Below are positions 1-64,000 of a DNA stretch of 64,000 nt, one piece after another; the first letter of the stretch is position 1, and each line of letters begins with the position of its first letter. The DNA is from Flavobacterium lipolyticum (GTDB taxonomy: Bacteria > Bacteroidota > Bacteroidia > Flavobacteriales > Flavobacteriaceae): NCBI RefSeq assembly GCF_020905335.1, contig NZ_JAJJMN010000001.1, positions 248,001 through 312,000 of the forward strand, in the 5' to 3' direction. Under the pieces are notes generated by a model, which was not told the origin of the DNA, ran no database searches, and saw only the letters and a list, made by a program, of their open reading frames with translations. Both the position numbers and the translations under genes were made by a program.

Positions 1-115
1 CTCTTTTCGCCTCTAAAACAGCCGATCTATATTCGATAATTGTACTTTCCTGTTCTTCAGCAACTGTGTGCCTACTATGCTTTTCTTCTAAAACGATATT
101 ACAAACTTTATTCAT
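1..115 (-). CDS. Hypothetical protein, N-terminal 38 residues (cut by window edge)
   Basis: An open frame runs from an ATG at 115 leftward to the window edge without a stop. The visible N-terminus is polar and Glu-rich (begins MNKVCNIVLEEKH) with no signal peptide or membrane segment. It is co-oriented with the next three genes and lies 63 bp beyond the stop of the 167-residue gene, so it may be the end of the same operon. I do not recognise it, and too little is visible for a function. Confidence 0.45.
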   Translation of the reverse strand, partial: MNKVCNIVLEEKHSRHTVAEEQESTIIEYRSAVLEAKR

Positions 116-178
116 AATTTTTATTTTTATAATTTTTAAAATAATGGTGTTTAAATCTTTAACTCATAATTCTGTTCG

Positions 179-682
179 CTAGAAAAACATACTTTTAATA
201 TCCCTAAAGAAATTTCTTTTCTTAGATTTCTTTTCAGGCTTCTCCTTTTTATCAGCACTCTTTTTTTCAAAAACTTCTTTAGCTTTATCCATTCTTCTGA
301 TCGGTTTTGCTTCTTCCTTTTTAGAATTTTCGTAAAACTTCTTGAGAGGACGCGGATGAAAATCAACCAAGATTGCAGCCATATTGATAACATCCATACT
401 GGACGGATCTGTTTCTCCCTTAAAGAAGGTTTCAATAGGTCTGAACTTATCTTTCTTCTCCTTAAACTTATTCTTCTGGGTATGATCGAAATCTAAGCCC
501 AATAGATTACTAAAAACATTCAAGTCCTCTTTTGTTGGGTTGTTTTCGAAAATGAGCCAGCACAAATCACGAAGTTTTGCACGGGAAGGTTTGTACAAAT
601 AATCAAAGTATTCTCCTTCTCTTTCGATCTCGTATTTTTTTCTAATTGCTCTTTTGTATTTTTCTAATGTATTGTTACTCAT
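179..682 (-). CDS. Hypothetical basic cytoplasmic protein (167 aa)
   Basis: The protein has a mostly helical N-terminal two thirds (residues 1-120) followed by a very Lys/Glu-rich tail (about 121-158) that ends in a short Arg/Phe-rich stretch. There is no signal peptide or transmembrane segment. The charged tail suggests a nucleic-acid or protein contact region, but no family motif is visible. It lies downstream of the RNA ligase-like gene on the same strand, separated by one small ORF, so it may be in the same transcript. Function unknown. Confidence 0.7.
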   Translation of the reverse strand: MSNNTLEKYKRAIRKKYEIEREGEYFDYLYKPSRAKLRDLCWLIFENNPTKEDLNVFSNLLGLDFDHTQKNKFKEKKDKFRPIETFFKGETDPSSMDVINMAAILVDFHPRPLKKFYENSKKEEAKPIRRMDKAKEVFEKKSADKKEKPEKKSKKRNFFRDIKSMFF

Positions 683-736
683 AACATTTTACTTTATTTC
701 GGAATTTTCCGGAACCTCTGATATCCTCCTGATCTC

Positions 737-922
737 TCATCCATAGAGCGTTAAAATATCTTTACCGAGACAATAACGTCTGAATGAGGTATACCTCTTG
801 TCTTCCCTTCTCTTTCCGTCGTTTAGTAAGCTCTGAATCGTTATCGAAATAAACAGATACTCACTAAACCTAATTTTACTGACAAGACCAAAATCATGGT
901 CAGATTTACTTTTTTTACTCAT
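737..922 (-). CDS. Small hypothetical protein overlapping the RNA ligase-like gene (61 aa)
   Basis: The ATG overlaps the stop of the upstream RNA ligase-like gene by 8 bp (shared ATGAGTAA), the usual sign of translational coupling. The 61 residues are basic with no recognised domain. The overlap is the main reason for keeping it; composition alone would not separate it from a chance ORF. It could also be the remnant of a longer, decayed gene. Confidence 0.35.
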   Translation of the reverse strand: MSKKSKSDHDFGLVSKIRFSEYLFISITIQSLLNDGKRREDKRYTSFRRYCLGKDILTLYG

Positions 923-1526
923 GGTTAGAAATAATTAAGTTATTGGCATTTTTTGTTGGGGTGCTTTCTAACTTCGAACGTTTTATTCCAAAATCAGATT
1001 TCCTTAGTTTACACATTCTTCCATCTGAAGCATGGTGAAAAACAATACCTTCAACATCATTTTCTAACAAAAATCTTTTCAAATCATCAAATTCAAAATT
1101 TGAAAAGTCAAAAACCTCACTGCCATGTTTTATCAGCAGGTGTTTTTCCAATTTTTCAGGATTTCCCTGCACTTTAGGGCCGCATAATTCAAATGTCCCA
1201 TCGATCTTGATTTTTAAATTATCAAAACCTTCAAAGAAAAACTTATCCTCAGGTTTCAAACGGTCACATTTCAACCAGTGCGGATGATGCCCCGTCACAC
1301 TATCAGCTTCCTGACATGCAATCGCACCAGAAGGAATTATACGCCCTTTTTTGGCATCAAACCTTTTAAATAATTCTCCCTTAATAATTGCTGCAGCTGA
1401 GCCATCAAATTTTCTTGTAGCAATAACTTCTCCGGTTGTAACCCATTTATTTTCATCACTAACCTTATTTATTACCCTTGCCAGATCGTGCGGATCTTTA
1501 GCAAATAATGTACTTATCTTTTTCAT
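915..1526 (-). CDS. RNA ligase-like covalent nucleotidyltransferase (203 aa)
   Basis: The ordered motifs of the ATP-dependent ligase/capping-enzyme superfamily are present: motif I K39-F-D-G (the lysine that would be adenylylated), motif III near E113 (ELCGPK), motif IV E159-GIVFHH and motif V K173-x-R/K. At 203 residues it is only the adenylyltransferase core, with no C-terminal accessory domain, like minimal RNA ligases. I chose the internal ATG at 1526 because residues 1-17 of the longer frame look like leader sequence and the core begins at MKKIS. By family knowledge it would seal 3'-OH/5'-phosphate RNA ends. RtcB about 21 kb away uses different chemistry, so this genome may have both strategies. 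Confidence 0.75.
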   Translation of the reverse strand: MKKISTLFAKDPHDLARVINKVSDENKWVTTGEVIATRKFDGSAAAIIKGELFKRFDAKKGRIIPSGAIACQEADSVTGHHPHWLKCDRLKPEDKFFFEGFDNLKIKIDGTFELCGPKVQGNPEKLEKHLLIKHGSEVFDFSNFEFDDLKRFLLENDVEGIVFHHASDGRMCKLRKSDFGIKRSKLESTPTKNANNLIISNHE

Positions 1527-1605
1527 CTTATATACTTTTAAATTAAATCCCCGATTTACTCGAAGAACATCAAACAACTTTTGCGCTTTTAAATTTCAAC
1601 CCATA

Positions 1606-1634
1606 AAAAAAGCACCCGATTAGAGGTGCTTTAT
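1606..1634. terminator. Rho-independent terminator-like hairpin
   Basis: AAAGCACC and GGTGCTTT pair around a short loop, with A-runs on the left and a T-rich flank on the right. It lies upstream of the RNA ligase-like gene and separates it from the long gene-poor stretch to its right. Confidence 0.55.
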
Positions 1635-2104
1635 AACAAATACGATAATTATCATATTGTCTATAATGATGCACCAGCATGTAAACCCCTTCAAGGGCCG
1701 AACTCGCGTTTATTGGTTTTACGTTATATGTGTTAAAAATGAAATCCATTTTATATATTGTTTAATTTTTAAATTCTATTGTTTTTTGAAATTCAGTGTC
1801 CTGATATTCTTCGGCAAAGATAATGTCAAAAAAATCATACTTCCAAATCCTTCAATACTTCAATTCATTGATTTTCAATTTATTAAATCTTTAAGTTAAG
1901 TCATAGAAATCCCTGTCCGCATATCGAAGCAGCTTTTTTATCAAATCAAATGACTGTTACTCATCAGATTACTTTTCAAGACTATATTTTGGAGTTTTTA
2001 TAATTCATTAAACATTTAATGTGTTGTTTTTTTTAATATTTTATAGTTACGATCAATTTGTAATCATTTTCCATCTTTTTTATCCTGGTGAATAATCCCT
2101 AAAA
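1635..2104. other. Gene-poor AT-rich stretch
   Basis: About 470 bp with no convincing gene. A plus-strand frame at 1657-1899 is open, but its Phe/Ile/Lys-rich translation is what AT-rich noncoding DNA gives. No repeat, RNA fold or promoter stands out. Confidence 0.4.
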
Positions 2105-2137
2105 CAAAAAAAGCGTCCTAAAAAGAGAACGCTTTGC
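2105..2137 (-). terminator. Terminator downstream of the 39-aa ORF
   Basis: AAAGCGT and ACGCTTT pair around a 12-nt loop. Read on the minus strand, the stem is followed by a run of T. It sits 30 bp past the stop of the small minus-strand ORF. Confidence 0.6.
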
Positions 2138-2166
2138 TATACTTATGTTGAGTTTGTAACTTCAAT

Positions 2167-2286
2167 TTACACTTCGATTTCATAAAAATACAGATCACAT
2201 CCTGAGCCCTTAACAGGGGCAAATCCTGCTAAACGATCACTATATAGTCCTACTGACAGATTAATATTTATATTTTTCATTTCCAT
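2167..2286 (-). CDS. Predicted small protein (39 aa, or 37 aa from the second ATG)
   Basis: A short frame starts at ATG 2286 (or 2280) and ends at TAA 2167. The peptide contains an Asn/Ile stretch and ends CDLYFYEIEV, with no signal peptide. It is supported by a perfect Bacteroidota -7 box (TATATTTG) just upstream and a terminator just downstream, so it forms a compact transcription unit. The product is unrecognised. The transcript could instead be a small RNA. Confidence 0.4.
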   Translation of the reverse strand: MEMKNININLSVGLYSDRLAGFAPVKGSGCDLYFYEIEV

Positions 2287-2294
2287 TTCAGGTA

Positions 2295-2302
2295 CAAATA
2301 TA
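2295..2302 (-). promoter_or_regulatory. -7 promoter box TATATTTG for the 39-aa ORF
   Basis: On the minus strand TATATTTG matches the Bacteroidota TAnnTTTG -7 consensus exactly and ends 8 bp before the first ATG. No clear -33 TTG is visible at ideal spacing. Confidence 0.45.
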
Positions 2303-2366
2303 GCATTTTTAGAATTTAATTTAACTTTATTTTAAGATTTGTAGAGCATGTCTTTAATTTTCAAGC

Positions 2367-3695
2367 TTAAGAAAGTATCATTTTCACCGCCAAAATATGC
2401 TTGCAGATTCCTCTCTTTCCCTGATAAGCCGTAAACCAATCACAGGTACATCTTTGTGAAGTATTGTCAATGATCACTTTATGTACCACGCCGGAACCTT
2501 TTACTTTGGCTTCAATATAATCGGCTCTGCGTTCTGAGATTTCCACCTCTGCCTTATCAATTAGCTTTTTCGCATTTTTCAATCTCGGATTTAAAGATAA
2601 AATACGTTCTGTTTTAAAGGGAAGACGACGGTAAAAATGAGCTTTTTCGCTTAAATCATAACCTAATAATCCCATGGAAGATAAATTGGACGTTAGATTA
2701 TCCATCGTACTAAAATCAATATCATTTTCAATCGAAAGCATGGTCGGGTCAAACATCTCATTCGATTTTAATAAACTGTTTAATCCGTACACCCATTCCA
2801 TTGGTAAATTTTCCGTCATGGTTTCCAGAACATTTCCTTCACCCGAAAAACCACGATACGAATCCGGAGAAAAAGCCATCAATAACTGCATTTTACCAAA
2901 TTCGCAAACAATAGCACAAGTCTGCTTATCATCTGATTCGTAAACAAAAATCTTATCTACAATCGCCAAAATCCCTTCTAACAAACGCAGTCTTTGAACA
3001 CCCCCTATTCTCACACTGTCGGTTGTAGCCAAAGTCGAAAACATAAATTTTCCGGCTCTTTTGGTGATAAAAAAATCCCCTTTTACGCTTCCTTTCGGCA
3101 GGCTTTGGAAAAGCTGAATGGTTTGTATTTTATTGAGTTCGAACTTCAAATCCATATCAGCCAAATAAAGCTGAACACTGGTTAATCCTTTAATCCAGCG
3201 CATGGGCAAAGTCACTTTTTTCTCGACCACTTTTGCCTTACTGGTTATCACCTGAACATCTTGCTGACCAACGGCAAGGGTTACTTTTTCATTTTTTTGA
3301 ATCGCATTTAGCGCATTCAGCATTGGATCGTTAAAATCAACATTAGTCGTTCCATTGGCAATAAATTCGCCGTCGATGGCTTCGGGTTTCATGTCCAATC
3401 TTACATAAACTCCGTTGCAGGACGAAAATCCTTCAAAACGAAGTCTTTCTGAACCGGCAGAAACAATTGGGTCACGAAGGCTGGGCGGAACTGGTCCAAA
3501 ACTCGAACGCACTACTTTGGCAATCGTGCTCCAGCATTTTGCTGTAACATAAGGATCTGTTAAGCTACCCCAGAAAAAGCACGGAATATTATTGACTTCC
3601 TCAATTTCGGTTTGATGGGCCAAAACCAAATTATTGATTCCCTTTGTTTTACTGTAGGTTGAAATTCCTTTATAATTATATTCTAAATCTGTCAT
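2367..3695 (-). CDS. SWIM zinc-finger protein (442 aa)
   Basis: The C-terminus carries the SWIM signature C-x-C-x(n)-C-x-H (CTCDWF, then CKH in the last 30 residues). SWIM fingers bind Zn and usually contact DNA or protein. The preceding 400 residues form a mixed alpha/beta region without a motif I can name. It starts 5 bp after the WGR gene, so the two are surely one operon and probably work together. In other bacteria SWIM and WGR proteins occur near MoxR/vWA or TerD-type systems; the SCO0854-type protein in this window fits that family environment. Confidence 0.85.
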   Translation of the reverse strand: MTDLEYNYKGISTYSKTKGINNLVLAHQTEIEEVNNIPCFFWGSLTDPYVTAKCWSTIAKVVRSSFGPVPPSLRDPIVSAGSERLRFEGFSSCNGVYVRLDMKPEAIDGEFIANGTTNVDFNDPMLNALNAIQKNEKVTLAVGQQDVQVITSKAKVVEKKVTLPMRWIKGLTSVQLYLADMDLKFELNKIQTIQLFQSLPKGSVKGDFFITKRAGKFMFSTLATTDSVRIGGVQRLRLLEGILAIVDKIFVYESDDKQTCAIVCEFGKMQLLMAFSPDSYRGFSGEGNVLETMTENLPMEWVYGLNSLLKSNEMFDPTMLSIENDIDFSTMDNLTSNLSSMGLLGYDLSEKAHFYRRLPFKTERILSLNPRLKNAKKLIDKAEVEISERRADYIEAKVKGSGVVHKVIIDNTSQRCTCDWFTAYQGKRGICKHILAVKMILS

Positions 3696-3700
3696 TTTCT

Positions 3701-6700
3701 TTATTTTAAAATTTGCTTAATCAAGGATTTAAGCGAAGCATTATCTTTCCACTGTTCAAAAAACGCAATGACACTTTCTGACGGTTTCTGATTGGTTTTG
3801 ATTAAAACATCAACATAGTTTTCGACCATTTTCTTGAAATTTGTCGGTAGCTTTTCGCTCACTTCCAAATGAGTAAAAAAGGCATTAAAGAACTGCAGCA
3901 ATGCACTGTTACATAAAGGTGAAATATCTTTTAAGGCAATTATTCCGTCGGTTAATCTCGAAAAAGCACCATATTTCCCTGTTGCTGCAAAAGCCGCCTT
4001 CTCAGCAAACTTCTCTATATCGATTATTTGTTTCTCAATCAGATTCATTAAAGTTTCGGAGGCCAGTAAGCGTAAATCTTTCTTTTCCTGGAAGAAACAA
4101 AGCGCGAATAACAATAAAACATTATCCGAGAACCTCATTTCCGGTCGGTTTAAAACGTCCAGAAAACCTTTTAATTCCGGTTTTGAACCGTCCGGAACTA
4201 CACAGTTGTTCAATAAAGTCATCACTAAAGCATCCGGATTTTGTGGCGTCAAACTGTGCCAGTAAAATGTATTTCCGCCATAGTTTATATTGTAATCCCA
4301 ACTGTTCGATCTTTTGTAAATATCAAGACTGTACAATAGATAATTGGGCGTTTTGATGTATTGTGGCAGTTCGAAACAAAGTTCGTACCACGAAGGCGAT
4401 CTTTCTTTTTCGTGTGTTTTATAATTGTTCCACTCGTTCCATTTTTCCTTAAAGGAGAATTCGGTTTGAAATGGCGAAACCACAAATGGAACTTGTTTTA
4501 AATAGGTGTTTTCAAACTCGCTAAAAGTATGGTCCGGATAAAATGTTCTGGCTGCAACGGCCCATAAAGATAATATTCCGCTTTCTTTAGTGGTTTTACC
4601 TAATGTTGCCAAAAGTTTTGAAACTAATGAACCGGAATCAATCGTCAGTTTATCTTCTGCTCCCAAGCAGTAGGACAACAAGGCTTTTAATTCGCCCTCG
4701 ATTTCATTCAATAAAGGAAGTGCTTCATGGGTATTTTCTCGTGGCATTCGCGCAATGGCAATTGCTAAATCAAGAGAATCAATTTCTTCGTTTGCTTTTT
4801 GATAGGCAATTACACGCTCCAGCAAAACTTTAGGAGCGACCCAATACGGTTTATGACTAGGGAAAGAAAGCAATGGCAGTTTTGAATTGGATTCAATTTT
4901 CTGCTGCACTTTTTCTAATAACGGTCGGATTAAAACCAGTGTATTAATTTTTAAATAATGACTGTCTTTAGAACTTAACTTATTCTTGATGTTTTCAATT
5001 TTCTGAGACAAAAACGATTTCATATAGTTCTTATGAACACTTTCAAAATAGAATTTGTTCAATTGTTTTTGATAAGGCTGTAACTGCGCGCTGTAATCGG
5101 CGGGAAACAAATCTCTCTGTTGAATATAGGTATTCATCAGGATTTCGGTGTCCAGAACATCTTCAGAAGCAATGAAGTTTCCGAACTGAAATAAAATTTC
5201 GTTCCAGTCCTTTGGCAGTTGCACTTCTTCGGTCAATACCGGTTCTTTTTGAGGTTGGAATTGATATTCTTCAAATCCGGCATCGTCCGGCATCAAAGCG
5301 TCCTCATCTAAAAACGGACTTAAACCTGATTTGATATTTCCCTGCATCAAAGTAACATAAGTACTCAGTTTTTCTTTCAGTACTTTATCTTTGGAGGAAC
5401 CGATTTTCAGAATAATTTTAGACACTTTTTCCTGTAAAGTCAAATCAGAAATCACATAAACATCAGCCAGAATAGAGGCAATCTGATTGTTCAATTTCGG
5501 ATTGGCTTTACTTATTTTTTCTAAAACCGGAAGCGCATTTTTTATGGCTGCTTTGCAGTCGCCACGCATCATTAAAGGTTCCAGCCATTCCAGAAATGAT
5601 TTGGCTTTAAATTTTGGATGTCCATAAATTTTCTTCACCAATTCAATTCCATAACTCGTAATGGGCGGATACGCGTTGTGCAAAAACGAAAATATATTTT
5701 CCTGAAAAACAATCAGTTCTTCTTCTGTCGCATTAAATTCTTCGATTCTTTTTCTGAAAAAAGATTTTAGATTGTTGTTCCATTCTTTGGTTTGAATCTG
5801 GAGGGCATTTTCGATAAAAAAACTGCGGTCCATTTTATTCTCGTCGAGTAACGTTTTGTAGACAATGCTCCAGGTCTGGAATTCGTCATAACTTTGGGTA
5901 TCATTATCCCGAAAAAAGCTGTTGTGAAGTATGGTTTCGTAATTAAACAATTCCGGAATATCTCTCTGATATCCTATTGTATCCTTTACAATAGTATTGA
6001 TGAATTTTCTGGTTTTAATTTTGGCACGCCACTCGTTTGTAGCAGCAAGGCTTAAAGCGTACAACTCCGGATTGAATTGCAGCAGACCTTCCTCTTCAAA
6101 CTTTCGCAGAATATGATAATTGACACTTACCCAGTCCTGTCTTTTTACTTTATCCAAAATAAAAGTTTCCAGCCAATTGGGTTTTGCCCATAACAATGTG
6201 TCCAGAACATAGGATTTCTGATCGGCTTCATCCAGCAATTGCAGTACTTCATCCCACGAATTAATATCGGCTTTATCAAACAATGCGATAGCACTTAGCG
6301 TGATCATTTCTTTTTGCTTCTGATCACCTCTTGTTCCCCACGAAGACCCCCAATTGTTACCGGTTTTATTCTTCTTCAAAAATTCCGGTTCTTTGGATAA
6401 ATCGACGTATTGGGTCCAGTATCTTTTATTTTTTTTGATGTGTTTCTTTAAAGCTTCTACATTTCCTTTTGCATTTTCTTTTAAAAAAGGAAGCATCAAA
6501 TGAATATCTTTTGCTTTTATGATGGCGTCGTATTCCTCTAAAACAGCAGCAGAATTTGCCGCCTTACCCGTTTTTGGTTTTGAAGTGATACTCACTTCTC
6601 CATTTTCAGAATATCCTTTCTTCAGTTTCTCGCTGACTAATTTTTCAGCATTTCGCAAACATTCTTCATCTGTTGAAAAGCTCTTGGTCTGTGAAGTTCC

Positions 6701-6805
6701 CGAAGTTCCGTTTTTACCGTAAGTTACCGTAAATTCGAATCCTGTCACGTTTATTTCCCAGAATTTATCTGAATTCCCATCAATGTATTTGAGACTTTTT
6801 TTCAT
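3701..6805 (-). CDS. WGR-domain large helical protein (1034 aa, DUF6493-like)
   Basis: Residues 1-70 look like a WGR domain (an [12 protein letters not shown] core and surrounding aromatic residues), a fold known from PARPs that senses nucleic-acid ends. The remaining 960 residues are mostly amphipathic helices with Leu-rich repeats of a HEAT/ARM character and no visible catalytic motif. It is cytoplasmic, with no signal or membrane segment. It is the first gene of a two-gene operon with the SWIM protein. By inference it is a scaffold that recognises nucleic acid; the DUF6493 assignment is from memory of similar Bacteroidota proteins. Confidence 0.8.
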
Positions 6806-6834
6806 TAGTAATCGTATAAAACAAGTGTTATTTC

Positions 6835-6867
6835 TAAATATATAATCTAATAGGTAAAGTAATTCAA
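6835..6867 (-). promoter_or_regulatory. Probable promoter of the WGR-SWIM operon
   Basis: On the minus strand a TTG (-33) is followed after about 20 bp by TATATTTA, one base off TAnnTTTG. It lies 30 bp upstream of the WGR start. The rest of the roughly 340 bp between this gene and the tyrosinase holds only the terminator at 7075. Confidence 0.4.
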
Positions 6868-7074
6868 TGTCTTTGTAATGAAAATCGTCGTTTTTTTACT
6901 GAAGAAGCTCTCTTTTGTAAGCCTAAATCCTGAACTGGTATGCTTCTATTCCCTTTTATCGACTTTTGTTTTCAACCTGTAAAATAAGAATTTTATAGCA
7001 AGATCTTCTTAAAAGAACGTCTTTTAAATGTTAAAAAATCCTACGAAAAAAAGCAGCATTAGATTTCAAAAAAA

Positions 7075-7104
7075 TACCCTGCAAATCAGTATTTGCAGGG
7101 TTTG
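7075..7104 (-). terminator. Terminator of the tyrosinase operon
   Basis: ACCCTGCAAA and TTTGCAGGGT form a perfect 10-bp stem with a 6-nt loop. On the minus strand it is followed by a T-rich run. It lies 41 bp beyond the tyrosinase stop. Confidence 0.75.
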
Positions 7105-7144
7105 GATTATTATTGGAATGTCGTTTTCAGAAAATCAAAAAAAC

Positions 7145-8611
7145 TTAATTTGCTTTTATCACACTAATTTTTTCCAGAGTAACTTTAGCGTCTCCGCCTC
7201 CGGTCTTTTTAATTATAACTTGAAAATTCGCATTCGTATTCACTAAGTCATCTGAAATATAATAGGCATATTTAAGTTTTACTCCATCTTCACCAATTTC
7301 ATGATTCTTTCCAATTCCGTGATCATGAGCAACTCCAAAGAAAGTCATCATTCCCACATACTGGTCTTTTTTTCCGGGATAACGCAAATAAACCGTATAA
7401 TAATCACTTGGTTCTTTGTAAACAGACACATCCAGATTCAGAATTAATCTGGAATTGGCAGTTCTAAAAACTTTATTGGTATTTCTTGCAAAGGTGCTGC
7501 TCACTTTATGGGTAAAAGCCGAAGTGCCTAATACTTTACCTACTTTCTGTTCCCAAACTACTTCTTCTTTAGCATCCTGAAAGGAGATTCTGGTTTTTAC
7601 CTTATTTTCATTAGCCGCTAATACCGGAGTTTTAGATCCGTAAAGCAAATCATCGTATTTGTAATCTAAATTAAAAACGATGTTGTAGACTTCCTCCATG
7701 GTATAAGTGATACGGCCTCCGTCTGGAGTGATAAACTCATACGGCCACGGATTCGCTTTTAATTCTTCTAAACTTGGACGCTGACCAAGTTCCGAAACAT
7801 CCCACGATTCCCAAATACGATCGACCATACTATGGTGCAGCCAAAAAATAGGATCGAATCCGGCCGACTCAACATTGGCCATTAAACCCGAAGTTACTAT
7901 CTGATATATTTCGTTGTAATGCTGTTCAGGCGGATGAGCATATCTCCCACCAATAAGATTGTGCATATAACCATGAGGCTGACCTTCAAGACTACTACTA
8001 AATCCGGCCTCACCTGCAAAAGAAGGGTTTTTTCTTAATTCTTCTATTGAATTTCGAATACTGGCCAACTGTTCGGGAAGGATTGGTTTTCCATTGTTCA
8101 AAATAGTATAGCGTGCTGCGGTATACAAAGAACCTGACGGCTCCCTAAAAGGTTCGGCCATAATATTCTGAGATTCTTCTTTACTGCCGTAGTTCCAGTA
8201 CGGAAGTGCAAAATCTGCTTTTCCGGACAATTCTCTAACAATTTTTTCTAAATACCAGATGTACATTCTGTGCCATAAAAGAAAATTTAAAGCTGCATTA
8301 TTAGTGTCAGTGTGTGTACAATCTGCCCAGGCCCATAATTTATCATCAATAGTCTGATATTGCGGACAGAGCTTATTGGGACCTGTTATCTTTTCGGGGA
8401 TATTATGAATTGCGCCTTGGTAATACCAGGAAATACCTTTCTCACAGCCCGCTTCGCGCATTTTCTTAAAAGCCACTTTCATCGCCTCAAGATTGGCTTT
8501 CCCCTGAGGCGTATTGGCATTCCAGCGAATATACTTCGCATCCGCTTTACTCTGACCATAGGACAATCCCGAGATCAGAATAACTAAAAATAAGTTAGTA
8601 ATTTTTTTCAT
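7145..8611 (-). CDS. Secreted tyrosinase family copper oxidase (488 aa)
   Basis: Type-3 copper enzyme expected to oxidise phenols to quinones. Residues 1-20 are a signal peptide ending SYGQ. Candidate CuA ligands are H69, H100 (in a CTH) and H114 in LLWHRMY. CuB shows H213 and H217 (HGYMH) and the diagnostic FWLHHSMVDRIW near 257-268. Residues past 350 form a beta-rich C-terminal domain like that of plant polyphenol oxidases, which shields the active site. I start at MKKITN (8611) because this places the signal peptide at the N-terminus. It is the last gene of a three-gene operon with two other exported proteins. Confidence 0.9.
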   Translation of the reverse strand: MKKITNLFLVILISGLSYGQSKADAKYIRWNANTPQGKANLEAMKVAFKKMREAGCEKGISWYYQGAIHNIPEKITGPNKLCPQYQTIDDKLWAWADCTHTDTNNAALNFLLWHRMYIWYLEKIVRELSGKADFALPYWNYGSKEESQNIMAEPFREPSGSLYTAARYTILNNGKPILPEQLASIRNSIEELRKNPSFAGEAGFSSSLEGQPHGYMHNLIGGRYAHPPEQHYNEIYQIVTSGLMANVESAGFDPIFWLHHSMVDRIWESWDVSELGQRPSLEELKANPWPYEFITPDGGRITYTMEEVYNIVFNLDYKYDDLLYGSKTPVLAANENKVKTRISFQDAKEEVVWEQKVGKVLGTSAFTHKVSSTFARNTNKVFRTANSRLILNLDVSVYKEPSDYYTVYLRYPGKKDQYVGMMTFFGVAHDHGIGKNHEIGEDGVKLKYAYYISDDLVNTNANFQVIIKKTGGGDAKVTLEKISVIKAN

Positions 8612-8651
8612 TTTTTTTGTTTTTGGGTTATTAATAAATTGGTAGTTAACA

Positions 8652-9080
8652 TTAAAGCACTTCGACTTCAAAAGTTAAAATCTGAGCATACTTAGGATTT
8701 GCTTTGTCATAGATTTTAAATTTCACCGTTCCGTTGCCTATTTTGCTGGCAGGAATTACATGAATGGCAATAAAGCCCTGCTGATCCGGATTAAGTTTAT
8801 TAAAAGAGGATCCTTTCGGAATTCCAATCTGGCAGGCACCGTGCTGACACATCGAGCAATCCCACTCCTTTGGGAATGTATTCGATACAGTCTCCCAAAC
8901 CAGATAGATTGGTTTATTTGAAATATTTTCGACCTTGATTTTCGAAATGTCAAGCCGTTTGTTTTTCAGTACACTTTCTTTATTGACCGCAGTTCCTACT
9001 ACCGAAAATGTAGGTTTGTTTTGCGCAAATGAAATAGAAACCGAAAAAAAGAGTATCCAATAAAAGTACAGTTGTTTCAT
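8652..9080 (-). CDS. Small secreted protein with CxxC and HGxC motifs (142 aa)
   Basis: A signal peptide (residues 1-20, ending FAQ) is followed by a beta-rich domain of about 120 residues containing WDCSMCQHGACQI, a Cys/His cluster of the sort that binds metal or forms a disulfide. It lies 40 bp before the tyrosinase start and 17 bp after the cupredoxin-like gene. By inference it is a copper-handling or maturation partner for the tyrosinase, comparable in role to tyrosinase caddie proteins but not visibly related to them. Confidence 0.65.
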   Translation of the reverse strand: MKQLYFYWILFFSVSISFAQNKPTFSVVGTAVNKESVLKNKRLDISKIKVENISNKPIYLVWETVSNTFPKEWDCSMCQHGACQIGIPKGSSFNKLNPDQQGFIAIHVIPASKIGNGTVKFKIYDKANPKYAQILTFEVEVL

Positions 9081-9097
9081 AGCCGTGGGGTTAAATT

Positions 9098-10039
9098 TTA
9101 ATTAAAAACAGCAATAGCCGTTTCGTAAACTTTCTTTTTTGAAATAGGATCAGTAAAATGGTAGATCAATCGTTCTGTATCTCCCACATTTTCCAGGGAA
9201 ACGAGTATTTCCATACTTTCTCCCGCATGTAGTGCTACTGTGCATCCGTTAGCCGATTCTGTTAGAGCAGTCTCACTCCCAAACCTCAGCTTCAGTTTTG
9301 CATTAGGCGGAAATACAATTTCATGAAGATATAATCCTGAATTGACCAGACGAAGCAGCACTGCCTCGTTTTTACGATCTAACGATTGTAAACCATTGGT
9401 TTCGGAAGCAACTTTACCATTAATCAAAAAATAATTGGGTTGGTAGGGAGGCAGAACAATAGGTTTATTTCGAGAATCGTATTCGGTACCCATGATGGCA
9501 TCGGTGTGCCATTTTGTATCCAGTTCGTTGCTGCACCAAAGAATTTCACGCAAAGACTCAGGCGCCAAAGGATCCTTTTCTTTTGGTTCAATAATAATGA
9601 GCCCAAACATTCCCGCCTGAAGGTTGAACGGATAATTTTCGGGACTGTAATACAAATAGGTACCCGGTTTTTCGGCCCGAAAAGAATAAAACCCATGCTC
9701 CATGTGATGAATGGCCTCTTTTTTCTTCATCACCTTATTGTTTTTATCCCATTGAACAAAATCAATTTCTTTGCAAAATAAAGAGACCGGATTTCCCTGC
9801 GAAATGCTCCAAAAATCAACCCGAACAGTATCGCCAACCTTTGCCCTTATCTCAGATCCCGGCAAAGTAACCTGCCCCGAAAGAGAGTTCGTAAAACCAA
9901 AAGTCCGGACAGAGACGTTATTTTTAAGCAGTAGTTTTCCTGTTGTTCTCCCGATCACTAAATGTTCGTTTTGAGAAAACAAAAACAGATTGCTTAGTAA
10001 AAAGCAAAAGAGCACTATGGATTTGGGGCATCCTTTCAT
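9098..10039 (-). CDS. Multicopper oxidase-like cupredoxin protein lacking clear copper ligands (313 aa)
   Basis: After a signal peptide (residues 1-22) come two cupredoxin-like beta domains with multicopper-oxidase spacing (VGDTVRVDFW, then GTYLYYSPENYPFNLQAGMFGLIIIEP). The positions that hold His-x-His in laccases are YYSP here, and no terminal HCHxxxH motif is present, so it probably does not carry the trinuclear centre. It is first in the operon with the Cys-containing protein and tyrosinase. It may bind copper weakly, deliver it, or be structural. Confidence 0.7.
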   Translation of the reverse strand: MKGCPKSIVLFCFLLSNLFLFSQNEHLVIGRTTGKLLLKNNVSVRTFGFTNSLSGQVTLPGSEIRAKVGDTVRVDFWSISQGNPVSLFCKEIDFVQWDKNNKVMKKKEAIHHMEHGFYSFRAEKPGTYLYYSPENYPFNLQAGMFGLIIIEPKEKDPLAPESLREILWCSNELDTKWHTDAIMGTEYDSRNKPIVLPPYQPNYFLINGKVASETNGLQSLDRKNEAVLLRLVNSGLYLHEIVFPPNAKLKLRFGSETALTESANGCTVALHAGESMEILVSLENVGDTERLIYHFTDPISKKKVYETAIAVFN

Positions 10040-10210
10040 TTCTTAACTTAAATCTTTCACTGCCAACACATTCGGCAATGCAATTCAAATTTAAAATTAA
10101 TGCCGGTTTTGAGACCCCGTAGAAATACCTGATTTTGTAGTAAAAATCTGCCTTGCGTTTTGTTTTTTAAGAATACAATTCTTCTTTGATGCGAATCGGG
10201 TTTTGAAGGA

Positions 10211-10837
10211 TCAGGGGAGGTAGAATTGTGGTGTGAGGTAGAAAACGGTGTCGATAAAGAATAGATTCCCTTGAAACGTCAAAACATTTTCATCATGTAA
10301 ATCTTCGAGAATAATACCCAATTCGGGATTAAAATAATCATTATTTCTAGTGCTAACAAAACCATTTGAAGTCAAAAAAACTTTTACATTTTCTAATTCT
10401 GTATCACTATCAGAATCTACGAATCTTTGCTCTACAACTGCATACAATATAGTATCCTGTTCCGAAAATCCAATTAATTGATATGCTGTGTCAGAAAAAA
10501 AATAATTATGCAGCAGTAAATTATTCAAATAATCTTCCCATGTTTCATAATAAATACTGTCATTCAATTTGATCACTTTATGCTTATTTTGAAGATACAC
10601 TTTTTGCTCAGCGCCCGAAGATATGAAAGCATTGATGTTAATTCCGGTAATCCAGAAAGAATTCCTTTCGCAGAATTCTTTTATTAACGCTGTTTCTTCA
10701 CTTTTGATTTGCTTGCCAGACTTAAGCGCTCTGCCTGTGCTCGTGCCTTTTCTAAGGTAACGGGAGACTGTTTGGATAGTATCTCCATGCCTAACTTGGC
10801 CCTTTCCTGAAATGATATTTTGTAGTTCATTTTTCAT
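10211..10837 (-). CDS. Small kinase-fold protein, polyvalent-protein kinase type (208 aa)
   Basis: The sequence has reduced kinase motifs in order: a glycine-loop-like SSGAEQKVYL, a lysine strand VIKLND, a hinge-like VVEQRFV, a catalytic loop EDLHDENV and a metal-binding FIDTVF in place of DFG. This resembles the Ser/Thr/Tyr kinase domain found in mobile-element polyvalent proteins, here as a free-standing gene. I use ATG 10837, not 10849, because a perfect TATATTTG -7 box ends at 10851 and would start transcription at about the upstream ATG. The genomic partner is unclear; the XRE gene beyond it is divergent. Confidence 0.65.
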   Translation of the reverse strand: MKNELQNIISGKGQVRHGDTIQTVSRYLRKGTSTGRALKSGKQIKSEETALIKEFCERNSFWITGININAFISSGAEQKVYLQNKHKVIKLNDSIYYETWEDYLNNLLLHNYFFSDTAYQLIGFSEQDTILYAVVEQRFVDSDSDTELENVKVFLTSNGFVSTRNNDYFNPELGIILEDLHDENVLTFQGNLFFIDTVFYLTPQFYLP

Positions 10838-10850
10838 GAAGTTTATCATG

Positions 10851-10858
10851 CAAATATA
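10851..10858 (-). promoter_or_regulatory. -7 box TATATTTG for the kinase-like gene; decides the start
   Basis: The minus strand reads TATATTTG, an exact TAnnTTTG match. Transcription would begin about 7 nt downstream, near 10843, which excludes ATG 10849 and favours 10837. Confidence 0.5.
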
Positions 10859-11021
10859 AATATTTTAAACTTACTATTTACCTGGCGAAATAAAGCCTTG
10901 TAAAAGTAAGAAAAAGAATATATTTATAACGGATAAAAAAACACCCGATAGTACATTACCAAATTAGCCTTGTATTTTACGGATCGCTGTTTTTATCAAA
11001 AAAAATAAATATCTTTGAATT

Positions 11022-11420
11022 ATGAGCACAGAAACCAGACCCAGAAATATTGGCCGAAATATCAGCCGTATCAGAGAACTTCGCGGTATGAAACAAGGAG
11101 CACTTGCAGATGCCATTGGCACAAGCCAGCAAACTATTTCAAGTATTGAAACCAGCGAAACTGTTGATTTCGAAAAATTGGTACAAATTGCAAAAGCACT
11201 TGGCGTAACAGTAGAAGCGATTGAAAATTTTACAGAGGAATCTGTTTTTAATTTCTTTAATAATTTTTACGATAATAGTTCAAGTCAAGGAAATAGCTTT
11301 AATCAAGGTATGAATGCTACTTTTAACCCTCTTGATAAAGTGATCGAGCTGTACGAACGTCTCGTTCAGGCCGAAAAAGATAAAGTCGAATATTTAGAGA
11401 AGTTGATGAAATTGAAATAA
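11022..11420 (+). CDS. XRE-family HTH transcriptional regulator (132 aa)
   Basis: Residues 8-65 form a Cro/CI-type helix-turn-helix (RIRELRGMKQGALADAIGTS, then QQTISSIE). After an Asn/Ser/Phe-rich linker (75-105) the last 25 residues form a charged helix or coiled coil (LYERLVQAEKDKVEYLEKL) likely used for dimerisation. A TATCTTTG -7-like box ends only 4 bp before the ATG, so the mRNA may be nearly leaderless. It diverges from the kinase-like gene and converges on the helicase. Its targets are not evident. Confidence 0.85.
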   Translation: MSTETRPRNIGRNISRIRELRGMKQGALADAIGTSQQTISSIETSETVDFEKLVQIAKALGVTVEAIENFTEESVFNFFNNFYDNSSSQGNSFNQGMNATFNPLDKVIELYERLVQAEKDKVEYLEKLMKLK

Positions 11421-11446
11421 GGGATTTTCTTTTTATATAAAATTGA

Positions 11447-11482
11447 GAAAAGCGCAAACTTTTGAGGGTTTGCGCTTTTTTA
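11447..11482. terminator. Bidirectional terminator between XRE and helicase genes
   Basis: AAAAGCGCAAAC pairs with GGTTTGCGCTTTT around a 7-nt loop, with T-runs on both strands. It serves the convergent XRE and helicase-nuclease genes. Confidence 0.8.
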
Positions 11483-11512
11483 ATTTTAAACTATTTTTGA
11501 AGAATTGAAATA

Positions 11513-14032
11513 TTATAAAGTAAATTGGCGTTTACTAACTATATCGCTTAAATAAGTATTTCTAAATAATGGCGGAGTAAAAAAATGTGCTACAAGTAAT
11601 TTAGAAATTTCCATTGGCGTAATTGCATTGACACCAATACCGCATATCGCATTAGCATATTGTGTCAAATTTTTTCTAATTTTTTCTAATGCTTGTTCGT
11701 CAATTACTTTTGTATTCTCGCTTGGATTAACATTGTAACCTTTTATTTTAGGACTTTGAAGTGTCACAAGTGTTTGTTTAGCAGTATCTCCATATTGTTT
11801 TTTAAACCATTCTCCTGATTGCAATAATTGACCAATATTGTCTCTTGTAATCTCTTCATGTATAGCCATTGATTTAGCTTCTAATATTAAGAAATGATTG
11901 TCAGTCATACCCCATAAAACATCTGGACCGTTACCAAATTCTAATTCTGGTTCCTGAGCATAAAATCCAATCATTCTTCCAACATTCGCTAAAGCATTTT
12001 CGAATTTAGTGTAATTGATATCTGGACTATATTTAAAGTTATTAAGTACTTCTTCTAAATAAATTTTGAAATCTTGAGATTTGCTAAATTCACTTAAAAA
12101 CTTTTTGACGTTAGAAGATTGTTCCTCGTGTACAGCAATTTTTGTATAATTATTTCCGAGTTTAGTTTGAAACATGTGAGTAGCATTTGCAGATGCAGCT
12201 AATTGTAAATCATTTGAAGCTACCTTATTCTCTAAATATAACAATTGTGCCGAAAATTGAAAATACCATCCTTTTTGTTTACTTGAAATCGGTATACCAT
12301 CAATTACTTTTTTTACAATTACATCTTTTGAACCTGAGTAATTTCTTGCTCGAAATAAATCAATTGCCTCTTTTTCATAGACTGCAATATTTATATTTTT
12401 TATTTTTTCTTCATTTAAAACATCAACATCAACTTTAGAAATTCCTTGTGAATGAAATGCTCTCCAGTCAATATTTTGAGACAAACAAAAATCAATTGTT
12501 TCTTTTATTGTCGTAATAGAATCTTCTTTACTTTCTTCATCTAACAACGTTAGCCCCATTTCAAGTTGCTTTCTTGTTACAGAGGTAAAATATTGCAAAT
12601 TATTTCTATTTCCTAAAAATTGAAGTAAATCATTCCCCATTAATATTACTGTACAAAAATCACTTCCTGATCGAACACCTCTTCCTAAACCTTGCTCGAT
12701 TATTTGTGCCTTTAGAGAAGCTTTTACACTATCGAGTCTCATTTCTGAATATAATTCTTTGGAAGATGTAAATGAAGGATAACCATCCATTATTAAAATT
12801 CTACACATGTCTCCATTTAAATCTACTCCATCATATCTATTAACCAACACATATAATCCTCCTTGTTTAGATTTAAGTTCAGTAATATTTTCATTTATGT
12901 CTCCATCATTTAACATTATTCCTCCATTTTTTATCCAAGGCTCAGCCTTGGAATATGATGGAACTAAAACGACAACATTAATGTTATTTTCAGAATATTC
13001 TTTTGCTAACTTATAAATATCATTATCAAATAAACTTGGATCAAATCTTTTCGGCGCTAAAATTAATCTTTGTCCAATATCTTTTCTATCTTTTGGTATT
13101 AAAGCGTTAATAATACTTTCTGAATTAATACCAAAATCCTTAATTAAATCGGTTTGATCTTCAAAAGTAGCTGAAAGAATATATCTATGTTTTGCTTCAA
13201 AAAATGATTTTACATTTTGGAATGGTACATGTATTGGAGCAATTTCAATTCCTTTTGGTCCTAAATAACAATCATAAGATAATAAATCATCTGCTATTAA
13301 TCCCCATTTAAATTTGAACTCATCGTCTGATGAAAACTTATTTAAAAGTGTTGTAACCTCCTCTTCCCTTTCGAACCAAGCCCAATAAGGCACTTTTAAA
13401 ATACTTGCAAATGGATCACCATCGATTAACCTTCTATATGTTCCAGGTGCTTGGTCCTTAAATTCAGCTTCAAAAATTTTAATTATTCTTTCACAAGCTT
13501 CATGCTTCCTTGGTAAATTAAGTGTAGTTGTATCTCTTGCCTTGTCTAAACAACTATGAGCATCATCAATAACGATAGACCCAATCTTAATTTGATCACG
13601 ATTAAATATTGATTTAGAATTAAATAGTTTTTGGAAAGTGCAAAGTAATATACTTTTACAATTATGAAAATCAGTAGGAAAGTCATTATTTTCATCTATT
13701 TCACAAACTGGAATACCGTAAAGTTCAGCTTGCTTTTTTGCTTGATCAAGTAATTGCCTATCTGGACATAAATATAAAGCAGTGCCAACACCCTCGTTCA
13801 TTTTTGAATGAAGCATTAGTAAACTAACAAGTGTTTTTCCTGAACCAGTATTCATCTTACAGAGAACATCCCTTTGATCTCTGATTAAATGCCATGAATT
13901 TAAAACCTCTTCCTGAATACCTCTCAAATAAGAATACCCTTCCTTATGAAAAAGACCTTGGAAAATATCTATTGGATGAATCGATAAATCCACATCATCA
14001 ATTGTAATTAATTTTTTAGCAAAAATGTTCAT
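11513..14032 (-). CDS. SF2 helicase fused to a PD-(D/E)xK-like nuclease domain (839 aa)
   Basis: The N-terminal half is a DExH helicase: Walker A G63-SGKT, Walker B D156-DAH, motif III SAT near 297 and motif VI QGLGRGVRS near 455. Near the C-terminus, GPD (about D704) followed 14 residues later by ILEAKS (E718, K720) matches the D...ExK arrangement of restriction-endonuclease-like nucleases. The same layout is known in stand-alone antiviral helicase-nucleases, so defence is a reasonable inference, but I cannot assign a named system. It is a single-gene transcription unit with its own promoter and terminator. Its upstream element is shared with an RlaP gene 6 kb away. Confidence 0.8.
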   Translation of the reverse strand: MNIFAKKLITIDDVDLSIHPIDIFQGLFHKEGYSYLRGIQEEVLNSWHLIRDQRDVLCKMNTGSGKTLVSLLMLHSKMNEGVGTALYLCPDRQLLDQAKKQAELYGIPVCEIDENNDFPTDFHNCKSILLCTFQKLFNSKSIFNRDQIKIGSIVIDDAHSCLDKARDTTTLNLPRKHEACERIIKIFEAEFKDQAPGTYRRLIDGDPFASILKVPYWAWFEREEEVTTLLNKFSSDDEFKFKWGLIADDLLSYDCYLGPKGIEIAPIHVPFQNVKSFFEAKHRYILSATFEDQTDLIKDFGINSESIINALIPKDRKDIGQRLILAPKRFDPSLFDNDIYKLAKEYSENNINVVVLVPSYSKAEPWIKNGGIMLNDGDINENITELKSKQGGLYVLVNRYDGVDLNGDMCRILIMDGYPSFTSSKELYSEMRLDSVKASLKAQIIEQGLGRGVRSGSDFCTVILMGNDLLQFLGNRNNLQYFTSVTRKQLEMGLTLLDEESKEDSITTIKETIDFCLSQNIDWRAFHSQGISKVDVDVLNEEKIKNINIAVYEKEAIDLFRARNYSGSKDVIVKKVIDGIPISSKQKGWYFQFSAQLLYLENKVASNDLQLAASANATHMFQTKLGNNYTKIAVHEEQSSNVKKFLSEFSKSQDFKIYLEEVLNNFKYSPDINYTKFENALANVGRMIGFYAQEPELEFGNGPDVLWGMTDNHFLILEAKSMAIHEEITRDNIGQLLQSGEWFKKQYGDTAKQTLVTLQSPKIKGYNVNPSENTKVIDEQALEKIRKNLTQYANAICGIGVNAITPMEISKLLVAHFFTPPLFRNTYLSDIVSKRQFTL

Positions 14033-14199
14033 ACTATATAATTAGTTTTAGTTATTAAATTAAAAAGCTATTTATGTTTTATCTCCATTCTCAATCGCTT
14101 TTACTTTAAAAAAGATTGCTAACAAAGATGAATAAGATTTAACTATACGTTTTACGGTTTTCCATAATCAATTATTTTTTTTAAAACTTTGTTTGCCTT

Positions 14200-14246
14200 C
14201 AAATATATATAATCAAAAAGCCTTCAAACCAAGTACAAACACCTGA
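14200..14246 (-). promoter_or_regulatory. Promoter of the helicase-nuclease with a shared 32-bp upstream element
   Basis: On the minus strand TATATTTG (14200-14207) is a perfect -7 box, preceded at suitable spacing by TTTG. The 32 bp at 14215-14246 match 20625-20656, upstream of an RlaP gene, at 28 of 32 positions (common core CAAGTAC and GCCTTCAAA on the plus strand). Confidence 0.55.
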
Positions 14247-14278
14247 TTTAATCAAGAGCTTTTTCTTAAGTTCCAAAA

Positions 14279-14322
14279 TAAAAACACTGCTCCGTAATTA
14301 TTTTGCGCGGCAGTGTTTTTGT
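14279..14322 (-). terminator. Terminator of the 14443-15702 gene
   Basis: AAAAACACTGC and GCAGTGTTTTT pair around an 18-nt loop in the 410-bp gap between the helicase start and the next minus-strand gene. The rest of that gap holds only the helicase promoter. Confidence 0.65.
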
Positions 14323-14442
14323 AGAAAAATGTCTTTTTGTTTAGTTTTGTTCGATTCCTTTGTCGAGACTTATTTTTCTTTAGATAATCCAACCAACAAA
14401 AAAATAGTATAATTGCAACTATACTTATTTACAGAGAATCTA

Positions 14443-15702
14443 TTATTTGGATACAATTTGAATCCCAACAGTAACTTTACCTGATCTGACTGCCTCATCA
14501 CTACCAAAAGAACTTAAGGTAGCAGCTACTCTGAATTGACTTAAAAAAGTTACCCCAATCATCAATCTCCCTTGAAAGAAAGGCTGTTTTTTTGCTAATT
14601 GTAAATTATCATAAACCGACTTTGAAGCAGCTATCACACTAAAATCACTGACAAGAAACACATTGAACTTCTTTTCAGTAGAATTTAATCCAAAATAAAG
14701 GTTAGCACCCAATGAAGAATTAAAAGTATTAGTATCTATTGCATCATTAAGTCCTTTTATTCCAAAAGCAGTTCTATTATTAAAAAAGGTATAAAGTGTT
14801 ATATCTTCATTCATAAAGGAATACACTGGTAGCTGATTTTGAATATAGAAATTTCCTCCTCCATTTAGTAATGTCTCCAATTGACTGCTTTGTGTTTGAT
14901 TCTCTTTTTCTTCTGGATCTTTTGGCGTTTTTTGATTGGATTGTAAAAGAGTACCAAAACTAGTTCGTACAGCCCAGAAAGTATCCGCAATCACTTCTGA
15001 CTGAATGACAGCTCCTAAGTCACTATAATTTAAGGCAGCAGAATTTAAAAAACTGGTTTTATTATCTTTAATGTTATACAGATTTTCAAAAAATGCACTA
15101 CTATTTCTGCTTGGGAAGGAAGGAAACCAATAATATGTTCCGTTTTTATTTTTCAATTCGCGATCTAAATCTTCAATTTGTTTGTTTAAACTTTTAATTT
15201 CAGCTATTTTTTCATATCCTTTTCGAATATCATTTAAGGTTTTACTTTCCTTCTTCTTTGCTTTAATTTCTGCTTTGATTTCTTTAATTTTATTACAGTA
15301 CAACTTATGATAAATAATAGTGTACTCTCTTTTTGTTGGAGGAATATCGGCTTCAATATCTTTTTGAAACTTGAATAATGCTTCAACTATTTTTTTATTT
15401 TGGTCAATGGTTACACTGTCCCTCTTCACTTCCTTCAGCAAATTGTTTTTTTCAACAGTATCTACATCAATTCCTAAACTGTTTAAACGTTCATTTTTTT
15501 GAAGCATTACACTTTCTAATTGCTTATTTCTTGCGACAATTTCAACAATTCCATTTGTAATAAAATCACTTAATTGTTTAGAAGCCTCATTATCTTTTAT
15601 TGACTTAACTGCTGAAAAATTTCTTTCTGCTAAAGTGGGTATTTGCGCTTGCGCCGTGACCGTACATAAAATAATTATAATAAATAGAATTTTAGTTTTC
15701 AT
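14443..15702 (-). CDS. Exported coiled-coil / beta-domain protein of unknown function (419 aa)
   Basis: A signal peptide (residues 1-20, ending AQA) is followed by a long Lys/Glu-rich coiled coil (about 40-180) and then a Phe/Ser/Asn-rich beta region (200-418) with alternating hydrophobics, as in outer-membrane barrels. I chose ATG 15702 because it puts the signal peptide at the start. It diverges from the LuxR-type two-component operon and shares with it a pair of inverted operator copies, so it is a likely target of that system. It is not a family I can name. Confidence 0.7.
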   Translation of the reverse strand: MKTKILFIIIILCTVTAQAQIPTLAERNFSAVKSIKDNEASKQLSDFITNGIVEIVARNKQLESVMLQKNERLNSLGIDVDTVEKNNLLKEVKRDSVTIDQNKKIVEALFKFQKDIEADIPPTKREYTIIYHKLYCNKIKEIKAEIKAKKKESKTLNDIRKGYEKIAEIKSLNKQIEDLDRELKNKNGTYYWFPSFPSRNSSAFFENLYNIKDNKTSFLNSAALNYSDLGAVIQSEVIADTFWAVRTSFGTLLQSNQKTPKDPEEKENQTQSSQLETLLNGGGNFYIQNQLPVYSFMNEDITLYTFFNNRTAFGIKGLNDAIDTNTFNSSLGANLYFGLNSTEKKFNVFLVSDFSVIAASKSVYDNLQLAKKQPFFQGRLMIGVTFLSQFRVAATLSSFGSDEAVRSGKVTVGIQIVSK

Positions 15703-15757
15703 GATTTCTATGTTTTTAGTTAACATCTCAAAAGTATCCTGATAACAGTATATCAAT

Positions 15758-15880
15758 CAATTACCCTTTTGGGTGATATTTAATTTTTTACAATTCTTAT
15801 TTTATTTTTTGTAAGTTTATTCTATAAATACCATTTGTCTTTTTTGAGTTAATTTCTAATATCACCCAAAAGGGTAATTG
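15758..15880. promoter_or_regulatory. Divergent regulatory region with two inverted 23-bp operator copies
   Basis: The 23 bp at 15758-15780 recur as an exact reverse complement at 15858-15880. Each copy contains the palindrome ACCCTTTTGGGT (ACCC-N4-GGGT), the kind of site bound by NarL/LuxR-type response-regulator dimers. One copy lies 56 bp from the exported-protein start and the other 48 bp from the response-regulator start, so each promoter has its own site. Binding by the adjacent regulator is inference. Confidence 0.7.
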
Positions 15881-15927
15881 CGGTCAATGAACTTATTGTA
15901 CAACTTTGTAAAAGAAAATGTAACACC

Positions 15928-16557
15928 ATGAAGATACAAGTAGCCATAGTAGAGGATGATAAGAATTACAATCAGGCCTTAAAAAATATCATCGATTTCC
16001 AGCAGGATATGGAATGTGTGGCTCAGTTTTTTAATGGTAAAAATGCTTTGCAAAAACTGGAAGCTCTGGAACCAGACGTGGTTTTAATGGATATTCAGTT
16101 GCAGGATTTATCAGGTATTGATCTTGTTTTTAAATTAACAGACGTAATGCCAGGCACCACCTTTGTTATGTGCACCAGTTTTGAAAATGACGAAAAAATA
16201 TTTTCGGCATTGCGTGCAGGTGCAAGTGGTTATCTGGTAAAAGGAGATCCGCTGGACAAGATAATTCAGGCAATTCAGGAAGCTCACAAAGGCGGTGCCC
16301 CTATGAGTTTTGCCATTGCAAAGCGCGTTTTACAACATTTTCAGGAAACAAAAGTACAAGTACAAACCTTATCGTTACTAACTGTAACCGAAAAAGAAGT
16401 TCTTGACTTGCTGGCGCAGGGACTTCTGTACAAAGAAATTGCCGATAAAAAAAATGTCACCATCGACACCATTAAAAAACACATTGGCAATATCTACCGA
16501 AAACTACAGGTAAGTAACAAAATTGAAGCAATTAACAAGTTTAACACCAAAAACTAG
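15928..16557 (+). CDS. LuxR/NarL-family response regulator (209 aa)
   Basis: The receiver domain (1-120) has the acidic pair D10/D11, the phosphoacceptor D55 (VLMDIQL) and the conserved lysine in LVKGDP. The C-terminal GerE/LuxR HTH (about 145-205) reads TVTEKEVLDLLAQGLLYKEIA, then TIKKHIGNIYRKLQ split across the recognition helix. It is first in a four-gene operon ending with its cognate histidine kinase, and probably binds the paired operators just upstream, giving autoregulation and control of the divergent exported protein. Confidence 0.9.
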   Translation: MKIQVAIVEDDKNYNQALKNIIDFQQDMECVAQFFNGKNALQKLEALEPDVVLMDIQLQDLSGIDLVFKLTDVMPGTTFVMCTSFENDEKIFSALRAGASGYLVKGDPLDKIIQAIQEAHKGGAPMSFAIAKRVLQHFQETKVQVQTLSLLTVTEKEVLDLLAQGLLYKEIADKKNVTIDTIKKHIGNIYRKLQVSNKIEAINKFNTKN

Positions 16558-16562
16558 AAATT

Positions 16563-17270
16563 ATGGACACACTAAAATCACAAGAAAAAGTTACTAAAAA
16601 AGCATTTTTAAAAAAATTTGAAACATTAGCACCAGTAGTTCTTAAAACTATGCCGGATGAGGAGGTTTATTTAAGAAATAAAGCCTTAAGAAAACTAGAA
16701 ATTCGCAATATGATTTATGATTTCTGTATCGATTCAAAAAATTTCATTTCTGAAATATCTAGTTCTTATGATAATGCCCCTGTAGAAGAAAAGAAGAAAT
16801 TAGATTACTTTAAAATATACTTCATACAAGATGATAATGATCGATTTTCAATTTGTTTTTCTATATCTTCTGTAGAAACCGAAAAATTTGGAGATAAAGA
16901 TTTCTTTTTCAAAATTAAGGCTAAAAAAATAGAAAAAATTGAGAAAGAAGACTTTATAAAATATAGTAACAATTATAAAAATAAATTACTTCAAACAATT
17001 AATACACAAACCAGGATTGGTGGTCTCCAAATCAAAAATACGGAAGCCGTTAGTTATAAACTTAAAGACCTCTATTTTTTTATTCTAAAACATTTTTTAA
17101 ATAACTCTAAACCTGAATCTAGTTACTCAGAATTGTTTTTTGAAATGATTAAATTTGAAGAAACTAATGAAGAGCCTACAAATCAAAATAAATTGAGTAT
17201 CGTTGTTCGTGCACAAAGTGTTTCAAAAGGCAAAGCTCAAGCATACGACTTTGGAAGAGTTTATCCTTAA
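16563..17270 (+). CDS. Hypothetical cytoplasmic protein in the two-component operon (235 aa)
   Basis: It lies 5 bp after the response regulator and 4 bp before the membrane protein, so it is firmly part of the operon. The sequence is Lys/Glu/Phe-rich without signal peptide, membrane helix or catalytic signature; the middle (80-150) has alternating hydrophobic strands. It is more AT-rich than the regulator. Position suggests an accessory signalling component, but I do not recognise the family. Confidence 0.65.
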   Translation: MDTLKSQEKVTKKAFLKKFETLAPVVLKTMPDEEVYLRNKALRKLEIRNMIYDFCIDSKNFISEISSSYDNAPVEEKKKLDYFKIYFIQDDNDRFSICFSISSVETEKFGDKDFFFKIKAKKIEKIEKEDFIKYSNNYKNKLLQTINTQTRIGGLQIKNTEAVSYKLKDLYFFILKHFLNNSKPESSYSELFFEMIKFEETNEEPTNQNKLSIVVRAQSVSKGKAQAYDFGRVYP

Positions 17271-17274
17271 CTAA

Positions 17275-17922
17275 ATGGAAGTATTACAAATTGTTTACAT
17301 AAGTTGTTTAAGCATAACAACACTAAAAGCAATAGTTTTGGGCTGGAAATATACATTTCCGGCTCAAAACTTTTTAGGTATTTATCTAATTGGGACTTTA
17401 AGTTTAGAAGTCTTTGGAGAAATTAAAGCCTACTTAAGGCAATTTGACTTTGCCGTTTATTATAATATATATGCACTATTCTGCATTTTATTTTTTGGAA
17501 TCTATTATTCAAAAATCTATATCGGAAATTTTAAGCGAATTGGGGCATTCGTTGCATTCATCCTTTTATCTTACTGTTTCATTTTTATTGATATTCTAAG
17601 CACAAAGTTTTTACCACAACTTGGAATATTGCTAGCTTTATTCTATATTTTTAATTCCATTTTGTGGTTTTATCAAAAGCTTCAGATTCCGGTTGAAGGT
17701 AAGATCACCGACGATCAGAATTTCTGGATTTCAACCGCTTTACTTTTCTGGAGTACTTACATTATTTTTAGGTTTACACCTATGTATTTATTTGAAAAAG
17801 AAGATCTGTTTTTCTTAGAAATTCTAAGAAAAATTAGCTCTGTAGTCAATTTTATCATGTATGCTTTATTTTATTATGCCCTTATAAAATATGAGCGAAT
17901 CACAAAAACCTCAACTAAATGA
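17275..17922 (+). CDS. Polytopic membrane protein, candidate sensor subunit (215 aa)
   Basis: Six or seven hydrophobic segments (about 1-20, 35-50, 60-80, 88-108, 115-135, 150-170, 185-205) fill the sequence with short loops, resembling a 7TM sensor. Its stop overlaps the kinase start by 4 bp (ATGA), so the two are translationally coupled. The kinase has only one membrane helix and no sensor domain, so this protein probably supplies input to it. No substrate can be inferred. Confidence 0.7.
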   Translation: MEVLQIVYISCLSITTLKAIVLGWKYTFPAQNFLGIYLIGTLSLEVFGEIKAYLRQFDFAVYYNIYALFCILFFGIYYSKIYIGNFKRIGAFVAFILLSYCFIFIDILSTKFLPQLGILLALFYIFNSILWFYQKLQIPVEGKITDDQNFWISTALLFWSTYIIFRFTPMYLFEKEDLFFLEILRKISSVVNFIMYALFYYALIKYERITKTSTK

Positions 17923-18746
17923 GCGAGCTTCCCCCCGAAATAAAACTAACCTATATTATCGCCATTATTATAATGTTGTTGTTTGTGTGCTTCATTATTA
18001 TGATGGTGTTTATTTACAATAAAAAGCAATTGATTCAGCAACAGGAAAACCAAATCAAAGAAAGCGAGTTTCAAAACCAGTTGCTGCAGAAAGAATTAGA
18101 ACGTCAGAAAGCGATTCAAGTAGAAAGAGAGCGTATTTCGCAGGATATGCATGATGATTTAGGTGCCGGAATTTCGGCCATAAAACTTCAGGCAGAATTT
18201 TTAAAATATAAAATGCCTGAAGAAAGTTTTTCGGAAGATCTGGAAGTCATTATAGCGACTTCAGAAGATATGAATTTAGCCATGAGAGAAATTCTCTGGA
18301 GTCTGAATTCTCAAAATGATACTATTGGTAATTTTATAGAATATGTGAGTCTCTATGTCAAACGTTTTTTAGATAAAACGACTATAACATTTCAGCTAGA
18401 TTCGAATATCATTGAAAAAGAAACCAATTTATCTGTAAAAGCCAGAAGAAATCTCTTTTTGGTAGTAAAAGAAGCCGTTCACAATGTATACAAACACAGT
18501 GAGGCAAGTACTCTGCAAATTCAATTTGAACAGACTGAGAATGATCTTAAAATTACAGTGAATGATAACGGAATTGGATTTTCTGATACGATTCAAAAAG
18601 GAAATGGTATCAACAATATGTCGCTTCGAATGGAAGCCATACGTGGCACTTTTAAAATTGTTCCTGCTCAAAAAGGGACACATTTATTGTTTGTGTGCCC
18701 CTTAGAAGATCAAATTTTAGAACAGTACAGCAAAGAATCTTTTTAA
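17919..18746 (+). CDS. Membrane histidine kinase, HisKA_3 type (275 aa)
   Basis: A single N-terminal membrane helix (about 11-33) and a short Gln/Glu coiled coil lead to the dimerisation domain with the phosphoacceptor H78 (SQDMHDDLGAG). The ATPase domain follows, with the N box VKEAVHNVYKHS, G1 box DNGIGF and G2 box GNGINNM. This NarL/DegS-type kinase matches the LuxR-type regulator at the head of the operon. It lacks an extracellular sensor domain, and the gene converges on RlaP with 22 bp between stops. Confidence 0.88.
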   Translation: MSELPPEIKLTYIIAIIIMLLFVCFIIMMVFIYNKKQLIQQQENQIKESEFQNQLLQKELERQKAIQVERERISQDMHDDLGAGISAIKLQAEFLKYKMPEESFSEDLEVIIATSEDMNLAMREILWSLNSQNDTIGNFIEYVSLYVKRFLDKTTITFQLDSNIIEKETNLSVKARRNLFLVVKEAVHNVYKHSEASTLQIQFEQTENDLKITVNDNGIGFSDTIQKGNGINNMSLRMEAIRGTFKIVPAQKGTHLLFVCPLEDQILEQYSKESF

Positions 18747-18768
18747 AACATCAAAAACAAGCTTTTCC

Positions 18769-19827
18769 TTATTTATACAATTCTTCTCTGATTTTGATTA
18801 TGGTTTGAACGGCCTTTTCTTCATCAGGTTTTTCAGGAAGATTTGAAGTTACGTAATGACTTTCGATTGAAGCAATTAATTGATCGGCCATTTCTAATAA
18901 ATCATCGTATTCTTTATTTCCTGCTTTTATATCTAATAATTCGTCCCGATTAGAAACTCTGATATTTAATTTTCCAGTGGACAAAATCTGTTCCGCAGTT
19001 TGTAAAAGCCTGATAGTATGCATCATGTTTTTACTGTCATAATTTTTCCCGTGTTGTTGGTTCGTATTGTAACGATCTTCGTTGCGCTTCTCAATCCAAT
19101 TCCAGTATTCAGTATATTCTTTGCAATACTTTGAATAGCCATCCTGATTACAAGACAAGTAACCCATTAGCTTTTCATCTTTTGGAATTGATGAAAGCGA
19201 AACTTCATTGGAGGTTTCTTTCTGAATAATTCCTTTATAACCCAAAATTTTATTTTCGTCATAAAACATGGCAAACATTCCTTTTGAATTAGGAAGATTT
19301 ACTAAACCTATTTGTTCCTGATTCCAGTTATTCTCTTTTAAAAATGCCAATAAAGAAACTGTTTCATATCCATTTAAAACATAACAAAAGTCCAAAAGGT
19401 TTTTCTTTTCCTTTGGCATTGGATTTACAATTTTCTTGTTTAAACCTCTCGCCTTTTTGATCTGAGTTATGGCATAACCTGCAAAAGAATCCTTGCAGAG
19501 TTTAGACAAAAAATCTCCTAATTGTAAACGCTCCATCAGCGGATGTTTGTACAAAATACAATCTTCCGGTGAAGCTAAAATTTCCAAAATATTAGGATTA
19601 TTTTTAAGCAATAATTCTACAAAACGCCCTATTTCGTAATAAACCTCATCATTCGTCTCATTACTAACCTGCGGAATATAATCTAACCCAAAGAATTTTT
19701 CTTTTGGCAGATAATAGACCCCTTTAATATCGGTATCGGATGTTGGTGTATTTAACCCAAAAGATCTACTACCCGAAATAACTTCGAATAGGATTAGGTT
19801 TTGGGATTTTAAATTTTGGATGGTCAT
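18769..19827 (-). CDS. RlaP-type Pol-beta nucleotidyltransferase, copy 1 (352 aa)
   Basis: The Pol-beta signature is clear: GSRSFG then SDTDIKGV near residues 18-35, the two carboxylates that hold Mg2+ and NTP. The full length and helical C-terminus match the RlaP family (RNA ligase-associated Pol-beta), thought to add or restore nucleotides on RNA ends during repair. It follows the second RlaP gene by 12 bp on the same strand. Two different RlaP paralogues side by side suggest distinct substrates or a heterodimer. Confidence 0.85.
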   Translation of the reverse strand: MTIQNLKSQNLILFEVISGSRSFGLNTPTSDTDIKGVYYLPKEKFFGLDYIPQVSNETNDEVYYEIGRFVELLLKNNPNILEILASPEDCILYKHPLMERLQLGDFLSKLCKDSFAGYAITQIKKARGLNKKIVNPMPKEKKNLLDFCYVLNGYETVSLLAFLKENNWNQEQIGLVNLPNSKGMFAMFYDENKILGYKGIIQKETSNEVSLSSIPKDEKLMGYLSCNQDGYSKYCKEYTEYWNWIEKRNEDRYNTNQQHGKNYDSKNMMHTIRLLQTAEQILSTGKLNIRVSNRDELLDIKAGNKEYDDLLEMADQLIASIESHYVTSNLPEKPDEEKAVQTIIKIREELYK

Positions 19828-19839
19828 TTTACTGAAATT

Positions 19840-20601
19840 TTAAACTAAACTATTCTTAAATGTTTCTCTTCTAAAAAACAAATCCAACTCTTCATTTATC
19901 TTATTCCCACTTCCTAACTTACTAGCATTCTCTTGATTAAATTGTATTGTTTCCAATAAAAAATCGGTTATTAAAGTTTCTTTAGGGTGCAAATATTTTT
20001 CATCCTGACCGGCTTTTATATTTTGCAACTCTATTATTTTCTCTTGTATATTTTGTGGTGCAATTGGCAATAAATCGGCAAAAGCAACGGGTGGAAAAGT
20101 ATTCTTTTCTATAATCCATTTTCCTGCTAAAGCTGTTCTTAAAGCGTAGAAATAACTCTTTAGTTTTACTTCTTCCATTTCGCATACTTCCATAAAGTTT
20201 TTCGTTGTTCCTAAATAGTGGTGTAAAACCGCTATTGGTGAAAAACATTCAACGGCTAAATCTTGCATTTGTTTTACAAAATCATCCTCCTGAAAATATA
20301 CAACTGGCGAAAACAACCACTCAATCAAAGCTGTATTAGATTTTGCTAATAACTTTACAGATTTACGTAAATCCCAGCCAGAACCGTCAAGGTCATCTTC
20401 GGTCATGAATTCTATTACGTCTGGCTTTTCCCAAAGCGACAAATAGTATTCTGGTTTGTGTTTGTATATAAAACGAATATCATAATCGCTGTCCGGAGAA
20501 GCAAATCCCCACGCACGACTTCCAGATTCTACTGCAAAAAGTACCTCTACATCTTTCTGCTTTTCTATTTCTTTTAATTTTTCTAATATTTTTTCTTTCA
20601 T
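19840..20601 (-). CDS. RlaP-type Pol-beta nucleotidyltransferase, copy 2 (253 aa)
   Basis: The catalytic signature GSRAWGF followed by SDYDIRFIY (residues 28-42) is typical of the RlaP/YcgL branch. The helical region LRTALAGKWI, and the Glu/Leu-rich C-terminus, agree with the family. I start at ATG 20601 (MKEKIL), since the 12 upstream residues of the longer frame overlap the promoter. It is the first gene of the RlaP pair. Its upstream region shares a 32-bp element with the helicase-nuclease gene. Confidence 0.85.
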   Translation of the reverse strand: MKEKILEKLKEIEKQKDVEVLFAVESGSRAWGFASPDSDYDIRFIYKHKPEYYLSLWEKPDVIEFMTEDDLDGSGWDLRKSVKLLAKSNTALIEWLFSPVVYFQEDDFVKQMQDLAVECFSPIAVLHHYLGTTKNFMEVCEMEEVKLKSYFYALRTALAGKWIIEKNTFPPVAFADLLPIAPQNIQEKIIELQNIKAGQDEKYLHPKETLITDFLLETIQFNQENASKLGSGNKINEELDLFFRRETFKNSLV

Positions 20602-20607
20602 GATTGT

Positions 20608-20656
20608 TTTCAATGTAAATAAACAAAAAGCCTTCAAATCAAGTACGAATACCTAA
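20608..20656 (-). promoter_or_regulatory. Promoter region of the RlaP pair with shared 32-bp element
   Basis: The 32 bp at 20625-20656 match 14215-14246 at 28 of 32 positions and contain the TTTG that would be the -33 box. A degenerate -7 (TACATTG) follows at about the spacing seen in front of the helicase. Confidence 0.45.
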
Positions 20657-20701
20657 CTTTTTTTACTACAAAGACGTGTGATTACATTTTTTCTCGTGAT
20701 G

Positions 20702-20809
20702 TTTGTCATTTCGACCGAAGGAAGAAATCACATTAGAAACTCCGCACAGAATGTCTCCAATCTTTGTCGAATCCCGCCTGTGATTTCTCCCTTCGGTCGA
20801 AATGACAAA
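20702..20809. repeat. Long imperfect palindrome (TGTCATTTCGACC... family), copy 1
   Basis: The ends TTGTCATTTCGACCGAAGG and its inverse flank a roughly 60-bp middle, giving a hairpin of about 108 bp. Two relatives lie at 22089 and 24749. Such intergenic palindromes are dispersed in Flavobacteriia genomes. Here it separates the RlaP promoter from tatD. Confidence 0.8.
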
Positions 20810-20832
20810 AACAGTTCTTTGTCTCTTTACAA

Positions 20833-21630
20833 CTAAATCCCAAAAAAACTCTTAGAATTTCGAGTCGTTTCTTCCGCCACTTGAGCTAAAGTAATTCCTT
20901 TAAACTGGGCAATGGTGCCGGCCACATACGGCAGAAATGCAGGTTCGCAACGGCGTTCGTGGTATTTCTTCAAAAGGCTGTTCGGCACATTTTTAGGAAG
21001 CATAAAGGGCGCATCGGTTTCGATCATCAGGCGGTCGAGCGGTACGTATTGAATCACTTCTTTTAAATGAGCGAAACGTTTGGTATCAGAAATCGCGCCG
21101 GTAAAACCCAGATAAAATCCGTTATCGAGATAGGTTTTGGCTTCTTGCAGCGTTCCCGTAAAACAATGCACCATGGCTTTGGGCAATTGCGGTAAATAAT
21201 CTTTGGTAATGTCCATAAACTTGGTAAAAGCAGCTCTTTCGTGCAAAAACAAAGGTTTCTGTACTTCAATCGCCAATTCTAGTTGGGCTTTATAACAGGT
21301 TTCCTGTACATTTCTGGGCGAAAAGTCACGATCAAAATCGAGTCCGCATTCGCCAACTGAAACGACTTGTTTCTGCTTTAATAAATTTCGAAGTTTCCAA
21401 ATACTCTGCGCATCAAAACTCTTCGCATCATGCGGGTGTATTCCCGCCGTTGCATACAGCACACCCGGATACTGCCTCGCCATCTTCGAGGATTCTTCAC
21501 TGTTTCGTATGCTTGTGCCCGTAAGGATCATCTGCGATACGTCGGCATCAAGTGCGTCTTGTACGACATCGTCTGTGTCGTTTTGGAATTGTTTATTCGT
21601 TAAATTAATTCCTATGTCTATATATGTCAT
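20833..21630 (-). CDS. tatD: TatD-family metal-dependent nuclease (265 aa)
   Basis: TIM-barrel hydrolase with the expected motifs: DIGINLTN at the start, a His motif HPHD, GECGLDFD, FLHERAAF, MVHCFTG and ETDAPF before the C-terminal LPYVAGTIAQ. Family members are 3' exonucleases on DNA and RNA. Full length for the family. It sits between the RlaP pair and rtcB on the same strand, but with its own intergenic spacers on both sides. Participation in RNA end processing is plausible but not shown. Confidence 0.9.
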   Translation of the reverse strand: MTYIDIGINLTNKQFQNDTDDVVQDALDADVSQMILTGTSIRNSEESSKMARQYPGVLYATAGIHPHDAKSFDAQSIWKLRNLLKQKQVVSVGECGLDFDRDFSPRNVQETCYKAQLELAIEVQKPLFLHERAAFTKFMDITKDYLPQLPKAMVHCFTGTLQEAKTYLDNGFYLGFTGAISDTKRFAHLKEVIQYVPLDRLMIETDAPFMLPKNVPNSLLKKYHERRCEPAFLPYVAGTIAQFKGITLAQVAEETTRNSKSFFGI

Positions 21631-21889
21631 TTTTTTTTAAGGTGCTAAGGTTCTGAGAGGCTGAGAGGCTAAGGTTTCTTCCTCTTTAGAACCGATTATT
21701 TTTTTTTAAGGTGCTAAGGTTCTGAGAAGCTAAGAGACTAAGGGGTTTTTTCTCTTTGGAACCGATTATTTTTTTTTAAGGGGCTAAGGCTCTGAGAGGC
21801 TAAGGTTTCTTCCTCTTTAGAACCGATTATTTTTTTTAAGGGGCTAAGGTTCTGAGAGGCTAAGAGACTAAGGTTTTTTTTCTCTCTGT
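21631..21889. repeat. Four tandem degenerate repeats of about 60-70 bp
   Basis: Four successive units begin with a T-run then AAGGNGCTAAGG and contain CTGAGAGGCTAAG; three also contain GAACCGATTATT. Repeats are contiguous and vary by small indels, so this is a tandem array and not CRISPR (no unique spacers). Confidence 0.85.
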
Positions 21890-21904
21890 TGCCTTAAATT
21901 ATTA

Positions 21905-22360
21905 TTGTTTTTTTTCACTAAGGCACAAGGACGCTAAGTTTTTTGTTTCACGCAGATTTTACAGATTCTAGCAGATTCAAAATGATTTTTATAAATAATC
22001 CGCTAAAATCTTTTTAAATCTGCATTAAAAAATTCTTTGCGACCTACGCGTAAATCTTAGCGTTCTTTGCGGTTAAAATCACCACAAAGTTTGTCATTTC
22101 GACGTAAGGAGACTCGAGCGATAGCGACTGACGAAGTAAATCTTCGCGAGAAACTCCGTATAGAATGTCATCAATCTTTGTCGAATCCCGCGTGTGATCC
22201 TTCGTTCCTCAGGATGACATAAAATGCGGAAAAAACCTTTGCGAACCTTGCGTTGATCCTAGCGTTCTTTGCGGTGAAAAAATGCGAAAAAAACCTTTGC
22301 GAACCTTGCGTAAATCTTAGCGTTCTTTGCAGTTAAAATTACCACAAATCGCTAGACACA
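21905..22360. repeat. Repeat-rich intergenic region with palindrome copy 2
   Basis: It contains degenerate repeats of the form TTTGCGAACCTTGCG..AGCGTTCTTTGCGG (22228-22340 as two near-identical units of 57 bp, plus a related stretch near 22035-22075), a CAGATTTTACAGATTC segment, and a relative of the TGTCATTTCGAC palindrome at 22089-22220. No gene is visible. Confidence 0.75.
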
Positions 22361-22364
22361 CTAC

Positions 22365-22560
22365 TGTGCGCCCCTACACTGAAAACTGTGACCGAGACTG
22401 ATCACTAAAAACATGCCTCCACACTGAAAACCGTGACCGAGACTGATCACTAAAAACACGCCTCCACACTGAAAACCGTGACCGAGACTGATCACTAAAA
22501 ACACGCCTCCACACTGAAAACTGCGACTGCGACTGAACACTAAATACTGATCACTGACCA
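22365..22560. repeat. Four to five tandem repeats of about 44 bp next to the rtcB stop
   Basis: Units of CTCCACACTGAAAACYGTG..., ending GATCACTAAAAACACGC, recur at about 44-bp spacing. The last unit is degenerate and runs into the rtcB stop codon. A minus-strand frame through it is only an open reading of the repeat. Confidence 0.85.
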
Positions 22561-23982
22561 CTAATCCTCCTTACTCCCATCATCCGCCATTCTCACTAAT
22601 TTCGGTGTAAATTTAGCCACTACATCTACTAAATCCTCCTGCGCTTTCATCACCTGATGGATGTCTTTATAGGCCATTGGCGCCTCGTCCAGACCTGCTC
22701 CGATAAGCGTAACGCCATGATCGCTCAGGATTGATTTCATCTCGGATGGTGTAATGTTTTTAATCGCCTGAGTTCGGCTCATTTGTCTTCCCGCTCCGTG
22801 CGAAGCCGAATTGATCGCATTCTCCTCCCCTTTTCCTCTCACCAAAAATCCCGGTGCGGTCATACTTCCCGGAATGATTCCCATAACGCCTTTCCCGGCC
22901 GGAGTTGCTCCTTTTCTATGCACAATCACTTCTTCGCCGTTCCAGATTTCTTTCCAGGCAAAATTATGATGGTTCTCGACTTTGGCTAAAATCGTCGCTC
23001 CTAAAGCGCGTTCCATTTTGTTATGAATAATCTCGTGACAAGCCGAAGCGTAATCTCCCGCCAAATTCATCGCCATCCAGTATTCCTGACCCAATTGGGT
23101 GTTCATATCCAGATAGGCTAAGTTTTTCGCTACTTCCGGAAGTTTACAAACCTCTTTCGCAATTTTAGTATAATGTCCGGCGATTGTAGCTCCCATTCCG
23201 CGTGAACCCGAATGTGTTAACAAAGCGACATATTTTCCTTTTGGAATGTTCAAAACAGCATCGTCCTGAGCAAATTCCATGATTCCGAATTCCACAAAGT
23301 GATTTCCACCACCTGAAGATCCTAATTGTGACCAGGCTTTATCTTTTAAGTTTTTCACAAACGGATTCCTATTGAAAGTCTCGTTCTCCAAAACCGCATG
23401 ATCCGATTTGTACTGACCATGAAATCCGTGGCCCGCTCCAAAAATAGAATTCTTAATCAATTCTTTTTTGAATTTGGCTTCGTTTTCAAAGTAAAAAGCT
23501 TCCGGAATATCATAAACCGACAACGCCATTCTACACCCAATATCAACCCCAACACCATACGGAATAATGGCATTTTTTGTGGCCAGAACTCCACCAATCG
23601 GTAATCCGTAACCTTGGTGCGCGTCGGGCATTAAGGCTCCGGCAACGGTAACCGGTAATTTCATGGCTACTTCCATTTGTTTTCTGGCTCCGTCTTCGAT
23701 ATGATCCAGTCCGTAAGCCGAATACGCATTTGGATTTTGATTTAAAGCAATGAAATCTTCCGGTTTCTCGTTTGATTTTTCGATTAAAGCAACCGCCAGT
23801 TTGCTGAACACTTTATCGTCTATATAATTCTCCGGAGTTTCTAAGACGTTTTTGTAATAAGCGATCATTTCGTCTCTTGTAAATCCGTTTCTTTTGCTGT
23901 TTATTTTTAAGGCAATCCCGATTATTTTCCCTTCCGGAAATCCTAATTCTAATATTTCTGTACCGTTTATTTGTGTTTTCAT
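22561..23982 (-). CDS. rtcB: RtcB RNA-splicing ligase (473 aa)
   Basis: GTP- and Mn2+-dependent ligase that joins 2',3'-cyclic phosphate or 3'-phosphate ends to 5'-OH ends. All metal ligands are visible: D147 and C150 (GVDIGC), H228 (GGGNHFVE), H257 (THSGSRG) and H339 (NHHNF). The guanylylated His is H395 in SHGAGRQMSR. Length is typical of the longer bacterial form. No archease or RtcA gene is adjacent. Upstream is a copy of the 38-bp element also found before the HEPN-like gene and the RNA array. Confidence 0.95.
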   Translation of the reverse strand: MKTQINGTEILELGFPEGKIIGIALKINSKRNGFTRDEMIAYYKNVLETPENYIDDKVFSKLAVALIEKSNEKPEDFIALNQNPNAYSAYGLDHIEDGARKQMEVAMKLPVTVAGALMPDAHQGYGLPIGGVLATKNAIIPYGVGVDIGCRMALSVYDIPEAFYFENEAKFKKELIKNSIFGAGHGFHGQYKSDHAVLENETFNRNPFVKNLKDKAWSQLGSSGGGNHFVEFGIMEFAQDDAVLNIPKGKYVALLTHSGSRGMGATIAGHYTKIAKEVCKLPEVAKNLAYLDMNTQLGQEYWMAMNLAGDYASACHEIIHNKMERALGATILAKVENHHNFAWKEIWNGEEVIVHRKGATPAGKGVMGIIPGSMTAPGFLVRGKGEENAINSASHGAGRQMSRTQAIKNITPSEMKSILSDHGVTLIGAGLDEAPMAYKDIHQVMKAQEDLVDVVAKFTPKLVRMADDGSKED

Positions 23983-24026
23983 TGTTTCTTTTTTTTAAGG
24001 GACATAGGTCCGGAGGTTCATAGGTG

Positions 24027-24064
24027 CAAAGGTTTTTTACTGCTGCGCAGTTATTTTAAAATCG
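24027..24064 (-). promoter_or_regulatory. Shared 38-bp element before rtcB (half-degenerate copy)
   Basis: On the plus strand it begins CAAAG and contains TGCGCAGTTATT, aligning base for base with the copies at 24636, 27654 and 27742. The promoter-distal TGCGCA half-site is missing; its position overlaps the end of the HEPN-like gene. It ends 45 bp before the rtcB ATG. Confidence 0.65.
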
Positions 24065-24625
24065 ACCACCATTTTCATCTTGCACTAATAAAATTTCATG
24101 AATTCTATTAATTTCAACTATTATTGGTTTCATTTCATATTCTACATTTAGCATCTTAAAAATATGCTGATCATAAAAATATGCTCTAAAAATTGCTCTT
24201 CCATCATTAAAATCATCTATTGGTCCCACATATTTTGGCATTACTATTCCAATAGTGAATTCTTCTAAAAGATCATCTAGTTTTTCATCAAAATGTTCAA
24301 TATAATTTCTCATATCTCTATTTTTTAAAACGCTTGAATCACTAACATCATAAATTTTACGAAGTTTTTCTCCTCTAATTCTATAATATCCTTTATCCTT
24401 TGAAGGCCAAAAAAATCGAGAAATTGCTCCTACATTCCCAATGATATTTTGAAGTATATCTAAAATTGCATCGTCATTTTTACAATGATGAATTCCATTT
24501 TTCCAAAATTTATTTAATGACTTAACATCATTCAAAATTGAACGTGTTTTATTTAATAAAGATTCAATATAGAAAGCTTCATTAAAAGGATGAATTTCAA
24601 ATTCTGAATTTCTCATATCTCTCAA
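24056..24625 (-). CDS. Hypothetical HEPN-like protein next to rtcB (189 aa)
   Basis: The protein is helical and cytoplasmic. Residues 106-111 read R-N-Y-I-E-H, the R-x4-H (R[ND]xxxH) motif of HEPN domains, many of which are ribonucleases in toxins and defence systems. The motif is in the expected helix before an acidic stretch (FDEKLDDLLEEF). Only one motif supports this, so the domain call is tentative. It lies between rtcB and the RING/TerD gene and has its own copy of the shared 38-bp element. ATG 24616 is an alternative start 9 bp downstream. Confidence 0.6.
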   Translation of the reverse strand: MRDMRNSEFEIHPFNEAFYIESLLNKTRSILNDVKSLNKFWKNGIHHCKNDDAILDILQNIIGNVGAISRFFWPSKDKGYYRIRGEKLRKIYDVSDSSVLKNRDMRNYIEHFDEKLDDLLEEFTIGIVMPKYVGPIDDFNDGRAIFRAYFYDQHIFKMLNVEYEMKPIIVEINRIHEILLVQDENGGRF

Positions 24626-24635
24626 TTTATTTTTT

Positions 24636-24673
24636 CAAAGATTCAAATAGTAATGCGCAATTATTTTGCGCAG
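24636..24673 (-). promoter_or_regulatory. Shared 38-bp promoter element before the HEPN-like gene
   Basis: On the minus strand CTGCGCAAAATAATTGCGCA places two TGCGCA half-sites 13 bp apart, then after about 10 bp comes AATCTTTG, a weak -7 box. It ends 11 bp before the ATG, so the operator overlaps or abuts the -33 region. Confidence 0.7.
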
Positions 24674-24748
24674 ATGAATTTAATTCTAATTTTTTTGCTC
24701 AACAAAGACATATTTCTCGCAAAATCGAAGAGTTTTATAGGTGCTAAT

Positions 24749-24850
24749 TGTCATTTCGACGTAAGGAGAAATCACACTAGAAACCCCGCAAAGAATGTCA
24801 TCAATCTTTGTCAAATCCTGCATGTGATTTCTCCTTACGTCGAAATGACA
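24749..24850. repeat. TGTCATTTCGAC palindrome, copy 3
   Basis: TTGTCATTTCGACGTAAGG and its inverse flank the same middle as copies 1 and 2, giving a hairpin of about 102 bp. The 80 bp after it is a run of degenerate CTCTGAACCTCTGTACCT repeats up to the RING/TerD stop. Confidence 0.8.
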
Positions 24851-24933
24851 AAAACAATGTGATCAATCATTGCTCTCTACAAACCTTTGAACCTTTGCCT
24901 CTCTGAACCTCTGTACCTCTGTACCTCCAAACA

Positions 24934-27174
24934 TTAATCAATTAATAATTGTGTCACAACTGCTGGATTCATCGCCCATTGTGCGGTATAAACCTCATCG
25001 GCAAATTTATCTTCGGTGATTGTTAGACCTTGAGCTTCCGCTTTAAGCTGTAACAAACTACCTATATTCAATTTACTGTTCAATTTGGCAAGCAAAGCCT
25101 GAACTCCTTTAAAGTCCAAACCACCCACAACCTGACCTCCAAAAGTCATTTCCAGCCAAACGATTTCTCTTTTGGCTACATCCAAAACTCCAAAAACCAA
25201 ACCTTTCGCCACATTCTGCGTCACACGAACCTGATGATCCACGCAAGACGGATCGTAAGCAACTCCTGTTTTTTCCGAAATTTTCATTGGGTGTTTACTA
25301 TTCATCCAACCTACTATCAAATTTGGCGTGATACTTCCGTTGCTGTAGGCATTGCAGGTAAAAGTCACAAACTTAGCTTTGGCTTTTGCCAATTCGTCGA
25401 TATTGATGTTGATATATTCGGCAGTTCCAATTTTATTCGGAATGCTTCTGATATCTCCACTATGCTGACAGCCCGTAGTCGTCAATCGGCTGAACGAACA
25501 AATATCAGAACGGTCTTCGTAGGCAATATGGCAGCTTAAATCCATATCCAGATGTTGAGCCGGTAAACCTGCACCCCACTGCATAAACAATCGCACTTCG
25601 TTGCCTTCAATCGGGAAACGTGTTCCCATTAAAGCCACCGGTAAATCCTGAACCGTATCACTACGATCCCCTATTGAAACCGGAATGTTGAACAATTGCG
25701 GATCGATATAGATGGTTTTATTGGTGTTTTTAACCGCTGCGAATCTTTTTTTCATCGCCAAAAGACACAAATCCTCAATCTGATTTTTCATCTCCTCCAG
25801 CTGCGATTCATCATACAAATTCAACAATGCGTTTGGATTCACTCTTTTATTGGTTCCTCCTAAAGGTTTTACACTTCTTTGTATGTTTTTATCAAAATAA
25901 TTTGATGCATACATGTTCAGCGTAAAGATCAGTCTAGCCGGAACTTTATCGATAATTTCAGAAAAATGAGCAATGGTTTCATCAGCCCCAAACCAAAGCA
26001 TATTCGAAAATAAAGAACGGGCAAACAAACCCGGACGTTGCTTTAACAACGCAAATGTTTTATCGGCATCAAACTTTAACCTTGACGAATTTACTTTCCC
26101 CTGCCAAACGTCATATACCTGATTGTAAAATACATCCAATAAAAAATTCAATTTCTCAAATCCTTTTCTTTTGCTGTATTCTGCCAAACGCAAGGCACGG
26201 ATAAAACGAACCCACATTCCTCTTTTTGGATGCATCGTTTCGCACATGGCTTCAACTTCCATATCCATATTATTCAACCAGTTGGCAACCATCAAACATC
26301 CTTTTCTTGAATATTTCAATTTCAAATCTTTCTGAGACGCCATTCTCGCCTGCACACTTGTATCCAAAACAGTATAAAAATGCTGTCCATTTTTAGCGGC
26401 TCTTTTAACAATGGTTTTTGGCTCAATGATCTGAAGCATTCCCGTATTCTTAAACCATAAATATCTTAAAATATCTGTTGGTGTTTTCAAAAATTGCGAT
26501 ACTTCTTCTTCTTTACCGTTTTCAATCAAAAGATCGATTACAAGCATTAAAGTTTCCTTCATTGCTACCTCAGTTTTTGGTAAAGGCAAGTACTGCATAA
26601 CCATTTTTAAGCTATCTGTCTGAGTAGCATCTAAAGCAGTTTTGGATTGCAATAAGGATATATAGAAATCATTTAAATCTTTTTCGGACCACAATTCCAG
26701 CATTTTTAATTTGCTTCCCTGTCCCACTTTTTCGATTTTACCAAATTCAAAAGGAGTTCCACAAAATGGACAACCGTTGTATCTTTCTAACGGAAAAGTA
26801 TTATCAGGAATGATATGTCCACAGGATAAAGTTGTTCCGTTTTTAGTTTTAAAAACATTTCCGAAATATGTACTAATATGATCCAAAACAGATTCTCCAG
26901 TTGGAACATTCCATTCTTTCACCAATGGTGTCCAGTTTTTATCCGTTCCTAAAACTTCTCTCAAAACTTCTAAAACCTCAACTTTGTAAGTCGGGCTTAC
27001 GTTGTTTAAAGCCTGAAGCAATGACTCCGAAAATGTAAATCCCAATTTTGAAACATTGGCTAACAAAACGGATGTTGTTCCTGATAAATTTTTAACGTCA
27101 TTCGCAATCATTTCTGATGGAATGAAAATAGCGTTCTGACGTAAACTGATTTTTAATAATGTTGTTGTTTTCAT
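24934..27174 (-). CDS. SCO0854/MXAN_6230-type RING and TerD-like protein (746 aa)
   Basis: Domains in order: a helical N-terminus (1-105); a zinc finger with C118-G-H120 and C135-PFC138, RING-like; a long helical region (160-510) with RPGLFARSL, a hallmark of this family; and a TerD-like beta domain (about 525-690) with MDLSCHIAYED and the IDELAKAKAKFVTFTCNAYS core. TerD domains bind Ca2+ and occur in stress and RNA-damage systems. The ATG lies about 22 nt after the last unit of the structured RNA array, so the array is in its leader. By inference it is a scaffold linking the array to repair enzymes. Confidence 0.75.
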   Translation of the reverse strand: MKTTTLLKISLRQNAIFIPSEMIANDVKNLSGTTSVLLANVSKLGFTFSESLLQALNNVSPTYKVEVLEVLREVLGTDKNWTPLVKEWNVPTGESVLDHISTYFGNVFKTKNGTTLSCGHIIPDNTFPLERYNGCPFCGTPFEFGKIEKVGQGSKLKMLELWSEKDLNDFYISLLQSKTALDATQTDSLKMVMQYLPLPKTEVAMKETLMLVIDLLIENGKEEEVSQFLKTPTDILRYLWFKNTGMLQIIEPKTIVKRAAKNGQHFYTVLDTSVQARMASQKDLKLKYSRKGCLMVANWLNNMDMEVEAMCETMHPKRGMWVRFIRALRLAEYSKRKGFEKLNFLLDVFYNQVYDVWQGKVNSSRLKFDADKTFALLKQRPGLFARSLFSNMLWFGADETIAHFSEIIDKVPARLIFTLNMYASNYFDKNIQRSVKPLGGTNKRVNPNALLNLYDESQLEEMKNQIEDLCLLAMKKRFAAVKNTNKTIYIDPQLFNIPVSIGDRSDTVQDLPVALMGTRFPIEGNEVRLFMQWGAGLPAQHLDMDLSCHIAYEDRSDICSFSRLTTTGCQHSGDIRSIPNKIGTAEYININIDELAKAKAKFVTFTCNAYSNGSITPNLIVGWMNSKHPMKISEKTGVAYDPSCVDHQVRVTQNVAKGLVFGVLDVAKREIVWLEMTFGGQVVGGLDFKGVQALLAKLNSKLNIGSLLQLKAEAQGLTITEDKFADEVYTAQWAMNPAVVTQLLID

Positions 27175-27196
27175 TTTTTTAATTTTTTAAAATTTA

Positions 27197-27604
27197 GATA
27201 ATGGTGCTTCTGATTCTACCTAAAAGATTTTGAAGTAAGAAGCACTTGACCTGAAATTGGAGTGTAATAGACTAACTAAGCTAAAATGGAGCGGGCGACC
27301 GCGAAGAAGTAAGTTAATCTTGACCCTCATTTTATTAATGATAATTTTAAAACTTGCCGACTCGAACGGGAAATACCAATGTTCTGAAGTAAGTTTTAAT
27401 TGATCATCAATAGTGAAACAGATGGGATTCGAACCCACGACCCGGACATTAGAAGTGTACGAAGTAAGTTTTGATTGACCTTTTACCGATAATCTCAAAA
27501 CTACCTGCTCTACCGCTGAGCTACTGCTTCATAATAATTGAATAAAAAGGTAATGGTGTAAGTGTGTACGTTGGAAAGTTTTCTGAAGTAACTCAAACTT
27601 GACC
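27197..27604 (-). ncRNA. Array of five covarying structured RNA units, one inside a tRNA-like RNA
   Basis: On the minus strand five exact-length 20-nt blocks occur (27585-27604, 27461-27480, 27386-27405, 27306-27325, 27232-27251), each GGTCAA (GATCAA in unit 3), an 8-nt arm, then TACTTC. Each arm is complementary to a second 8-nt block in its unit, which is followed by one base and ATTAYM (ATTATC, ATTACC or ATTACA). Arms: GTTTGAGT/ACTTACAC, TCAAAACT/AGTTTTGA, TTAAAACT/AGTTTTAA, GATTAACT/AGTTAGTC, GTGCTTCT/AGAAGCAC. Three are perfect; units 1 and 4 use G-U pairs on the minus strand only, and unit 1 has one mismatch. Loops are 20-31 nt. Spacing is about 75-80 nt for units 2-5. Unit 2 is permuted and sits in a tRNA-like body. 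Confidence 0.85.
27414..27530 (-). tRNA. tRNA-like RNA with a large structured insert at the anticodon
   Basis: The minus strand shows an acceptor stem GAAGCAG/CTGTTTC (7 bp with one G-U), T8-A9, a D arm GCTC-AGCGGTA-GAGC and a T arm GTGGG-TTCGAAT-CCCAT, then A73; CCA is not encoded. The 5' half reaches a would-be anticodon loop TTTTGAG (TTG in the 34-36 position), but the 3' strand of the anticodon stem is replaced by unit 2 of the array. Total 117 nt. The arm AGTTTTGA containing the anticodon pairs with TCAAAACT in the insert. Probably not a translating tRNA; it could be a repair substrate or a decoy. Confidence 0.6.
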
Positions 27605-27653
27605 TGTTTTATTCTTTATTTAATTTATATGAACGTTTGTTTTTATTTCTGAA

Positions 27654-27691
27654 CAAAGATTTTAAAACCAGTGCGCAGTTATTCTGCGTAG
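27654..27691 (-). promoter_or_regulatory. Shared 38-bp element, proximal copy before the RNA array
   Basis: The minus strand shows CTACGCAGAATAACTGCGCA followed by TTTTAAAATCTTTG, aligned base for base with the copies at 24636 and 27742. It ends 50 bp before the first GGTCAA of the array. Confidence 0.65.
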
Positions 27692-27741
27692 TAAATTTTT
27701 TGTTTCATTTTTTAGAAATACTATTCGTTTTATTTCCTGAG

Positions 27742-27779
27742 CAAAGATTTTAAAACTACTACGCAATTATTTTGCGCAG
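27742..27779 (-). promoter_or_regulatory. Shared 38-bp element, distal copy before the RNA array
   Basis: The minus strand shows CTGCGCAAAATAATTGCGTA then TTTTAAAATCTTTG. It is 88 bp from the proximal copy, and flanking sequence is also similar, so the pair arose by local duplication. Confidence 0.65.
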
Positions 27780-27824
27780 TTAAAAAAGAATTTTAAATTT
27801 GAGTAAATATTAATTTTAAAAAAG

Positions 27825-27998
27825 TCTATAAGTCCCGGAGAGACGTTATAACTATAGTTTTTTCAGATTACAAAAGTATAAGTCCCAGAGGGACGACATA
27901 TTTGTACATTTTTTTCACATGCATTTGAAGAGCCCCAGCGGGGTGACATATTCTATTAATGAAAGGAAAATAAAGGTATCGCTCCGCTGGAGCTTTTG
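27825..27998. repeat. Dispersed CCCAGAGGGACGACATAT-type intergenic repeats
   Basis: Three degenerate segments, AAGTCCCGGAGAGACG, AAGTCCCAGAGGGACGACAT and AGCCCCAGCGGGGTGACATA, then GCTCCGCTGGAGC. Each forms a small GC stem in AT-rich surroundings. Repeats of this type are common between Flavobacteriia genes; no function is visible. Confidence 0.65.
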
Positions 27999-28073
27999 AT
28001 TCTCTGTTATAATTTGGCCATAAATATTCAGCTCTTACAGAGCTTCTCATTAGATTTAAATAAAAAACACCAT

Positions 28074-28688
28074 ATGAATTTAGAAAAAATCTATTCTGAA
28101 TTACTCTTGAACATTGGCTTTCCATTAAATGAAATTCAGCAAAAATGGATGTATTTAGAAAAGGCCTATTCTAAAAAATCAAGACATTATCACAATCTCA
28201 CGCATTTAAAACAAATGATGGAGAGTTTTGAGGTCTATCGGGATAAACTTGAAAATCCGAATGAAGTATTGTTCTCCATTTTTTATCATGATATTGTTTA
28301 CTCTTCTTCCAGAAAAGACAATGAACTTAAAAGTGCCGAATTCGCTTTGTCAATTCTTCCCGAAAATATCACCCTTAACAAACCATTCATTTTTGATGCA
28401 ATCTGTGCTACACAACAGCACCTTCATCATCACAATGAAGATATTAACTGGTTAATCGATTTTGACTTGAAGATTTTGGCCTGTGATTGGGAAGCATATC
28501 AAATCTATTATGAACAAATTAGAAAAGAATACCGCATTTATCCTGATTTTCTCTACAAACCCGGACGTGCTAAGGCGCTGAAACATTTTCTGGAAAACGA
28601 CTTTATTTTTCAAACGGATGAGTTTAGGAATTTATATGAAAAGAAAGCAAGATTGAATATTGAGAAAGAGATTTCCCTATTAACGTAA
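28074..28688 (+). CDS. HD-superfamily metal-dependent phosphohydrolase (204 aa)
   Basis: Motifs of the predicted HD hydrolase family: RHYHNLTHL near residues 36-45, FYHDIVYSS (HD) near 68-75, a CATQQHLHHH His cluster near 110-120 and DFDLKILACDW near 130. I start at ATG 28074 (MNLEK), which matches family N-termini; the upstream frame would read through a repeat. The family is thought to act on nucleotides or phosphorylated RNA ends. It diverges from the array and is transcribed towards the WYL regulator; adjacency to the RNA-repair genes may be functional. Confidence 0.8.
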   Translation: MNLEKIYSELLLNIGFPLNEIQQKWMYLEKAYSKKSRHYHNLTHLKQMMESFEVYRDKLENPNEVLFSIFYHDIVYSSSRKDNELKSAEFALSILPENITLNKPFIFDAICATQQHLHHHNEDINWLIDFDLKILACDWEAYQIYYEQIRKEYRIYPDFLYKPGRAKALKHFLENDFIFQTDEFRNLYEKKARLNIEKEISLLT

Positions 28689-28691
28689 ACG

Positions 28692-28780
28692 CGCGTGAGG
28701 GATTGAGGCGGTATCCTTTTGTGAAGAGAAACGGAACAAAAGATATAGCCGAAAGCCCGACCCGGAGGGACACGCCCAAA
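28692..28780. repeat. Conserved intergenic element before the WYL gene
   Basis: It begins GCGTGAGGGATTGAGGCGGT, forms GGAT..ATCC and GGGC-type stems, contains GCCGAAAGCCCGACCCGGAG and ends ACGCCCAAAA. I recognise the pattern as a widespread Bacteroidota intergenic element. It probably folds in RNA and may act as a terminator for the HD gene. Confidence 0.5.
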
Positions 28781-28790
28781 AACACGAACC

Positions 28791-29828
28791 ATGTCACAAA
28801 ACAAAAACGCCCTAATTCGGTACAAAACGATAGACAAATGTCTTCAAAACAAATATCGGCAATGGACTTTAGACGACTTAATCGAATGCTGCTCTGATGC
28901 TTTGTTTGAATACGAAGGTCGAGCCAACCCCATCAGCAAGCGCACCATTCAGATGGATATTCAGCTCATGCGAAGTGAGAAACTGGGGTACAATGCCCCA
29001 ATTGTAGTATATGATAAAAAGTACTATAAATATGAAGACGACGAATTCACCATAACCGATATACCCCTAACCGAAACAGACATGAATGTGCTCACCGAAA
29101 CTGTTTCGATGTTAAAACAGTTTAAAGATTTCTCCCTCTTTAATGATGTATCGGATATTCTACAGCGTTTGGAGGATAAAATCTACGCCGAAAAATCGCA
29201 TACCAAACCCGTTATCTATCTCGACAAAAATGAAAAACTAAAAGGACTTCATTATCTGGATGAGATTTATCAGGCCATCATCAAAAAGGTGACCTTGGTT
29301 ATTACCTATAAATCGTTTAAATCTCAGGAAGAAAGCAAATTTCATTTTCACCCTTTTATTTTAAAGGAATTCAATAACCGATGGTTTTTGGTAGGAAAGA
29401 AAAAAAGTTCACAACCTATTACCAATTTAGCCCTGGACAGAATCATTGCCATAGATTACGATTTCAACATTCCCTATTTAGAAGAAAACTTTGATGCAGA
29501 GCTCTTTTATAAAAACGTAATTGGGGTAACCGTTAATTCAGGTTTACAACCCAAAAAGATCGAACTTTGGATAGATGCTGTCAACGCACCTTATGTGTTA
29601 ACCAAACCTCTGCATCACACACAGCGACTCATTAAAGAAAATGACGACAAAAGTATTATCGTTCATTTGTTCATTTCTCCAAATTACGAAATGGAACGTT
29701 TGCTTTTAGGATTTGGCCACGGCATCGAAATTATCAAACCTGAAGATCTGAGAAATAGGGTAAAAGCTATACTTCAAAAGGCAGTTTCAAGATATGAACA
29801 CAAAAATACCATTGAATTAAAGCCATAA
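28791..29828 (+). CDS. WYL-domain transcriptional regulator (345 aa)
   Basis: An N-terminal winged HTH (about 10-80; LIRYKTIDKCLQ through RTIQMDIQLMR) precedes a WYL domain (about 165-260; VTLVITYKSF, then HPFILKEFNNRWFLVGK and LALDRI) and a C-terminal WCX-like extension (ending RNRVKAILQKAV). WYL domains sense ligands, probably nucleic acid fragments or nucleotides, and are frequent regulators of defence and RNA-repair loci. It is a candidate regulator of the shared TGCGCA element, but nothing in the sequence proves that link. Confidence 0.85.
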   Translation: MSQNKNALIRYKTIDKCLQNKYRQWTLDDLIECCSDALFEYEGRANPISKRTIQMDIQLMRSEKLGYNAPIVVYDKKYYKYEDDEFTITDIPLTETDMNVLTETVSMLKQFKDFSLFNDVSDILQRLEDKIYAEKSHTKPVIYLDKNEKLKGLHYLDEIYQAIIKKVTLVITYKSFKSQEESKFHFHPFILKEFNNRWFLVGKKKSSQPITNLALDRIIAIDYDFNIPYLEENFDAELFYKNVIGVTVNSGLQPKKIELWIDAVNAPYVLTKPLHHTQRLIKENDDKSIIVHLFISPNYEMERLLLGFGHGIEIIKPEDLRNRVKAILQKAVSRYEHKNTIELKP

Positions 29829-30000
29829 TTTTTTACAAAATGCAGAATTTTATCTTATTTTAAAACCATAAAACAATTTTTACAGCACTAATTTTGTTAA
29901 AACATCAAAAAAGAATAGTATATTTCAATTAAATTTTAACCGTAAACCCCTATAAATCAAAGGGATTTTTTAACTAACCAAAAAATTATTAAAAAATAAT

Positions 30001-30031
30001 ATGCATGCATAGTATTTTTTAATTATATTTG
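30001..30031 (+). promoter_or_regulatory. marR promoter with an ATGCATGCAT palindrome
   Basis: TATATTTG at 30024-30031 is a perfect -7 box 18 bp before the marR ATG. A 10-bp palindrome ATGCATGCAT (30001-30010) lies just upstream and could be the operator for MarR autoregulation. The rest of the 220-bp gap shows a weak terminator-like stem near 29946-29970. Confidence 0.45.
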
Positions 30032-30049
30032 AAATCGATATAGTTACAT

Positions 30050-30508
30050 ATGAAAGAGAAAACAATAGATTATATTCTGCGTGCTACATGGCAAGCTGTA
30101 TCAAGAATGTACAATGAAGAGGCTGCTAAGTACGATGCCACAATGGCTACCGGGTTTGCCCTTTTGAGTATAGATAAGGAAGAAGGAACCCCATCGACAG
30201 CTTTGGGTCCCCGAATGGGCATGGAGGCCACAAGTCTTACCAGAACATTGAAATCTATGGAAGATAAAGGTTTGATTGTTCGCAAAAAAAACCCAACTGA
30301 TGGTCGTGGTGTTTTAATTTACCTGACCGAATTTGGAAAAGAAAAAAGAGATTTATCTAAAAATACGGTTCTGAAATTTAATGAAACGGTAAGAAAACAT
30401 GTTTCTGATGAGAAACTAAACCATTTTATAGAGGTTTCTGAAATCATAAACGAATTAATTCAGGATAAAAACATATTCAATCAAACAGAAAAATCAGAAA
30501 ATGAATAA
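30050..30508 (+). CDS. MarR-family transcriptional regulator (152 aa)
   Basis: A winged HTH of MarR type: DNA-recognition region around TALGPRMGMEATSLTRTLKSM (split here as helix plus helix) and the wing DKGLIVRKKNPTDGRGVLIYLT, with long N- and C-terminal dimerisation helices. It heads the fatty-acid beta-oxidation operon, 50 bp before fadN, and probably represses it in response to an acyl-CoA or similar ligand, by analogy with other regulator-linked fad operons. Confidence 0.88.
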   Translation: MKEKTIDYILRATWQAVSRMYNEEAAKYDATMATGFALLSIDKEEGTPSTALGPRMGMEATSLTRTLKSMEDKGLIVRKKNPTDGRGVLIYLTEFGKEKRDLSKNTVLKFNETVRKHVSDEKLNHFIEVSEIINELIQDKNIFNQTEKSENE

Positions 30509-30558
30509 CCTTAATTCATAAGGAACATTCAAATCAAATAAAAAACAAAATATTAACT

Positions 30559-32949
30559 ATGAAACGCACAATTAAAAAAGTCGCTGTAATTGGATCCGGA
30601 ATTATGGGTTCGGGAATAGCTTGCCATTTTGCCAATATTGGTGTTGAAGTTTTACTGCTTGACATCGTACCCCGCGAGTTGACAGAAGCTGAAGCTAAAA
30701 AAGGATTAACGCTTGAAAGTAAAGCTGTTCGCAACCGAGTAGTAAATGAGCATCTGGCGAATTCATTAAAATCAAAACCATCTCCTATTTACAGTCAAAA
30801 ATTCGCAAACCGAATTACCACTGGAAATACGACTGATGATATGGCAAAAATTGCCAATGTTGATTGGATTATTGAAGTTGTTGTGGAGCGTTTGGATATT
30901 AAAAAACTAGTATTCGAACAAATCGAAAAATTCCGTAAACCGGGAACTTTGGTTACATCAAATACATCTGGTATTCCAATTCATTTTATGAGTGAAGGAA
31001 GAAGCGAAGATTTCCAACAACACTTCTGCGGAACTCACTTTTTTAACCCTGCGCGTTACTTAAAGTTATTTGAAATTATTCCTGGTCCAAAAACTTCAAC
31101 TGAAGTATTGGATTTCTTAAACGAATACGGATCTAAATTCTTAGGAAAAACTTCGGTTGTTGCTAAAGATACTCCGGCGTTTATTGGAAACAGAATTGGT
31201 ATTTACGGAATCCAAAGTTTATTCCACTTGGTAAAAGAAATGGGATTAACGATTGAAGAAGTAGATAAGTTAACCGGACCGGTAATTGGCCGTCCAAAAT
31301 CGGCTACTTTCCGTACGGTTGACGTGGTTGGATTGGATACTTTGGTACACGTTGCCAACGGTATTTACGAAAACTGCCCAACAGACGAACAACACGAATT
31401 GTTTAAACTTCCGGATTTCATCAACAAAATGATGGAAAATAACTGGTTAGGAAGTAAAACAGGTCAAGGTTTCTACAAAAAAGTAGACAAAGATATTCTT
31501 TCTCTTGACTTAGATACCTTAGAATACCGTGCTGCAAAAAAAGCAAATTTTGCGACTCTTGAACTGACAAAAACTATCGATAAACCGATCAATCGTTTTA
31601 AAGTTTTAGTAAAAGGAACTGACAAAGCAGGAGAATTCTACCGTAAAAGTTTCGCCGGAATGTTTGCTTACGTATCCAACAGAATTCCTGAAATCTCAGA
31701 CGAATTATACAAAATTGACGATGCCATGAAAGCTGGTTTTGGATGGGAAAATGGTCCATTCGAAATCTGGGATGCTATTGGTGTTGCAAAAGGAATCGAA
31801 ATCATGAAAACCGAAGGTTTAGCGCCTGCTGCCTGGGTTACTGAAATGTTAGCTTCCGGAAGCGATAGTTTCTATTCTGTAAAAGAAGGAGCTACTTTCT
31901 TCTATAATATTCCAACAAAATCACAAACTAAAGTTCCTGGACAAGATTCATTCATTATCCTGAACAACATTCGTGAAAGCAAAAAAGTTTGGAGTAATAG
32001 TGGCGCTATTATCGAAGATTTAGGAGACGGAATCTTAAACTTAGAATTCCAGTCTAAAATGAATACCATTGGTGGCGATGTACTTCAGGCCATCAATAAA
32101 GCCATCGACTTATCTGAAAAAGAATACCAAGGTTTGGTGATTGGAAATCAGGCAGCGAATTTCTCTGTTGGAGCCAATATCGGAATGATTTTCATGATGG
32201 CAGTAGAACAAGAGTACGATGAATTGAACATGGCAATCAAATTGTTCCAGGACACGATGATGCGCGTTCGTTATTCTTCGATTCCGGTTATTGTAGCGCC
32301 TCACGGAATGACTTTTGGCGGTGGATGCGAAATGAGCTTACACGCTGATAAAGTAGTTGCTGCTGCTGAAACTTATATGGGATTAGTGGAATTTGGTGTT
32401 GGTGTACTTCCTGGTGGTGGTGGATCTAAAGAAATGGCTTTAAGAGCTTCTGATTTGTTCCGTAAAAATGACGTTGAATTAAACGTTCTTCAGGAGTATT
32501 TCCTGACTATCGCTATGGCTAAAGTTTCGACTTCCGGTTATGAAGCTTTTGATACCGGACTTTTACAACACGGAAAAGATATTATCGTAGTCAACAAAGA
32601 CCGTCAGATTGCAGAAGCTAAAAAACATGCCTTGTTAATGGCTGAAGCGGGTTATACACAACCTATCAGAAGAACGGATGTAAAAGTATTAGGAAAACAG
32701 GCTCTTGGAATGTTCTTAGTTGGAACTGACCAAATGCAAGCTGGAAAATACATTTCTGAGCACGATAGAAAAATCGCAAACAAACTGGCTTACGTAATGG
32801 CTGGTGGTGATTTATCTGAAGCTACTTTAGTATCTGAACAATATTTATTAGATATCGAACGTGAAGCTTTCTTGAGTTTATGTACGGAAAGAAAAACTCT
32901 GGAGCGTATTCAATATATGTTAACTAAAGGAAAACCTTTGAGAAACTAA
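30559..32949 (+). CDS. fadN: 3-hydroxyacyl-CoA dehydrogenase / enoyl-CoA hydratase (796 aa)
   Basis: Bifunctional beta-oxidation enzyme. The N-terminal dehydrogenase has the Rossmann loop GSGIMGSGIA (residues 13-22), the catalytic region GTHFFNPARYLKLFEI and a C-terminal HAD domain. The hydratase/crotonase fold follows (about 480-690) with the oxyanion-hole GGGCEMSLHADKVVAA. This order (dehydrogenase first) is that of Bacillus FadN, the reverse of E. coli FadB. Together with fadA and fadE downstream it forms the same set as Bacillus fadNAE. Confidence 0.93.
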   Translation: MKRTIKKVAVIGSGIMGSGIACHFANIGVEVLLLDIVPRELTEAEAKKGLTLESKAVRNRVVNEHLANSLKSKPSPIYSQKFANRITTGNTTDDMAKIANVDWIIEVVVERLDIKKLVFEQIEKFRKPGTLVTSNTSGIPIHFMSEGRSEDFQQHFCGTHFFNPARYLKLFEIIPGPKTSTEVLDFLNEYGSKFLGKTSVVAKDTPAFIGNRIGIYGIQSLFHLVKEMGLTIEEVDKLTGPVIGRPKSATFRTVDVVGLDTLVHVANGIYENCPTDEQHELFKLPDFINKMMENNWLGSKTGQGFYKKVDKDILSLDLDTLEYRAAKKANFATLELTKTIDKPINRFKVLVKGTDKAGEFYRKSFAGMFAYVSNRIPEISDELYKIDDAMKAGFGWENGPFEIWDAIGVAKGIEIMKTEGLAPAAWVTEMLASGSDSFYSVKEGATFFYNIPTKSQTKVPGQDSFIILNNIRESKKVWSNSGAIIEDLGDGILNLEFQSKMNTIGGDVLQAINKAIDLSEKEYQGLVIGNQAANFSVGANIGMIFMMAVEQEYDELNMAIKLFQDTMMRVRYSSIPVIVAPHGMTFGGGCEMSLHADKVVAAAETYMGLVEFGVGVLPGGGGSKEMALRASDLFRKNDVELNVLQEYFLTIAMAKVSTSGYEAFDTGLLQHGKDIIVVNKDRQIAEAKKHALLMAEAGYTQPIRRTDVKVLGKQALGMFLVGTDQMQAGKYISEHDRKIANKLAYVMAGGDLSEATLVSEQYLLDIEREAFLSLCTERKTLERIQYMLTKGKPLRN

Positions 32950-32973
32950 TTTGTTTAAGATTTATTGACAAAA

Positions 32974-33207
32974 ATGAATAAAGAATTAAAAGTTGGAACG
33001 ATCAACCTGATAATAGGTTTAGTAATTTCAATAAATCCTTGGTTTTGGTTTTTTACTTGGCCACTTATAATTCTTGGAATATTTAAAATTTGGAAATCAA
33101 AATCAAATTTGAAATTGAGATTAATCTGGACTTTCGTTCCTTTCATTTTTTGGATTCCTCTTGTAATTGCATTTATTGAATTATATATGGAAAATAAATC
33201 ATATTAA
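32974..33207 (+). CDS. Small membrane protein within the fad operon (77 aa)
   Basis: Two or three hydrophobic helices rich in Trp and Phe (LIIGLVISINPWFWFFTWPL, then WTFVPFIFWIPLVIAFIELY) with a Lys-rich loop between. ATG 32974 is taken; a TTG nine bases earlier is less likely. It lies 24 bp after fadN and 70 bp before fadA. It is probably an insertion in the operon with no catalytic role I can infer. Confidence 0.6.
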   Translation: MNKELKVGTINLIIGLVISINPWFWFFTWPLIILGIFKIWKSKSNLKLRLIWTFVPFIFWIPLVIAFIELYMENKSY

Positions 33208-33277
33208 TAAAAGATAAAATCAACAAAACAATTGGAAAATCTTAATAATTAATTCTCCAATCTTAATACAATAATTT

Positions 33278-34459
33278 ATGAAAACAGCATATATAGTAAA
33301 AGCATACAGAACCGCAGTTGGAAAAGCTCCAAAAGGGGTTTTCAGATTCAAAAGACCTGATGAATTAGCGGCTGAAACCATTCAGTTTATGATGGATGAA
33401 CTGCCTGATTTTGACAAAAAGCGCATCGATGACGTTATGGTAGGAAATGCCATGCCGGAAGCAGAGCAAGGTCTTAACGTTGGACGTTTAATCTCGTTAA
33501 TGGGATTAAAAGTAGAAGACGTTCCCGGAGTTACAGTAAACCGTTATTGTGCATCCGGATTAGAAACTATCGGAATGGCAACTGCCAAAATTCAATCCGG
33601 AATGGCAGATTGTATCATCGCTGGTGGTGCAGAAAGTATGAGTTATATTCCGATGGGAGGTTACAAACCAACTCCGGATTATAAAGTAGCTGCTGCCGGT
33701 CATGAGGATTACTACTGGGGAATGGGTTTAACTGCCGAAGCGGTTGCCAATCAATATAAAATCTCCAGAGAAGATCAGGATGAGTTTGCTTACAACTCTC
33801 ATATGAAAGCGTTGAAAGCACAAGCAGAAGGGAAATTTGACAAACAAATCGTTCCAATTACTGTTGAACAGACTTTCATCAATGAAAATGGTAAAAAAGA
33901 AACAAAATCATACGTTGTAAATAAAGACGAAGGTCCAAGAGCAGGAACTACTAAAGAAGCTTTAGCAGGTTTAAGACCCGTTTTCGCAGCAGACGGAAGT
34001 GTAACTGCCGGTAACTCTTCTCAAATGAGTGACGGTGCTGCTTTTGTTTTAATCATGAGCGAAGAAATGGTAAAAGAATTAAACCTGGAGCCAATCGCAC
34101 GTTTGGTAAACTTTGCTTCTTCTGGTGTTGAACCAAGAATCATGGGTATCGGGCCTGTAAAAGCAATTCCGAAAGCCTTGAAACAAGCAGGATTAACATT
34201 AAATGATATCGAATTAATCGAGTTGAATGAAGCTTTTGCTTCTCAGGCTTTGGCTGTTACCCGCGAATTAAACATCAACCCGGAAATCGTAAACGTAAAC
34301 GGTGGAGCTATCTCTTTAGGACACCCACTGGGTTGTACAGGAGCTAAACTTTCTGTTCAGTTGTTCGACGAAATGAAACGCAGAGGCAACAAATACGGAA
34401 TCGTAAGTATGTGTGTAGGTACCGGACAAGGTTCTGCAGGGATTTACGAAGTGTTGTAA
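33278..34459 (+). CDS. fadA: Acetyl-CoA acyltransferase (3-ketoacyl-CoA thiolase, 393 aa)
   Basis: Thiolase fold with the acyl-accepting C91 (NRYCASGLE), the catalytic His in [18 protein letters not shown] and the second active-site Cys in [10 protein letters not shown] near the C-terminus. Length is typical. It cleaves 3-ketoacyl-CoA to acetyl-CoA and a shortened acyl-CoA, the last step of each beta-oxidation cycle, following FadN. Confidence 0.95.
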
Positions 34460-34491
34460 AAAGAAAATAGAATAAAGAGAATAGATTTTTT
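34460..34491. repeat. Left inverted repeat of the four-helix-bundle cassette
   Basis: AAGAAAATAGAATAAAGAG, read on the plus strand just after the fadA stop, is an imperfect inverse of the sequence at 34967-35006. Confidence 0.6.
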
Positions 34492-34616
34492 TTTGAGAGG
34501 AAAGAAGCAAGAGGCTAGACTTAATTTTGGAATGAAGATATTTTGTGAATAAGCACCCTTTAAAAGTAGCGAAAAACCTACTTTTTAGTTTTATTCTTAT
34601 CTTGCCTCAAAAAAAC

Positions 34617-34967
34617 ATGAGACACAATTTTAAGAATTTGAAAATTTGGCAGCTCGGAATTACAATAGCCAATGAAATTTCAGATGTATTAATAGAATTT
34701 CCGAAACACGAAAGATACGATTTGAGTTCTCAGATTAGCAGATGTTCAGTTTCTATGCCTAGTAATATTGCTGAAGGTTCTTCAAGAACTGATAAATCTT
34801 TCAGTCATTTTTTAGACATTTCTCTCGGTTCTTCATTTGAATTAATTACACAACTATTAATTGCAACACATAGAAAGTATATAAACGAAAAACAATTTAA
34901 CCAATTAGAAATTAAAATAGAAGAATTTCAAAGAATGACAATGAGTTTTCAAAACGGACTGAAGTAA
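34617..34967 (+). CDS. Four-helix-bundle protein, 23S rRNA IVS (S23) family (116 aa)
   Basis: The sequence starts MRHNFKNLKIWQLG and contains the family hallmarks NEISDVLIEFPKHERYDLSSQ and ISRCSVSMPSNIAEGSSRTD, with an all-helical C-terminus. ATG 34617 is chosen because the family begins at MRxxFKNLxIW. These genes occur inside rRNA intervening sequences and scattered between unrelated genes; function is unknown. Here it interrupts the fad operon between fadA and fadE, with inverted repeats on both sides, and appears to be a mobile cassette. Confidence 0.88.
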   Translation: MRHNFKNLKIWQLGITIANEISDVLIEFPKHERYDLSSQISRCSVSMPSNIAEGSSRTDKSFSHFLDISLGSSFELITQLLIATHRKYINEKQFNQLEIKIEEFQRMTMSFQNGLK

Positions 34968-35006
34968 AAGTCTATTTTCTTTACTCTATATTCTATTTTC
35001 TTTCAT
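34967..35006. repeat. Right inverted repeat of the four-helix-bundle cassette
   Basis: TCTATTTTCTTTACTCTAT and TTCTATTTTCTTTC mirror the left repeat at 34460-34491. It lies between the cassette stop and the fadE start. Confidence 0.6.
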
Positions 35007-35020
35007 AAAAAACAAAAGCA

Positions 35021-36826
35021 ATGGCAGATACTATCGAAAAAAACGTGACTCGTGGTGGTCAGTTTTTAGTTAAAGAAACAAAATGCGAAGATATCTTCAC
35101 ACCGGAAGATTTTTCGGAAGAGCAATTGATGATGCGTGACTCTGTAAAAGAGTTCGTAGACAAAGAATTATGGGCGCATAAAGATCGTTTCGAGAAGAAA
35201 GATTATGCTTATACAGAATCTTCTATGCGTAAAGCTGGAGAACTAGGACTTTTAGGAGTTGCTGTTCCGGAAGAATACGGTGGATTAGGAATGGGATTTG
35301 TTTCTACAATGTTGGTTTGTGACTACATTTCAGGAGCAACGGGTTCTTTCTCTACAGCTTTTGGTGCACATACCGGAATTGGAACTATGCCAATTACGCT
35401 TTATGGTTCTGAAGAACAAAAGAAAAAATACGTTCCTAAATTGGCTTCAGGGGAATGGTTCGGAGCTTATTGCCTGACAGAGCCTGGAGCAGGATCTGAT
35501 GCTAACTCAGGAAAAACGAAAGCCGTTTTATCTGAAGATGGAAAATACTACTCGATCACAGGTCAAAAAATGTGGATTTCGAATGCAGGTTTCTGCAGCG
35601 TTTTCATCGTTTTTGCCCGTATCGGAGAGGATAAAAACATTACTGGTTTCATCGTAGAAAATGATCCGTCTAACGGAATTTCTATGAACGAAGAAGAGCA
35701 TAAATTAGGAATCCGTGCTTCTTCTACACGTCAGGTTTTCTTCAACGATACAAAAGTTCCTGTTGAAAACATGTTGTCTGAAAGAGGAAACGGTTTCAAA
35801 ATTGCGATGAACGCTTTAAACGTAGGTCGTATTAAATTAGCGGCTGCTTGTTTAGATGCTCAACGTAGAGTTACTACAGGAGCTGTAAAATATGCTAACG
35901 AAAGAATTCAGTTTAATACTCCAATTTCAAGCTTCGGTGCTATTCGTTCTAAACTGGCTGAAATGGCAACTAATGCTTACGCTGGAGAAAGTGCTTCTTA
36001 CCGTGCCGCAAAAGATATCGAAGACAGAATCGCTGCCCGTGAAGCAGAAGGAACTTCTCATCAGGAAGCTGAATTGAAAGGTGTTGAAGAATATGCTATC
36101 GAGTGTTCTATCTTGAAAGTAGCTGTTTCTGAAGACGTTCAAAGCTGTTCGGATGAAGGAATTCAGATTTTTGGCGGAATGGGATTCTCTGAAGACACTC
36201 CAATGGAAAGCGCCTGGAGAGATGCTCGTATTGCACGTATCTACGAAGGAACAAATGAAATTAACAGAATGCTTTCAGTGGGTATGTTGATCAAAAAGGC
36301 TATGAAAGGTCATGTTGATTTATTAGGACCAGCTATGAAAGTTCAGGAAGAATTAATGGGAATTCCATCTTTTGATACTCCTGATTTCTCTGAATTATTT
36401 GCGGAAGAAAAAGGAATCATCGCTAACCTGAAAAAAGTTTTCTTAATGGTTGCCGGAAGCGCTGTTCAAAAATACGGACCGGATTTAGATTCTCACCAAC
36501 AATTATTGATGGCAGCTTCTAACATCTTAATCGAGATCTACATGGCTGAAAGTACTATTTTAAGAACTGAAAAATTAGCCAAAAAAGAAGGAGAAGCTAA
36601 AGTACAAGAGCAAATTGCAATGGCAAAATTATACTTGTACAAAGCAGTAGATATCGTTAACCTAAATGGTAAAGAAGGAATCATTTCTTTTGCAGAAGGT
36701 GACGAACAACGTATGATGTTAATGGGACTTAAACGTTTCACAAAATACACAAACAATCCAAATGTGGTAGCCTTAAGAGAGGTTATTACTTCTAAATTAG
36801 TTGCAGAAAACGAATACTGCTTCTAA
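35021..36826 (+). CDS. fadE: Acyl-CoA dehydrogenase (601 aa)
   Basis: An FAD-dependent dehydrogenase of the long FadE/VLCAD-like type. Signatures: AYCLTEPGAGSDANSG (flavin/substrate motif), MWISNAGFCSVFIVFA, and IQIFGGMGFSEDTPMESAWRDARIARIYEGTNEI (broken here across the second motif; the Glu in YEGTNEI is the catalytic base position). A helical extension of about 180 residues follows the core, as in Bacillus FadE. It catalyses the first step of beta-oxidation and closes the operon. Confidence 0.93.
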   Translation: MADTIEKNVTRGGQFLVKETKCEDIFTPEDFSEEQLMMRDSVKEFVDKELWAHKDRFEKKDYAYTESSMRKAGELGLLGVAVPEEYGGLGMGFVSTMLVCDYISGATGSFSTAFGAHTGIGTMPITLYGSEEQKKKYVPKLASGEWFGAYCLTEPGAGSDANSGKTKAVLSEDGKYYSITGQKMWISNAGFCSVFIVFARIGEDKNITGFIVENDPSNGISMNEEEHKLGIRASSTRQVFFNDTKVPVENMLSERGNGFKIAMNALNVGRIKLAAACLDAQRRVTTGAVKYANERIQFNTPISSFGAIRSKLAEMATNAYAGESASYRAAKDIEDRIAAREAEGTSHQEAELKGVEEYAIECSILKVAVSEDVQSCSDEGIQIFGGMGFSEDTPMESAWRDARIARIYEGTNEINRMLSVGMLIKKAMKGHVDLLGPAMKVQEELMGIPSFDTPDFSELFAEEKGIIANLKKVFLMVAGSAVQKYGPDLDSHQQLLMAASNILIEIYMAESTILRTEKLAKKEGEAKVQEQIAMAKLYLYKAVDIVNLNGKEGIISFAEGDEQRMMLMGLKRFTKYTNNPNVVALREVITSKLVAENEYCF

Positions 36827-36858
36827 TACAAAAATAGTTTTTAGCTTTTAATTTGTTT

Positions 36859-36892
36859 AAACCCGCACTAATCCGAAACAGTGCGGGTTTAT
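36859..36892 (+). terminator. Terminator of the fad operon
   Basis: AAACCCGCACT pairs with AGTGCGGGTTT around a 10-nt loop, with T-rich sequence after it, 33 bp past the fadE stop. Confidence 0.8.
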
Positions 36893-37054
36893 TTATTTAT
36901 TTTTTTGACTAAATCGAAGGAAGGAGCTTTCGCAATATTTTTGCAACGATTTGCAAAATATTCGTTAAAATTAACTCTTAGCCCCCTATAGAATAGTTAA
37001 ATATTGGCGGTATTACTTTATATTTAGCATTCTAAAAACTTTAAAAAACATAAA

Positions 37055-38149
37055 ATGAAACAAATTAACCTGTTTGCCCTGATTCTATTGTGCAACTTTA
37101 CGACAAGTACATTTGGGCAAAAAAGCAAAAAAATGGACATCATAGCCTATTATACAGGTGATGACAAACTAATTAACGAATATGAGGTAGGTAAACTAAA
37201 CCAAATCATCTTTAGTTTTTGCCATTTAAAAGATGGGAAACTAAGCGTTGATTCTGCAAAAGATTCTACCACGATTAAACATTTGGTTTCGCTAAAAGCA
37301 TCCAATCCACAATTAAAAATTATTCTTTCACTTGGTGGCTGGGGAGGTTGTGAACCTTGTTCTGCTGCATTTTCGACAGCCGAAGGAAGACTTACTTTTG
37401 CCAAATCGGTAAAAGAAGTAAGCCATTATTTTAAAGTAGACGGTTTAGATTTAGATTGGGAATATCCGGCAATTGAGGGACTGCCAGGACATTTGTTTCA
37501 ACCGGCTGACAAGCCAAATTTCACCGAACTAATCAAAATTTTACGTTCAACTTTAGGTAAAAAATACGAATTGAGCTTTGCTGCCGGAGGTTTTCAAAAA
37601 GCCTTAGACGAATCGATTGACTGGAAAAAAGTAATGCCTCTAGTAAACCGTGTAAACATTATGAGTTATGATTTAGTGAACGGATACTCAAAAGTTACCG
37701 GACACCATACGCCTTTATACAGCACTAATCCAAAAGAAGAATCTACAGACAGAGCGGTTGAATATTTATTGAAACTGGGAATTCCTGCTGAAAAACTAGT
37801 TATAGGAGGTGCTTTCTATACCAGAACCTGGAAAAATGTAGAAAACATCAACAATGGTTTGTATCAGGCAGGTGAGCATGTTCAGGGAGTTTCTTTTAAA
37901 GATTATAGCACTTTTTATACAGAAGCCAATGGATGGAAATACTTTTGGGATGAAAAAGCCAAAGCACCTCACTGGTACAATGAAAAAGAAAAAACATTTG
38001 CCACAGGAGACAATCTCGCCTCAATAAAAGCAAAAGCAGAATATGCTAAAGCTAAAAACTTAGGCGGAATCATGTTTTGGGAATTGCCTCTGGATGCCAC
38101 ACGTAACGGAATGGTCCATACAATTTACGACGTTAAAACCGCTAAATAA
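37055..38149 (+). CDS. Exported GH18 chitinase-like hydrolase (364 aa)
   Basis: A signal peptide (1-21, ending TFGQ) leads to a GH18 TIM barrel. The catalytic motif DGLDLDWEYP (DxxDxDxE, catalytic Glu) is present, preceded by ILSLGGWGG and followed by VNRVNIMSYDL and GGIMFWELPLD. These are all expected for hydrolysis of chitin or chitin oligomers with retention. No chitin-binding or sorting domain is attached, so it is probably periplasmic or secreted. It is a single-gene unit with its own terminator. Confidence 0.92.
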   Translation: MKQINLFALILLCNFTTSTFGQKSKKMDIIAYYTGDDKLINEYEVGKLNQIIFSFCHLKDGKLSVDSAKDSTTIKHLVSLKASNPQLKIILSLGGWGGCEPCSAAFSTAEGRLTFAKSVKEVSHYFKVDGLDLDWEYPAIEGLPGHLFQPADKPNFTELIKILRSTLGKKYELSFAAGGFQKALDESIDWKKVMPLVNRVNIMSYDLVNGYSKVTGHHTPLYSTNPKEESTDRAVEYLLKLGIPAEKLVIGGAFYTRTWKNVENINNGLYQAGEHVQGVSFKDYSTFYTEANGWKYFWDEKAKAPHWYNEKEKTFATGDNLASIKAKAEYAKAKNLGGIMFWELPLDATRNGMVHTIYDVKTAK

Positions 38150-38164
38150 AAAACTTTACATCAT

Positions 38165-38205
38165 AAAAAAAACGGCAGCTGTTCAAAAAATAGCTGCCGT
38201 TTTGC
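38165..38205. terminator. Bidirectional terminator after the chitinase gene
   Basis: AAAACGGCAGCT and AGCTGCCGTTTT pair around an 11-nt loop between the convergent chitinase and 38225 genes. Confidence 0.85.
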
Positions 38206-38224
38206 TTATCGTAAAAATTTAAAA

Positions 38225-38713
38225 CTAAATTTTAACTTTACTCTTATCCAGTTCGCCTATAAAAGGAATTGTCTCCAGAATTTCAACTCTGATTATCGTT
38301 TGTAAATACACTTCTAACTGGATGAACTTCGCTGCATTGATGGCACCTATCACTTTTTTTGCTTGCGTATAGGTTTTTGAGTATAACTTCTCATATCCAA
38401 TATGGTTTCTTAAAGTTCCCTTTGCCAGCTCATCCGCTTTTTCATCGGTAAGCGTTGCATAATTCACCGCATAATCATTAATCAATTGAAATTTCGTTTG
38501 CCCGAGGCCTTTGCGATCCGCTTCATAACTATCATAAACTTTTGCAAATGCCACAGCCTGACTATCCGATAAATTCATATACTCTTTTACGAGATCTCCT
38601 TTTGATTTTCCGTAAATGCTTTGTAAAACATCCACATCCTCTTTAAATGATGATTGAGCATAAGAAGAAAATGAGACAATTGCCATAACAAGAATAAGGC
38701 CTATTTTTTTCAT
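38225..38713 (-). CDS. Exported helical protein of unknown function (162 aa)
   Basis: A signal peptide (1-19, ending YAQ) precedes a helical domain with LTDEKADELAKGTL and a tail LETIPFIGELDKSKVKI. Resembles CpxP/Spy-like small periplasmic proteins in composition (charged helices, no Cys), but no defining motif is seen. It is first of three minus-strand genes of exported proteins, separated by short gaps. Confidence 0.7.
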   Translation of the reverse strand: MKKIGLILVMAIVSFSSYAQSSFKEDVDVLQSIYGKSKGDLVKEYMNLSDSQAVAFAKVYDSYEADRKGLGQTKFQLINDYAVNYATLTDEKADELAKGTLRNHIGYEKLYSKTYTQAKKVIGAINAAKFIQLEVYLQTIIRVEILETIPFIGELDKSKVKI

Positions 38714-38787
38714 AGTTCTGGTTTTAAATTTGTTTCTATAAATACATCCGTTGTAAAAAATACCCCTAAGGTTCTAAAAAAGAAAGA

Positions 38788-39306
38788 CTACTTATTCTCC
38801 ACCGCTTTTGGCGCTCTAATTACACCATCATAAGAAATGGACGCCCTATTGTTACTGTTGACCGAAAGCGTTGTACTTCCGTTATTGAAAATAGTGAAAA
38901 GCAAATTATACACATCATCTTTTCCCCTAACAGTAGTTCTTAAAATGTAACTCTTCTTTTTCTTTTCGACTTTAATATCTTCCGGTGTTCCTTCAAATTT
39001 TATTCCGCCGTCTCCCCCATAGGCAACGTTGAATGCACGTCCAAAAAAAGGCAGATCACAAATAATTTTATCGCTGCTAAATCTTAAAAAATAAATATTA
39101 TAATCCAAAATAATGAGCCTTCCTCCTTGCGGATTTAATTTCTGCGCTTCAAAATCGAACTTTTTAGAATCAATCAATGCTTCCGTTTCTTTCTGTTGCT
39201 GTAAATCTTTTTCTGCCCTTAGCTCCTTCTTCGTCTTTTCCTGTGCAAAAACCGAAACATTGAAAAAACAGCACAGCAACAATGAAATGAATAATTTAGT
39301 CTTCAT
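38788..39306 (-). CDS. Exported DUF4251-type protein (172 aa)
   Basis: A signal peptide (ending VFAQ) is followed by a Glu/Lys/Gln helix (KTKKELRAEKDLQQQKE) and a beta domain with CDLPFFGRAFNVAYGGDGGIKFEG, the pattern of DUF4251 proteins in Bacteroidota. Function unknown; probably periplasmic or outer-membrane associated. ATG 39306 is preferred to 39315 since it gives a compact signal peptide. Confidence 0.75.
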   Translation of the reverse strand: MKTKLFISLLLCCFFNVSVFAQEKTKKELRAEKDLQQQKETEALIDSKKFDFEAQKLNPQGGRLIILDYNIYFLRFSSDKIICDLPFFGRAFNVAYGGDGGIKFEGTPEDIKVEKKKKSYILRTTVRGKDDVYNLLFTIFNNGSTTLSVNSNNRASISYDGVIRAPKAVENK

Positions 39307-39338
39307 AAAGTGCAAATTTAAATTAAAAAAGAAGCGTA

Positions 39339-39776
39339 CTATTTTCTGGTAAATCGCATCAATGCAATGTCTCCTGAGATAAAATGCAGCGTTTTCCCTT
39401 CATCTGTAATATCATAGGATGTAATTTTGGGCAAAGTACCCATAAAAAGACGTTCCCCTTCCTGTGCTTGCGGACACATCTTTTTGGTTACAGCCATTGG
39501 ACCTGTCAGATCGATTTTATGCCCCGTTACCACAAGTGCTCCGTTGAAAGAATTACATCCGTTATTTCCGGATACTCTTTTTTCAGGCAGATTAAAATTA
39601 ATGGTTGGCTTAGTATTGGGATACAAAGCGTCAAAATCAACACTTGAACCGGAGATGTAATTAAGCTCCCAGCTTCCTTCAAGTTTAGAAGCACCGTCCC
39701 CTTTTGCTACTTTAGAACAATTACAGGAAGTGAGAACAATTCCTAAAAAAACGAAAGATAAAATACTTTTGATCAT
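39339..39776 (-). CDS. META-domain lipoprotein (145 aa)
   Basis: A lipoprotein signal peptide ends LTSC18 (lipobox), and the rest is a META/HslJ-like domain: LEGSWELNYISG, RVSGNNGCNSFNG and MAVTKKMCPQAQEGERLF. The family is linked to heat shock and antibiotic tolerance in other bacteria, but its mechanism is unknown. I start at ATG 39776, which places the lipobox at residue 18. Upstream on the plus strand is sodC in divergent orientation. Confidence 0.88.
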   Translation of the reverse strand: MIKSILSFVFLGIVLTSCNCSKVAKGDGASKLEGSWELNYISGSSVDFDALYPNTKPTINFNLPEKRVSGNNGCNSFNGALVVTGHKIDLTGPMAVTKKMCPQAQEGERLFMGTLPKITSYDITDEGKTLHFISGDIALMRFTRK

Positions 39777-39984
39777 AATATTTAAAATTAAGTTAAAAAT
39801 AAAACCATTGATTTTCAAGTAAATAAATTCATAATTACACGAATTTACGCAATATTTTTTGGTTCATCAGCTAAAGTTCCTTTAAATTCCGATCCATAGT
39901 TTTAGTTTTTTTTAACGATCGGTACTAATCCATGTCAGTATTTTATGTTAATTTTACTTAAACTATAATAATAAAGACTCTTCT

Positions 39985-40512
39985 ATGAAAAAAATAATCG
40001 TTTCTTTCGCCATAATTACAGCTTTAATCATTGGCTGTAAAACCAGTACAAAATCAAATGATGCCAAAACCTTAAGGGTAGCTTTAGAGCCAAAAAGCAA
40101 AAGTACAGTAGCAGGAACAGCCACTTTTACCGAGAGAAAAGGAAAAGTAACTTTTGCTGCAAAAATAACGGGTTTACAGCCGGGAGTACATGCAATTCAC
40201 ATTCATGAAAAGGCAGATTGTAGTGCTGCAGACGGAAGTTCGGCCGGAGGACACTGGAATCCAACTTTTAAAAAACATGGAAAATGGGGTGTTGCCGAAT
40301 ACCACAAAGGAGATATCGGAAACTTTACCGCTGATGCAAATGGTAACGGGACTATAACACTAACTACTGATGAATGGTGCATTGGCTGCGGAGATGAAAG
40401 TAAAGATATACTGGGAAAAGGATTAATTGTTCATCAGGGATCTGATGATTTCACCACACAGCCTACAGGAAATGCGGGCGGAAGAGTTGCCTGCGCCGGA
40501 ATCATTAAATAA
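39985..40512 (+). CDS. sodC: Cu-Zn superoxide dismutase lipoprotein (175 aa)
   Basis: A signal peptide with lipobox (ALIIGC18) is followed by a SodC domain. Copper and zinc ligands are visible in HAIHIHEKADC, AGGHWNP (with the bridging His), HKGDIGN and IVHQGSDD. The C-terminus is GGRVACAGII, whose Cys forms the structural disulfide. It is lipid-anchored and dismutates superoxide in the periplasm. The terminator at 40527 follows. Confidence 0.92.
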   Translation: MKKIIVSFAIITALIIGCKTSTKSNDAKTLRVALEPKSKSTVAGTATFTERKGKVTFAAKITGLQPGVHAIHIHEKADCSAADGSSAGGHWNPTFKKHGKWGVAEYHKGDIGNFTADANGNGTITLTTDEWCIGCGDESKDILGKGLIVHQGSDDFTTQPTGNAGGRVACAGIIK

Positions 40513-40526
40513 AAAACATAAAACAG

Positions 40527-40570
40527 TAATAACCACTACATTTTCACAAAATCTAGTGGTTATTTCATTT
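40527..40570 (+). terminator. Terminator after sodC
   Basis: AATAACCACTA and TAGTGGTTATT pair around a 15-nt loop, with a T-rich flank. Confidence 0.75.
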
Positions 40571-40628
40571 TAAATTTACACTAAAACAAGAAAAAGATAT
40601 AGCTTTGCAGCTATAAATTATAAAGTTA

Positions 40629-41831
40629 ATGATCAACCCATCGGCACCAGGCTGGATAGATAAGTTTTTTAGCGAACAAAAGTTTTCAGAAGCTATTCCT
40701 TTTGAGACTGCTGAGTCGTTTTACCATAAAGTCAGAGAAACCGGTTTTATTTACGGCCACATCATCGCTATAGATTCTCAGATTCCAATCCCTATAAAAG
40801 GCTGGTTCAAAACCGAAATCTCCAAAGTAGCTTTATTAAATACTTTGTACGGTGTTTTTTGTTTGGAAAAAAGAAGCTCAGAACCTAATAATTTTATTTC
40901 TGAAGTTTTAAAATTCTATAAGGAAATGAGTCCGGAAGGTTTTAATATATTTAAAATTCTGCTTCCAAAGGACACTCCTTCCCTTTCTTTAGAAAACATT
41001 ATAGATCAGCGCGTTCAGACGAATGACAGTATTATCAGTAAAAACTTTTCGCACTTAGTAACCAATGCGCTTTTGTTTATTGATGTCCTGGCTTTCAGAC
41101 AATATTTAGAACACGGAACAATTCCTGAAAAATACTTAAAACGAATCGAAGAAACCGTTATGGGTATTGTGGCTCTGGCTTTAAAAACCAAAACCATAAA
41201 ATCTCAGCACGACGATTTACTGATTAAACTTTTTGAAGCTTCCATCCGATACTCCAAATTTTCAAAAGTTACGGTTGATACTTTAGAAACTTTACAATTG
41301 GACTATTACAACCATAAACTGGAACACTACTATTTGATCGATATGGCTGGAATGGCTTTATGGAGTGATGGTGTTGTCGAAAATGAAGAGGCCTACTTTT
41401 TGTACTCTTTAGGATCGATGATGGGAATTTCTGATGCTTTTGTAACCAAAAGTATTGAAACGACCAACACGTTCATCACTACGCACAAAAAGAAGATTCC
41501 TTATTTTAATTATTCCAATCCCGTAAAACATTTTTACGACCAAATGACCCACAGTGTGGTAAAACTGATTGTAAGAAACAAAAACAGATTAGTGAAGGAA
41601 ATCATTCAAAGCAAAGAGTTAATGGTTCTCCTGGCTTATTCCACCACCAGAGATCTGGATGCTAAAGAAAAGAAAAAGGTGAAAAAACAACTTTTAGACA
41701 TCTGTAAAACGATTCCGTCACTCACCATCTTTTTACTGCCCGGAGGAAGTTTATTATTACCAATTCTTATCAAATTTATTCCAACTTTACTCCCGTCTGC
41801 TTTTAATGAAAACCTGGACGAAAACGAATAA
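40629..41831 (+). CDS. LETM1-related TerB-like protein (400 aa)
   Basis: The central region (about 225-285) is TerB-like, with DMAGMALWSDGVVENEEAYFLY and acidic metal-binding positions. The C-terminus holds a LETM1-type segment (DICKTIPSLTIFLLPGGSLLLPILIKFIPTLLPSAF broken across hydrophobic turns). NCBI calls such proteins LETM1-related biofilm-associated; the phenotype was not tested here. The sequence is mostly helical and has no signal peptide, and the hydrophobic tail may associate with the membrane. Confidence 0.8.
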   Translation: MINPSAPGWIDKFFSEQKFSEAIPFETAESFYHKVRETGFIYGHIIAIDSQIPIPIKGWFKTEISKVALLNTLYGVFCLEKRSSEPNNFISEVLKFYKEMSPEGFNIFKILLPKDTPSLSLENIIDQRVQTNDSIISKNFSHLVTNALLFIDVLAFRQYLEHGTIPEKYLKRIEETVMGIVALALKTKTIKSQHDDLLIKLFEASIRYSKFSKVTVDTLETLQLDYYNHKLEHYYLIDMAGMALWSDGVVENEEAYFLYSLGSMMGISDAFVTKSIETTNTFITTHKKKIPYFNYSNPVKHFYDQMTHSVVKLIVRNKNRLVKEIIQSKELMVLLAYSTTRDLDAKEKKKVKKQLLDICKTIPSLTIFLLPGGSLLLPILIKFIPTLLPSAFNENLDENE

Positions 41832-41864
41832 AAAAAATCGCCCTTTTGGGGCGATTTCTTTTTT
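41830..41864. terminator. Bidirectional terminator between the LETM1-related gene and can
   Basis: AAATCGCCC and GGGCGATTT pair around a 5-nt loop, with A- and T-runs on both sides. It serves convergent genes. Confidence 0.85.
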
Positions 41865-41867
41865 ATA

Positions 41868-42503
41868 TTATAGATCTAACTGATAAACTTCATCAAGCTC
41901 CTCATTTGAGGCAATATTCACATTTAAATCGGTTACAAAACCGGAATTTAAACCGTAAACCCATCCGTGAAGCATCAAATCCTGTCCGTTTTTCCAGGCT
42001 CCCTGAACGATAGATGTTTTAGCTAAATTGTAAACCTGCTCTTTTGCATTGATTTCAACAAAAGCATTGAAACGTTCTGTCTCATCTTCAATTGAATTCA
42101 GGTACTTATCGTGTAGACGGTATTCATCTTTAATGTGACGAATCCAGTTGTCGATAATTCCAACAGACTGATTCCCCATAGCAGCTTTAACACCACCACA
42201 GCCGTAATGTCCGCAAACAATAACGTGTTTTACTTTCAATACATTTACCGCATAATCTAAAACACTCAACATATTCATATCAGAGTGTACTACCATATTA
42301 GCAATATTACGGTGTACAAAAACTTCACCCGGTTTAGCTCCAATAATTTCATTTGCCGGAACACGACTGTCTGAACATCCAATCCACAATAATGGCGGTG
42401 TTTGTCCTTTTGCAAGATCCGCAAAATAATTAGGATCTAATGCTAATGATTTTTCAACCCACTGCCTGTTATTTTCAAGTAACTGCTTATAAAACTCTCT
42501 CAT
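41868..42503 (-). CDS. can: Beta-class carbonic anhydrase (211 aa)
   Basis: Zinc ligands C43 (CSDSRVP, with the D45/R47 dyad), H99 and C102 (GHYGCGGV) are all present. Length and sequence match bacterial Can. It interconverts CO2 and bicarbonate in the cytoplasm. It lies 117 bp downstream of the SulP gene on the same strand, a frequent pairing in which SulP may import bicarbonate. Confidence 0.95.
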   Translation of the reverse strand: MREFYKQLLENNRQWVEKSLALDPNYFADLAKGQTPPLLWIGCSDSRVPANEIIGAKPGEVFVHRNIANMVVHSDMNMLSVLDYAVNVLKVKHVIVCGHYGCGGVKAAMGNQSVGIIDNWIRHIKDEYRLHDKYLNSIEDETERFNAFVEINAKEQVYNLAKTSIVQGAWKNGQDLMLHGWVYGLNSGFVTDLNVNIASNEELDEVYQLDL

Positions 42504-42620
42504 TTTTTTTGTTTTTTGTATGGTAATCCCGTTTGCTAAAATCTACTAAAAAAAACTTCTCGTAAAGTTATCTAATTTTAATACTTCTCACAATCAAGAA
42601 ATACCTTAATTAATTATAAT

Positions 42621-44273
42621 TTATTTAAAATTCTCTTTTACCTTTTCTTTTTGAACTAAAGTTCTTTTCGCAACATCATAATAATGCTCTATTGATACAT
42701 GATTATTAATGTCCGGTGAATTCTCCAGTTCATATGCTTTCTTGAATCCTTTAAGCTTTACTTTAATATTTTCGTCAATGGCTCGTGTCTCTTTAAACTC
42801 ACGGATCAAATCTAAAACATCATGGGCAATATACTCTGTATCTGCAGCATTGATAATTACTTTAGAGTTTTCCGGAATTTCACTTAAAGTCGACTTAATC
42901 GCAGCCTTATTCAAAAATGAAACTTCCTGTGCTAAATCGATATGGATGACATCACCATCTTCGTATTCTTCTTTTTTGAAACTGTACGCTCTTTTCAGAT
43001 TTCCTCTCAATACAAAAATAATACTGATAACAATTCCTAAAGCAACTCCTTTAAGTAAATCTGTTGCTACAACAAATACTAAAGTAGCAATAAACGGTAC
43101 GAACTGATATTTTCCTTTTTCCCAGAAATGTTTGAAAGTTGCAGGTTTCGCCAGTTTATATCCTACTAAAATTAAAACCGTTGCTAAAGTTGCCAATGGT
43201 ATTTTGTTTAATAATGCCGGAATAGACAAAACACTAATTAGCAAAAGCACCCCATGAATAATGGCGGACATTTTTGATTTTGCTCCTGCATTATTATTGG
43301 CAGATGATCTTACCACAACGGATGTCATCGGCAAACCGCCCAAAAGCGAACTTATTACATTACCAATTCCCTGCGCTCTAAGCTCAACATTGGTATCGGT
43401 ATAACGTTTTTGAACATCCATTCTGTCAGACGCCTCTATACACAGCAACGTCTCAATAGAGGCAACTATCGCGATTGTAATTGCCACCACCCAAACTTGC
43501 GGGTTTGTAACCGCAGCAAAATTGGGCAAAATTATGATTGATTTAAACTCATCAAAAGATTTCGGAACCGGCAAAGAAACTAAGTGCTCATTTGCAATTG
43601 CCAGTGAACTTCCTGTTGAAGTAAAAAACTCATTTAAAATTATTCCGATAATAACGGCAACAAGTGCTCCCGGAATTAATTTCATTCTTTTTAAGAAGGG
43701 AACTTTCTCCCACGAAATTAAAATCACAAAAGAAACAAGTGAAACCACAACCGCTCCTAAATGTATGTGATTTAAAACATCAAATAGAAAAGAAAAAGAG
43801 TTGCTTCCGTCATTTTGAATAAATGCCTGATCTCCTTCAAAATCGGCATCGTAACCAAAAGCATGTGGTAATTGTTTCAGAATAATAATAATTCCGATAC
43901 CGGCCAACATTCCTTCAATAACGTTGGTAGGAAAATAATTGGAGATACTTCCGGCCTTTAAAAATCCTAATGCTAATTGAATTAATCCAGCAATAAAAAC
44001 AGACATCAAAAACACATCGAAGGCACCTAAATCTGTAATAGCGGTTAAAATGATAGCGGTCAGTCCAGCCGCTGGTCCGGAGACACTAATATGAGACTGG
44101 CTTAAGTAACCTACCACAATACCTCCAACAACACCTGCGATAATTCCCGAAAATAAAGGTGCTCCGGAAGCCATTGCAATACCTAAACACAATGGAAGAG
44201 CTACCAAGAAAACCACTAAACCTGAAGCAAAATCAGATTTAAGGTTGGCAAAAAGATTGATTTTTTTTGTCAT
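42621..44273 (-). CDS. SulP-family anion transporter with STAS domain (550 aa)
   Basis: About 12 membrane segments carry family signatures (LVVFLVALPLCLGIAMASGA, GIIAGVVGGIVVGYLSQSHISVSGPAAGLTAI in pieces, and VRSSANNNAGAKSKMSAIIHG). The cytoplasmic STAS domain follows from about 430 (IHIDLAQEVSFLNKAAIK, then INAADTEYIAHDVLDLI). Family substrates are sulfate, bicarbonate or other anions. The neighbouring carbonic anhydrase favours bicarbonate, which is inference. Confidence 0.9.
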   Translation of the reverse strand: MTKKINLFANLKSDFASGLVVFLVALPLCLGIAMASGAPLFSGIIAGVVGGIVVGYLSQSHISVSGPAAGLTAIILTAITDLGAFDVFLMSVFIAGLIQLALGFLKAGSISNYFPTNVIEGMLAGIGIIIILKQLPHAFGYDADFEGDQAFIQNDGSNSFSFLFDVLNHIHLGAVVVSLVSFVILISWEKVPFLKRMKLIPGALVAVIIGIILNEFFTSTGSSLAIANEHLVSLPVPKSFDEFKSIIILPNFAAVTNPQVWVVAITIAIVASIETLLCIEASDRMDVQKRYTDTNVELRAQGIGNVISSLLGGLPMTSVVVRSSANNNAGAKSKMSAIIHGVLLLISVLSIPALLNKIPLATLATVLILVGYKLAKPATFKHFWEKGKYQFVPFIATLVFVVATDLLKGVALGIVISIIFVLRGNLKRAYSFKKEEYEDGDVIHIDLAQEVSFLNKAAIKSTLSEIPENSKVIINAADTEYIAHDVLDLIREFKETRAIDENIKVKLKGFKKAYELENSPDINNHVSIEHYYDVAKRTLVQKEKVKENFK

Positions 44274-44353
44274 AGCACAATACTAAAAAAATTATTCATT
44301 AAAGACTTACTGCAATTATCAAAATGCAGTTCAATTCAAAATAATCGGAAGTA

Positions 44354-44638
44354 TTATGCCAAGTTAGGAGGTGGAGCAAAAATGCTCGGAGAAATATTAT
44401 CTAATTTTACAATATTCTCAGACACAATGGTCTTTTTTTCAATATAAACTGGCATAACAACTTCATGTTGAAGTATTGCCGGATAAACAGCAGCCTTAAG
44501 TTCTTTATGTGAATGTTCCTCTTCAGAAAAACTGAAAAATATCGACGCATCGTTGCTTTTCTTCATTACCGTCACAATAGTTGGGGTAGATAAGAAGGCA
44601 ATAAAGATGAATAATAATATGCGAGCGACTAATTTCAT
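44354..44638 (-). CDS. Small protein with N-terminal membrane anchor (94 aa)
   Basis: A hydrophobic N-terminus (about 5-22) is followed by a polar domain with EEEHSHKELKAAVYP and a Pro-rich C-terminus (SPSIFAPPPNLA). No recognised family. It precedes the SulP gene by 80 bp on the same strand and could be cotranscribed. Confidence 0.6.
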   Translation of the reverse strand: MKLVARILLFIFIAFLSTPTIVTVMKKSNDASIFFSFSEEEHSHKELKAAVYPAILQHEVVMPVYIEKKTIVSENIVKLDNISPSIFAPPPNLA

Positions 44639-44710
44639 TGGAACAAAAATAGTGTTAAACAGCTAAAATCAAAGCGAGAGGCCAAAAAATTTAAACAAAT
44701 TTAACAATCA

Positions 44711-44743
44711 TAAAAAACAGAATGGTCAAACCCGACCATTCTG
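44711..44743 (-). terminator. Terminator of dps
   Basis: CAGAATGGTC and GACCATTCTG form a 10-bp stem with a 6-nt loop, followed by a T-run on the minus strand, 29 bp past the dps stop. Confidence 0.8.
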
Positions 44744-44771
44744 CTATAGTAATCACTTTAGAAACAACACA

Positions 44772-45251
44772 TTAAAGCTCTTCTTCAAGCCATGCATTCA
44801 TCATCCAAATTGTTTTTTCCTGCTCTGCAATGAAGTCACTCATCATCGAATTTGTCCCTTCATCGTTAATTTCATCCGATTGTTTTAAAATTCCTCTTTC
44901 GATTTTCAATAAATCCGTTAAAGAGCTCACAATTAAATGAACCGCTTTTTCATCATTTGAAATGTTCTTTCCGACAGCTAATTTGTTATTTTTAATGTAA
45001 TCTTCAAAAGTATGTAAAGGAGTTCCGCCGATAGTTAAAACCCTTTCTGCAATCAAATCAATTTTCAATTGGGAATCTGTGTACAATTCTTCAAACTTTA
45101 CATGCAAATCAAAAAAACGTTTCCCACGAATATTCCAATGCAACCCCCTTAAATTCTGGTAATATACCTGAAAATTTGACAACAGAACATTTAGTTCTTT
45201 CACTAACAATTCTGACTCCTTTACCGGTAAACCTAAAATATTTGTTTTCAT
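44772..45251 (-). CDS. dps: Dps ferritin-like DNA-protection protein (159 aa)
   Basis: Four-helix bundle with the ferroxidase residues of Dps: LRGLHWNIRGKRFFDLHVKFEE supplies His/Asp/Glu, and the second helix is EELYTDSQLKIDLIAERV. It oxidises Fe2+ with H2O2, stores iron and protects DNA. It diverges from oxyR, the usual activator of dps, with about 107 bp between the starts. I use ATG 45251. Confidence 0.92.
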   Translation of the reverse strand: MKTNILGLPVKESELLVKELNVLLSNFQVYYQNLRGLHWNIRGKRFFDLHVKFEELYTDSQLKIDLIAERVLTIGGTPLHTFEDYIKNNKLAVGKNISNDEKAVHLIVSSLTDLLKIERGILKQSDEINDEGTNSMMSDFIAEQEKTIWMMNAWLEEEL

Positions 45252-45330
45252 AGTTCTCATTTTATAATGTGATTACTACAAATTTAAAATAAGTTCTCCG
45301 AAAATAATATAAAAAAAAATTATATTTCCT

Positions 45331-45338
45331 TATTTTTG
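45331..45338 (+). promoter_or_regulatory. oxyR -7 box TATTTTTG
   Basis: A match to TAnnTTTG, 20 bp before the oxyR ATG, in the divergent dps-oxyR region. Confidence 0.5.
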
Positions 45339-45358
45339 CATCAAAAATTACTATCAAG

Positions 45359-46303
45359 ATGACTATAACTCAATTGCAATATGTATTAGCCGTTGCCGAG
45401 CATAAAAATTTTACCCTTGCTGCCGAAAAATGTTTCGTTACCCAGCCTACACTGAGTATGCAGATTCAAAAGATCGAGGAAGAACTTAGCATTCAAATTT
45501 TTGACAGAAGTAAAAAACCCATTCAACTTACAGATATTGGTCAGAAAATTGTAAACCAGGCCAAGAATATTGTAAATGAAGCTGATCGTATTAAGGATAT
45601 TGTAGAGCAGCAAAAAGGTTTTATCGGAGGAGAATTCCGTCTGGGAATTATTCCAACCATTATGCCAACGCTTTTACCAATGTTTCTAAACAATTTCATC
45701 AAGAAATACCCAAAAGTTAAACTCTTAATCGAAGAGCTTAACACGGATGAAATTATCCTGAAGTTAAAAAATGGTCATTTGGATGCTGCTATTGCCGCAA
45801 CTCCGCTTGAAGATGAAAAAATAAAAGAAATCGTTTTGTACTTTGAACCTTTTGTGGCTTATATACCGGAACATCATGCCAGTTTTCAAAAAGAGGAAAT
45901 TGAAGTTGCCGACTTAAACATCAACGAAATCCTGTTGCTTCAGGACGGACATTGTTTTAGAGACGGAATTTTAAATTTGTGTAAAAATGCCAGCGACCTT
46001 GATCAGAATAATTTTCAGATACAAAGCGGAAGTTTTGAGACCCTGATAAAATTAGCCGACGAAGGGTTGGGCACAACACTACTTCCGTACTTGCACACCT
46101 TAGACTTAAAAGATTCCGACAAACAGAAACTGCGTAACTTTAAGGAACCAAAACCTGCTCGTGAGGTAAGCTTGATTTACCCGAAGAGCGAATTAAAAAT
46201 ACAAATCATTGACGCCCTAAGATCTACAATTGCAGGAGTTGTTAAAGGAGCAATTGTTTTTCAGAACGTTCAGATCATCAGTCCGCTACAACAAAAGAAA
46301 TAA
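45359..46303 (+). CDS. oxyR: LysR-type peroxide sensor OxyR (314 aa)
   Basis: An N-terminal LysR HTH (1-60; AAEKCFVTQPTLSMQIQKIE) is followed by the substrate-binding fold. The redox cysteines are at C199 and C208 in GHCFRDGILNLC, the same residue numbers as in E. coli OxyR, and form the regulatory disulfide on peroxide exposure. Divergence from dps supports the assignment and predicts that OxyR activates dps. Confidence 0.93.
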   Translation: MTITQLQYVLAVAEHKNFTLAAEKCFVTQPTLSMQIQKIEEELSIQIFDRSKKPIQLTDIGQKIVNQAKNIVNEADRIKDIVEQQKGFIGGEFRLGIIPTIMPTLLPMFLNNFIKKYPKVKLLIEELNTDEIILKLKNGHLDAAIAATPLEDEKIKEIVLYFEPFVAYIPEHHASFQKEEIEVADLNINEILLLQDGHCFRDGILNLCKNASDLDQNNFQIQSGSFETLIKLADEGLGTTLLPYLHTLDLKDSDKQKLRNFKEPKPAREVSLIYPKSELKIQIIDALRSTIAGVVKGAIVFQNVQIISPLQQKK

Positions 46304-46308
46304 AAATA

Positions 46309-46337
46309 AAAAAGGAGCCAATTTGGCTCCTTTTCTT
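46309..46337. terminator. Terminator between oxyR and the 65-aa gene
   Basis: AAAAGGAGCC and GGCTCCTTTT pair around a 6-nt loop, with A/T-runs on both sides. Confidence 0.85.
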
Positions 46338-46535
46338 TTATACTTTAATTAGTAGTAGACTTTGCTTTAATTCTGGTTTTTCAATAATGAAATTTAATAA
46401 CCATTCTTGTAATTGTTCCATTTCGTACGGTAACAGTGTTTTGATAGCTTTTTCTAATTCTTTGCAGAAAAGTATCGGGTCGAAACTCACTCTCTCAAGT
46501 ATTGATTTCGTGTAATCAAACATCATTTTTGACAT
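46338..46535 (-). CDS. Small helical protein of unknown function (65 aa)
   Basis: The sequence is a helical, hydrophobic-patterned peptide (SFDPILFCKELEKAIKTLLPYEMEQLQEW, in pieces) without a signal peptide. A terminator at its 3' end supports an expressed unit. I recall similar short proteins in other flavobacteria but no function. Confidence 0.65.
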   Translation of the reverse strand: MSKMMFDYTKSILERVSFDPILFCKELEKAIKTLLPYEMEQLQEWLLNFIIEKPELKQSLLLIKV

Positions 46536-46701
46536 AATAAAATAAGATTTTTTGGGGTTATCTATATTTTTAAACTCGCAACAAATTTAAACAAATATCA
46601 ATCACTAGTATTGATTTTAACTTATTTTTTTAAAAACTTTAGCAGCGAATACGATTTCTTAATGCATATAAATCAATATAGAATCATTCTAAACAACTCA
46701 T

Positions 46702-47367
46702 TTAAACCTTTTTAAAGGCTCTAAACATTTCTCTTTTTCCGGGAGGTCCTGCCAATTTTTCAACCGTAAAACCAACCTCTATCATACTTCTTTTAACAAC
46801 TCCGCGAGCGGCATATGTTACCAAAACTCCATTTGGCTTTAAACTTTGGTACATTTTTCGAAAAATTTCAGTACTCCATAGCTCCGGCTGCACCCGATAT
46901 CCAAAGGCATCAAAGTAAATTAAATCAAAAATTTCAAAATCATCAATTTCATCAAAAAATTGTTTCCTTTTGGTTAACATGAAATCGGCACTGATAACCT
47001 CTTTCTGATTCCACTCGCATTCGTGCATTTTTTCAAAAACATCCTTATAATTGTCTGCCTGCAATTCAGCAACATAATTCATTTCAAGTACCTCTTTCGC
47101 ATCAACAGGATATGCTTCTACTCCCACATAATCAATTTGCTGCTGTTTTGACCTGGATTCAAAAAAAGTAATAAACGCATTCAACCCCGTTCCGAAACCT
47201 ATTTCAAGAATACTCACCGGAGCAGCATCAAATAGGGAAAGACCGTTTTTTATAAATACATGTTTGGCTTCCTGAATCGCTCCGTGTTTGGAATGGTAAG
47301 ACTCATTCCATTCCTGCAAATGAATTGTCGTTGAGCCATCTAGCGTTTTAATTATTTCTCTTTTCAC
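46702..47367 (-). CDS. mnmD: tRNA mnm5s2U methyltransferase, MnmD type (221 aa)
   Basis: SAM-dependent methyltransferase with motif I ILEIGFGTGLNAFITF (about 63-78), YVGVEAYPV and the catalytic-region IYFDAFGYRVQPELWS. The FAD-dependent MnmC2 half is absent, giving the stand-alone MnmD form. It would convert nm5s2U34 to mnm5s2U34 in the wobble position of some tRNAs. A GPPGKREMFRA tail matches the family. A separate downstream gene for the other half is not visible here. Confidence 0.9.
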   Translation of the reverse strand: MKREIIKTLDGSTTIHLQEWNESYHSKHGAIQEAKHVFIKNGLSLFDAAPVSILEIGFGTGLNAFITFFESRSKQQQIDYVGVEAYPVDAKEVLEMNYVAELQADNYKDVFEKMHECEWNQKEVISADFMLTKRKQFFDEIDDFEIFDLIYFDAFGYRVQPELWSTEIFRKMYQSLKPNGVLVTYAARGVVKRSMIEVGFTVEKLAGPPGKREMFRAFKKV

Positions 47368-47684
47368 CTTATTTCAGAATTAGCCCTCTTTTTCTATTGA
47401 TAAATAGGGCATTTTAAGTGCCAAATTTAGTCAAAACAAATGCGTAAAGCCTTAAAAAACGGTTTGTTTTTCATAAATTCTTTATAAAAATGTCTTAATT
47501 TTTTCACTTTATTATAAGATATATAAATCTCAGTTAAAGGGCGTAAATAATGCAGTTTTACTAAGCAAATTATATATTTTTACTTAATTTTGCATTGAGA
47601 AAAATCTATCACTCACCAAATCATAGCTTTAGATTTTCTTTATTATTAATGCTAATTACATAAAAAAAACTTTACATATTAATT
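47368..47684. other. Intergenic region holding the ilvE promoter
   Basis: 317 bp with no ORF. TAATTTTG at 47585-47592 fits TAnnTTTG about 93 bp before ilvE. No attenuator-like leader peptide or T-box-like fold was seen. Confidence 0.45.
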
Positions 47685-48755
47685 ATGAGTACAACTCAAA
47701 CCAACAAAATTGAAATCAGAAAAGCAACTTCGTCAAAAATAAGCGGAGTAGACTTTCAAAATTTAAGCTTTGGTTCTGTTTTTACAGACCATTTATTCGA
47801 GTGTGATTTTAAAAATGGAGAATGGCAAAATCCTGTCATTAAGCCTTATGCTCCAATTTTAATGGATCCTTCTTCAAAAGTCTTCCACTACGGACAAGCT
47901 ATTTTTGAAGGAATGAAAGCTTATAAAGATGACAATAATGATGTTTGGTTGTTCAGACCGGATGAAAACTTCAAACGTTTTAACAATTCAGCAGTTCGTA
48001 TGGCTATGCCGGAAGTTCCTGAAGCTGTTTTTATGGACGGTTTGAACGAATTATTGAAAATTGATCAGGAATGGATTCAAAAAGGAAACGGAAGCAGTAT
48101 GTACATCCGTCCTTTTATGATTGCAACCGGTGCTGGTGTTGTAGCCAATCCTTCTGACGAATATAAATTCATGATTTTACTTTCTCCTGCACAGTCTTAT
48201 TACGCAGGTGAAGTGAAAGTAATTATCGCAGAACATTACAGTAGAGCCGCAAACGGAGGAATTGGAGCTGCTAAAGCTGCCGGAAACTATGCAGCACAAT
48301 TTTACCCAACCAATCTGGCAAACAAAGATGGTTTCCAACAGGTAATCTGGACAGATGATGCCACACATACTAAATTGGAAGAAGCGGGAACTATGAACGT
48401 TTTCTTCAGAATCAATGATACTTTATTAACAGCTCCAACAAGCGAGAGGATCTTAGACGGTATTACCAGAAAAAGTTTAATCGCTATGGCAGAAAAAGAA
48501 GGTCTTAAAGTTGAAGTTCGTCCTGTTATTGTATCAGAATTGGTAGAAGCAGCTAAAAACGGATCTTTAAAAGAAATCTTCGGAGCAGGAACTGCCGCTG
48601 TAGTAAGTGTAATTAAAGGTTTCTCTTATCAGGATGTCTATTACGAAATGGCGCCTCTTGAGAATTCTTACGCTTCTCTATTAAAAGAAAAACTAACAAG
48701 TCTTCAAAACAAACTTTCTGAAGATACTTTTGGCTGGACTGTAAAAGTACAGTAA
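47685..48755 (+). CDS. ilvE: Branched-chain amino-acid aminotransferase (356 aa)
   Basis: Class IV PLP aminotransferase. Landmarks are FHYGQAIFEGMKAYK, MYIRPFMIATG, and the PLP lysine region GIGAAKAAGNYAAQFYPTN followed by EEAGTMNVFFRI. It catalyses the last step of Leu, Ile and Val synthesis and the first of their degradation. Full length for the bacterial long form (about 356). Single-gene unit with a strong terminator. Confidence 0.95.
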   Translation: MSTTQTNKIEIRKATSSKISGVDFQNLSFGSVFTDHLFECDFKNGEWQNPVIKPYAPILMDPSSKVFHYGQAIFEGMKAYKDDNNDVWLFRPDENFKRFNNSAVRMAMPEVPEAVFMDGLNELLKIDQEWIQKGNGSSMYIRPFMIATGAGVVANPSDEYKFMILLSPAQSYYAGEVKVIIAEHYSRAANGGIGAAKAAGNYAAQFYPTNLANKDGFQQVIWTDDATHTKLEEAGTMNVFFRINDTLLTAPTSERILDGITRKSLIAMAEKEGLKVEVRPVIVSELVEAAKNGSLKEIFGAGTAAVVSVIKGFSYQDVYYEMAPLENSYASLLKEKLTSLQNKLSEDTFGWTVKVQ

Positions 48756-48774
48756 TCCAAAAATATAAAATTAT

Positions 48775-48815
48775 ACAAGCCCGACTGGTTTTAAAAAACC
48801 TGTCGGGCTTGTTAT
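48775..48815 (+). terminator. Terminator of ilvE
   Basis: AAGCCCGAC and GTCGGGCTT pair around a 16-nt loop, with a T-rich run after it. Confidence 0.85.
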
Positions 48816-48908
48816 TTTATACTACTCTTCTCACTCATAAGCTACGCCCAAAATCGAAACAACAGATTAAAAAATTAAATCTGTATAAATCTGTGTGAAA
48901 AAAATCTC

Positions 48909-49044
48909 AACACATAGAAACATAGATTTAACTGGATATCTCAAAAAGAACGCAAAAAGAAACCTGTTTCTTACACATAGCTATGTGAATTTTAAAAAAG
49001 TAAAACGCCTTTTTCCCACATTAAGAACTATGTTCCTATGTGTT
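48909..49044. repeat. Inverted repeat with AACACATAG ends
   Basis: AACACATAGAAACATAG at 48909-48925 is inverted at 49028-49044 with one mismatch, and the interior has another ACACATAGCTATGTG palindrome. It is an intergenic element of about 136 bp without a gene. Confidence 0.65.
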
Positions 49045-49057
49045 AAAACAATTTATT

Positions 49058-49438
49058 TTACAAAAGTTTAGAAAAATCAGGTTTAAAATAATTCGGACCT
49101 TTCATCACTTTTCCGTCTTCTCTGTAAATTGGGTTCCCGTCTTCTCCTAATTTACTCATATTACTGCGTTGAATCTCATCAAAAACAGCTTCAATTTTGT
49201 CCTGCAAACCGTGCTCGATAATAGTTCCACACAAAATATACATCATGTCTCCCAAAGCATCAGCAATTTCAACTAAATCGTTGTTCTGAACCGCCTCCAG
49301 ATATTCTTCGTTTTCCTCCTTCATTAAATTATAACGAAGCAGCTTTTTTGTCTCTCCCAAATCAGCAATCGGTTCCAGACTATGACCTATTCTAAAAGCA
49401 GTATGAAACTCAGTCACCGCATCAAGTTGTTTCTTCAT
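49058..49438 (-). CDS. MazG-like nucleoside triphosphate pyrophosphohydrolase (126 aa)
   Basis: All-alpha NTP-PPase fold with the metal site: KEENEEYLEAVQNNDLVEIADALGDMMYI (split here) gives the E-x2-E then E-x2-D pattern. Family enzymes hydrolyse NTPs to NMP and PPi, often to remove damaged nucleotides. No signal peptide. Divergent from the small membrane-protein gene at 49522. Confidence 0.87.
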   Translation of the reverse strand: MKKQLDAVTEFHTAFRIGHSLEPIADLGETKKLLRYNLMKEENEEYLEAVQNNDLVEIADALGDMMYILCGTIIEHGLQDKIEAVFDEIQRSNMSKLGEDGNPIYREDGKVMKGPNYFKPDFSKLL

Positions 49439-49494
49439 GATATTATTTTGATTAAATGAAATACCAAATTAGCAACAATTCGTATACAATTCTC

Positions 49495-49502
49495 TAAATT
49501 TG
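49495..49502 (+). promoter_or_regulatory. -7 box TAAATTTG for the 62-aa membrane-protein gene
   Basis: Exact TAnnTTTG match ending 19 bp before the ATG at 49522. Confidence 0.45.
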
Positions 49503-49521
49503 CCAAAAATAATTTTTAACT

Positions 49522-49710
49522 ATGTTTAGTCAAGGACAATTAATATTCGGACTCTGTTTTTTTATTGCATTCGTAATCGTAATGATATTCGCTTATCGAA
49601 AAGATCTCGCTTTACACAAGGTTTTTTACAAAGGTAATTATAAAGTATTACTCGTATTTTTACTTTTTATTGCCATTTTATTTGTAATTAAATTTTTCTT
49701 CAAAAGATAG
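49522..49710 (+). CDS. Small two-helix membrane protein (62 aa)
   Basis: Two hydrophobic helices (about 6-24 and 42-59) flank a short basic/His-containing loop RKDLALHKVFYKGNYK. No enzymatic motif. Its own promoter and conserved length of this class in flavobacteria make it a likely real gene. Confidence 0.7.
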   Translation: MFSQGQLIFGLCFFIAFVIVMIFAYRKDLALHKVFYKGNYKVLLVFLLFIAILFVIKFFFKR

Positions 49711-49868
49711 AACCGTAAAGAAAGCTTTCGATTTCAAATACAATCATTTTCAGTACGTTTTATTTGATTTTCTCTTCCGATAATGGCATAAAATGTACTT
49801 TTAGCAAAGTGTTATTAGTGCGACTAGTAATAAATTTATAACTTTACGACTCCAAATAAACCATTCCA

Positions 49869-51002
49869 ATGAAGATTCTTAAATATCTATTCCTTCTATT
49901 ATTACTAAGCCTTGTTGCCCTTACCGTTTTTGTTGCCACACAAAAAGGGATCTTTTCTGTAGAAAGAAGCAAAGTGATCAATTCACCAAAAGCTACGGTA
50001 TACAATTATCTTAATGATTTTAGAAATTATGAAGATTTTGAATCCTGGTCTGTTGAAGATCCTACGATGAAAATGACATTTCCTAACAAAACGGTCGGAA
50101 ATGGGGCTTCTTTTTATTGGACAGGATCTGAAGGAAATGGAAACGCAATCACTCTAAAAACAAAGGACGGAGAAAGCATACAACAAAAAATGAAGTATGA
50201 CGGAACCGAAGCTGATGTAAACTGGACTTTTAAAGATACGTTAGCCGGAAAAACAAAAGTAACCTGGAAAGCATCCGGAACGATGAGTTTTTTATTTAAA
50301 GTTTACGCCGCTCTAAACGGAGGCTCGGACAAAGTAATTGGAACTATCTACGAAAAAAGTCTTGCCAATATTGACAAAAACTTAGATTACGAAACCAAAA
50401 CATACGCTATAAAAGTTAACGGATTAGTAAGAAAGACTGAAACTCCTTACATCAGACAAACCTTCACGAGTGAAATTGGAAAAGTTGGTAAAAATGCCAA
50501 AATCGTCATTCCGAAACTGATCGAATTTAGCAAAAACAATGGGTTAGCTACGAATGGAAAACCATTTATCATTTACCACACTTACGACATTACAACAGGA
50601 CTGGCTAAAATCTCAATCTGTTTACCAACCAGCCGAGAAATCGTAACTACTTCTGGAAGCGATATTTCAGGAGGAAAATTAAACGGATTTGAAGCCGTAA
50701 AAACCACTTTAAAAGGCGATTATTCGCACCTTAACGAAGCCTTTAAAAAAACAACCGCTTTCATCAACAACGAAAAAATTACACCTGATTTAAGCTGGTC
50801 ACATCTTGAAATCCTAGCCATGAGCAAACTGGATGTAAAAAGCCCGTCTAAGTTAATGACTGAAATTTACTATCCAACAAAACCTAAAGTAGTTCCGGTA
50901 GCTAAAATTCCTGTTTACAGGCCTGCCACTACCGATCCGACAGTAGCAAAACCTGCTGAAACGCCTAAAACGCCTACAGAAGAAGAACAGTCAGAATTCT
51001 AA
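49869..51002 (+). CDS. SRPBCC domain plus GyrI-like domain protein (377 aa)
   Basis: An N-terminal hydrophobic anchor (3-24) is followed by an SRPBCC/START-like domain (30-175; ERSKVINSPKATVYNYLND, FYWTGSEGNGNAI, VTWKASGTM) and a GyrI/AraC-effector-like domain (195-330; IVIPKLIEFSKNN, YHTYDITTG, AVKTTLKGDYSHL). The C-terminal tail is Pro/Thr-rich. Such proteins are small-molecule or lipid binders; ligand unknown. No close functional link with the ECF operon downstream except orientation. Confidence 0.82.
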   Translation: MKILKYLFLLLLLSLVALTVFVATQKGIFSVERSKVINSPKATVYNYLNDFRNYEDFESWSVEDPTMKMTFPNKTVGNGASFYWTGSEGNGNAITLKTKDGESIQQKMKYDGTEADVNWTFKDTLAGKTKVTWKASGTMSFLFKVYAALNGGSDKVIGTIYEKSLANIDKNLDYETKTYAIKVNGLVRKTETPYIRQTFTSEIGKVGKNAKIVIPKLIEFSKNNGLATNGKPFIIYHTYDITTGLAKISICLPTSREIVTTSGSDISGGKLNGFEAVKTTLKGDYSHLNEAFKKTTAFINNEKITPDLSWSHLEILAMSKLDVKSPSKLMTEIYYPTKPKVVPVAKIPVYRPATTDPTVAKPAETPKTPTEEEQSEF

Positions 51003-51064
51003 AATAATCGAGGTTAATTAAACCTTTTGTTCAAAATTCATTCTAACACCATAAATAACGGAAT

Positions 51065-51607
51065 TTGGCAGACGAGAAGGAATTTATTCAACTATTATTA
51101 AATCCTGCAACGCAAAATACCGCGTTTCAAAAGCTCGTATCTGATTATCAAAAACCGCTGTATTCCCATATTCGAAACATTGTTCTGAATCACGACGATA
51201 CAGATGATGTTTTACAGAATACTTTTGTAAAAGTCTTTCAGTATTTAAAAAACTTCAAGGGAGAAAGCAAGCTTTTTTCCTGGATGTATCGAATTGCAAC
51301 CAACGAAGCTTTGACCTTTTTAAGTCAAAAAGCTAAACTGAACGGAATAACTTCTGAAGCACTACAAAATAAAGCCATCGACAATTTAAAGGCCGATGTT
51401 TATTTTGAAGGAGATGAAATTCAGATCAAACTTCAAAAAGCGATTGTAACCTTACCGGAAAAACAGCAATTGGTTTTTAAAATGAAATATTTTGAAGAAT
51501 TAAAATACGAAGAAATCGCTGAAATTCTGGGAACTTCAGTCGGCGCTTTGAAGGCATCCTATCATCACGCAGTAAAAAAAATTGAAATATATGTTACCTC
51601 AAATTAA
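51065..51607 (+). CDS. ECF-type RNA polymerase sigma factor with TTG start (180 aa)
   Basis: Region 2 (about 25-90; LYSHIRNIVLNHDDTDDVLQNTFVKVFQYLKNFKGESKLFSWMYRIATNEAL in order) and region 4 (about 125-175; LPEKQQLVFKMKYFEELKYEEIAEILGTSVGALKASYHHAVKKI) are both recognised. No upstream in-frame ATG precedes the TTG at 51065, and MADEKEF fits flavobacterial homologues, so TTG is the likely start. It heads a three-gene operon with a probable membrane-bound regulator and a periplasmic protein. Confidence 0.88.
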   Translation: MADEKEFIQLLLNPATQNTAFQKLVSDYQKPLYSHIRNIVLNHDDTDDVLQNTFVKVFQYLKNFKGESKLFSWMYRIATNEALTFLSQKAKLNGITSEALQNKAIDNLKADVYFEGDEIQIKLQKAIVTLPEKQQLVFKMKYFEELKYEEIAEILGTSVGALKASYHHAVKKIEIYVTSN

Positions 51608-51640
51608 ACCTTTTGTAACAACAACTGTCTTATAGCTACT

Positions 51641-52054
51641 ATGAAAACATTTAAATTAGAAAACGAACCGAAAATAAAAACCGGGTTTAAAACTCCGGAG
51701 AATTATTTTGATGCTTTTTCAACAAAGGTTTTACAGCAAATAAACGAAGAGAAAGAAGTAAAAGTAATACCGCTTTACAAGCGTAAAAAAGCACTTTCGA
51801 TTGCGGCTGCCGCAGTTGTTTTTGCAGCTTTACTGATTCCTGTTACCAACCATTACAATACATCCAAAGATCTTGACGAGGATACTTTAGAAACCTACTT
51901 ATCCTATCAGTCCAACTTAAATCAATACGATTTAATTCGTGAACTGGACACAAAAGACATTGATAAACTTGGTAAAAATGTTGCTCTTGAACAGGAAACT
52001 CTTGAAGACATCTTAGCTACCAACCCTAATATTGAAAATTTAATTTCAGAATAA
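51641..52054 (+). CDS. Single-pass membrane protein, candidate anti-sigma factor (137 aa)
   Basis: A cytoplasmic N-terminus (1-48) is followed by one hydrophobic helix (49-68; LSIAAAAVVFAALLIPVTN) and an acidic C-terminal domain. The position directly after an ECF sigma gene (33 bp) and the single membrane helix fit an anti-sigma factor, but no canonical zinc or ASD motif is visible. Confidence 0.68.
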   Translation: MKTFKLENEPKIKTGFKTPENYFDAFSTKVLQQINEEKEVKVIPLYKRKKALSIAAAAVVFAALLIPVTNHYNTSKDLDEDTLETYLSYQSNLNQYDLIRELDTKDIDKLGKNVALEQETLEDILATNPNIENLISE

Positions 52055-52071
52055 AACTAAAATTTCAAAAG

Positions 52072-52530
52072 ATGAAAATTAAAAATATACTTCCGATACT
52101 TCTATTCTTTATTACATTCTCCTTTTATGCACAGAATGACAAAACAGACGAAAAGCGGGAAAAGATTAAAGCTTATAAAGTTTCTTTTTTAACAACAGAA
52201 CTGGAGCTCACCTCGACAGAAGCCGAGAAATTCTGGCCCATTTACAATACATACGATGACAAACAATATGAATTGCGTCACGAAAAAATGAAAATGTATT
52301 TGCGCAAACTAGATGACGATAACATTAGTACCATGTCTGAAAAAGAAGCAGCTTCACTCTTGTCACAAATGGAAAGCGCAGACAAAGAATTATATACCCT
52401 GAGAGACAAATACAACAGCAACTTAAAGAAGATCCTTTCTGCTAAGAAAATCTTAAAGCTTAAAAAATCAGAAGACGACTTTAACCGTAAATTACTAAAA
52501 CAATACAGGGACAAAGCCAATAAAAGCTAA
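52072..52530 (+). CDS. Exported Spy/CpxP-like helical protein in ECF operon (152 aa)
   Basis: A signal peptide (1-20, ending FYAQ) is followed by a charged helical hairpin rich in Lys/Glu/Leu, with LTSTEAEKFWPIYNTYDDKQYELRHE (in pieces) resembling periplasmic sensors or chaperones of the Spy/CpxP type. In flavobacteria such genes follow ECF sigma genes and are called sensors of ECF-type sigma factors. By inference it reports on the envelope state. Confidence 0.72.
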   Translation: MKIKNILPILLFFITFSFYAQNDKTDEKREKIKAYKVSFLTTELELTSTEAEKFWPIYNTYDDKQYELRHEKMKMYLRKLDDDNISTMSEKEAASLLSQMESADKELYTLRDKYNSNLKKILSAKKILKLKKSEDDFNRKLLKQYRDKANKS

Positions 52531-52548
52531 TCCTCTATCAAACAACAG

Positions 52549-52608
52549 CAACAAGAACCCTAAAAAATAATACTTACTTTATTATTTTATTTAGGGTTCT
52601 TGTTATTT
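52549..52608. terminator. Long-stem terminator after the ECF operon
   Basis: ACAAGAACCCTAAA and TTTAGGGTTCTTGT pair, with an AT-rich internal hairpin and a T-run after. Confidence 0.8.
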
Positions 52609-52678
52609 TAAACAATTAGCATAAGTGGCAAAAGCTAAACATACCCTTTCTTTACTAGTCTACCAAAGGAAAAAAACT

Positions 52679-53026
52679 TTATAGAACAGTAAAACTAGGC
52701 TGATAACTGGAGGTTCTAAAAAAAAACAACTCTTGTGCTCCTAATCCATTCGTTTTCTTTAGTGTAAAAATAATTCCATACCTCCCTCCTACTACAACAC
52801 CAGCTGGTACTCTAACGGAAAAACGACTGTACTCATCGATTATTACACCAGAATCAGCTACAACAGACGGTAAACTAGGGCTTATAAATGTAACTTCATA
52901 AATATCCATGGAACCTGGTCTAATGTTCTCCTTATAAGGATTGTTATTCGCCGAGAATGTTATTGTTGTTCCAACCTGACCCTGACTCGGCCAAAAAGAA
53001 CTAAAAATTACTTCATCATCATTCAT
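52679..53026 (-). CDS. IPT/TIG-like single-domain protein, paralogue A (115 aa)
   Basis: Short beta-sandwich sequence starting MNDDEVIFSSFWPSQGQVGTT, with internal NPYKENIRPGS and SRFSVRVPAG; the pattern (P..G..G..V.I.G..F) is that of an IPT/TIG domain. There is no signal peptide. It is about half identical to the next gene by eye, and the flanking sequence is duplicated too. I use ATG 53026 because homology to paralogue B starts there, although the frame is open to 53071. Confidence 0.7.
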   Translation of the reverse strand: MNDDEVIFSSFWPSQGQVGTTITFSANNNPYKENIRPGSMDIYEVTFISPSLPSVVADSGVIIDEYSRFSVRVPAGVVVGGRYGIIFTLKKTNGLGAQELFFFRTSSYQPSFTVL

Positions 53027-53293
53027 CTCTTTTATATTGTTCTTTAAAGACTTACTATACCATGATAACATAAGTCAATTATTATTACTATTCAAGCATT
53101 ACATTTTACAATATTGTTTGTTAAAAATTTGGTTATCTAATAAACTGGGAGATTAAAGCTGTTCTGACAATATGAACAAACTTTTTTTCCTTGTGCCAAA
53201 AAACAAGAAATGCAAACGAAAAGTATATCATCCATTACTTCATTTAGTACTATTCTAACTTATTATTAAAACCATATTCAAAAACAATATTCT

Positions 53294-53644
53294 TTATACA
53301 ACGGTGAAAAAAAAATTATGAGGAGAGGTTCTAAACAAAAGCGGTACACCCGCTCCTGTGGTCTTTACCAGGGTAAAAACAATAACATACCGCACTCCCG
53401 CAAATAAACCCGGAGGAACTACAACAGAAAAACGACTATAACCTACAGCATCCAATATCAAAGCTGAATGAGTAACAACAACAACGTATGGCAGCCCGAT
53501 AGTTATAAACCGCACATCAACAATGGTCAAAGACCCCGGGCGAATATTCTCTTTATAAGGGTTTTCATCGGCCGAAAGCACAACTGTTGTTCCAATCTGG
53601 CCCTGAAGAGGCCAAATCGAAGTAAAAATTACATCATCATCCAT
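53294..53644 (-). CDS. IPT/TIG-like single-domain protein, paralogue B (116 aa)
   Basis: It begins MDDDVIFTSIWPLQGQIGTT and shares NPYKENIRPGSL and a YSRFSVVVPPG strand with paralogue A. It also lacks a signal peptide, which is unusual for a family normally exported. The upstream DNA of both genes is alike (ATTACTATTCAA.., then AAAATTTGGTT). Function unknown; the small size could mean a shuffled domain. Confidence 0.7.
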   Translation of the reverse strand: MDDDVIFTSIWPLQGQIGTTVVLSADENPYKENIRPGSLTIVDVRFITIGLPYVVVVTHSALILDAVGYSRFSVVVPPGLFAGVRYVIVFTLVKTTGAGVPLLFRTSPHNFFFTVV

Positions 53645-53839
53645 GGTATTACAGTGCTGTTTTCCCAAGACTTTCTACAAATACTATAAGCCTTTCATTA
53701 CTAGTATTCAAACCTACAATTTATAACCTTGTTAGCTTGAAAATTTGGTTCTCTCTTAAGTTCGGGAGATTAAAGTTGCTTTGGATGGATGTACAAACAT
53801 ACTTTTTTCTTTCAGAATAAAAAAATAAATCATAAAAAA

Positions 53840-53870
53840 AAACCTTACAATTCAACAACTGTAAGGCTAC
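53840..53870 (-). terminator. Terminator of the YCF48-like gene
   Basis: AACCTTACA and TGTAAGGCT pair around a 10-nt loop, with A-run/T-run on its minus-strand side. Confidence 0.75.
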
Positions 53871-53937
53871 CTCTTTATTCCTTAGACCGGCTTTCTACTA
53901 CAAACGTACCTTATTTATAAAAACGATCATGCGTATT

Positions 53938-54999
53938 TTATCGAAAATTCAATCGTACCAATTTATTATAACCGGCAGCAATTGCCGTATTTCTATTCAA
54001 AAAACGAATGGTAAACAATTTTGTATCCGTTGATAATTGCATCCAGTTCTCTCCACCATTTTGCGAATACTGGATTCCTTCAGAACCTACACAAATAATT
54101 TCTTTACCATTTCCACCCGGAACGTATTGCACACACGAAGCATATCCAAATCCCATACCCTGCCCAATTAGCTGCCAGGTTTTTCCTCCGTCAGTAGTAA
54201 AGGCTTTATTATCCCTTTTTTGTTCCGGAAATTCATAATCACCACCAGCGATAAATCCGTGTTTTGAATCGTAAAAATCGGCTGTAAAAATACCGGTCAT
54301 TGTTTTTCCCTGTACAATTGGTGTTTCAACTGCTTTCCAGGTTCTTCCTTTGTCCGGCGAATAAAAAACACGTGCCTTTTTTCCCCCTGAAACCAGCCAG
54401 GTATCATTTCCTTTTATTACTATATTAGAATTACTGGCTGCAAAAGCGGCTTCACCTTCTGCATTGGTTGGTAATTTATCCGATAAAATTTTCGTCCAGG
54501 TCTCGCCACCGTCACGCGTAACGATAATAGAAAAAGTATCTTCTGTAGGATCGCCAATCGCAATTCCTTCTTTATCGTTCCAAAACTGCATACTATCGTA
54601 AAACACCTTCGAATTTACTTCTTTGTATACTAATTTTACTTTCTGAGTTTTTTTAGACACCTGATAAAGCAATGCAGGATTTCCTACACTCAACAAAAAA
54701 ATATTGTTTGCATTCTGAGCAATACTTCTAAATTCCAGATTCAAAGTATCACGGTAAATATGGTCTTCAAATTTTTCTTTTTTATTCAAATCATAAAACC
54801 CAAAACGGGAGTTATCAGCTCCATACCAAATTTTATTTTTATCGATTGAGATCGCTCTGATGCTAATTTTATCCTGAAACAAAGTATCTATCTGAATTGA
54901 TGTAAAACCCGTGTTAAAAATCCCATTACCATTATGATTCAAGGTTTTAAAAGACATTAACAAAATAAAAGCACCAAAAAAGAATATTACTTTTCTCAT
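53938..54999 (-). CDS. YCF48/BNR-repeat beta-propeller protein (353 aa)
   Basis: A signal peptide (1-21) and about six beta-propeller blades with repeated Asp-x-Gly-x-Thr-W motifs: SRDGGETWTKI (as TRDGGETWTK), SPDKGRTWKAV, TTDGGKTWQLI, SQNGGENWMQL. Such proteins assist assembly of membrane complexes or bind surface structures (YCF48-like). No operon partner; single-gene unit with terminator. Confidence 0.85.
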   Translation of the reverse strand: MRKVIFFFGAFILLMSFKTLNHNGNGIFNTGFTSIQIDTLFQDKISIRAISIDKNKIWYGADNSRFGFYDLNKKEKFEDHIYRDTLNLEFRSIAQNANNIFLLSVGNPALLYQVSKKTQKVKLVYKEVNSKVFYDSMQFWNDKEGIAIGDPTEDTFSIIVTRDGGETWTKILSDKLPTNAEGEAAFAASNSNIVIKGNDTWLVSGGKKARVFYSPDKGRTWKAVETPIVQGKTMTGIFTADFYDSKHGFIAGGDYEFPEQKRDNKAFTTDGGKTWQLIGQGMGFGYASCVQYVPGGNGKEIICVGSEGIQYSQNGGENWMQLSTDTKLFTIRFLNRNTAIAAGYNKLVRLNFR

Positions 55000-55116
55000 A
55001 AAATTAGTTTTTTAGCGCTAAAATACAATTATTTATAACACTTGAAATAAGTTTCGCTTTTTTTTCTGGCACAGTAATTGGATACCTCAAAATAGTAATC
55101 ATAATACGATTTAAAA

Positions 55117-56328
55117 ATGAAAACGAAACTACTTTTTATAGCCCTCCTGGCAATAGGCTTGAGTTCTGTACCCGTACAAAGCCAAACTACCGTTTATGCA
55201 AAAAATTCAGATATAAGCGATAACCTAGATTTAAGAGCTGTTGCTTCTATCTTCGGAGAATCAGCTAATCTACAGGATTTTGAAAGACGTTTAAATGACT
55301 CGAAATATCAAATTTCAAATCTTGATTTAAACGATGACAACCAGGTGGATTATTTACGTGTAATCGAATCTGTAGAAAACAGAACTCACGTAGTAATTAT
55401 TCAGGCGGTTTTAGATCGTGATGTTTTTCAGGACATCGCTACAATCGATGTAGAAAGAGACAATTACAACAGGGTGAATGTACAAATTGTTGGGAACAGC
55501 TACTTGTATGGTGCCAACTATATTTACGAGCCTGTTTACAATGTAGCTCCAGTAATTTACACTTCGTTTTGGGTAACCAATTACAGACCGTATTACTCTA
55601 GCTGGAGTTGGAATTACTATCCTAGATATTACTATGCCTGGAGACCTTACCCAATTTACAGATACAGAAACAACATCAATCTTTGTATTAATGTGAACAA
55701 TAGCTACAACTATGTAAATACAAGAAGAAGTTACAGAGCTCCGGTTATCTATGAAACAAGACGCACGTACGGTTACGAAACCAGACGTCCTGATTATAGT
55801 TTTGCGCAAAGAAATTCGAATGTTACTAACAGATATGATTTAGATCAAAGACGTGTTACTACCAGAGATTATGGAAGAAATCAAAATACATACACGACAA
55901 ACAGATCCAATTCGGATAGAGTATCTACTGCAGACAACAGAACCTCAACCAGAAATTATGGAGAGAACCGAACAACATCTGACAGAAATTACACTACAAA
56001 CAGAACCTCTTCTAACAACAGAGATAATTCAGGCATAAGCACAAATCCTGTAAGAGTTGAAAATACAGGCAGAAGAGATTATGGTCAAAACAATTCGAAT
56101 GTTTCCAGAGGAAATTCGCAAAACTATGGAACTACAGAAAGGGTTTCGACTCCTTCAAGAAATGAGTCTTCCAGAAGTTATTCAGAAAACAGAGGAAATT
56201 CAGAGAGACAGAGTTCACAAAACACACAACGTTCCGAATCTCCAAGAGCAAGTCAGGAATCCAGAAGCAGTGCGCCACAAAGAGAGAGTGGTTCCAGCGG
56301 AAGAAGTTACGGTGGTAGACGAATTTAA
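55117..56328 (+). CDS. Exported Asn/Arg/Ser-rich protein (403 aa)
   Basis: A signal peptide (1-22, ending VQSQ) is followed by a globular part with an acidic loop DLNDDNQVDYL (EF-hand-like) to about residue 130, a Tyr/Trp-rich stretch (YYPRYYYAWRPYPIYRY), and a long low-complexity tail (about 200-403) of Arg, Asn, Ser and Thr. The tail is typical of surface-associated or nucleic-acid-binding flavobacterial proteins. Family not recognised. A terminator follows. Confidence 0.78.
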   Translation: MKTKLLFIALLAIGLSSVPVQSQTTVYAKNSDISDNLDLRAVASIFGESANLQDFERRLNDSKYQISNLDLNDDNQVDYLRVIESVENRTHVVIIQAVLDRDVFQDIATIDVERDNYNRVNVQIVGNSYLYGANYIYEPVYNVAPVIYTSFWVTNYRPYYSSWSWNYYPRYYYAWRPYPIYRYRNNINLCINVNNSYNYVNTRRSYRAPVIYETRRTYGYETRRPDYSFAQRNSNVTNRYDLDQRRVTTRDYGRNQNTYTTNRSNSDRVSTADNRTSTRNYGENRTTSDRNYTTNRTSSNNRDNSGISTNPVRVENTGRRDYGQNNSNVSRGNSQNYGTTERVSTPSRNESSRSYSENRGNSERQSSQNTQRSESPRASQESRSSAPQRESGSSGRSYGGRRI

Positions 56329-56355
56329 TCCCCAGTTTCCAATCTTATATAAAAT

Positions 56356-56390
56356 GAAAAGCACAATTTAACGATTGTGCTTTTTTTTAT
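56356..56390 (+). terminator. Terminator after the Asn/Arg-rich protein gene
   Basis: AAAGCACAA and TTGTGCTTT pair around an 8-nt loop, followed by TTTTTTT. Confidence 0.85.
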
Positions 56391-56429
56391 CTTTTTAGTT
56401 ATAATTGAGGTTAGTTTATTATAAAACGC

Positions 56430-56437
56430 TAAATTTG
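56430..56437 (+). promoter_or_regulatory. kup -7 box TAAATTTG
   Basis: Exact TAnnTTTG, 24 bp before the kup ATG at 56462; supports that ATG over an upstream one at 56405 that would precede the promoter. Confidence 0.55.
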
Positions 56438-56461
56438 CAACCGTCTTTTATAAAAATATAC

Positions 56462-58435
56462 ATGAGCGCATCGCATAAAAACTTACATAGTAAGTTGTCT
56501 ATAGGGGGTTTACTGATAACATTAGGAATTATTTATGGAGATATTGGTACTTCTCCATTGTATGTAATGAAAGCCATTCTTGGCGATTACGCCATTAATT
56601 CTGATATCGTTCTTGGTGGAATTTCATGCGTTTTCTGGACTTTGACGCTTCAGACTACAATAAAATATGTACTGATCACGTTAAGTGCCGACAATCATGG
56701 TGAAGGCGGGATTTTTGCCTTATATGCACTGGTTAAAAAGACTAAAATTCAATGGCTCATTGTCCCCGCAATTATTGGAGGAAGTGCCTTATTAGCTGAT
56801 GGAATTATAACCCCTCCAATTTCTATTTCTTCGGCTGTAGAGGGAATCCGGGCGTTTTATCCGACTATGCAAACGGAGACTATTGTTTATATTGTTATCG
56901 CAATTTTATTCATTCTTTTCACCATACAACAATTTGGAACCAAACTAGTTGGAAAGTTCTTTGCTCCAATGATGCTGATCTGGTTTGCAATGTTGGGAAC
57001 TCTGGGAACAATTCAAATTCTAAAATTTCCTGAAGTAATTAAAGCGGTAAATCCGTATTATGCTTATCATTTATTATCCATTCATCCTGACGGTTTCTTT
57101 GTACTTGGTTTCGTGTTTTTATGTACAACGGGTGCCGAAGCTTTGTACTCTGATATGGGACATTGCGGAAGAAAAAATATCAGAATTAGCTGGGTATTTG
57201 TAAAAACCACTTTGGTTTTAAACTATTTCGGACAGGCTGCTTACTTAATCCATCATGAAGGAAGTACACTGCAACAACTGGGTGGAGAAAATGGAAATCC
57301 CTTTTATTTGATTATGCCACACTGGTTCCTTCCATTTGGAATTGTGGTAGCTACTTTGGCAGCGGTAATTGCTTCTCAGGCACTTATCAGCGGATCATTT
57401 ACTTTGATCAACGAGGCTATGCGACTGAACTTTTGGCCAAAAGTTAAAATTAAATACCCTACCGAAGTAAAAGGACAGTTATATATTCCATCGATCAACT
57501 GGCTATTGTTTTTTGGTTGTGTTGGAATTGTTTTACACTTTGAGAAATCAGGAAATATGGAGCATGCCTATGGTCTTGCCATTATTCTGTGTATGATCAT
57601 GACAACCATTTTACTGAATTACTATCTCATCATGAAACGTGTAAAATTGTACCTGATGGTGCCGTTAATCACTATCTATTTACTGATTGAGTTTAGTTTC
57701 CTGATTGCTAACATTACTAAATTTGCCGAAGGCGGTTACGTAACTTTAATTATTGCGATTGCCTTAATCTCTATCATGACAATATGGTATCTGGCTAAGA
57801 AAATCAACAAAAGCTACACCAAAATCATCAAAATTGATGACTATAAAAAGGTATTGATGGAACTAAGCGAAGACTTATCGATACCAAAATACGCTACTCA
57901 TCTGGTTTATATGACCAACGCTAATCGCGTTGATGAATTAGAGGAAAAAGTAATCTACTCTATTCTACAAAAGCGTCCAAAAAGAGCTGATATTTACTGG
58001 TTTGTACACGTAAACATTTTGACGGAACCTTACAAAACACAATACAAAGTTACCGAAATCGCTAAGGACGACATTTACAGAATCGATTTTAATTTAGGAT
58101 TCAGAGAGCCTACAAAAATCAATTTAATGTTTAGAGAAGTAATTCGCGATATGGTAAAACGTGGCGAAGTAGACATCACCAGCCGTTACGAGTCTTTGAA
58201 CAAAAACAATATTATTGGAGACTTTAAATTTGTTTTATCAGAGAAATTCTTATCTAACGACAACGATCTAAGATGGCATGAAAACATTATCATGAGTTCT
58301 TATTTCTTCATTAAAAAACTGAGTTTATCTGAAGAAAGAGCTTTTGGTTTAGACAGTAGCTCCGTAAAAATTGAGAAATTCCCGATGGTGCTTCACGCTC
58401 CTGAAAATATTGGACTGACACGTATTACGAAATAA
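56462..58435 (+). CDS. kup: KUP-family low-affinity potassium transporter (657 aa)
   Basis: About 12 membrane segments (1-430) with signatures GIIYGDIGTSPLYVM, HGEGGIFALYALVKK, and GSALLADGIITPPISISSAVEG in order, then a roughly 220-residue cytoplasmic C-terminus. These are the family K+ selectivity and gating residues. It is a H+/K+ symporter of the inner membrane. I start at 56462 on promoter evidence and because the KUP N-terminus is MSASHKNLHSKLSIGG. Confidence 0.93.
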   Translation: MSASHKNLHSKLSIGGLLITLGIIYGDIGTSPLYVMKAILGDYAINSDIVLGGISCVFWTLTLQTTIKYVLITLSADNHGEGGIFALYALVKKTKIQWLIVPAIIGGSALLADGIITPPISISSAVEGIRAFYPTMQTETIVYIVIAILFILFTIQQFGTKLVGKFFAPMMLIWFAMLGTLGTIQILKFPEVIKAVNPYYAYHLLSIHPDGFFVLGFVFLCTTGAEALYSDMGHCGRKNIRISWVFVKTTLVLNYFGQAAYLIHHEGSTLQQLGGENGNPFYLIMPHWFLPFGIVVATLAAVIASQALISGSFTLINEAMRLNFWPKVKIKYPTEVKGQLYIPSINWLLFFGCVGIVLHFEKSGNMEHAYGLAIILCMIMTTILLNYYLIMKRVKLYLMVPLITIYLLIEFSFLIANITKFAEGGYVTLIIAIALISIMTIWYLAKKINKSYTKIIKIDDYKKVLMELSEDLSIPKYATHLVYMTNANRVDELEEKVIYSILQKRPKRADIYWFVHVNILTEPYKTQYKVTEIAKDDIYRIDFNLGFREPTKINLMFREVIRDMVKRGEVDITSRYESLNKNNIIGDFKFVLSEKFLSNDNDLRWHENIIMSSYFFIKKLSLSEERAFGLDSSSVKIEKFPMVLHAPENIGLTRITK

Positions 58436-58457
58436 ATCATTCCAAAACATCATTAAG

Positions 58458-58496
58458 AAACACTCTTTTAAACTTTATTAGAGTGTTTTTTCTTTT
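58458..58496 (+). terminator. Terminator of kup
   Basis: AAACACTCT and AGAGTGTTT pair around a loop of about 12 nt, followed by TTTTCTTTT. Confidence 0.75.
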
Positions 58497-58553
58497 AAAA
58501 AGAAGTTAAATCAACAATCAAAATTAAAAATTTAACTTTCAATCAATTAATAG

Positions 58554-58561
58554 TACCTTTG
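58554..58561 (+). promoter_or_regulatory. -7 box TACCTTTG for the RsmB-like gene
   Basis: Exact TAnnTTTG match, 17 bp before the ATG at 58579. Confidence 0.5.
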
Positions 58562-58578
58562 CAACTCAAATAATTAAA

Positions 58579-59799
58579 ATGAGATTACACAGAAATTTAG
58601 TTTATACTACCATCGATTCTTTAAATGCTATTTTCAATGAAGGAGAATATGCAGACAAAGTGGTAGCCAGAGCCTTAAAAAAAGACAAACGTTGGGGAAG
58701 TTCCGACAGGAAGTTTGTTGCTGAAACGATATACGAAATTGTTCGCTGGAAGCGACTATATGCAGAAATTGCAGAAGTAAAAGAACCATACGACAGAGAT
58801 AACTTATGGAGAATGTTTGCGGTTTGGGCAGTTTTGAGAGGATATCCTATTCCGGATTGGAGACAATTGGAAGGAACTCCTGAGAGAAAAATAAAAGGCC
58901 GTTTCGATGAGCTTTCTAAAGTTAGAGCTCTAAAAGAATCTATTCCGGACTGGATGGATGAATTAGGAGTAAAAGAATTAGGAGAGAAAGTTTGGGCAAA
59001 AGAAATTGCTGCTCAAAATCAGCCGGCTAAAGTTATCTTAAGAACCAATACGCTTAAAGGTACCAAGGAAAACTTGAGAAACACGTTGATGGATTTAAAT
59101 ATTGAAACGGAATATTTAAAAGATCAGCCTGAAGCTTTAGTTTTAAAAGAAAGAGCCAACGTATTCTTAACAGACGCTTTTAAACAAGGACTTTTTGAAG
59201 TTCAGGATGCCAACTCACAATTAGTAGCCGGTTTTCTGGATGTAAAACCTGGAATGCGCGTGGTAGATACCTGTGCAGGAGCGGGAGGAAAAACATTGCA
59301 CATTGCTTCTTTAATGGAAAACAAAGGGCAGTTAATTGCAATGGATTTGTACGAAAGCAAACTGAAACAATTGAAATTAAGAGCCAAAAGAAATGGTGCT
59401 TTTAATATCGAATACCGTATTATTGATACTACAAAAGTGATCAAAAAATTACATGAAAAAGCAGACCGTGTTTTAATCGATGCGCCTTGTAGTGGTTTGG
59501 GAGTTTTAAAACGAAATCCTGACTCTAAATGGAAACTGCAGCCTGAATTTATTGATAACATTCGAAAAGTACAGGCAGAAGTTCTGGAAAGCTATTCGAA
59601 AATTGTGAAACCGGGTGGAAAATTGGTCTATGCCACTTGCTCCGTTTTACCATCGGAAAATCAGGAACAGGTAGAGAAATTCTTAAAGACAGAAATCGGA
59701 AAGCAATTTACTTTTATTAAAGACCGCAAAATACTAGCGTCAGAATCTGGATTTGATGGATTCTATATGGCTTTATTGGAACGAAAAGTAACTAATTAA
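58579..59799 (+). CDS. RsmB/NOP-family RNA 5-methylcytosine methyltransferase (406 aa)
   Basis: A NusB-like helical N-terminus (1-150) and a SAM domain: motif I CAGAGGKTLHIASLM, IDAPCSGLGVLKRNPDSKW (catalytic Cys in PC) and YATCSVLPSENQEQV (second Cys). This two-cysteine mechanism is that of RsmB/Nop2p enzymes, which methylate C5 of cytosine in rRNA. The exact target cannot be told from sequence alone. Confidence 0.9.
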   Translation: MRLHRNLVYTTIDSLNAIFNEGEYADKVVARALKKDKRWGSSDRKFVAETIYEIVRWKRLYAEIAEVKEPYDRDNLWRMFAVWAVLRGYPIPDWRQLEGTPERKIKGRFDELSKVRALKESIPDWMDELGVKELGEKVWAKEIAAQNQPAKVILRTNTLKGTKENLRNTLMDLNIETEYLKDQPEALVLKERANVFLTDAFKQGLFEVQDANSQLVAGFLDVKPGMRVVDTCAGAGGKTLHIASLMENKGQLIAMDLYESKLKQLKLRAKRNGAFNIEYRIIDTTKVIKKLHEKADRVLIDAPCSGLGVLKRNPDSKWKLQPEFIDNIRKVQAEVLESYSKIVKPGGKLVYATCSVLPSENQEQVEKFLKTEIGKQFTFIKDRKILASESGFDGFYMALLERKVTN

Positions 59800-59820
59800 T
59801 TTTTTCTAAATTCCAAAAAA

Positions 59821-59869
59821 TAAAAATCCAAATTCCAAACTATACTGTTGGAATTTGGATTTTTTTTCT
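59821..59869. terminator. Terminator between the RsmB-like and peptide genes
   Basis: AAATCCAAATTCCAA and TTGGAATTTGGATTT form a 15-bp stem with a roughly 9-nt loop and a T-run; it can act on both strands. Confidence 0.85.
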
Positions 59870-59874
59870 ATTGT

Positions 59875-60075
59875 TTAAGACTGGTCAATTGGACACATAT
59901 CTGGTGAAATCAAACAAAATGATGGAATATTGCCACATGTTGGCGGTTGTGTTAACTGCTTAGCACATCGCAATTGATAGCCATTTAAATAATAAATAAA
60001 ATCACCGCCTTTAATTTGCTTTAATTCGCTTTTACTTAATTGCTCAACATTTGTTAGATTTAAGATAAATTTCAT
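59875..60075 (-). CDS. Double-glycine leader peptide, bacteriocin-like (66 aa)
   Basis: The N-terminus MKFILNLTNVEQLSKSELKQIKGG is a double-Gly leader (LSKxELKxIxGG is the usual form). It is cut after Gly-Gly by C39 peptidase/ABC exporters. The mature part is about 42 residues with four cysteines (LRCAK, PTCGN, SFCLI, DMCPI), likely two disulfides or a modification site. No C39 transporter or maturation enzyme is adjacent, so export may use a distant transporter. Similar orphan peptides occur widely in Bacteroidota. Confidence 0.75.
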   Translation of the reverse strand: MKFILNLTNVEQLSKSELKQIKGGDFIYYLNGYQLRCAKQLTQPPTCGNIPSFCLISPDMCPIDQS

Positions 60076-60145
60076 AATTATTAGGTTTTAAAGTTAATAC
60101 CTTATAAATGTAGCCGATTTTTCTTACTTTCAGCAAAGTATTTTT

Positions 60146-61186
60146 TTACACCAAACTAGGCTTACGCAACAGTTTTCCGTTCTCATTTTCTTTGAATTTT
60201 GGAACAAAAACAATTTCCTTTGGCTTTTCGTATTTACCTAATACATCAAAAAAATCAGAAGCAAACTCTTGTTTTTCTCCTTCAATCACCAAAATTAGTT
60301 TTTCTCCTAAAGTAGTATCCGGAACTCCGGTTACAAAAAACCTGCTGTTTATCTTCCCTATCAGTTTACTTTCAATTTGCTCCGGAATTAACTTTACTCC
60401 TCCACTATTCACTACATTGTCAATTCTTCCTAAAAATACAAACTGATTTTCATTAACCAACTCCACCAGGTCATTTGTAACGATAGGCTCATTAGAAACC
60501 GAAGCCAGATGAATTACCAAACAGTCACGATCATCCTTGTCGATTTTCACATTTGGAAGAATCGAGAATGCCTTTTCTCCCACTCTTTTGGCAGCGATGT
60601 GTGTAATAGTTTCCGTCATCCCATAGGTCTCGTAAATCTCGGTCTTTAGCGGAAGTAATTGTTCTTCAAGCGCACTATCGATCTTAGCACCACCGATAAT
60701 GAGTTTCTTTACATTTTTCAATTCTTCAACAGAGTTTTGAACCTGTAAAGGAACCATGGCAACAAAATCATACTTAGTTTTGTTTAAAGCCAAAGGAGCT
60801 GTGCTTGGCGAAACGACATCAATATCCAACCCCAAAATCAGGCTTCGAACCAACATCATTTTTCCGGCTATAAATTGCACAGGCAAACAAAGCAGTGCTT
60901 TATCTCCGGGCTTCAATCCGAAAAAATCACCTGTTGCCAAAGCGGACTGAATCATAGCCTGTTTTTCGAGTCGTACTAATTTTGGAAGTCCGGTCGTGCC
61001 AGAAGTTGTCATTTCAATAAACTCTTTCTTATCGAACCAATCCAGCAAAAACTCACCAATAGCCTTTTCATATACATCTCCTTCTTTGATGTAACTGTAA
61101 CCTATGCGGCATAAATCTTTCCCATTTAAATGATAACCATTTAACTTAAAGTAATTATGGACATTTTTATGTGTTAATTTTGACAT
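60146..61186 (-). CDS. menE: Short AMP-binding acyl-CoA ligase, likely MenE (346 aa)
   Basis: ANL-superfamily adenylation domain: TSGTTGLPKLVRL (P-loop), IYETYGMTETITHIA (motif for adenylate) and a C-terminal GKYEKPKEIVFVPKFKEN..GKLLRKPSL with the catalytic Lys. The length (346) is shorter than typical MenE, missing part of the N-terminal subdomain, as in other Bacteroidota MenE. It would make o-succinylbenzoyl-CoA in menaquinone synthesis. A menaquinone gene is not seen next to it, so the specific role is inferred. Confidence 0.75.
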   Translation of the reverse strand: MSKLTHKNVHNYFKLNGYHLNGKDLCRIGYSYIKEGDVYEKAIGEFLLDWFDKKEFIEMTTSGTTGLPKLVRLEKQAMIQSALATGDFFGLKPGDKALLCLPVQFIAGKMMLVRSLILGLDIDVVSPSTAPLALNKTKYDFVAMVPLQVQNSVEELKNVKKLIIGGAKIDSALEEQLLPLKTEIYETYGMTETITHIAAKRVGEKAFSILPNVKIDKDDRDCLVIHLASVSNEPIVTNDLVELVNENQFVFLGRIDNVVNSGGVKLIPEQIESKLIGKINSRFFVTGVPDTTLGEKLILVIEGEKQEFASDFFDVLGKYEKPKEIVFVPKFKENENGKLLRKPSLV

Positions 61187-61197
61187 GACTGTGTGTT

Positions 61198-62130
61198 TTA
61201 ATTTAAAGATTTTACAACATTTATTTCCCCCGTTAATTTTTCTTTCCAGTTACTCCAATTGTACTTCTTACTAAAAATAAAAAGCAGCACAGGATAAACT
61301 ACAACCACCGGTAATAGCACATCTACACCGGCCGAAGGCTCTGATATATCAATAAAAAGTGAATGCGTTTGAAAAACCGACCAATCGGACGTTACCAACA
61401 AAGCTCCGACTAAATTATTAGCAGCATGAAAACCCAATGCCAGTTCCATTCCCTCATCCATTAAGGTAATCACTCCGAGAAACAAACCGGTTCCGATATA
61501 GTACACCATCACGATATACCCCATTTTTACGACTTCAGGATTAAAGACGTGCATCGAACCAAATATAACGGAAGTCATCAGTAAAGGAAACCACCTGTTT
61601 CGTGCTAAATTAGCAAATCCCTGCATAAGATACCCTCTAAAGACATATTCTTCGGTAGAGGTTTGTATCGGTATTAACACCGTTCCGATTACCACTAAAA
61701 TTAAAAAAGGTATCCATTTAAAATTCCACACGAAACTCTCGGGAGAACTAAAATACAATACCACAAAACTCAAAACAGAGAACAAAGACCATAATAAAAA
61801 AGAAAAACCAACTCGTCTCCAATCTACTTCTGCCCTTGAAGTAGTGACGGATAAAAGAGTCTGACGGTGCATATATTTCACCACATAATAAATCCCCACA
61901 AAAGCAAAAGCAAAGGAAATCATCACCAGAAACAAGGTCAAATTGGGTTCAAACATTTTCATAACCGTCGCATCATTAGAAGGAAACCCCTTGCCGGAAA
62001 TCCAACTCTTATAAAACACTGCAAGAGAAAAAGGAATCTGACCAATAAAAGATGCTATAATAATTACAACGGACCCTAAAAGATACAACCAGAACTTATT
62101 ATGAGGTTTAATTCCTTGTTCTAAAAACAT
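61198..62130 (-). CDS. CPBP-family intramembrane metalloprotease (310 aa)
   Basis: Eight or so membrane segments with the motifs EEYVFRGYLMQ (EExxxR), SVIFGSMHVFNPE (FxxxH) and a third His/Asn motif GFHAANNLVGAL. These are the CAAX-protease/CPBP hallmarks. The substrate is unknown; the family includes prenyl-protein processing and bacteriocin self-immunity enzymes. It is 11 bp before menE in the same direction; note the double-Gly peptide gene just beyond. Confidence 0.88.
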   Translation of the reverse strand: MFLEQGIKPHNKFWLYLLGSVVIIIASFIGQIPFSLAVFYKSWISGKGFPSNDATVMKMFEPNLTLFLVMISFAFAFVGIYYVVKYMHRQTLLSVTTSRAEVDWRRVGFSFLLWSLFSVLSFVVLYFSSPESFVWNFKWIPFLILVVIGTVLIPIQTSTEEYVFRGYLMQGFANLARNRWFPLLMTSVIFGSMHVFNPEVVKMGYIVMVYYIGTGLFLGVITLMDEGMELALGFHAANNLVGALLVTSDWSVFQTHSLFIDISEPSAGVDVLLPVVVVYPVLLFIFSKKYNWSNWKEKLTGEINVVKSLN

Positions 62131-62243
62131 ATTGATAATAATTTAAAAAATGAGAATTCGATTTAATAACTAAATCTTATTTTTGGCACTGCTAAAATAC
62201 CTATTTCGGTTTAATTATCTTACAACATTCTAAATATAACAAA

Positions 62244-62594
62244 ATGATACAAATTTATCACAACCCACGTTGCGGAAAATCAAGAAATTGCCTGGCTTTT
62301 ATTGAAAACACAAAACAGGAATATCAAATTATCCCTTATCTGATCGAAACGCCGAACTTTAATGATTTAAAAAAACTTCTTGAAAAACTAAACCTTAAAC
62401 CGCTGCAATTGATTAGAATTAAGGAAAAAATCTGGATTGAAAATTACAAAGGAAAAGAACTGACCGATGATCAGATTATTGAAGCTATGGTCGAAAATCC
62501 TATTTTGATCGAACGTCCGATTGTTATAAAAGATGACAAAGCAATCATTGGCAGAGATCCGGATTTAGTGGCTTCTTTTTTAGATCAATTATAA
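62244..62594 (+). CDS. arsC: ArsC-family thioredoxin-fold reductase (116 aa)
   Basis: The single active-site Cys is in HNPRCGKSRNCLAFIE, and the GRDPDLVASFLD tail and VENPILIERPIV segments fit arsenate reductases of the glutaredoxin-linked class (ArsC/Spx superfamily). No ars operon neighbours are visible, so the physiological substrate could be something other than arsenate. Confidence 0.8.
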   Translation: MIQIYHNPRCGKSRNCLAFIENTKQEYQIIPYLIETPNFNDLKKLLEKLNLKPLQLIRIKEKIWIENYKGKELTDDQIIEAMVENPILIERPIVIKDDKAIIGRDPDLVASFLDQL

Positions 62595-62642
62595 AGAACC
62601 GTATTAACAAATTTTTGTGATTTTTCTCTTTAAACCAAAAGT

Positions 62643-62650
62643 TACATTTG
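62643..62650 (+). promoter_or_regulatory. -7 box TACATTTG for the TonB-type receptor
   Basis: Exact TAnnTTTG match, 33 bp before the ATG at 62684. Confidence 0.45.
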
Positions 62651-62683
62651 CCGTCTAAAGAACAAAAGAAACCAAAAATCACA

Positions 62684-64000
62684 ATGAAGAAAATCAAATT
62701 TGCTGTATTGCTTGTATGCCTATTTACAAGTTTGTACAACTATGCACAACAGGCACCTCCTGCCAGAAACAAGGTAAAAGTTACCGGGAAAGTTCTCGAA
62801 AAAGTAAGCAAACAACCTCTTGAGTACGCTACTATTTCGATCACGGCCCCAAATGACACCAAAGTTATAGCTGGTGGAATCACCAATCCAAAAGGAGAGT
62901 TTGATGTGGCTATTGCCCCGGGTACTTACGATATAAAAGTTGAATTTATTTCGTTTAAACCTACTTTTATTAAAGGAAAAACAATTTCCGGAGACACTGC
63001 TTTAGGTGTCGTAAGTTTATCCGAAGACGCTGCGCAATTAAGTGAAGTTGTCGTTCGTGCCGAAAAATCAAGTGTCGAAATAAAACTGGACAAAAAAGTT
63101 TACAATGTTGGACAGGATATGATGGTCAAAGGCGGAACAGTAAGTGATGTTTTAGACAATGTTCCTTCTGTTTCTGTTGATTCTGAAGGAAATGTAAGCT
63201 TACGAGGCAGTGACAATATCCGAATTTTAATTGACGGACGTCCTTCAAATGCGATCAATGTAGCTGAGGCTTTACGTCAGCTTCCTGCAGATGCTATCGA
63301 CAAAGTAGAAGTAATTACTAATCCATCAGCACGTTATGATGCAGAGGGAGGATCAGGAATCATCAATATCATTCTTAAAAAAGGAAAAAATCAGGGGTTC
63401 AACGGAACTTTTATTGCTTCAACAGGACTTCCTGAAACTTATGGTTTGAGTGCCAACTTAAATTATAAAACCGAAAAACTAAACTATTTTACCACTGCAG
63501 GTTACAACTACAGAACCAATGAAGGTATGGGTTTAACCAATACTTCTTATTATAATGCCGATGGATCTCCAAAAGGTTATTTAGATGAAGATCGTGATAC
63601 CAAAAGAATCCGAAACGGTTTTAATGCCAGAGCGGGTATGGAATGGACAGTTGCTCCTAATACCTTCTGGACAAATGCCATTAATTATCAAAAAAACTCA
63701 GGTGAGGATAAAGATTATATTAACTACAATAATTTTGATGCCGCTCACGCTTTTACAGGAACAACTAATCGTTTCAATAATGCCGATACCAAAAGTGAAA
63801 ACGTAGAATTTACTTCGAACTTAATCAAAAATTTCAACGATAAAGGACACAAACTGACTGCCGATTTATCAGTTTCCAGAAATACAGACGATAGCGACGG
63901 GCTTATTACCGCTCTACCTACTTCTAATACCACTCTAAACGATCAGGTACAAAAACAAATACTACTTCAGGCAGATTATGTTCTTCCACTAGGAAAAGGA
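62684..64000 (+). CDS. TonB-dependent / outer-membrane beta-barrel receptor, N-terminal part
   Basis: The frame is open from ATG 62684 through the window end (439 codons seen). Signal peptide 1-22 (ending NYAQ), CarboxypepD_reg-like domain (about 28-110; VKVTGKVLEKVSKQPLEYATI), plug domain (about 120-230; VVRAEKSSVEIKLDKKVYNVG, then SVDSEGNVSLRGSDNIRILIDGRPS and NIILKKGKNQG), and the start of the beta barrel. This arrangement matches Bacteroidota outer-membrane receptors/TonB-dependent transporters of the outer-membrane beta-barrel (type A) group. The 3' end and substrate are not in the window. Confidence 0.88.
   Translation, partial: MKKIKFAVLLVCLFTSLYNYAQQAPPARNKVKVTGKVLEKVSKQPLEYATISITAPNDTKVIAGGITNPKGEFDVAIAPGTYDIKVEFISFKPTFIKGKTISGDTALGVVSLSEDAAQLSEVVVRAEKSSVEIKLDKKVYNVGQDMMVKGGTVSDVLDNVPSVSVDSEGNVSLRGSDNIRILIDGRPSNAINVAEALRQLPADAIDKVEVITNPSARYDAEGGSGIINIILKKGKNQGFNGTFIASTGLPETYGLSANLNYKTEKLNYFTTAGYNYRTNEGMGLTNTSYYNADGSPKGYLDEDRDTKRIRNGFNARAGMEWTVAPNTFWTNAINYQKNSGEDKDYINYNNFDAAHAFTGTTNRFNNADTKSENVEFTSNLIKNFNDKGHKLTADLSVSRNTDDSDGLITALPTSNTTLNDQVQKQILLQADYVLPLGKG

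What the first reader, a model, noticed from the sequence alone, without database searches (positions are those of the whole stretch)
27197..27604. Five covarying RNA units form an array in front of the RING/TerD gene
On the minus strand five exact-length blocks (GGTCAA + 8-nt arm + TACTTC) recur, and each arm is complementary to a second 8-nt block in its unit that is followed by N-ATTAYM. The arms differ between units yet stay paired (TCAAAACT/AGTTTTGA, TTAAAACT/AGTTTTAA, GTGCTTCT/AGAAGCAC and two with G-U), while the flanks are conserved. This is covariation, not sequence duplication. The wobbles are G-U only on the minus strand and would be A-C on the plus strand, which fixes the transcribed strand. 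I know of no RNA family with this layout.
Basis: seen in the sequence. Interest (0 to 1): 0.97.

Follow-up and report, generated by a model that had tools for sequence, protein, structure and literature searches.

The report
Y-RNA-like array displaying tRNA pieces
In front of a gene in an RNA-repair cluster of a Flavobacterium lies a string of five small RNA stems, several carrying a piece that looks like part of a transfer RNA; it appears to be a new variant of the Y RNAs that work with the Ro60 protein in RNA quality control, here paired with a different, probably Ro60-like protein.

Summary
Five units lie on the minus strand, each an outer stem P1, a CAA/N-AUU loop, an 8-bp helix P2 and UACUUC. 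Unit 2 sits inside the anticodon arm of a tRNA-like body; others carry tRNA-like pieces (T arm surely, acceptor-CCA and anticodon loop less surely). All 79 related loci fetched have at least one unit before the same gene. In 395 Bacteroidota genomes, hits of a covariance model of the hairpin unit coincide with that gene (11 of 11; one further hit is chance). The gene encodes a RING/helical/TerD protein whose helical domain, modelled alone, matches Ro60 best (remote fold match only). Ten Ro60 loci of the genus share neighbours (WYL, p230, RtcB, TatD in 7-9 of 10), an operator, and an array with the same UUACUUC; its tRNA-bearing unit resembles Rfam YrlA in 2 of 3 loci tested. There the tRNA is circularly permuted, as in known Y RNAs; in the window it is in natural order. 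I read the array as Y-RNA-type RNA partnered with a Ro60-like RING/TerD protein in an RtcB repair locus: a new variant of a known kind. Transcription and binding are inferred.

The parts
27549..27604 (-). Unit 1 (hairpin form): P1 GGU/ACC, extended outward by GAAUAAAA/UUUUAUUC; IL1 CAA / C-AUU; P2 GTTTGAGT/ACTTACAC (7 of 8); UACUUC; loop with CUUUCCAA, anticodon-loop-like in 7 of 32 distinct unit-1 cargos
   Evidence: (CM R1, 53.3 bits)
27414..27530 (-). Unit 2 (permuted form): tRNA-like body GAAGCAG..CTGTTTC with the unit in its anticodon arm; without the insert the anticodon stem is GGACA/TGTCC with loop CTTCTAA
   Evidence: (RF00005); MFE
27461..27502 (-). The Y-type stem inside unit 2: arm' AGTTTTGA, G-ATTATC, cap loop ggtaaaa, GGTCAA, arm TCAAAACT, TACTTC
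27340..27405 (-). Unit 3 (hairpin form, GATCAA): P2 TTAAAACT/AGTTTTAA; cargo with a T-arm-like piece CCCGTTCGAGTCGGC (27356-27370)
   Evidence: (50.3 bits)
27263..27325 (-). Unit 4 (hairpin form): P2 GATTAACT/AGTTAGTC; cargo GCGG-TCGC-CCGC-T-CCA (27287-27302), acceptor-minihelix/CCA-like (suggestive)
   Evidence: (48.1 bits)
27197..27251 (-). Unit 5 (hairpin form): P2 GTGCTTCT/AGAAGCAC; cargo AAAATCTTTTAGGTAGAATC, anticodon-loop-like (suggestive); ends 22 nt before the ATG at 27174
   Evidence: (56.2 bits)
27670..27692 (-). Palindromic operator-like site ACTACGCA-N7-TGCGCACT beside AAATCTTTG (27654-27662; resembles a Bacteroidota -7 box, consensus recalled); another at 27758-27780 and a third starting at 24673
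   Evidence: within 1200 nt upstream of the gene in 77 of 79 loci, 0 of 79 inside the ORF
24934..27174 (-). 746-aa protein: weak RING/zinc match (116-139), helical domain (~160-480) matching Ro60 best, TerD domain (~513-700)
22561..23982 (-). RtcB RNA ligase
   Evidence: PF01139, E 1.4e-82
19840..20637 (-). RlaP, RNA-repair nucleotidyltransferase
   Evidence: PF10127, E 1.3e-76
20833..21630 (-). TatD nuclease
   Evidence: PF01026, E 3.6e-71
28791..29828 (+). WYL-domain regulator, divergent; candidate binder of the operators (inferred)
   Evidence: PF25583, PF13280
27996..28688 (+). p230, no Pfam hit; also beside Ro60 in 7 of 10 Ro60 loci of the genus

Best explanation
The array is a Y-RNA-type RNA of the minus strand, probably transcribed from an operator-controlled promoter, and partnered with the protein encoded just behind it, a RING / Ro60-like / TerD protein. 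Each unit is one protein-binding stem (P1, CAA/N-AUU internal loop, 8-bp P2, UACUUC). The UACUUC side faces a cargo: a whole tRNA body in unit 2, a T arm in unit 3, and perhaps an acceptor-CCA minihelix in unit 4 and anticodon-loop hairpins in units 1 and 5. By analogy with Ro60/Y RNA (RYPER), the stem would dock on the Ro60-like ring and the tRNA-like cargo would tether or gate tRNA-handling enzymes (PNPase, RtcB, RlaP) or rival damaged tRNAs. Shown: structure with covariation, T-arm mimicry, linkage to the gene, and a locus shared with Ro60/Y-type arrays. Inferred: transcription, binding, action on damaged tRNA.
Confidence: 0.78

Rival explanations
1. Decoy or sensor of tRNA damage: the displayed tRNA pieces are bait for anticodon nucleases and other tRNA-cutting enzymes; cutting or occupancy alters expression or activity of the repair locus. 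Compatible with the Y-RNA reading; a different statement of what the RNA does.
For: Cargos resemble several tRNA regions. After leaving out the insert, 41 of 88 tRNA bodies have loop CTTTTAA (UUU) and 17 have CTTCTAA (UCU); both are known anticodon-nuclease targets (recalled). Hughes et al. suggest that the YrlA tRNA-like domain could competitively inhibit an anticodon nuclease (PMC7790460 passage).
Against: Acceptor and anticodon mimicry rest on patterns defined after seeing the data, in related sequences. Hughes et al. detected no YrlA fragments (same passages). 44 of 161 distinct cargos fit none of the three tRNA patterns.
Confidence: 0.3
2. Cis-acting leader: the array is the 5' leader of the 746-aa gene's mRNA; the protein or a repair enzyme binds it and represses its own translation until damaged tRNA competes (logic of the thrS operator, recalled).
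For: The units lie before the ATG in the same orientation in 79 of 79 loci; in most the left half of the last unit begins about 72-103 nt upstream.
Against: In the ten Ro60-linked loci the array lies behind Ro60, and before RtcB in the 8 that have it, as expected for trans-acting Y RNA. A tRNA body with natural ends should be cut out by RNase P/Z (inferred).
Confidence: 0.2
3. Bacterial tRNA intron: the ~45-nt insert in the anticodon arm is excised and RtcB joins the exons to a functional tRNA-Arg.
For: Leaving the insert out gives 5 of 5 anticodon-stem pairs in 79 of 88 bodies (best split chosen per body). RtcB is nearby in the window.
Against: The split point moves (after the second stem base in 64, third in 6, fourth or fifth in 9 of those 79); Hymenobacter L123 has, by eye, no separate anticodon loop; anticodons vary between species. 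The genome has two ordinary tRNA-Arg(tct). The other four units have no exon logic. RtcB was found near only 40 of 84 loci.
Confidence: 0.04
4. Array of small self-cleaving ribozymes, the conserved loops being the catalytic core.
For: Conserved unpaired blocks around a variable helix that tolerates circular permutation.
Against: No ribozyme family among the 11 Rfam matches up to E 10 within the array; a RAGATH-19 match (E 5.8) lies outside it and a group II intron match (E 8.3) is on the other strand. The same build occurs in Ro60-linked Y-type arrays, and linkage is to one protein gene.
Confidence: 0.03

Closest known systems
Bacterial Y RNA, YrlA type (Rfam RF02553)
   Same: Long basal stem with internal loop, tRNA-like domain with D, T and acceptor arms and the Y stem in the anticodon-arm position (structure line), found near rtcB.
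   Different: No YrlA match in the window; internal loop CAA/AUU; tRNA order natural, not permuted; five units in one array; partner lacks a Pfam TROVE match and has RING and TerD parts.
Ro60-linked arrays of the same genus (L189-L198 here)
   Same: Array, P2 of about 8-10 bp, UUACUUC, 3' AUU, cargo kinds, operator, WYL/p230/RtcB/TatD neighbours.
   Different: 5' GYCGU instead of GGUCAA; tRNA permuted; array behind Ro60, not before the partner gene; R1 does not cross-match.
MXAN_6230/SCO0854 family RING domain-containing protein (NF041916)
   Same: Only NCBIfam hit of the 746-aa protein (E 1.1e-35).
   Different: 123 bits against a cut-off of 600.
thrS operator and other tRNA-mimicking mRNA leaders (recalled)
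   Same: tRNA mimicry in front of a gene.
   Different: No evidence of translation control; the related arrays occur in another gene order.

Membership tests
Bacterial Y RNA (YrlA type) | Basal stem with conserved internal loop | tested here: met
   P1/IL1/P2 with covariation
Bacterial Y RNA (YrlA type) | tRNA-like domain (D, T, acceptor arms), Y stem at the anticodon-arm position | tested here: met
   RF00005 hit with insert in the anticodon arm; YrlA layout
Bacterial Y RNA (YrlA type) | tRNA domain circularly permuted, RNA ends in the Y stem | tested here: not met
   Natural order in the window; permuted in Ro60-linked L129
Bacterial Y RNA (YrlA type) | Match to Rfam RF02553 | tested here: not met
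   Not among matches up to E 10
Bacterial Y RNA (YrlA type) | Encoded near a Ro60 (PF05731) gene | tested here: not met
   No PF05731 in the own genome; the neighbour is Ro60-like by fold only
Bacterial Y RNA (YrlA type) | Binds Ro60 and an effector such as PNPase | not testable with these tools
   needs biochemistry
Ro60 / TROVE protein | TROVE sequence profile | tested here: not met
Ro60 / TROVE protein | Ring of HEAT-like helical repeats | tested here: inconclusive
Ro60 / TROVE protein | C-terminal vWA domain | tested here: not met
MXAN_6230/SCO0854 RING family (NF041916) | Score above the curated cut-off of 600 | tested here: not met
   123.1 bits
RtcB-spliced tRNA intron | Insert at a fixed point whose removal leaves a normal tRNA | tested here: not met
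   split point moves; L123 lacks its own anticodon loop
Known self-cleaving ribozymes | Match to an Rfam ribozyme family within the array | tested here: not met

The most novel reading that the evidence does not exclude
A second class of Ro60-type RNP: a RING / Ro60-like ring / TerD protein works with a multi-armed 'tRNA display' RNA whose arms separately present an anticodon loop, a T arm, an acceptor-CCA end and one whole tRNA body put back into natural order with free acceptor ends, so that it can be processed and tailed like a tRNA. It would sense or buffer damage to any part of a tRNA and feed an RtcB/RlaP repair locus.
Probability: 0.35. Interest if true: 0.93.

Novelty: new variant of a known kind. 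Interest (0 to 1): 0.83.

Why it matters
What Ro60 and Y RNAs do beside bacterial rtcBA is open: PMC7790460 says that its studies did not address their roles (passage). Here the same kind of locus exists with Ro60 in some Flavobacterium species and with a probable remote Ro60-like RING/TerD protein in others, each with its own matching array, so RNA and protein specificity can be swapped and tested. The cargos point to tRNA features that may be read. It would also give a large protein family (4380 proteins at E<=0.001 among 7995 candidates scored; most names shown read 'hypothetical protein' or 'RING finger family 4') a first hypothesis: RNA quality control.

Tried and rejected
tRNA intron joined by RtcB: my first idea; dropped because the split point moves, anticodons vary, ordinary tRNA-Arg(tct) exists, and L123 lacks its own anticodon loop. 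Ribozyme: no Rfam support. Phage origin: no relative of the protein in viral contigs by this scan. Chance CM hit in G436: inside a recF-like ORF. Sequence proof of TROVE homology: failed. A strict pattern for an ordinary tRNA-Arg gave none; a looser one found it twice. Units or T arms near the Variovorax, Streptomyces and Vibrio homologues: none convincing. Mutual exclusion of Ro60 and the 746-aa protein: 0 of 150 genomes have both (10 and 21 have one; 1.4 expected by my arithmetic, not significant), and record names point to F. pectinovorum and F. sp. 140616W15 with both. Operator control: a downstream stretch had the motif in 41 of 78 loci, so that stretch is no clean control; inside the ORF 0 of 79, far upstream 2 of 76.

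No title or abstract start in those listings showed this array, but Burroughs and Aravind 2016 and Sim et al. 2020 are not held, and Chen et al. 2014 was not looked up. I cannot say that it is unpublished.

Full report
OBSERVATION. The five blocks are real. With one mismatch allowed, GGTCAA-N8-TACTTC has 6 matches in the window against 0.18 expected; five are in the array and one is a stray at 1824. The unconstrained MFE fold of the 480-nt leader contains the P2 helices of units 2 to 5 and most of unit 1, and a tRNA cloverleaf with an extra arm. Unit 2 lies inside a tRNA-like body (RF00005, 27414-27530 minus, 45.7 bits). Its two arms flank a cap of 19 nt (ATTATC-ggtaaaa-GGTCAA), whereas in units 1, 3, 4 and 5 the arms flank a loop on the UACUUC side. 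So unit 2 is a circular permutation of the same stem.

CONSERVATION. A scan of genome contigs with the 746-aa protein behind the array returned 79 loci, mostly Flavobacterium, some other Bacteroidota. A regular expression for the left half finds at least one unit within 900 nt upstream in 79 of 79; L064, L066 and L076 show only one by that expression. Of 382 left halves found with a looser pattern, 355 have a partner arm, against 22 on average with shuffled arms. Some of the 84 partners assigned upstream ('T') are wrong: one search shows several that skip over another unit. I aligned 48 of 205 distinct hairpin sequences (76 distinct arm pairs), chosen by me for diversity. All 8 P2 pairs show changes on both sides (138 cells against 39.9 in shuffles; score 0.748 against 0.184). 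P1 inner pairs read GGU/ACC or GGU/AUC; by eye they are GGC/GCC in L066 and GGA/UUC in L125, while CAA, AUU and UACUUC mostly stay. In the unit-4 rows the outermost P1 pair is a G.A mismatch (ATTACA): these are the 9 unpaired cells of that pair.

DISTRIBUTION. The covariance model R1 (hairpin form only, stricter filters) hits 12 of 395 Bacteroidota genomes at E<=0.001, and the protein hits 11 of the same 395; all 11 are shared. The twelfth R1 genome (E 5e-4) is a chance hit inside a recF-like ORF. In the 11 shared genomes every R1 match listed lies just upstream of the gene. In another sample 4 of 199 family genomes hold the protein. More distant carriers on plasmid records: Hymenobacter L123 and Segatella L124 have units and a tRNA body with insert; Prevotella L125 has one unit and no tRNA. 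Homologues in Variovorax, Streptomyces and Vibrio showed none by eye.

tRNA BODIES. A script that required D-arm letters and acceptor and T-stem pairing found 91 bodies in 82 of 84 sequences tried; L061 and L076 gave none. I left out 3 without an insert; one of the 88 kept (in L072) has an insert without the unit motif. In 79 of the 88, a 5-bp anticodon stem forms when the insert is skipped: 64 split after the second base of the stem's 5' strand, 6 after the third, 9 after the fourth or fifth. The split was the best of several tried, so this is partly fitted. Loops are CTTTTAA in 41, CTTCTAA in 17, others in 30. The own genome has two ordinary tRNA-Arg(tct), so the interrupted one should not be needed for decoding.

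CARGOS. In hairpin units the loop side often resembles a piece of tRNA. Among 161 distinct cargos (269 units), a T arm (TTCRANY loop closed by at least 3 pairs) is in 43, against a mean of 0.125 in letter shuffles (max 2); in the unit-3 class it is 39 of 42. A stem followed by N-CCA is in 37 (8.95 expected, max 17), 30 of 46 in the unit-4 class. An anticodon-like loop is in 96 (13.8 expected, max 24), 22 of 22 in the unit-5 class, but this pattern also fires on T arms, and only 7 of 32 in the unit-1 class pass. 44 fit none. The T-arm result is strong. The other two were defined after looking and the sequences are related, so they are suggestions.

THE DECISIVE COMPARISON. The own genome has no PF05731 gene, but 10 of 150 genomes of the genus do. 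In those ten Ro60 loci, read over 15-16 kb each, Ro60 is followed by 2-4 strict units RTGYCRW-arm-TTACTTC. Neighbours found are RtcB in 8, WYL in 9, TatD in 7 and p230 in 7 of 10, with at least one copy of the operator in 10 of 10. The window has WYL, p230, operators, array, the 746-aa gene, RtcB and TatD: the same locus with a different protein and the array on its other side. A script gave 33 units with arm pairs; the inner P1 pairs are GU/AC 18, GC/GC 12, GU/GC 3 and never GC/AC (6.5 expected by my arithmetic; the script fixed the G and the C and left only Y and R free). Cargos include a tRNA, a T arm and a UUUCCAA loop, as in the window. In 7 of the 10 loci a cargo has a T arm followed by a D arm with TAGCTCAG, the order of a permuted tRNA (by eye). 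Rfam was run on three of the ten loci: L129 matches YrlA (E 8.6e-8 on 251 nt, 40.2 bits, below the gathering score 69) and L131 in part (E 4.9e-7); L130 does not. The YrlA structure line shows T arm, closed acceptor and D arm, with the Y stem where the anticodon arm would be. I therefore take the Ro60-linked arrays as Y-RNA arrays, and the window array as their relative with the tRNA in natural order.

LITERATURE SEEN. Passages only: PMC8394870 (YrlA stem tethers Rsr, tRNA-like domain binds PNPase), PMC7790460 (rsr-yrlBA-rtcBA operon, tRNA fragments, the authors' decoy idea), PMC11472068 (Y RNA superposes on tRNA with a circular permutation), PMC7824862 (ROT/TROVE protein with tRNA-like partner as an RNA-repair platform; RlaP), PMC7765460 (Ro60-related protein in a jumbo phage).

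MECHANISM. Shown: structure, covariation, T-arm mimicry, linkage to the gene, shared locus. Inferred: transcription from the operator-promoter region; binding of P1/IL1/P2/UACUUC by the Ro60-like domain; presentation of tRNA-like cargo to PNPase, RtcB, RlaP or tRNA nucleases. Whether the RNA acts as tether, decoy or sensor is open. The cis-leader reading is weakened, not excluded, by the array lying behind Ro60 in the sister loci.

VERDICT. A new variant of a known kind: a Y-RNA-type array that fails three tests of the YrlA family (no RF02553 match, not permuted, no PF05731 neighbour), so I do not file it as YrlA; it works like, and appears related to, the Ro60-linked arrays of the genus.

Noticed in passing
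L126, 2948-4600 and upstream of 5926: In Variovorax sp. SRS16 a distant homologue (25% identity) of the 746-aa protein lies near rtcR, and TGGCACGGGCATTGCA before it resembles a sigma-54 promoter (consensus recalled); the family may be part of RNA-repair regulons elsewhere.
   Followed up: partly
window, starting at 24673 minus: A third copy of the operator palindrome between the 746-aa gene and the p189/RtcB genes.
   Followed up: partly
window 24056-24625 minus: 189-aa protein (p189) without Pfam or NCBIfam match; a relative occurs in one Ro60 locus (L196) and near 5 of 84 array loci.
   Followed up: no
L029, L031, L044, L051, L078: Arrays with a second tRNA body with its own insert; in each, one insert splits the anticodon stem after its second base and the other lies after the fourth or fifth.
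   Followed up: partly
L064 6762 and L072 470: Array loci with further tRNA-like bodies: one intact, Phe-like (loop CTGAAAA, anticodon GAA); one with a long hairpin insert lacking the unit motif.
   Followed up: no
L003 1-912: Eight ordinary tRNA genes directly upstream of the array.
   Followed up: no
L198 (15001 bases, Ro60 locus): First unit with a cargo of unusual tRNA-like layout (GGATATCGTCTAATTGGTAAGAC within it), possibly a decayed permuted tRNA.
   Followed up: no
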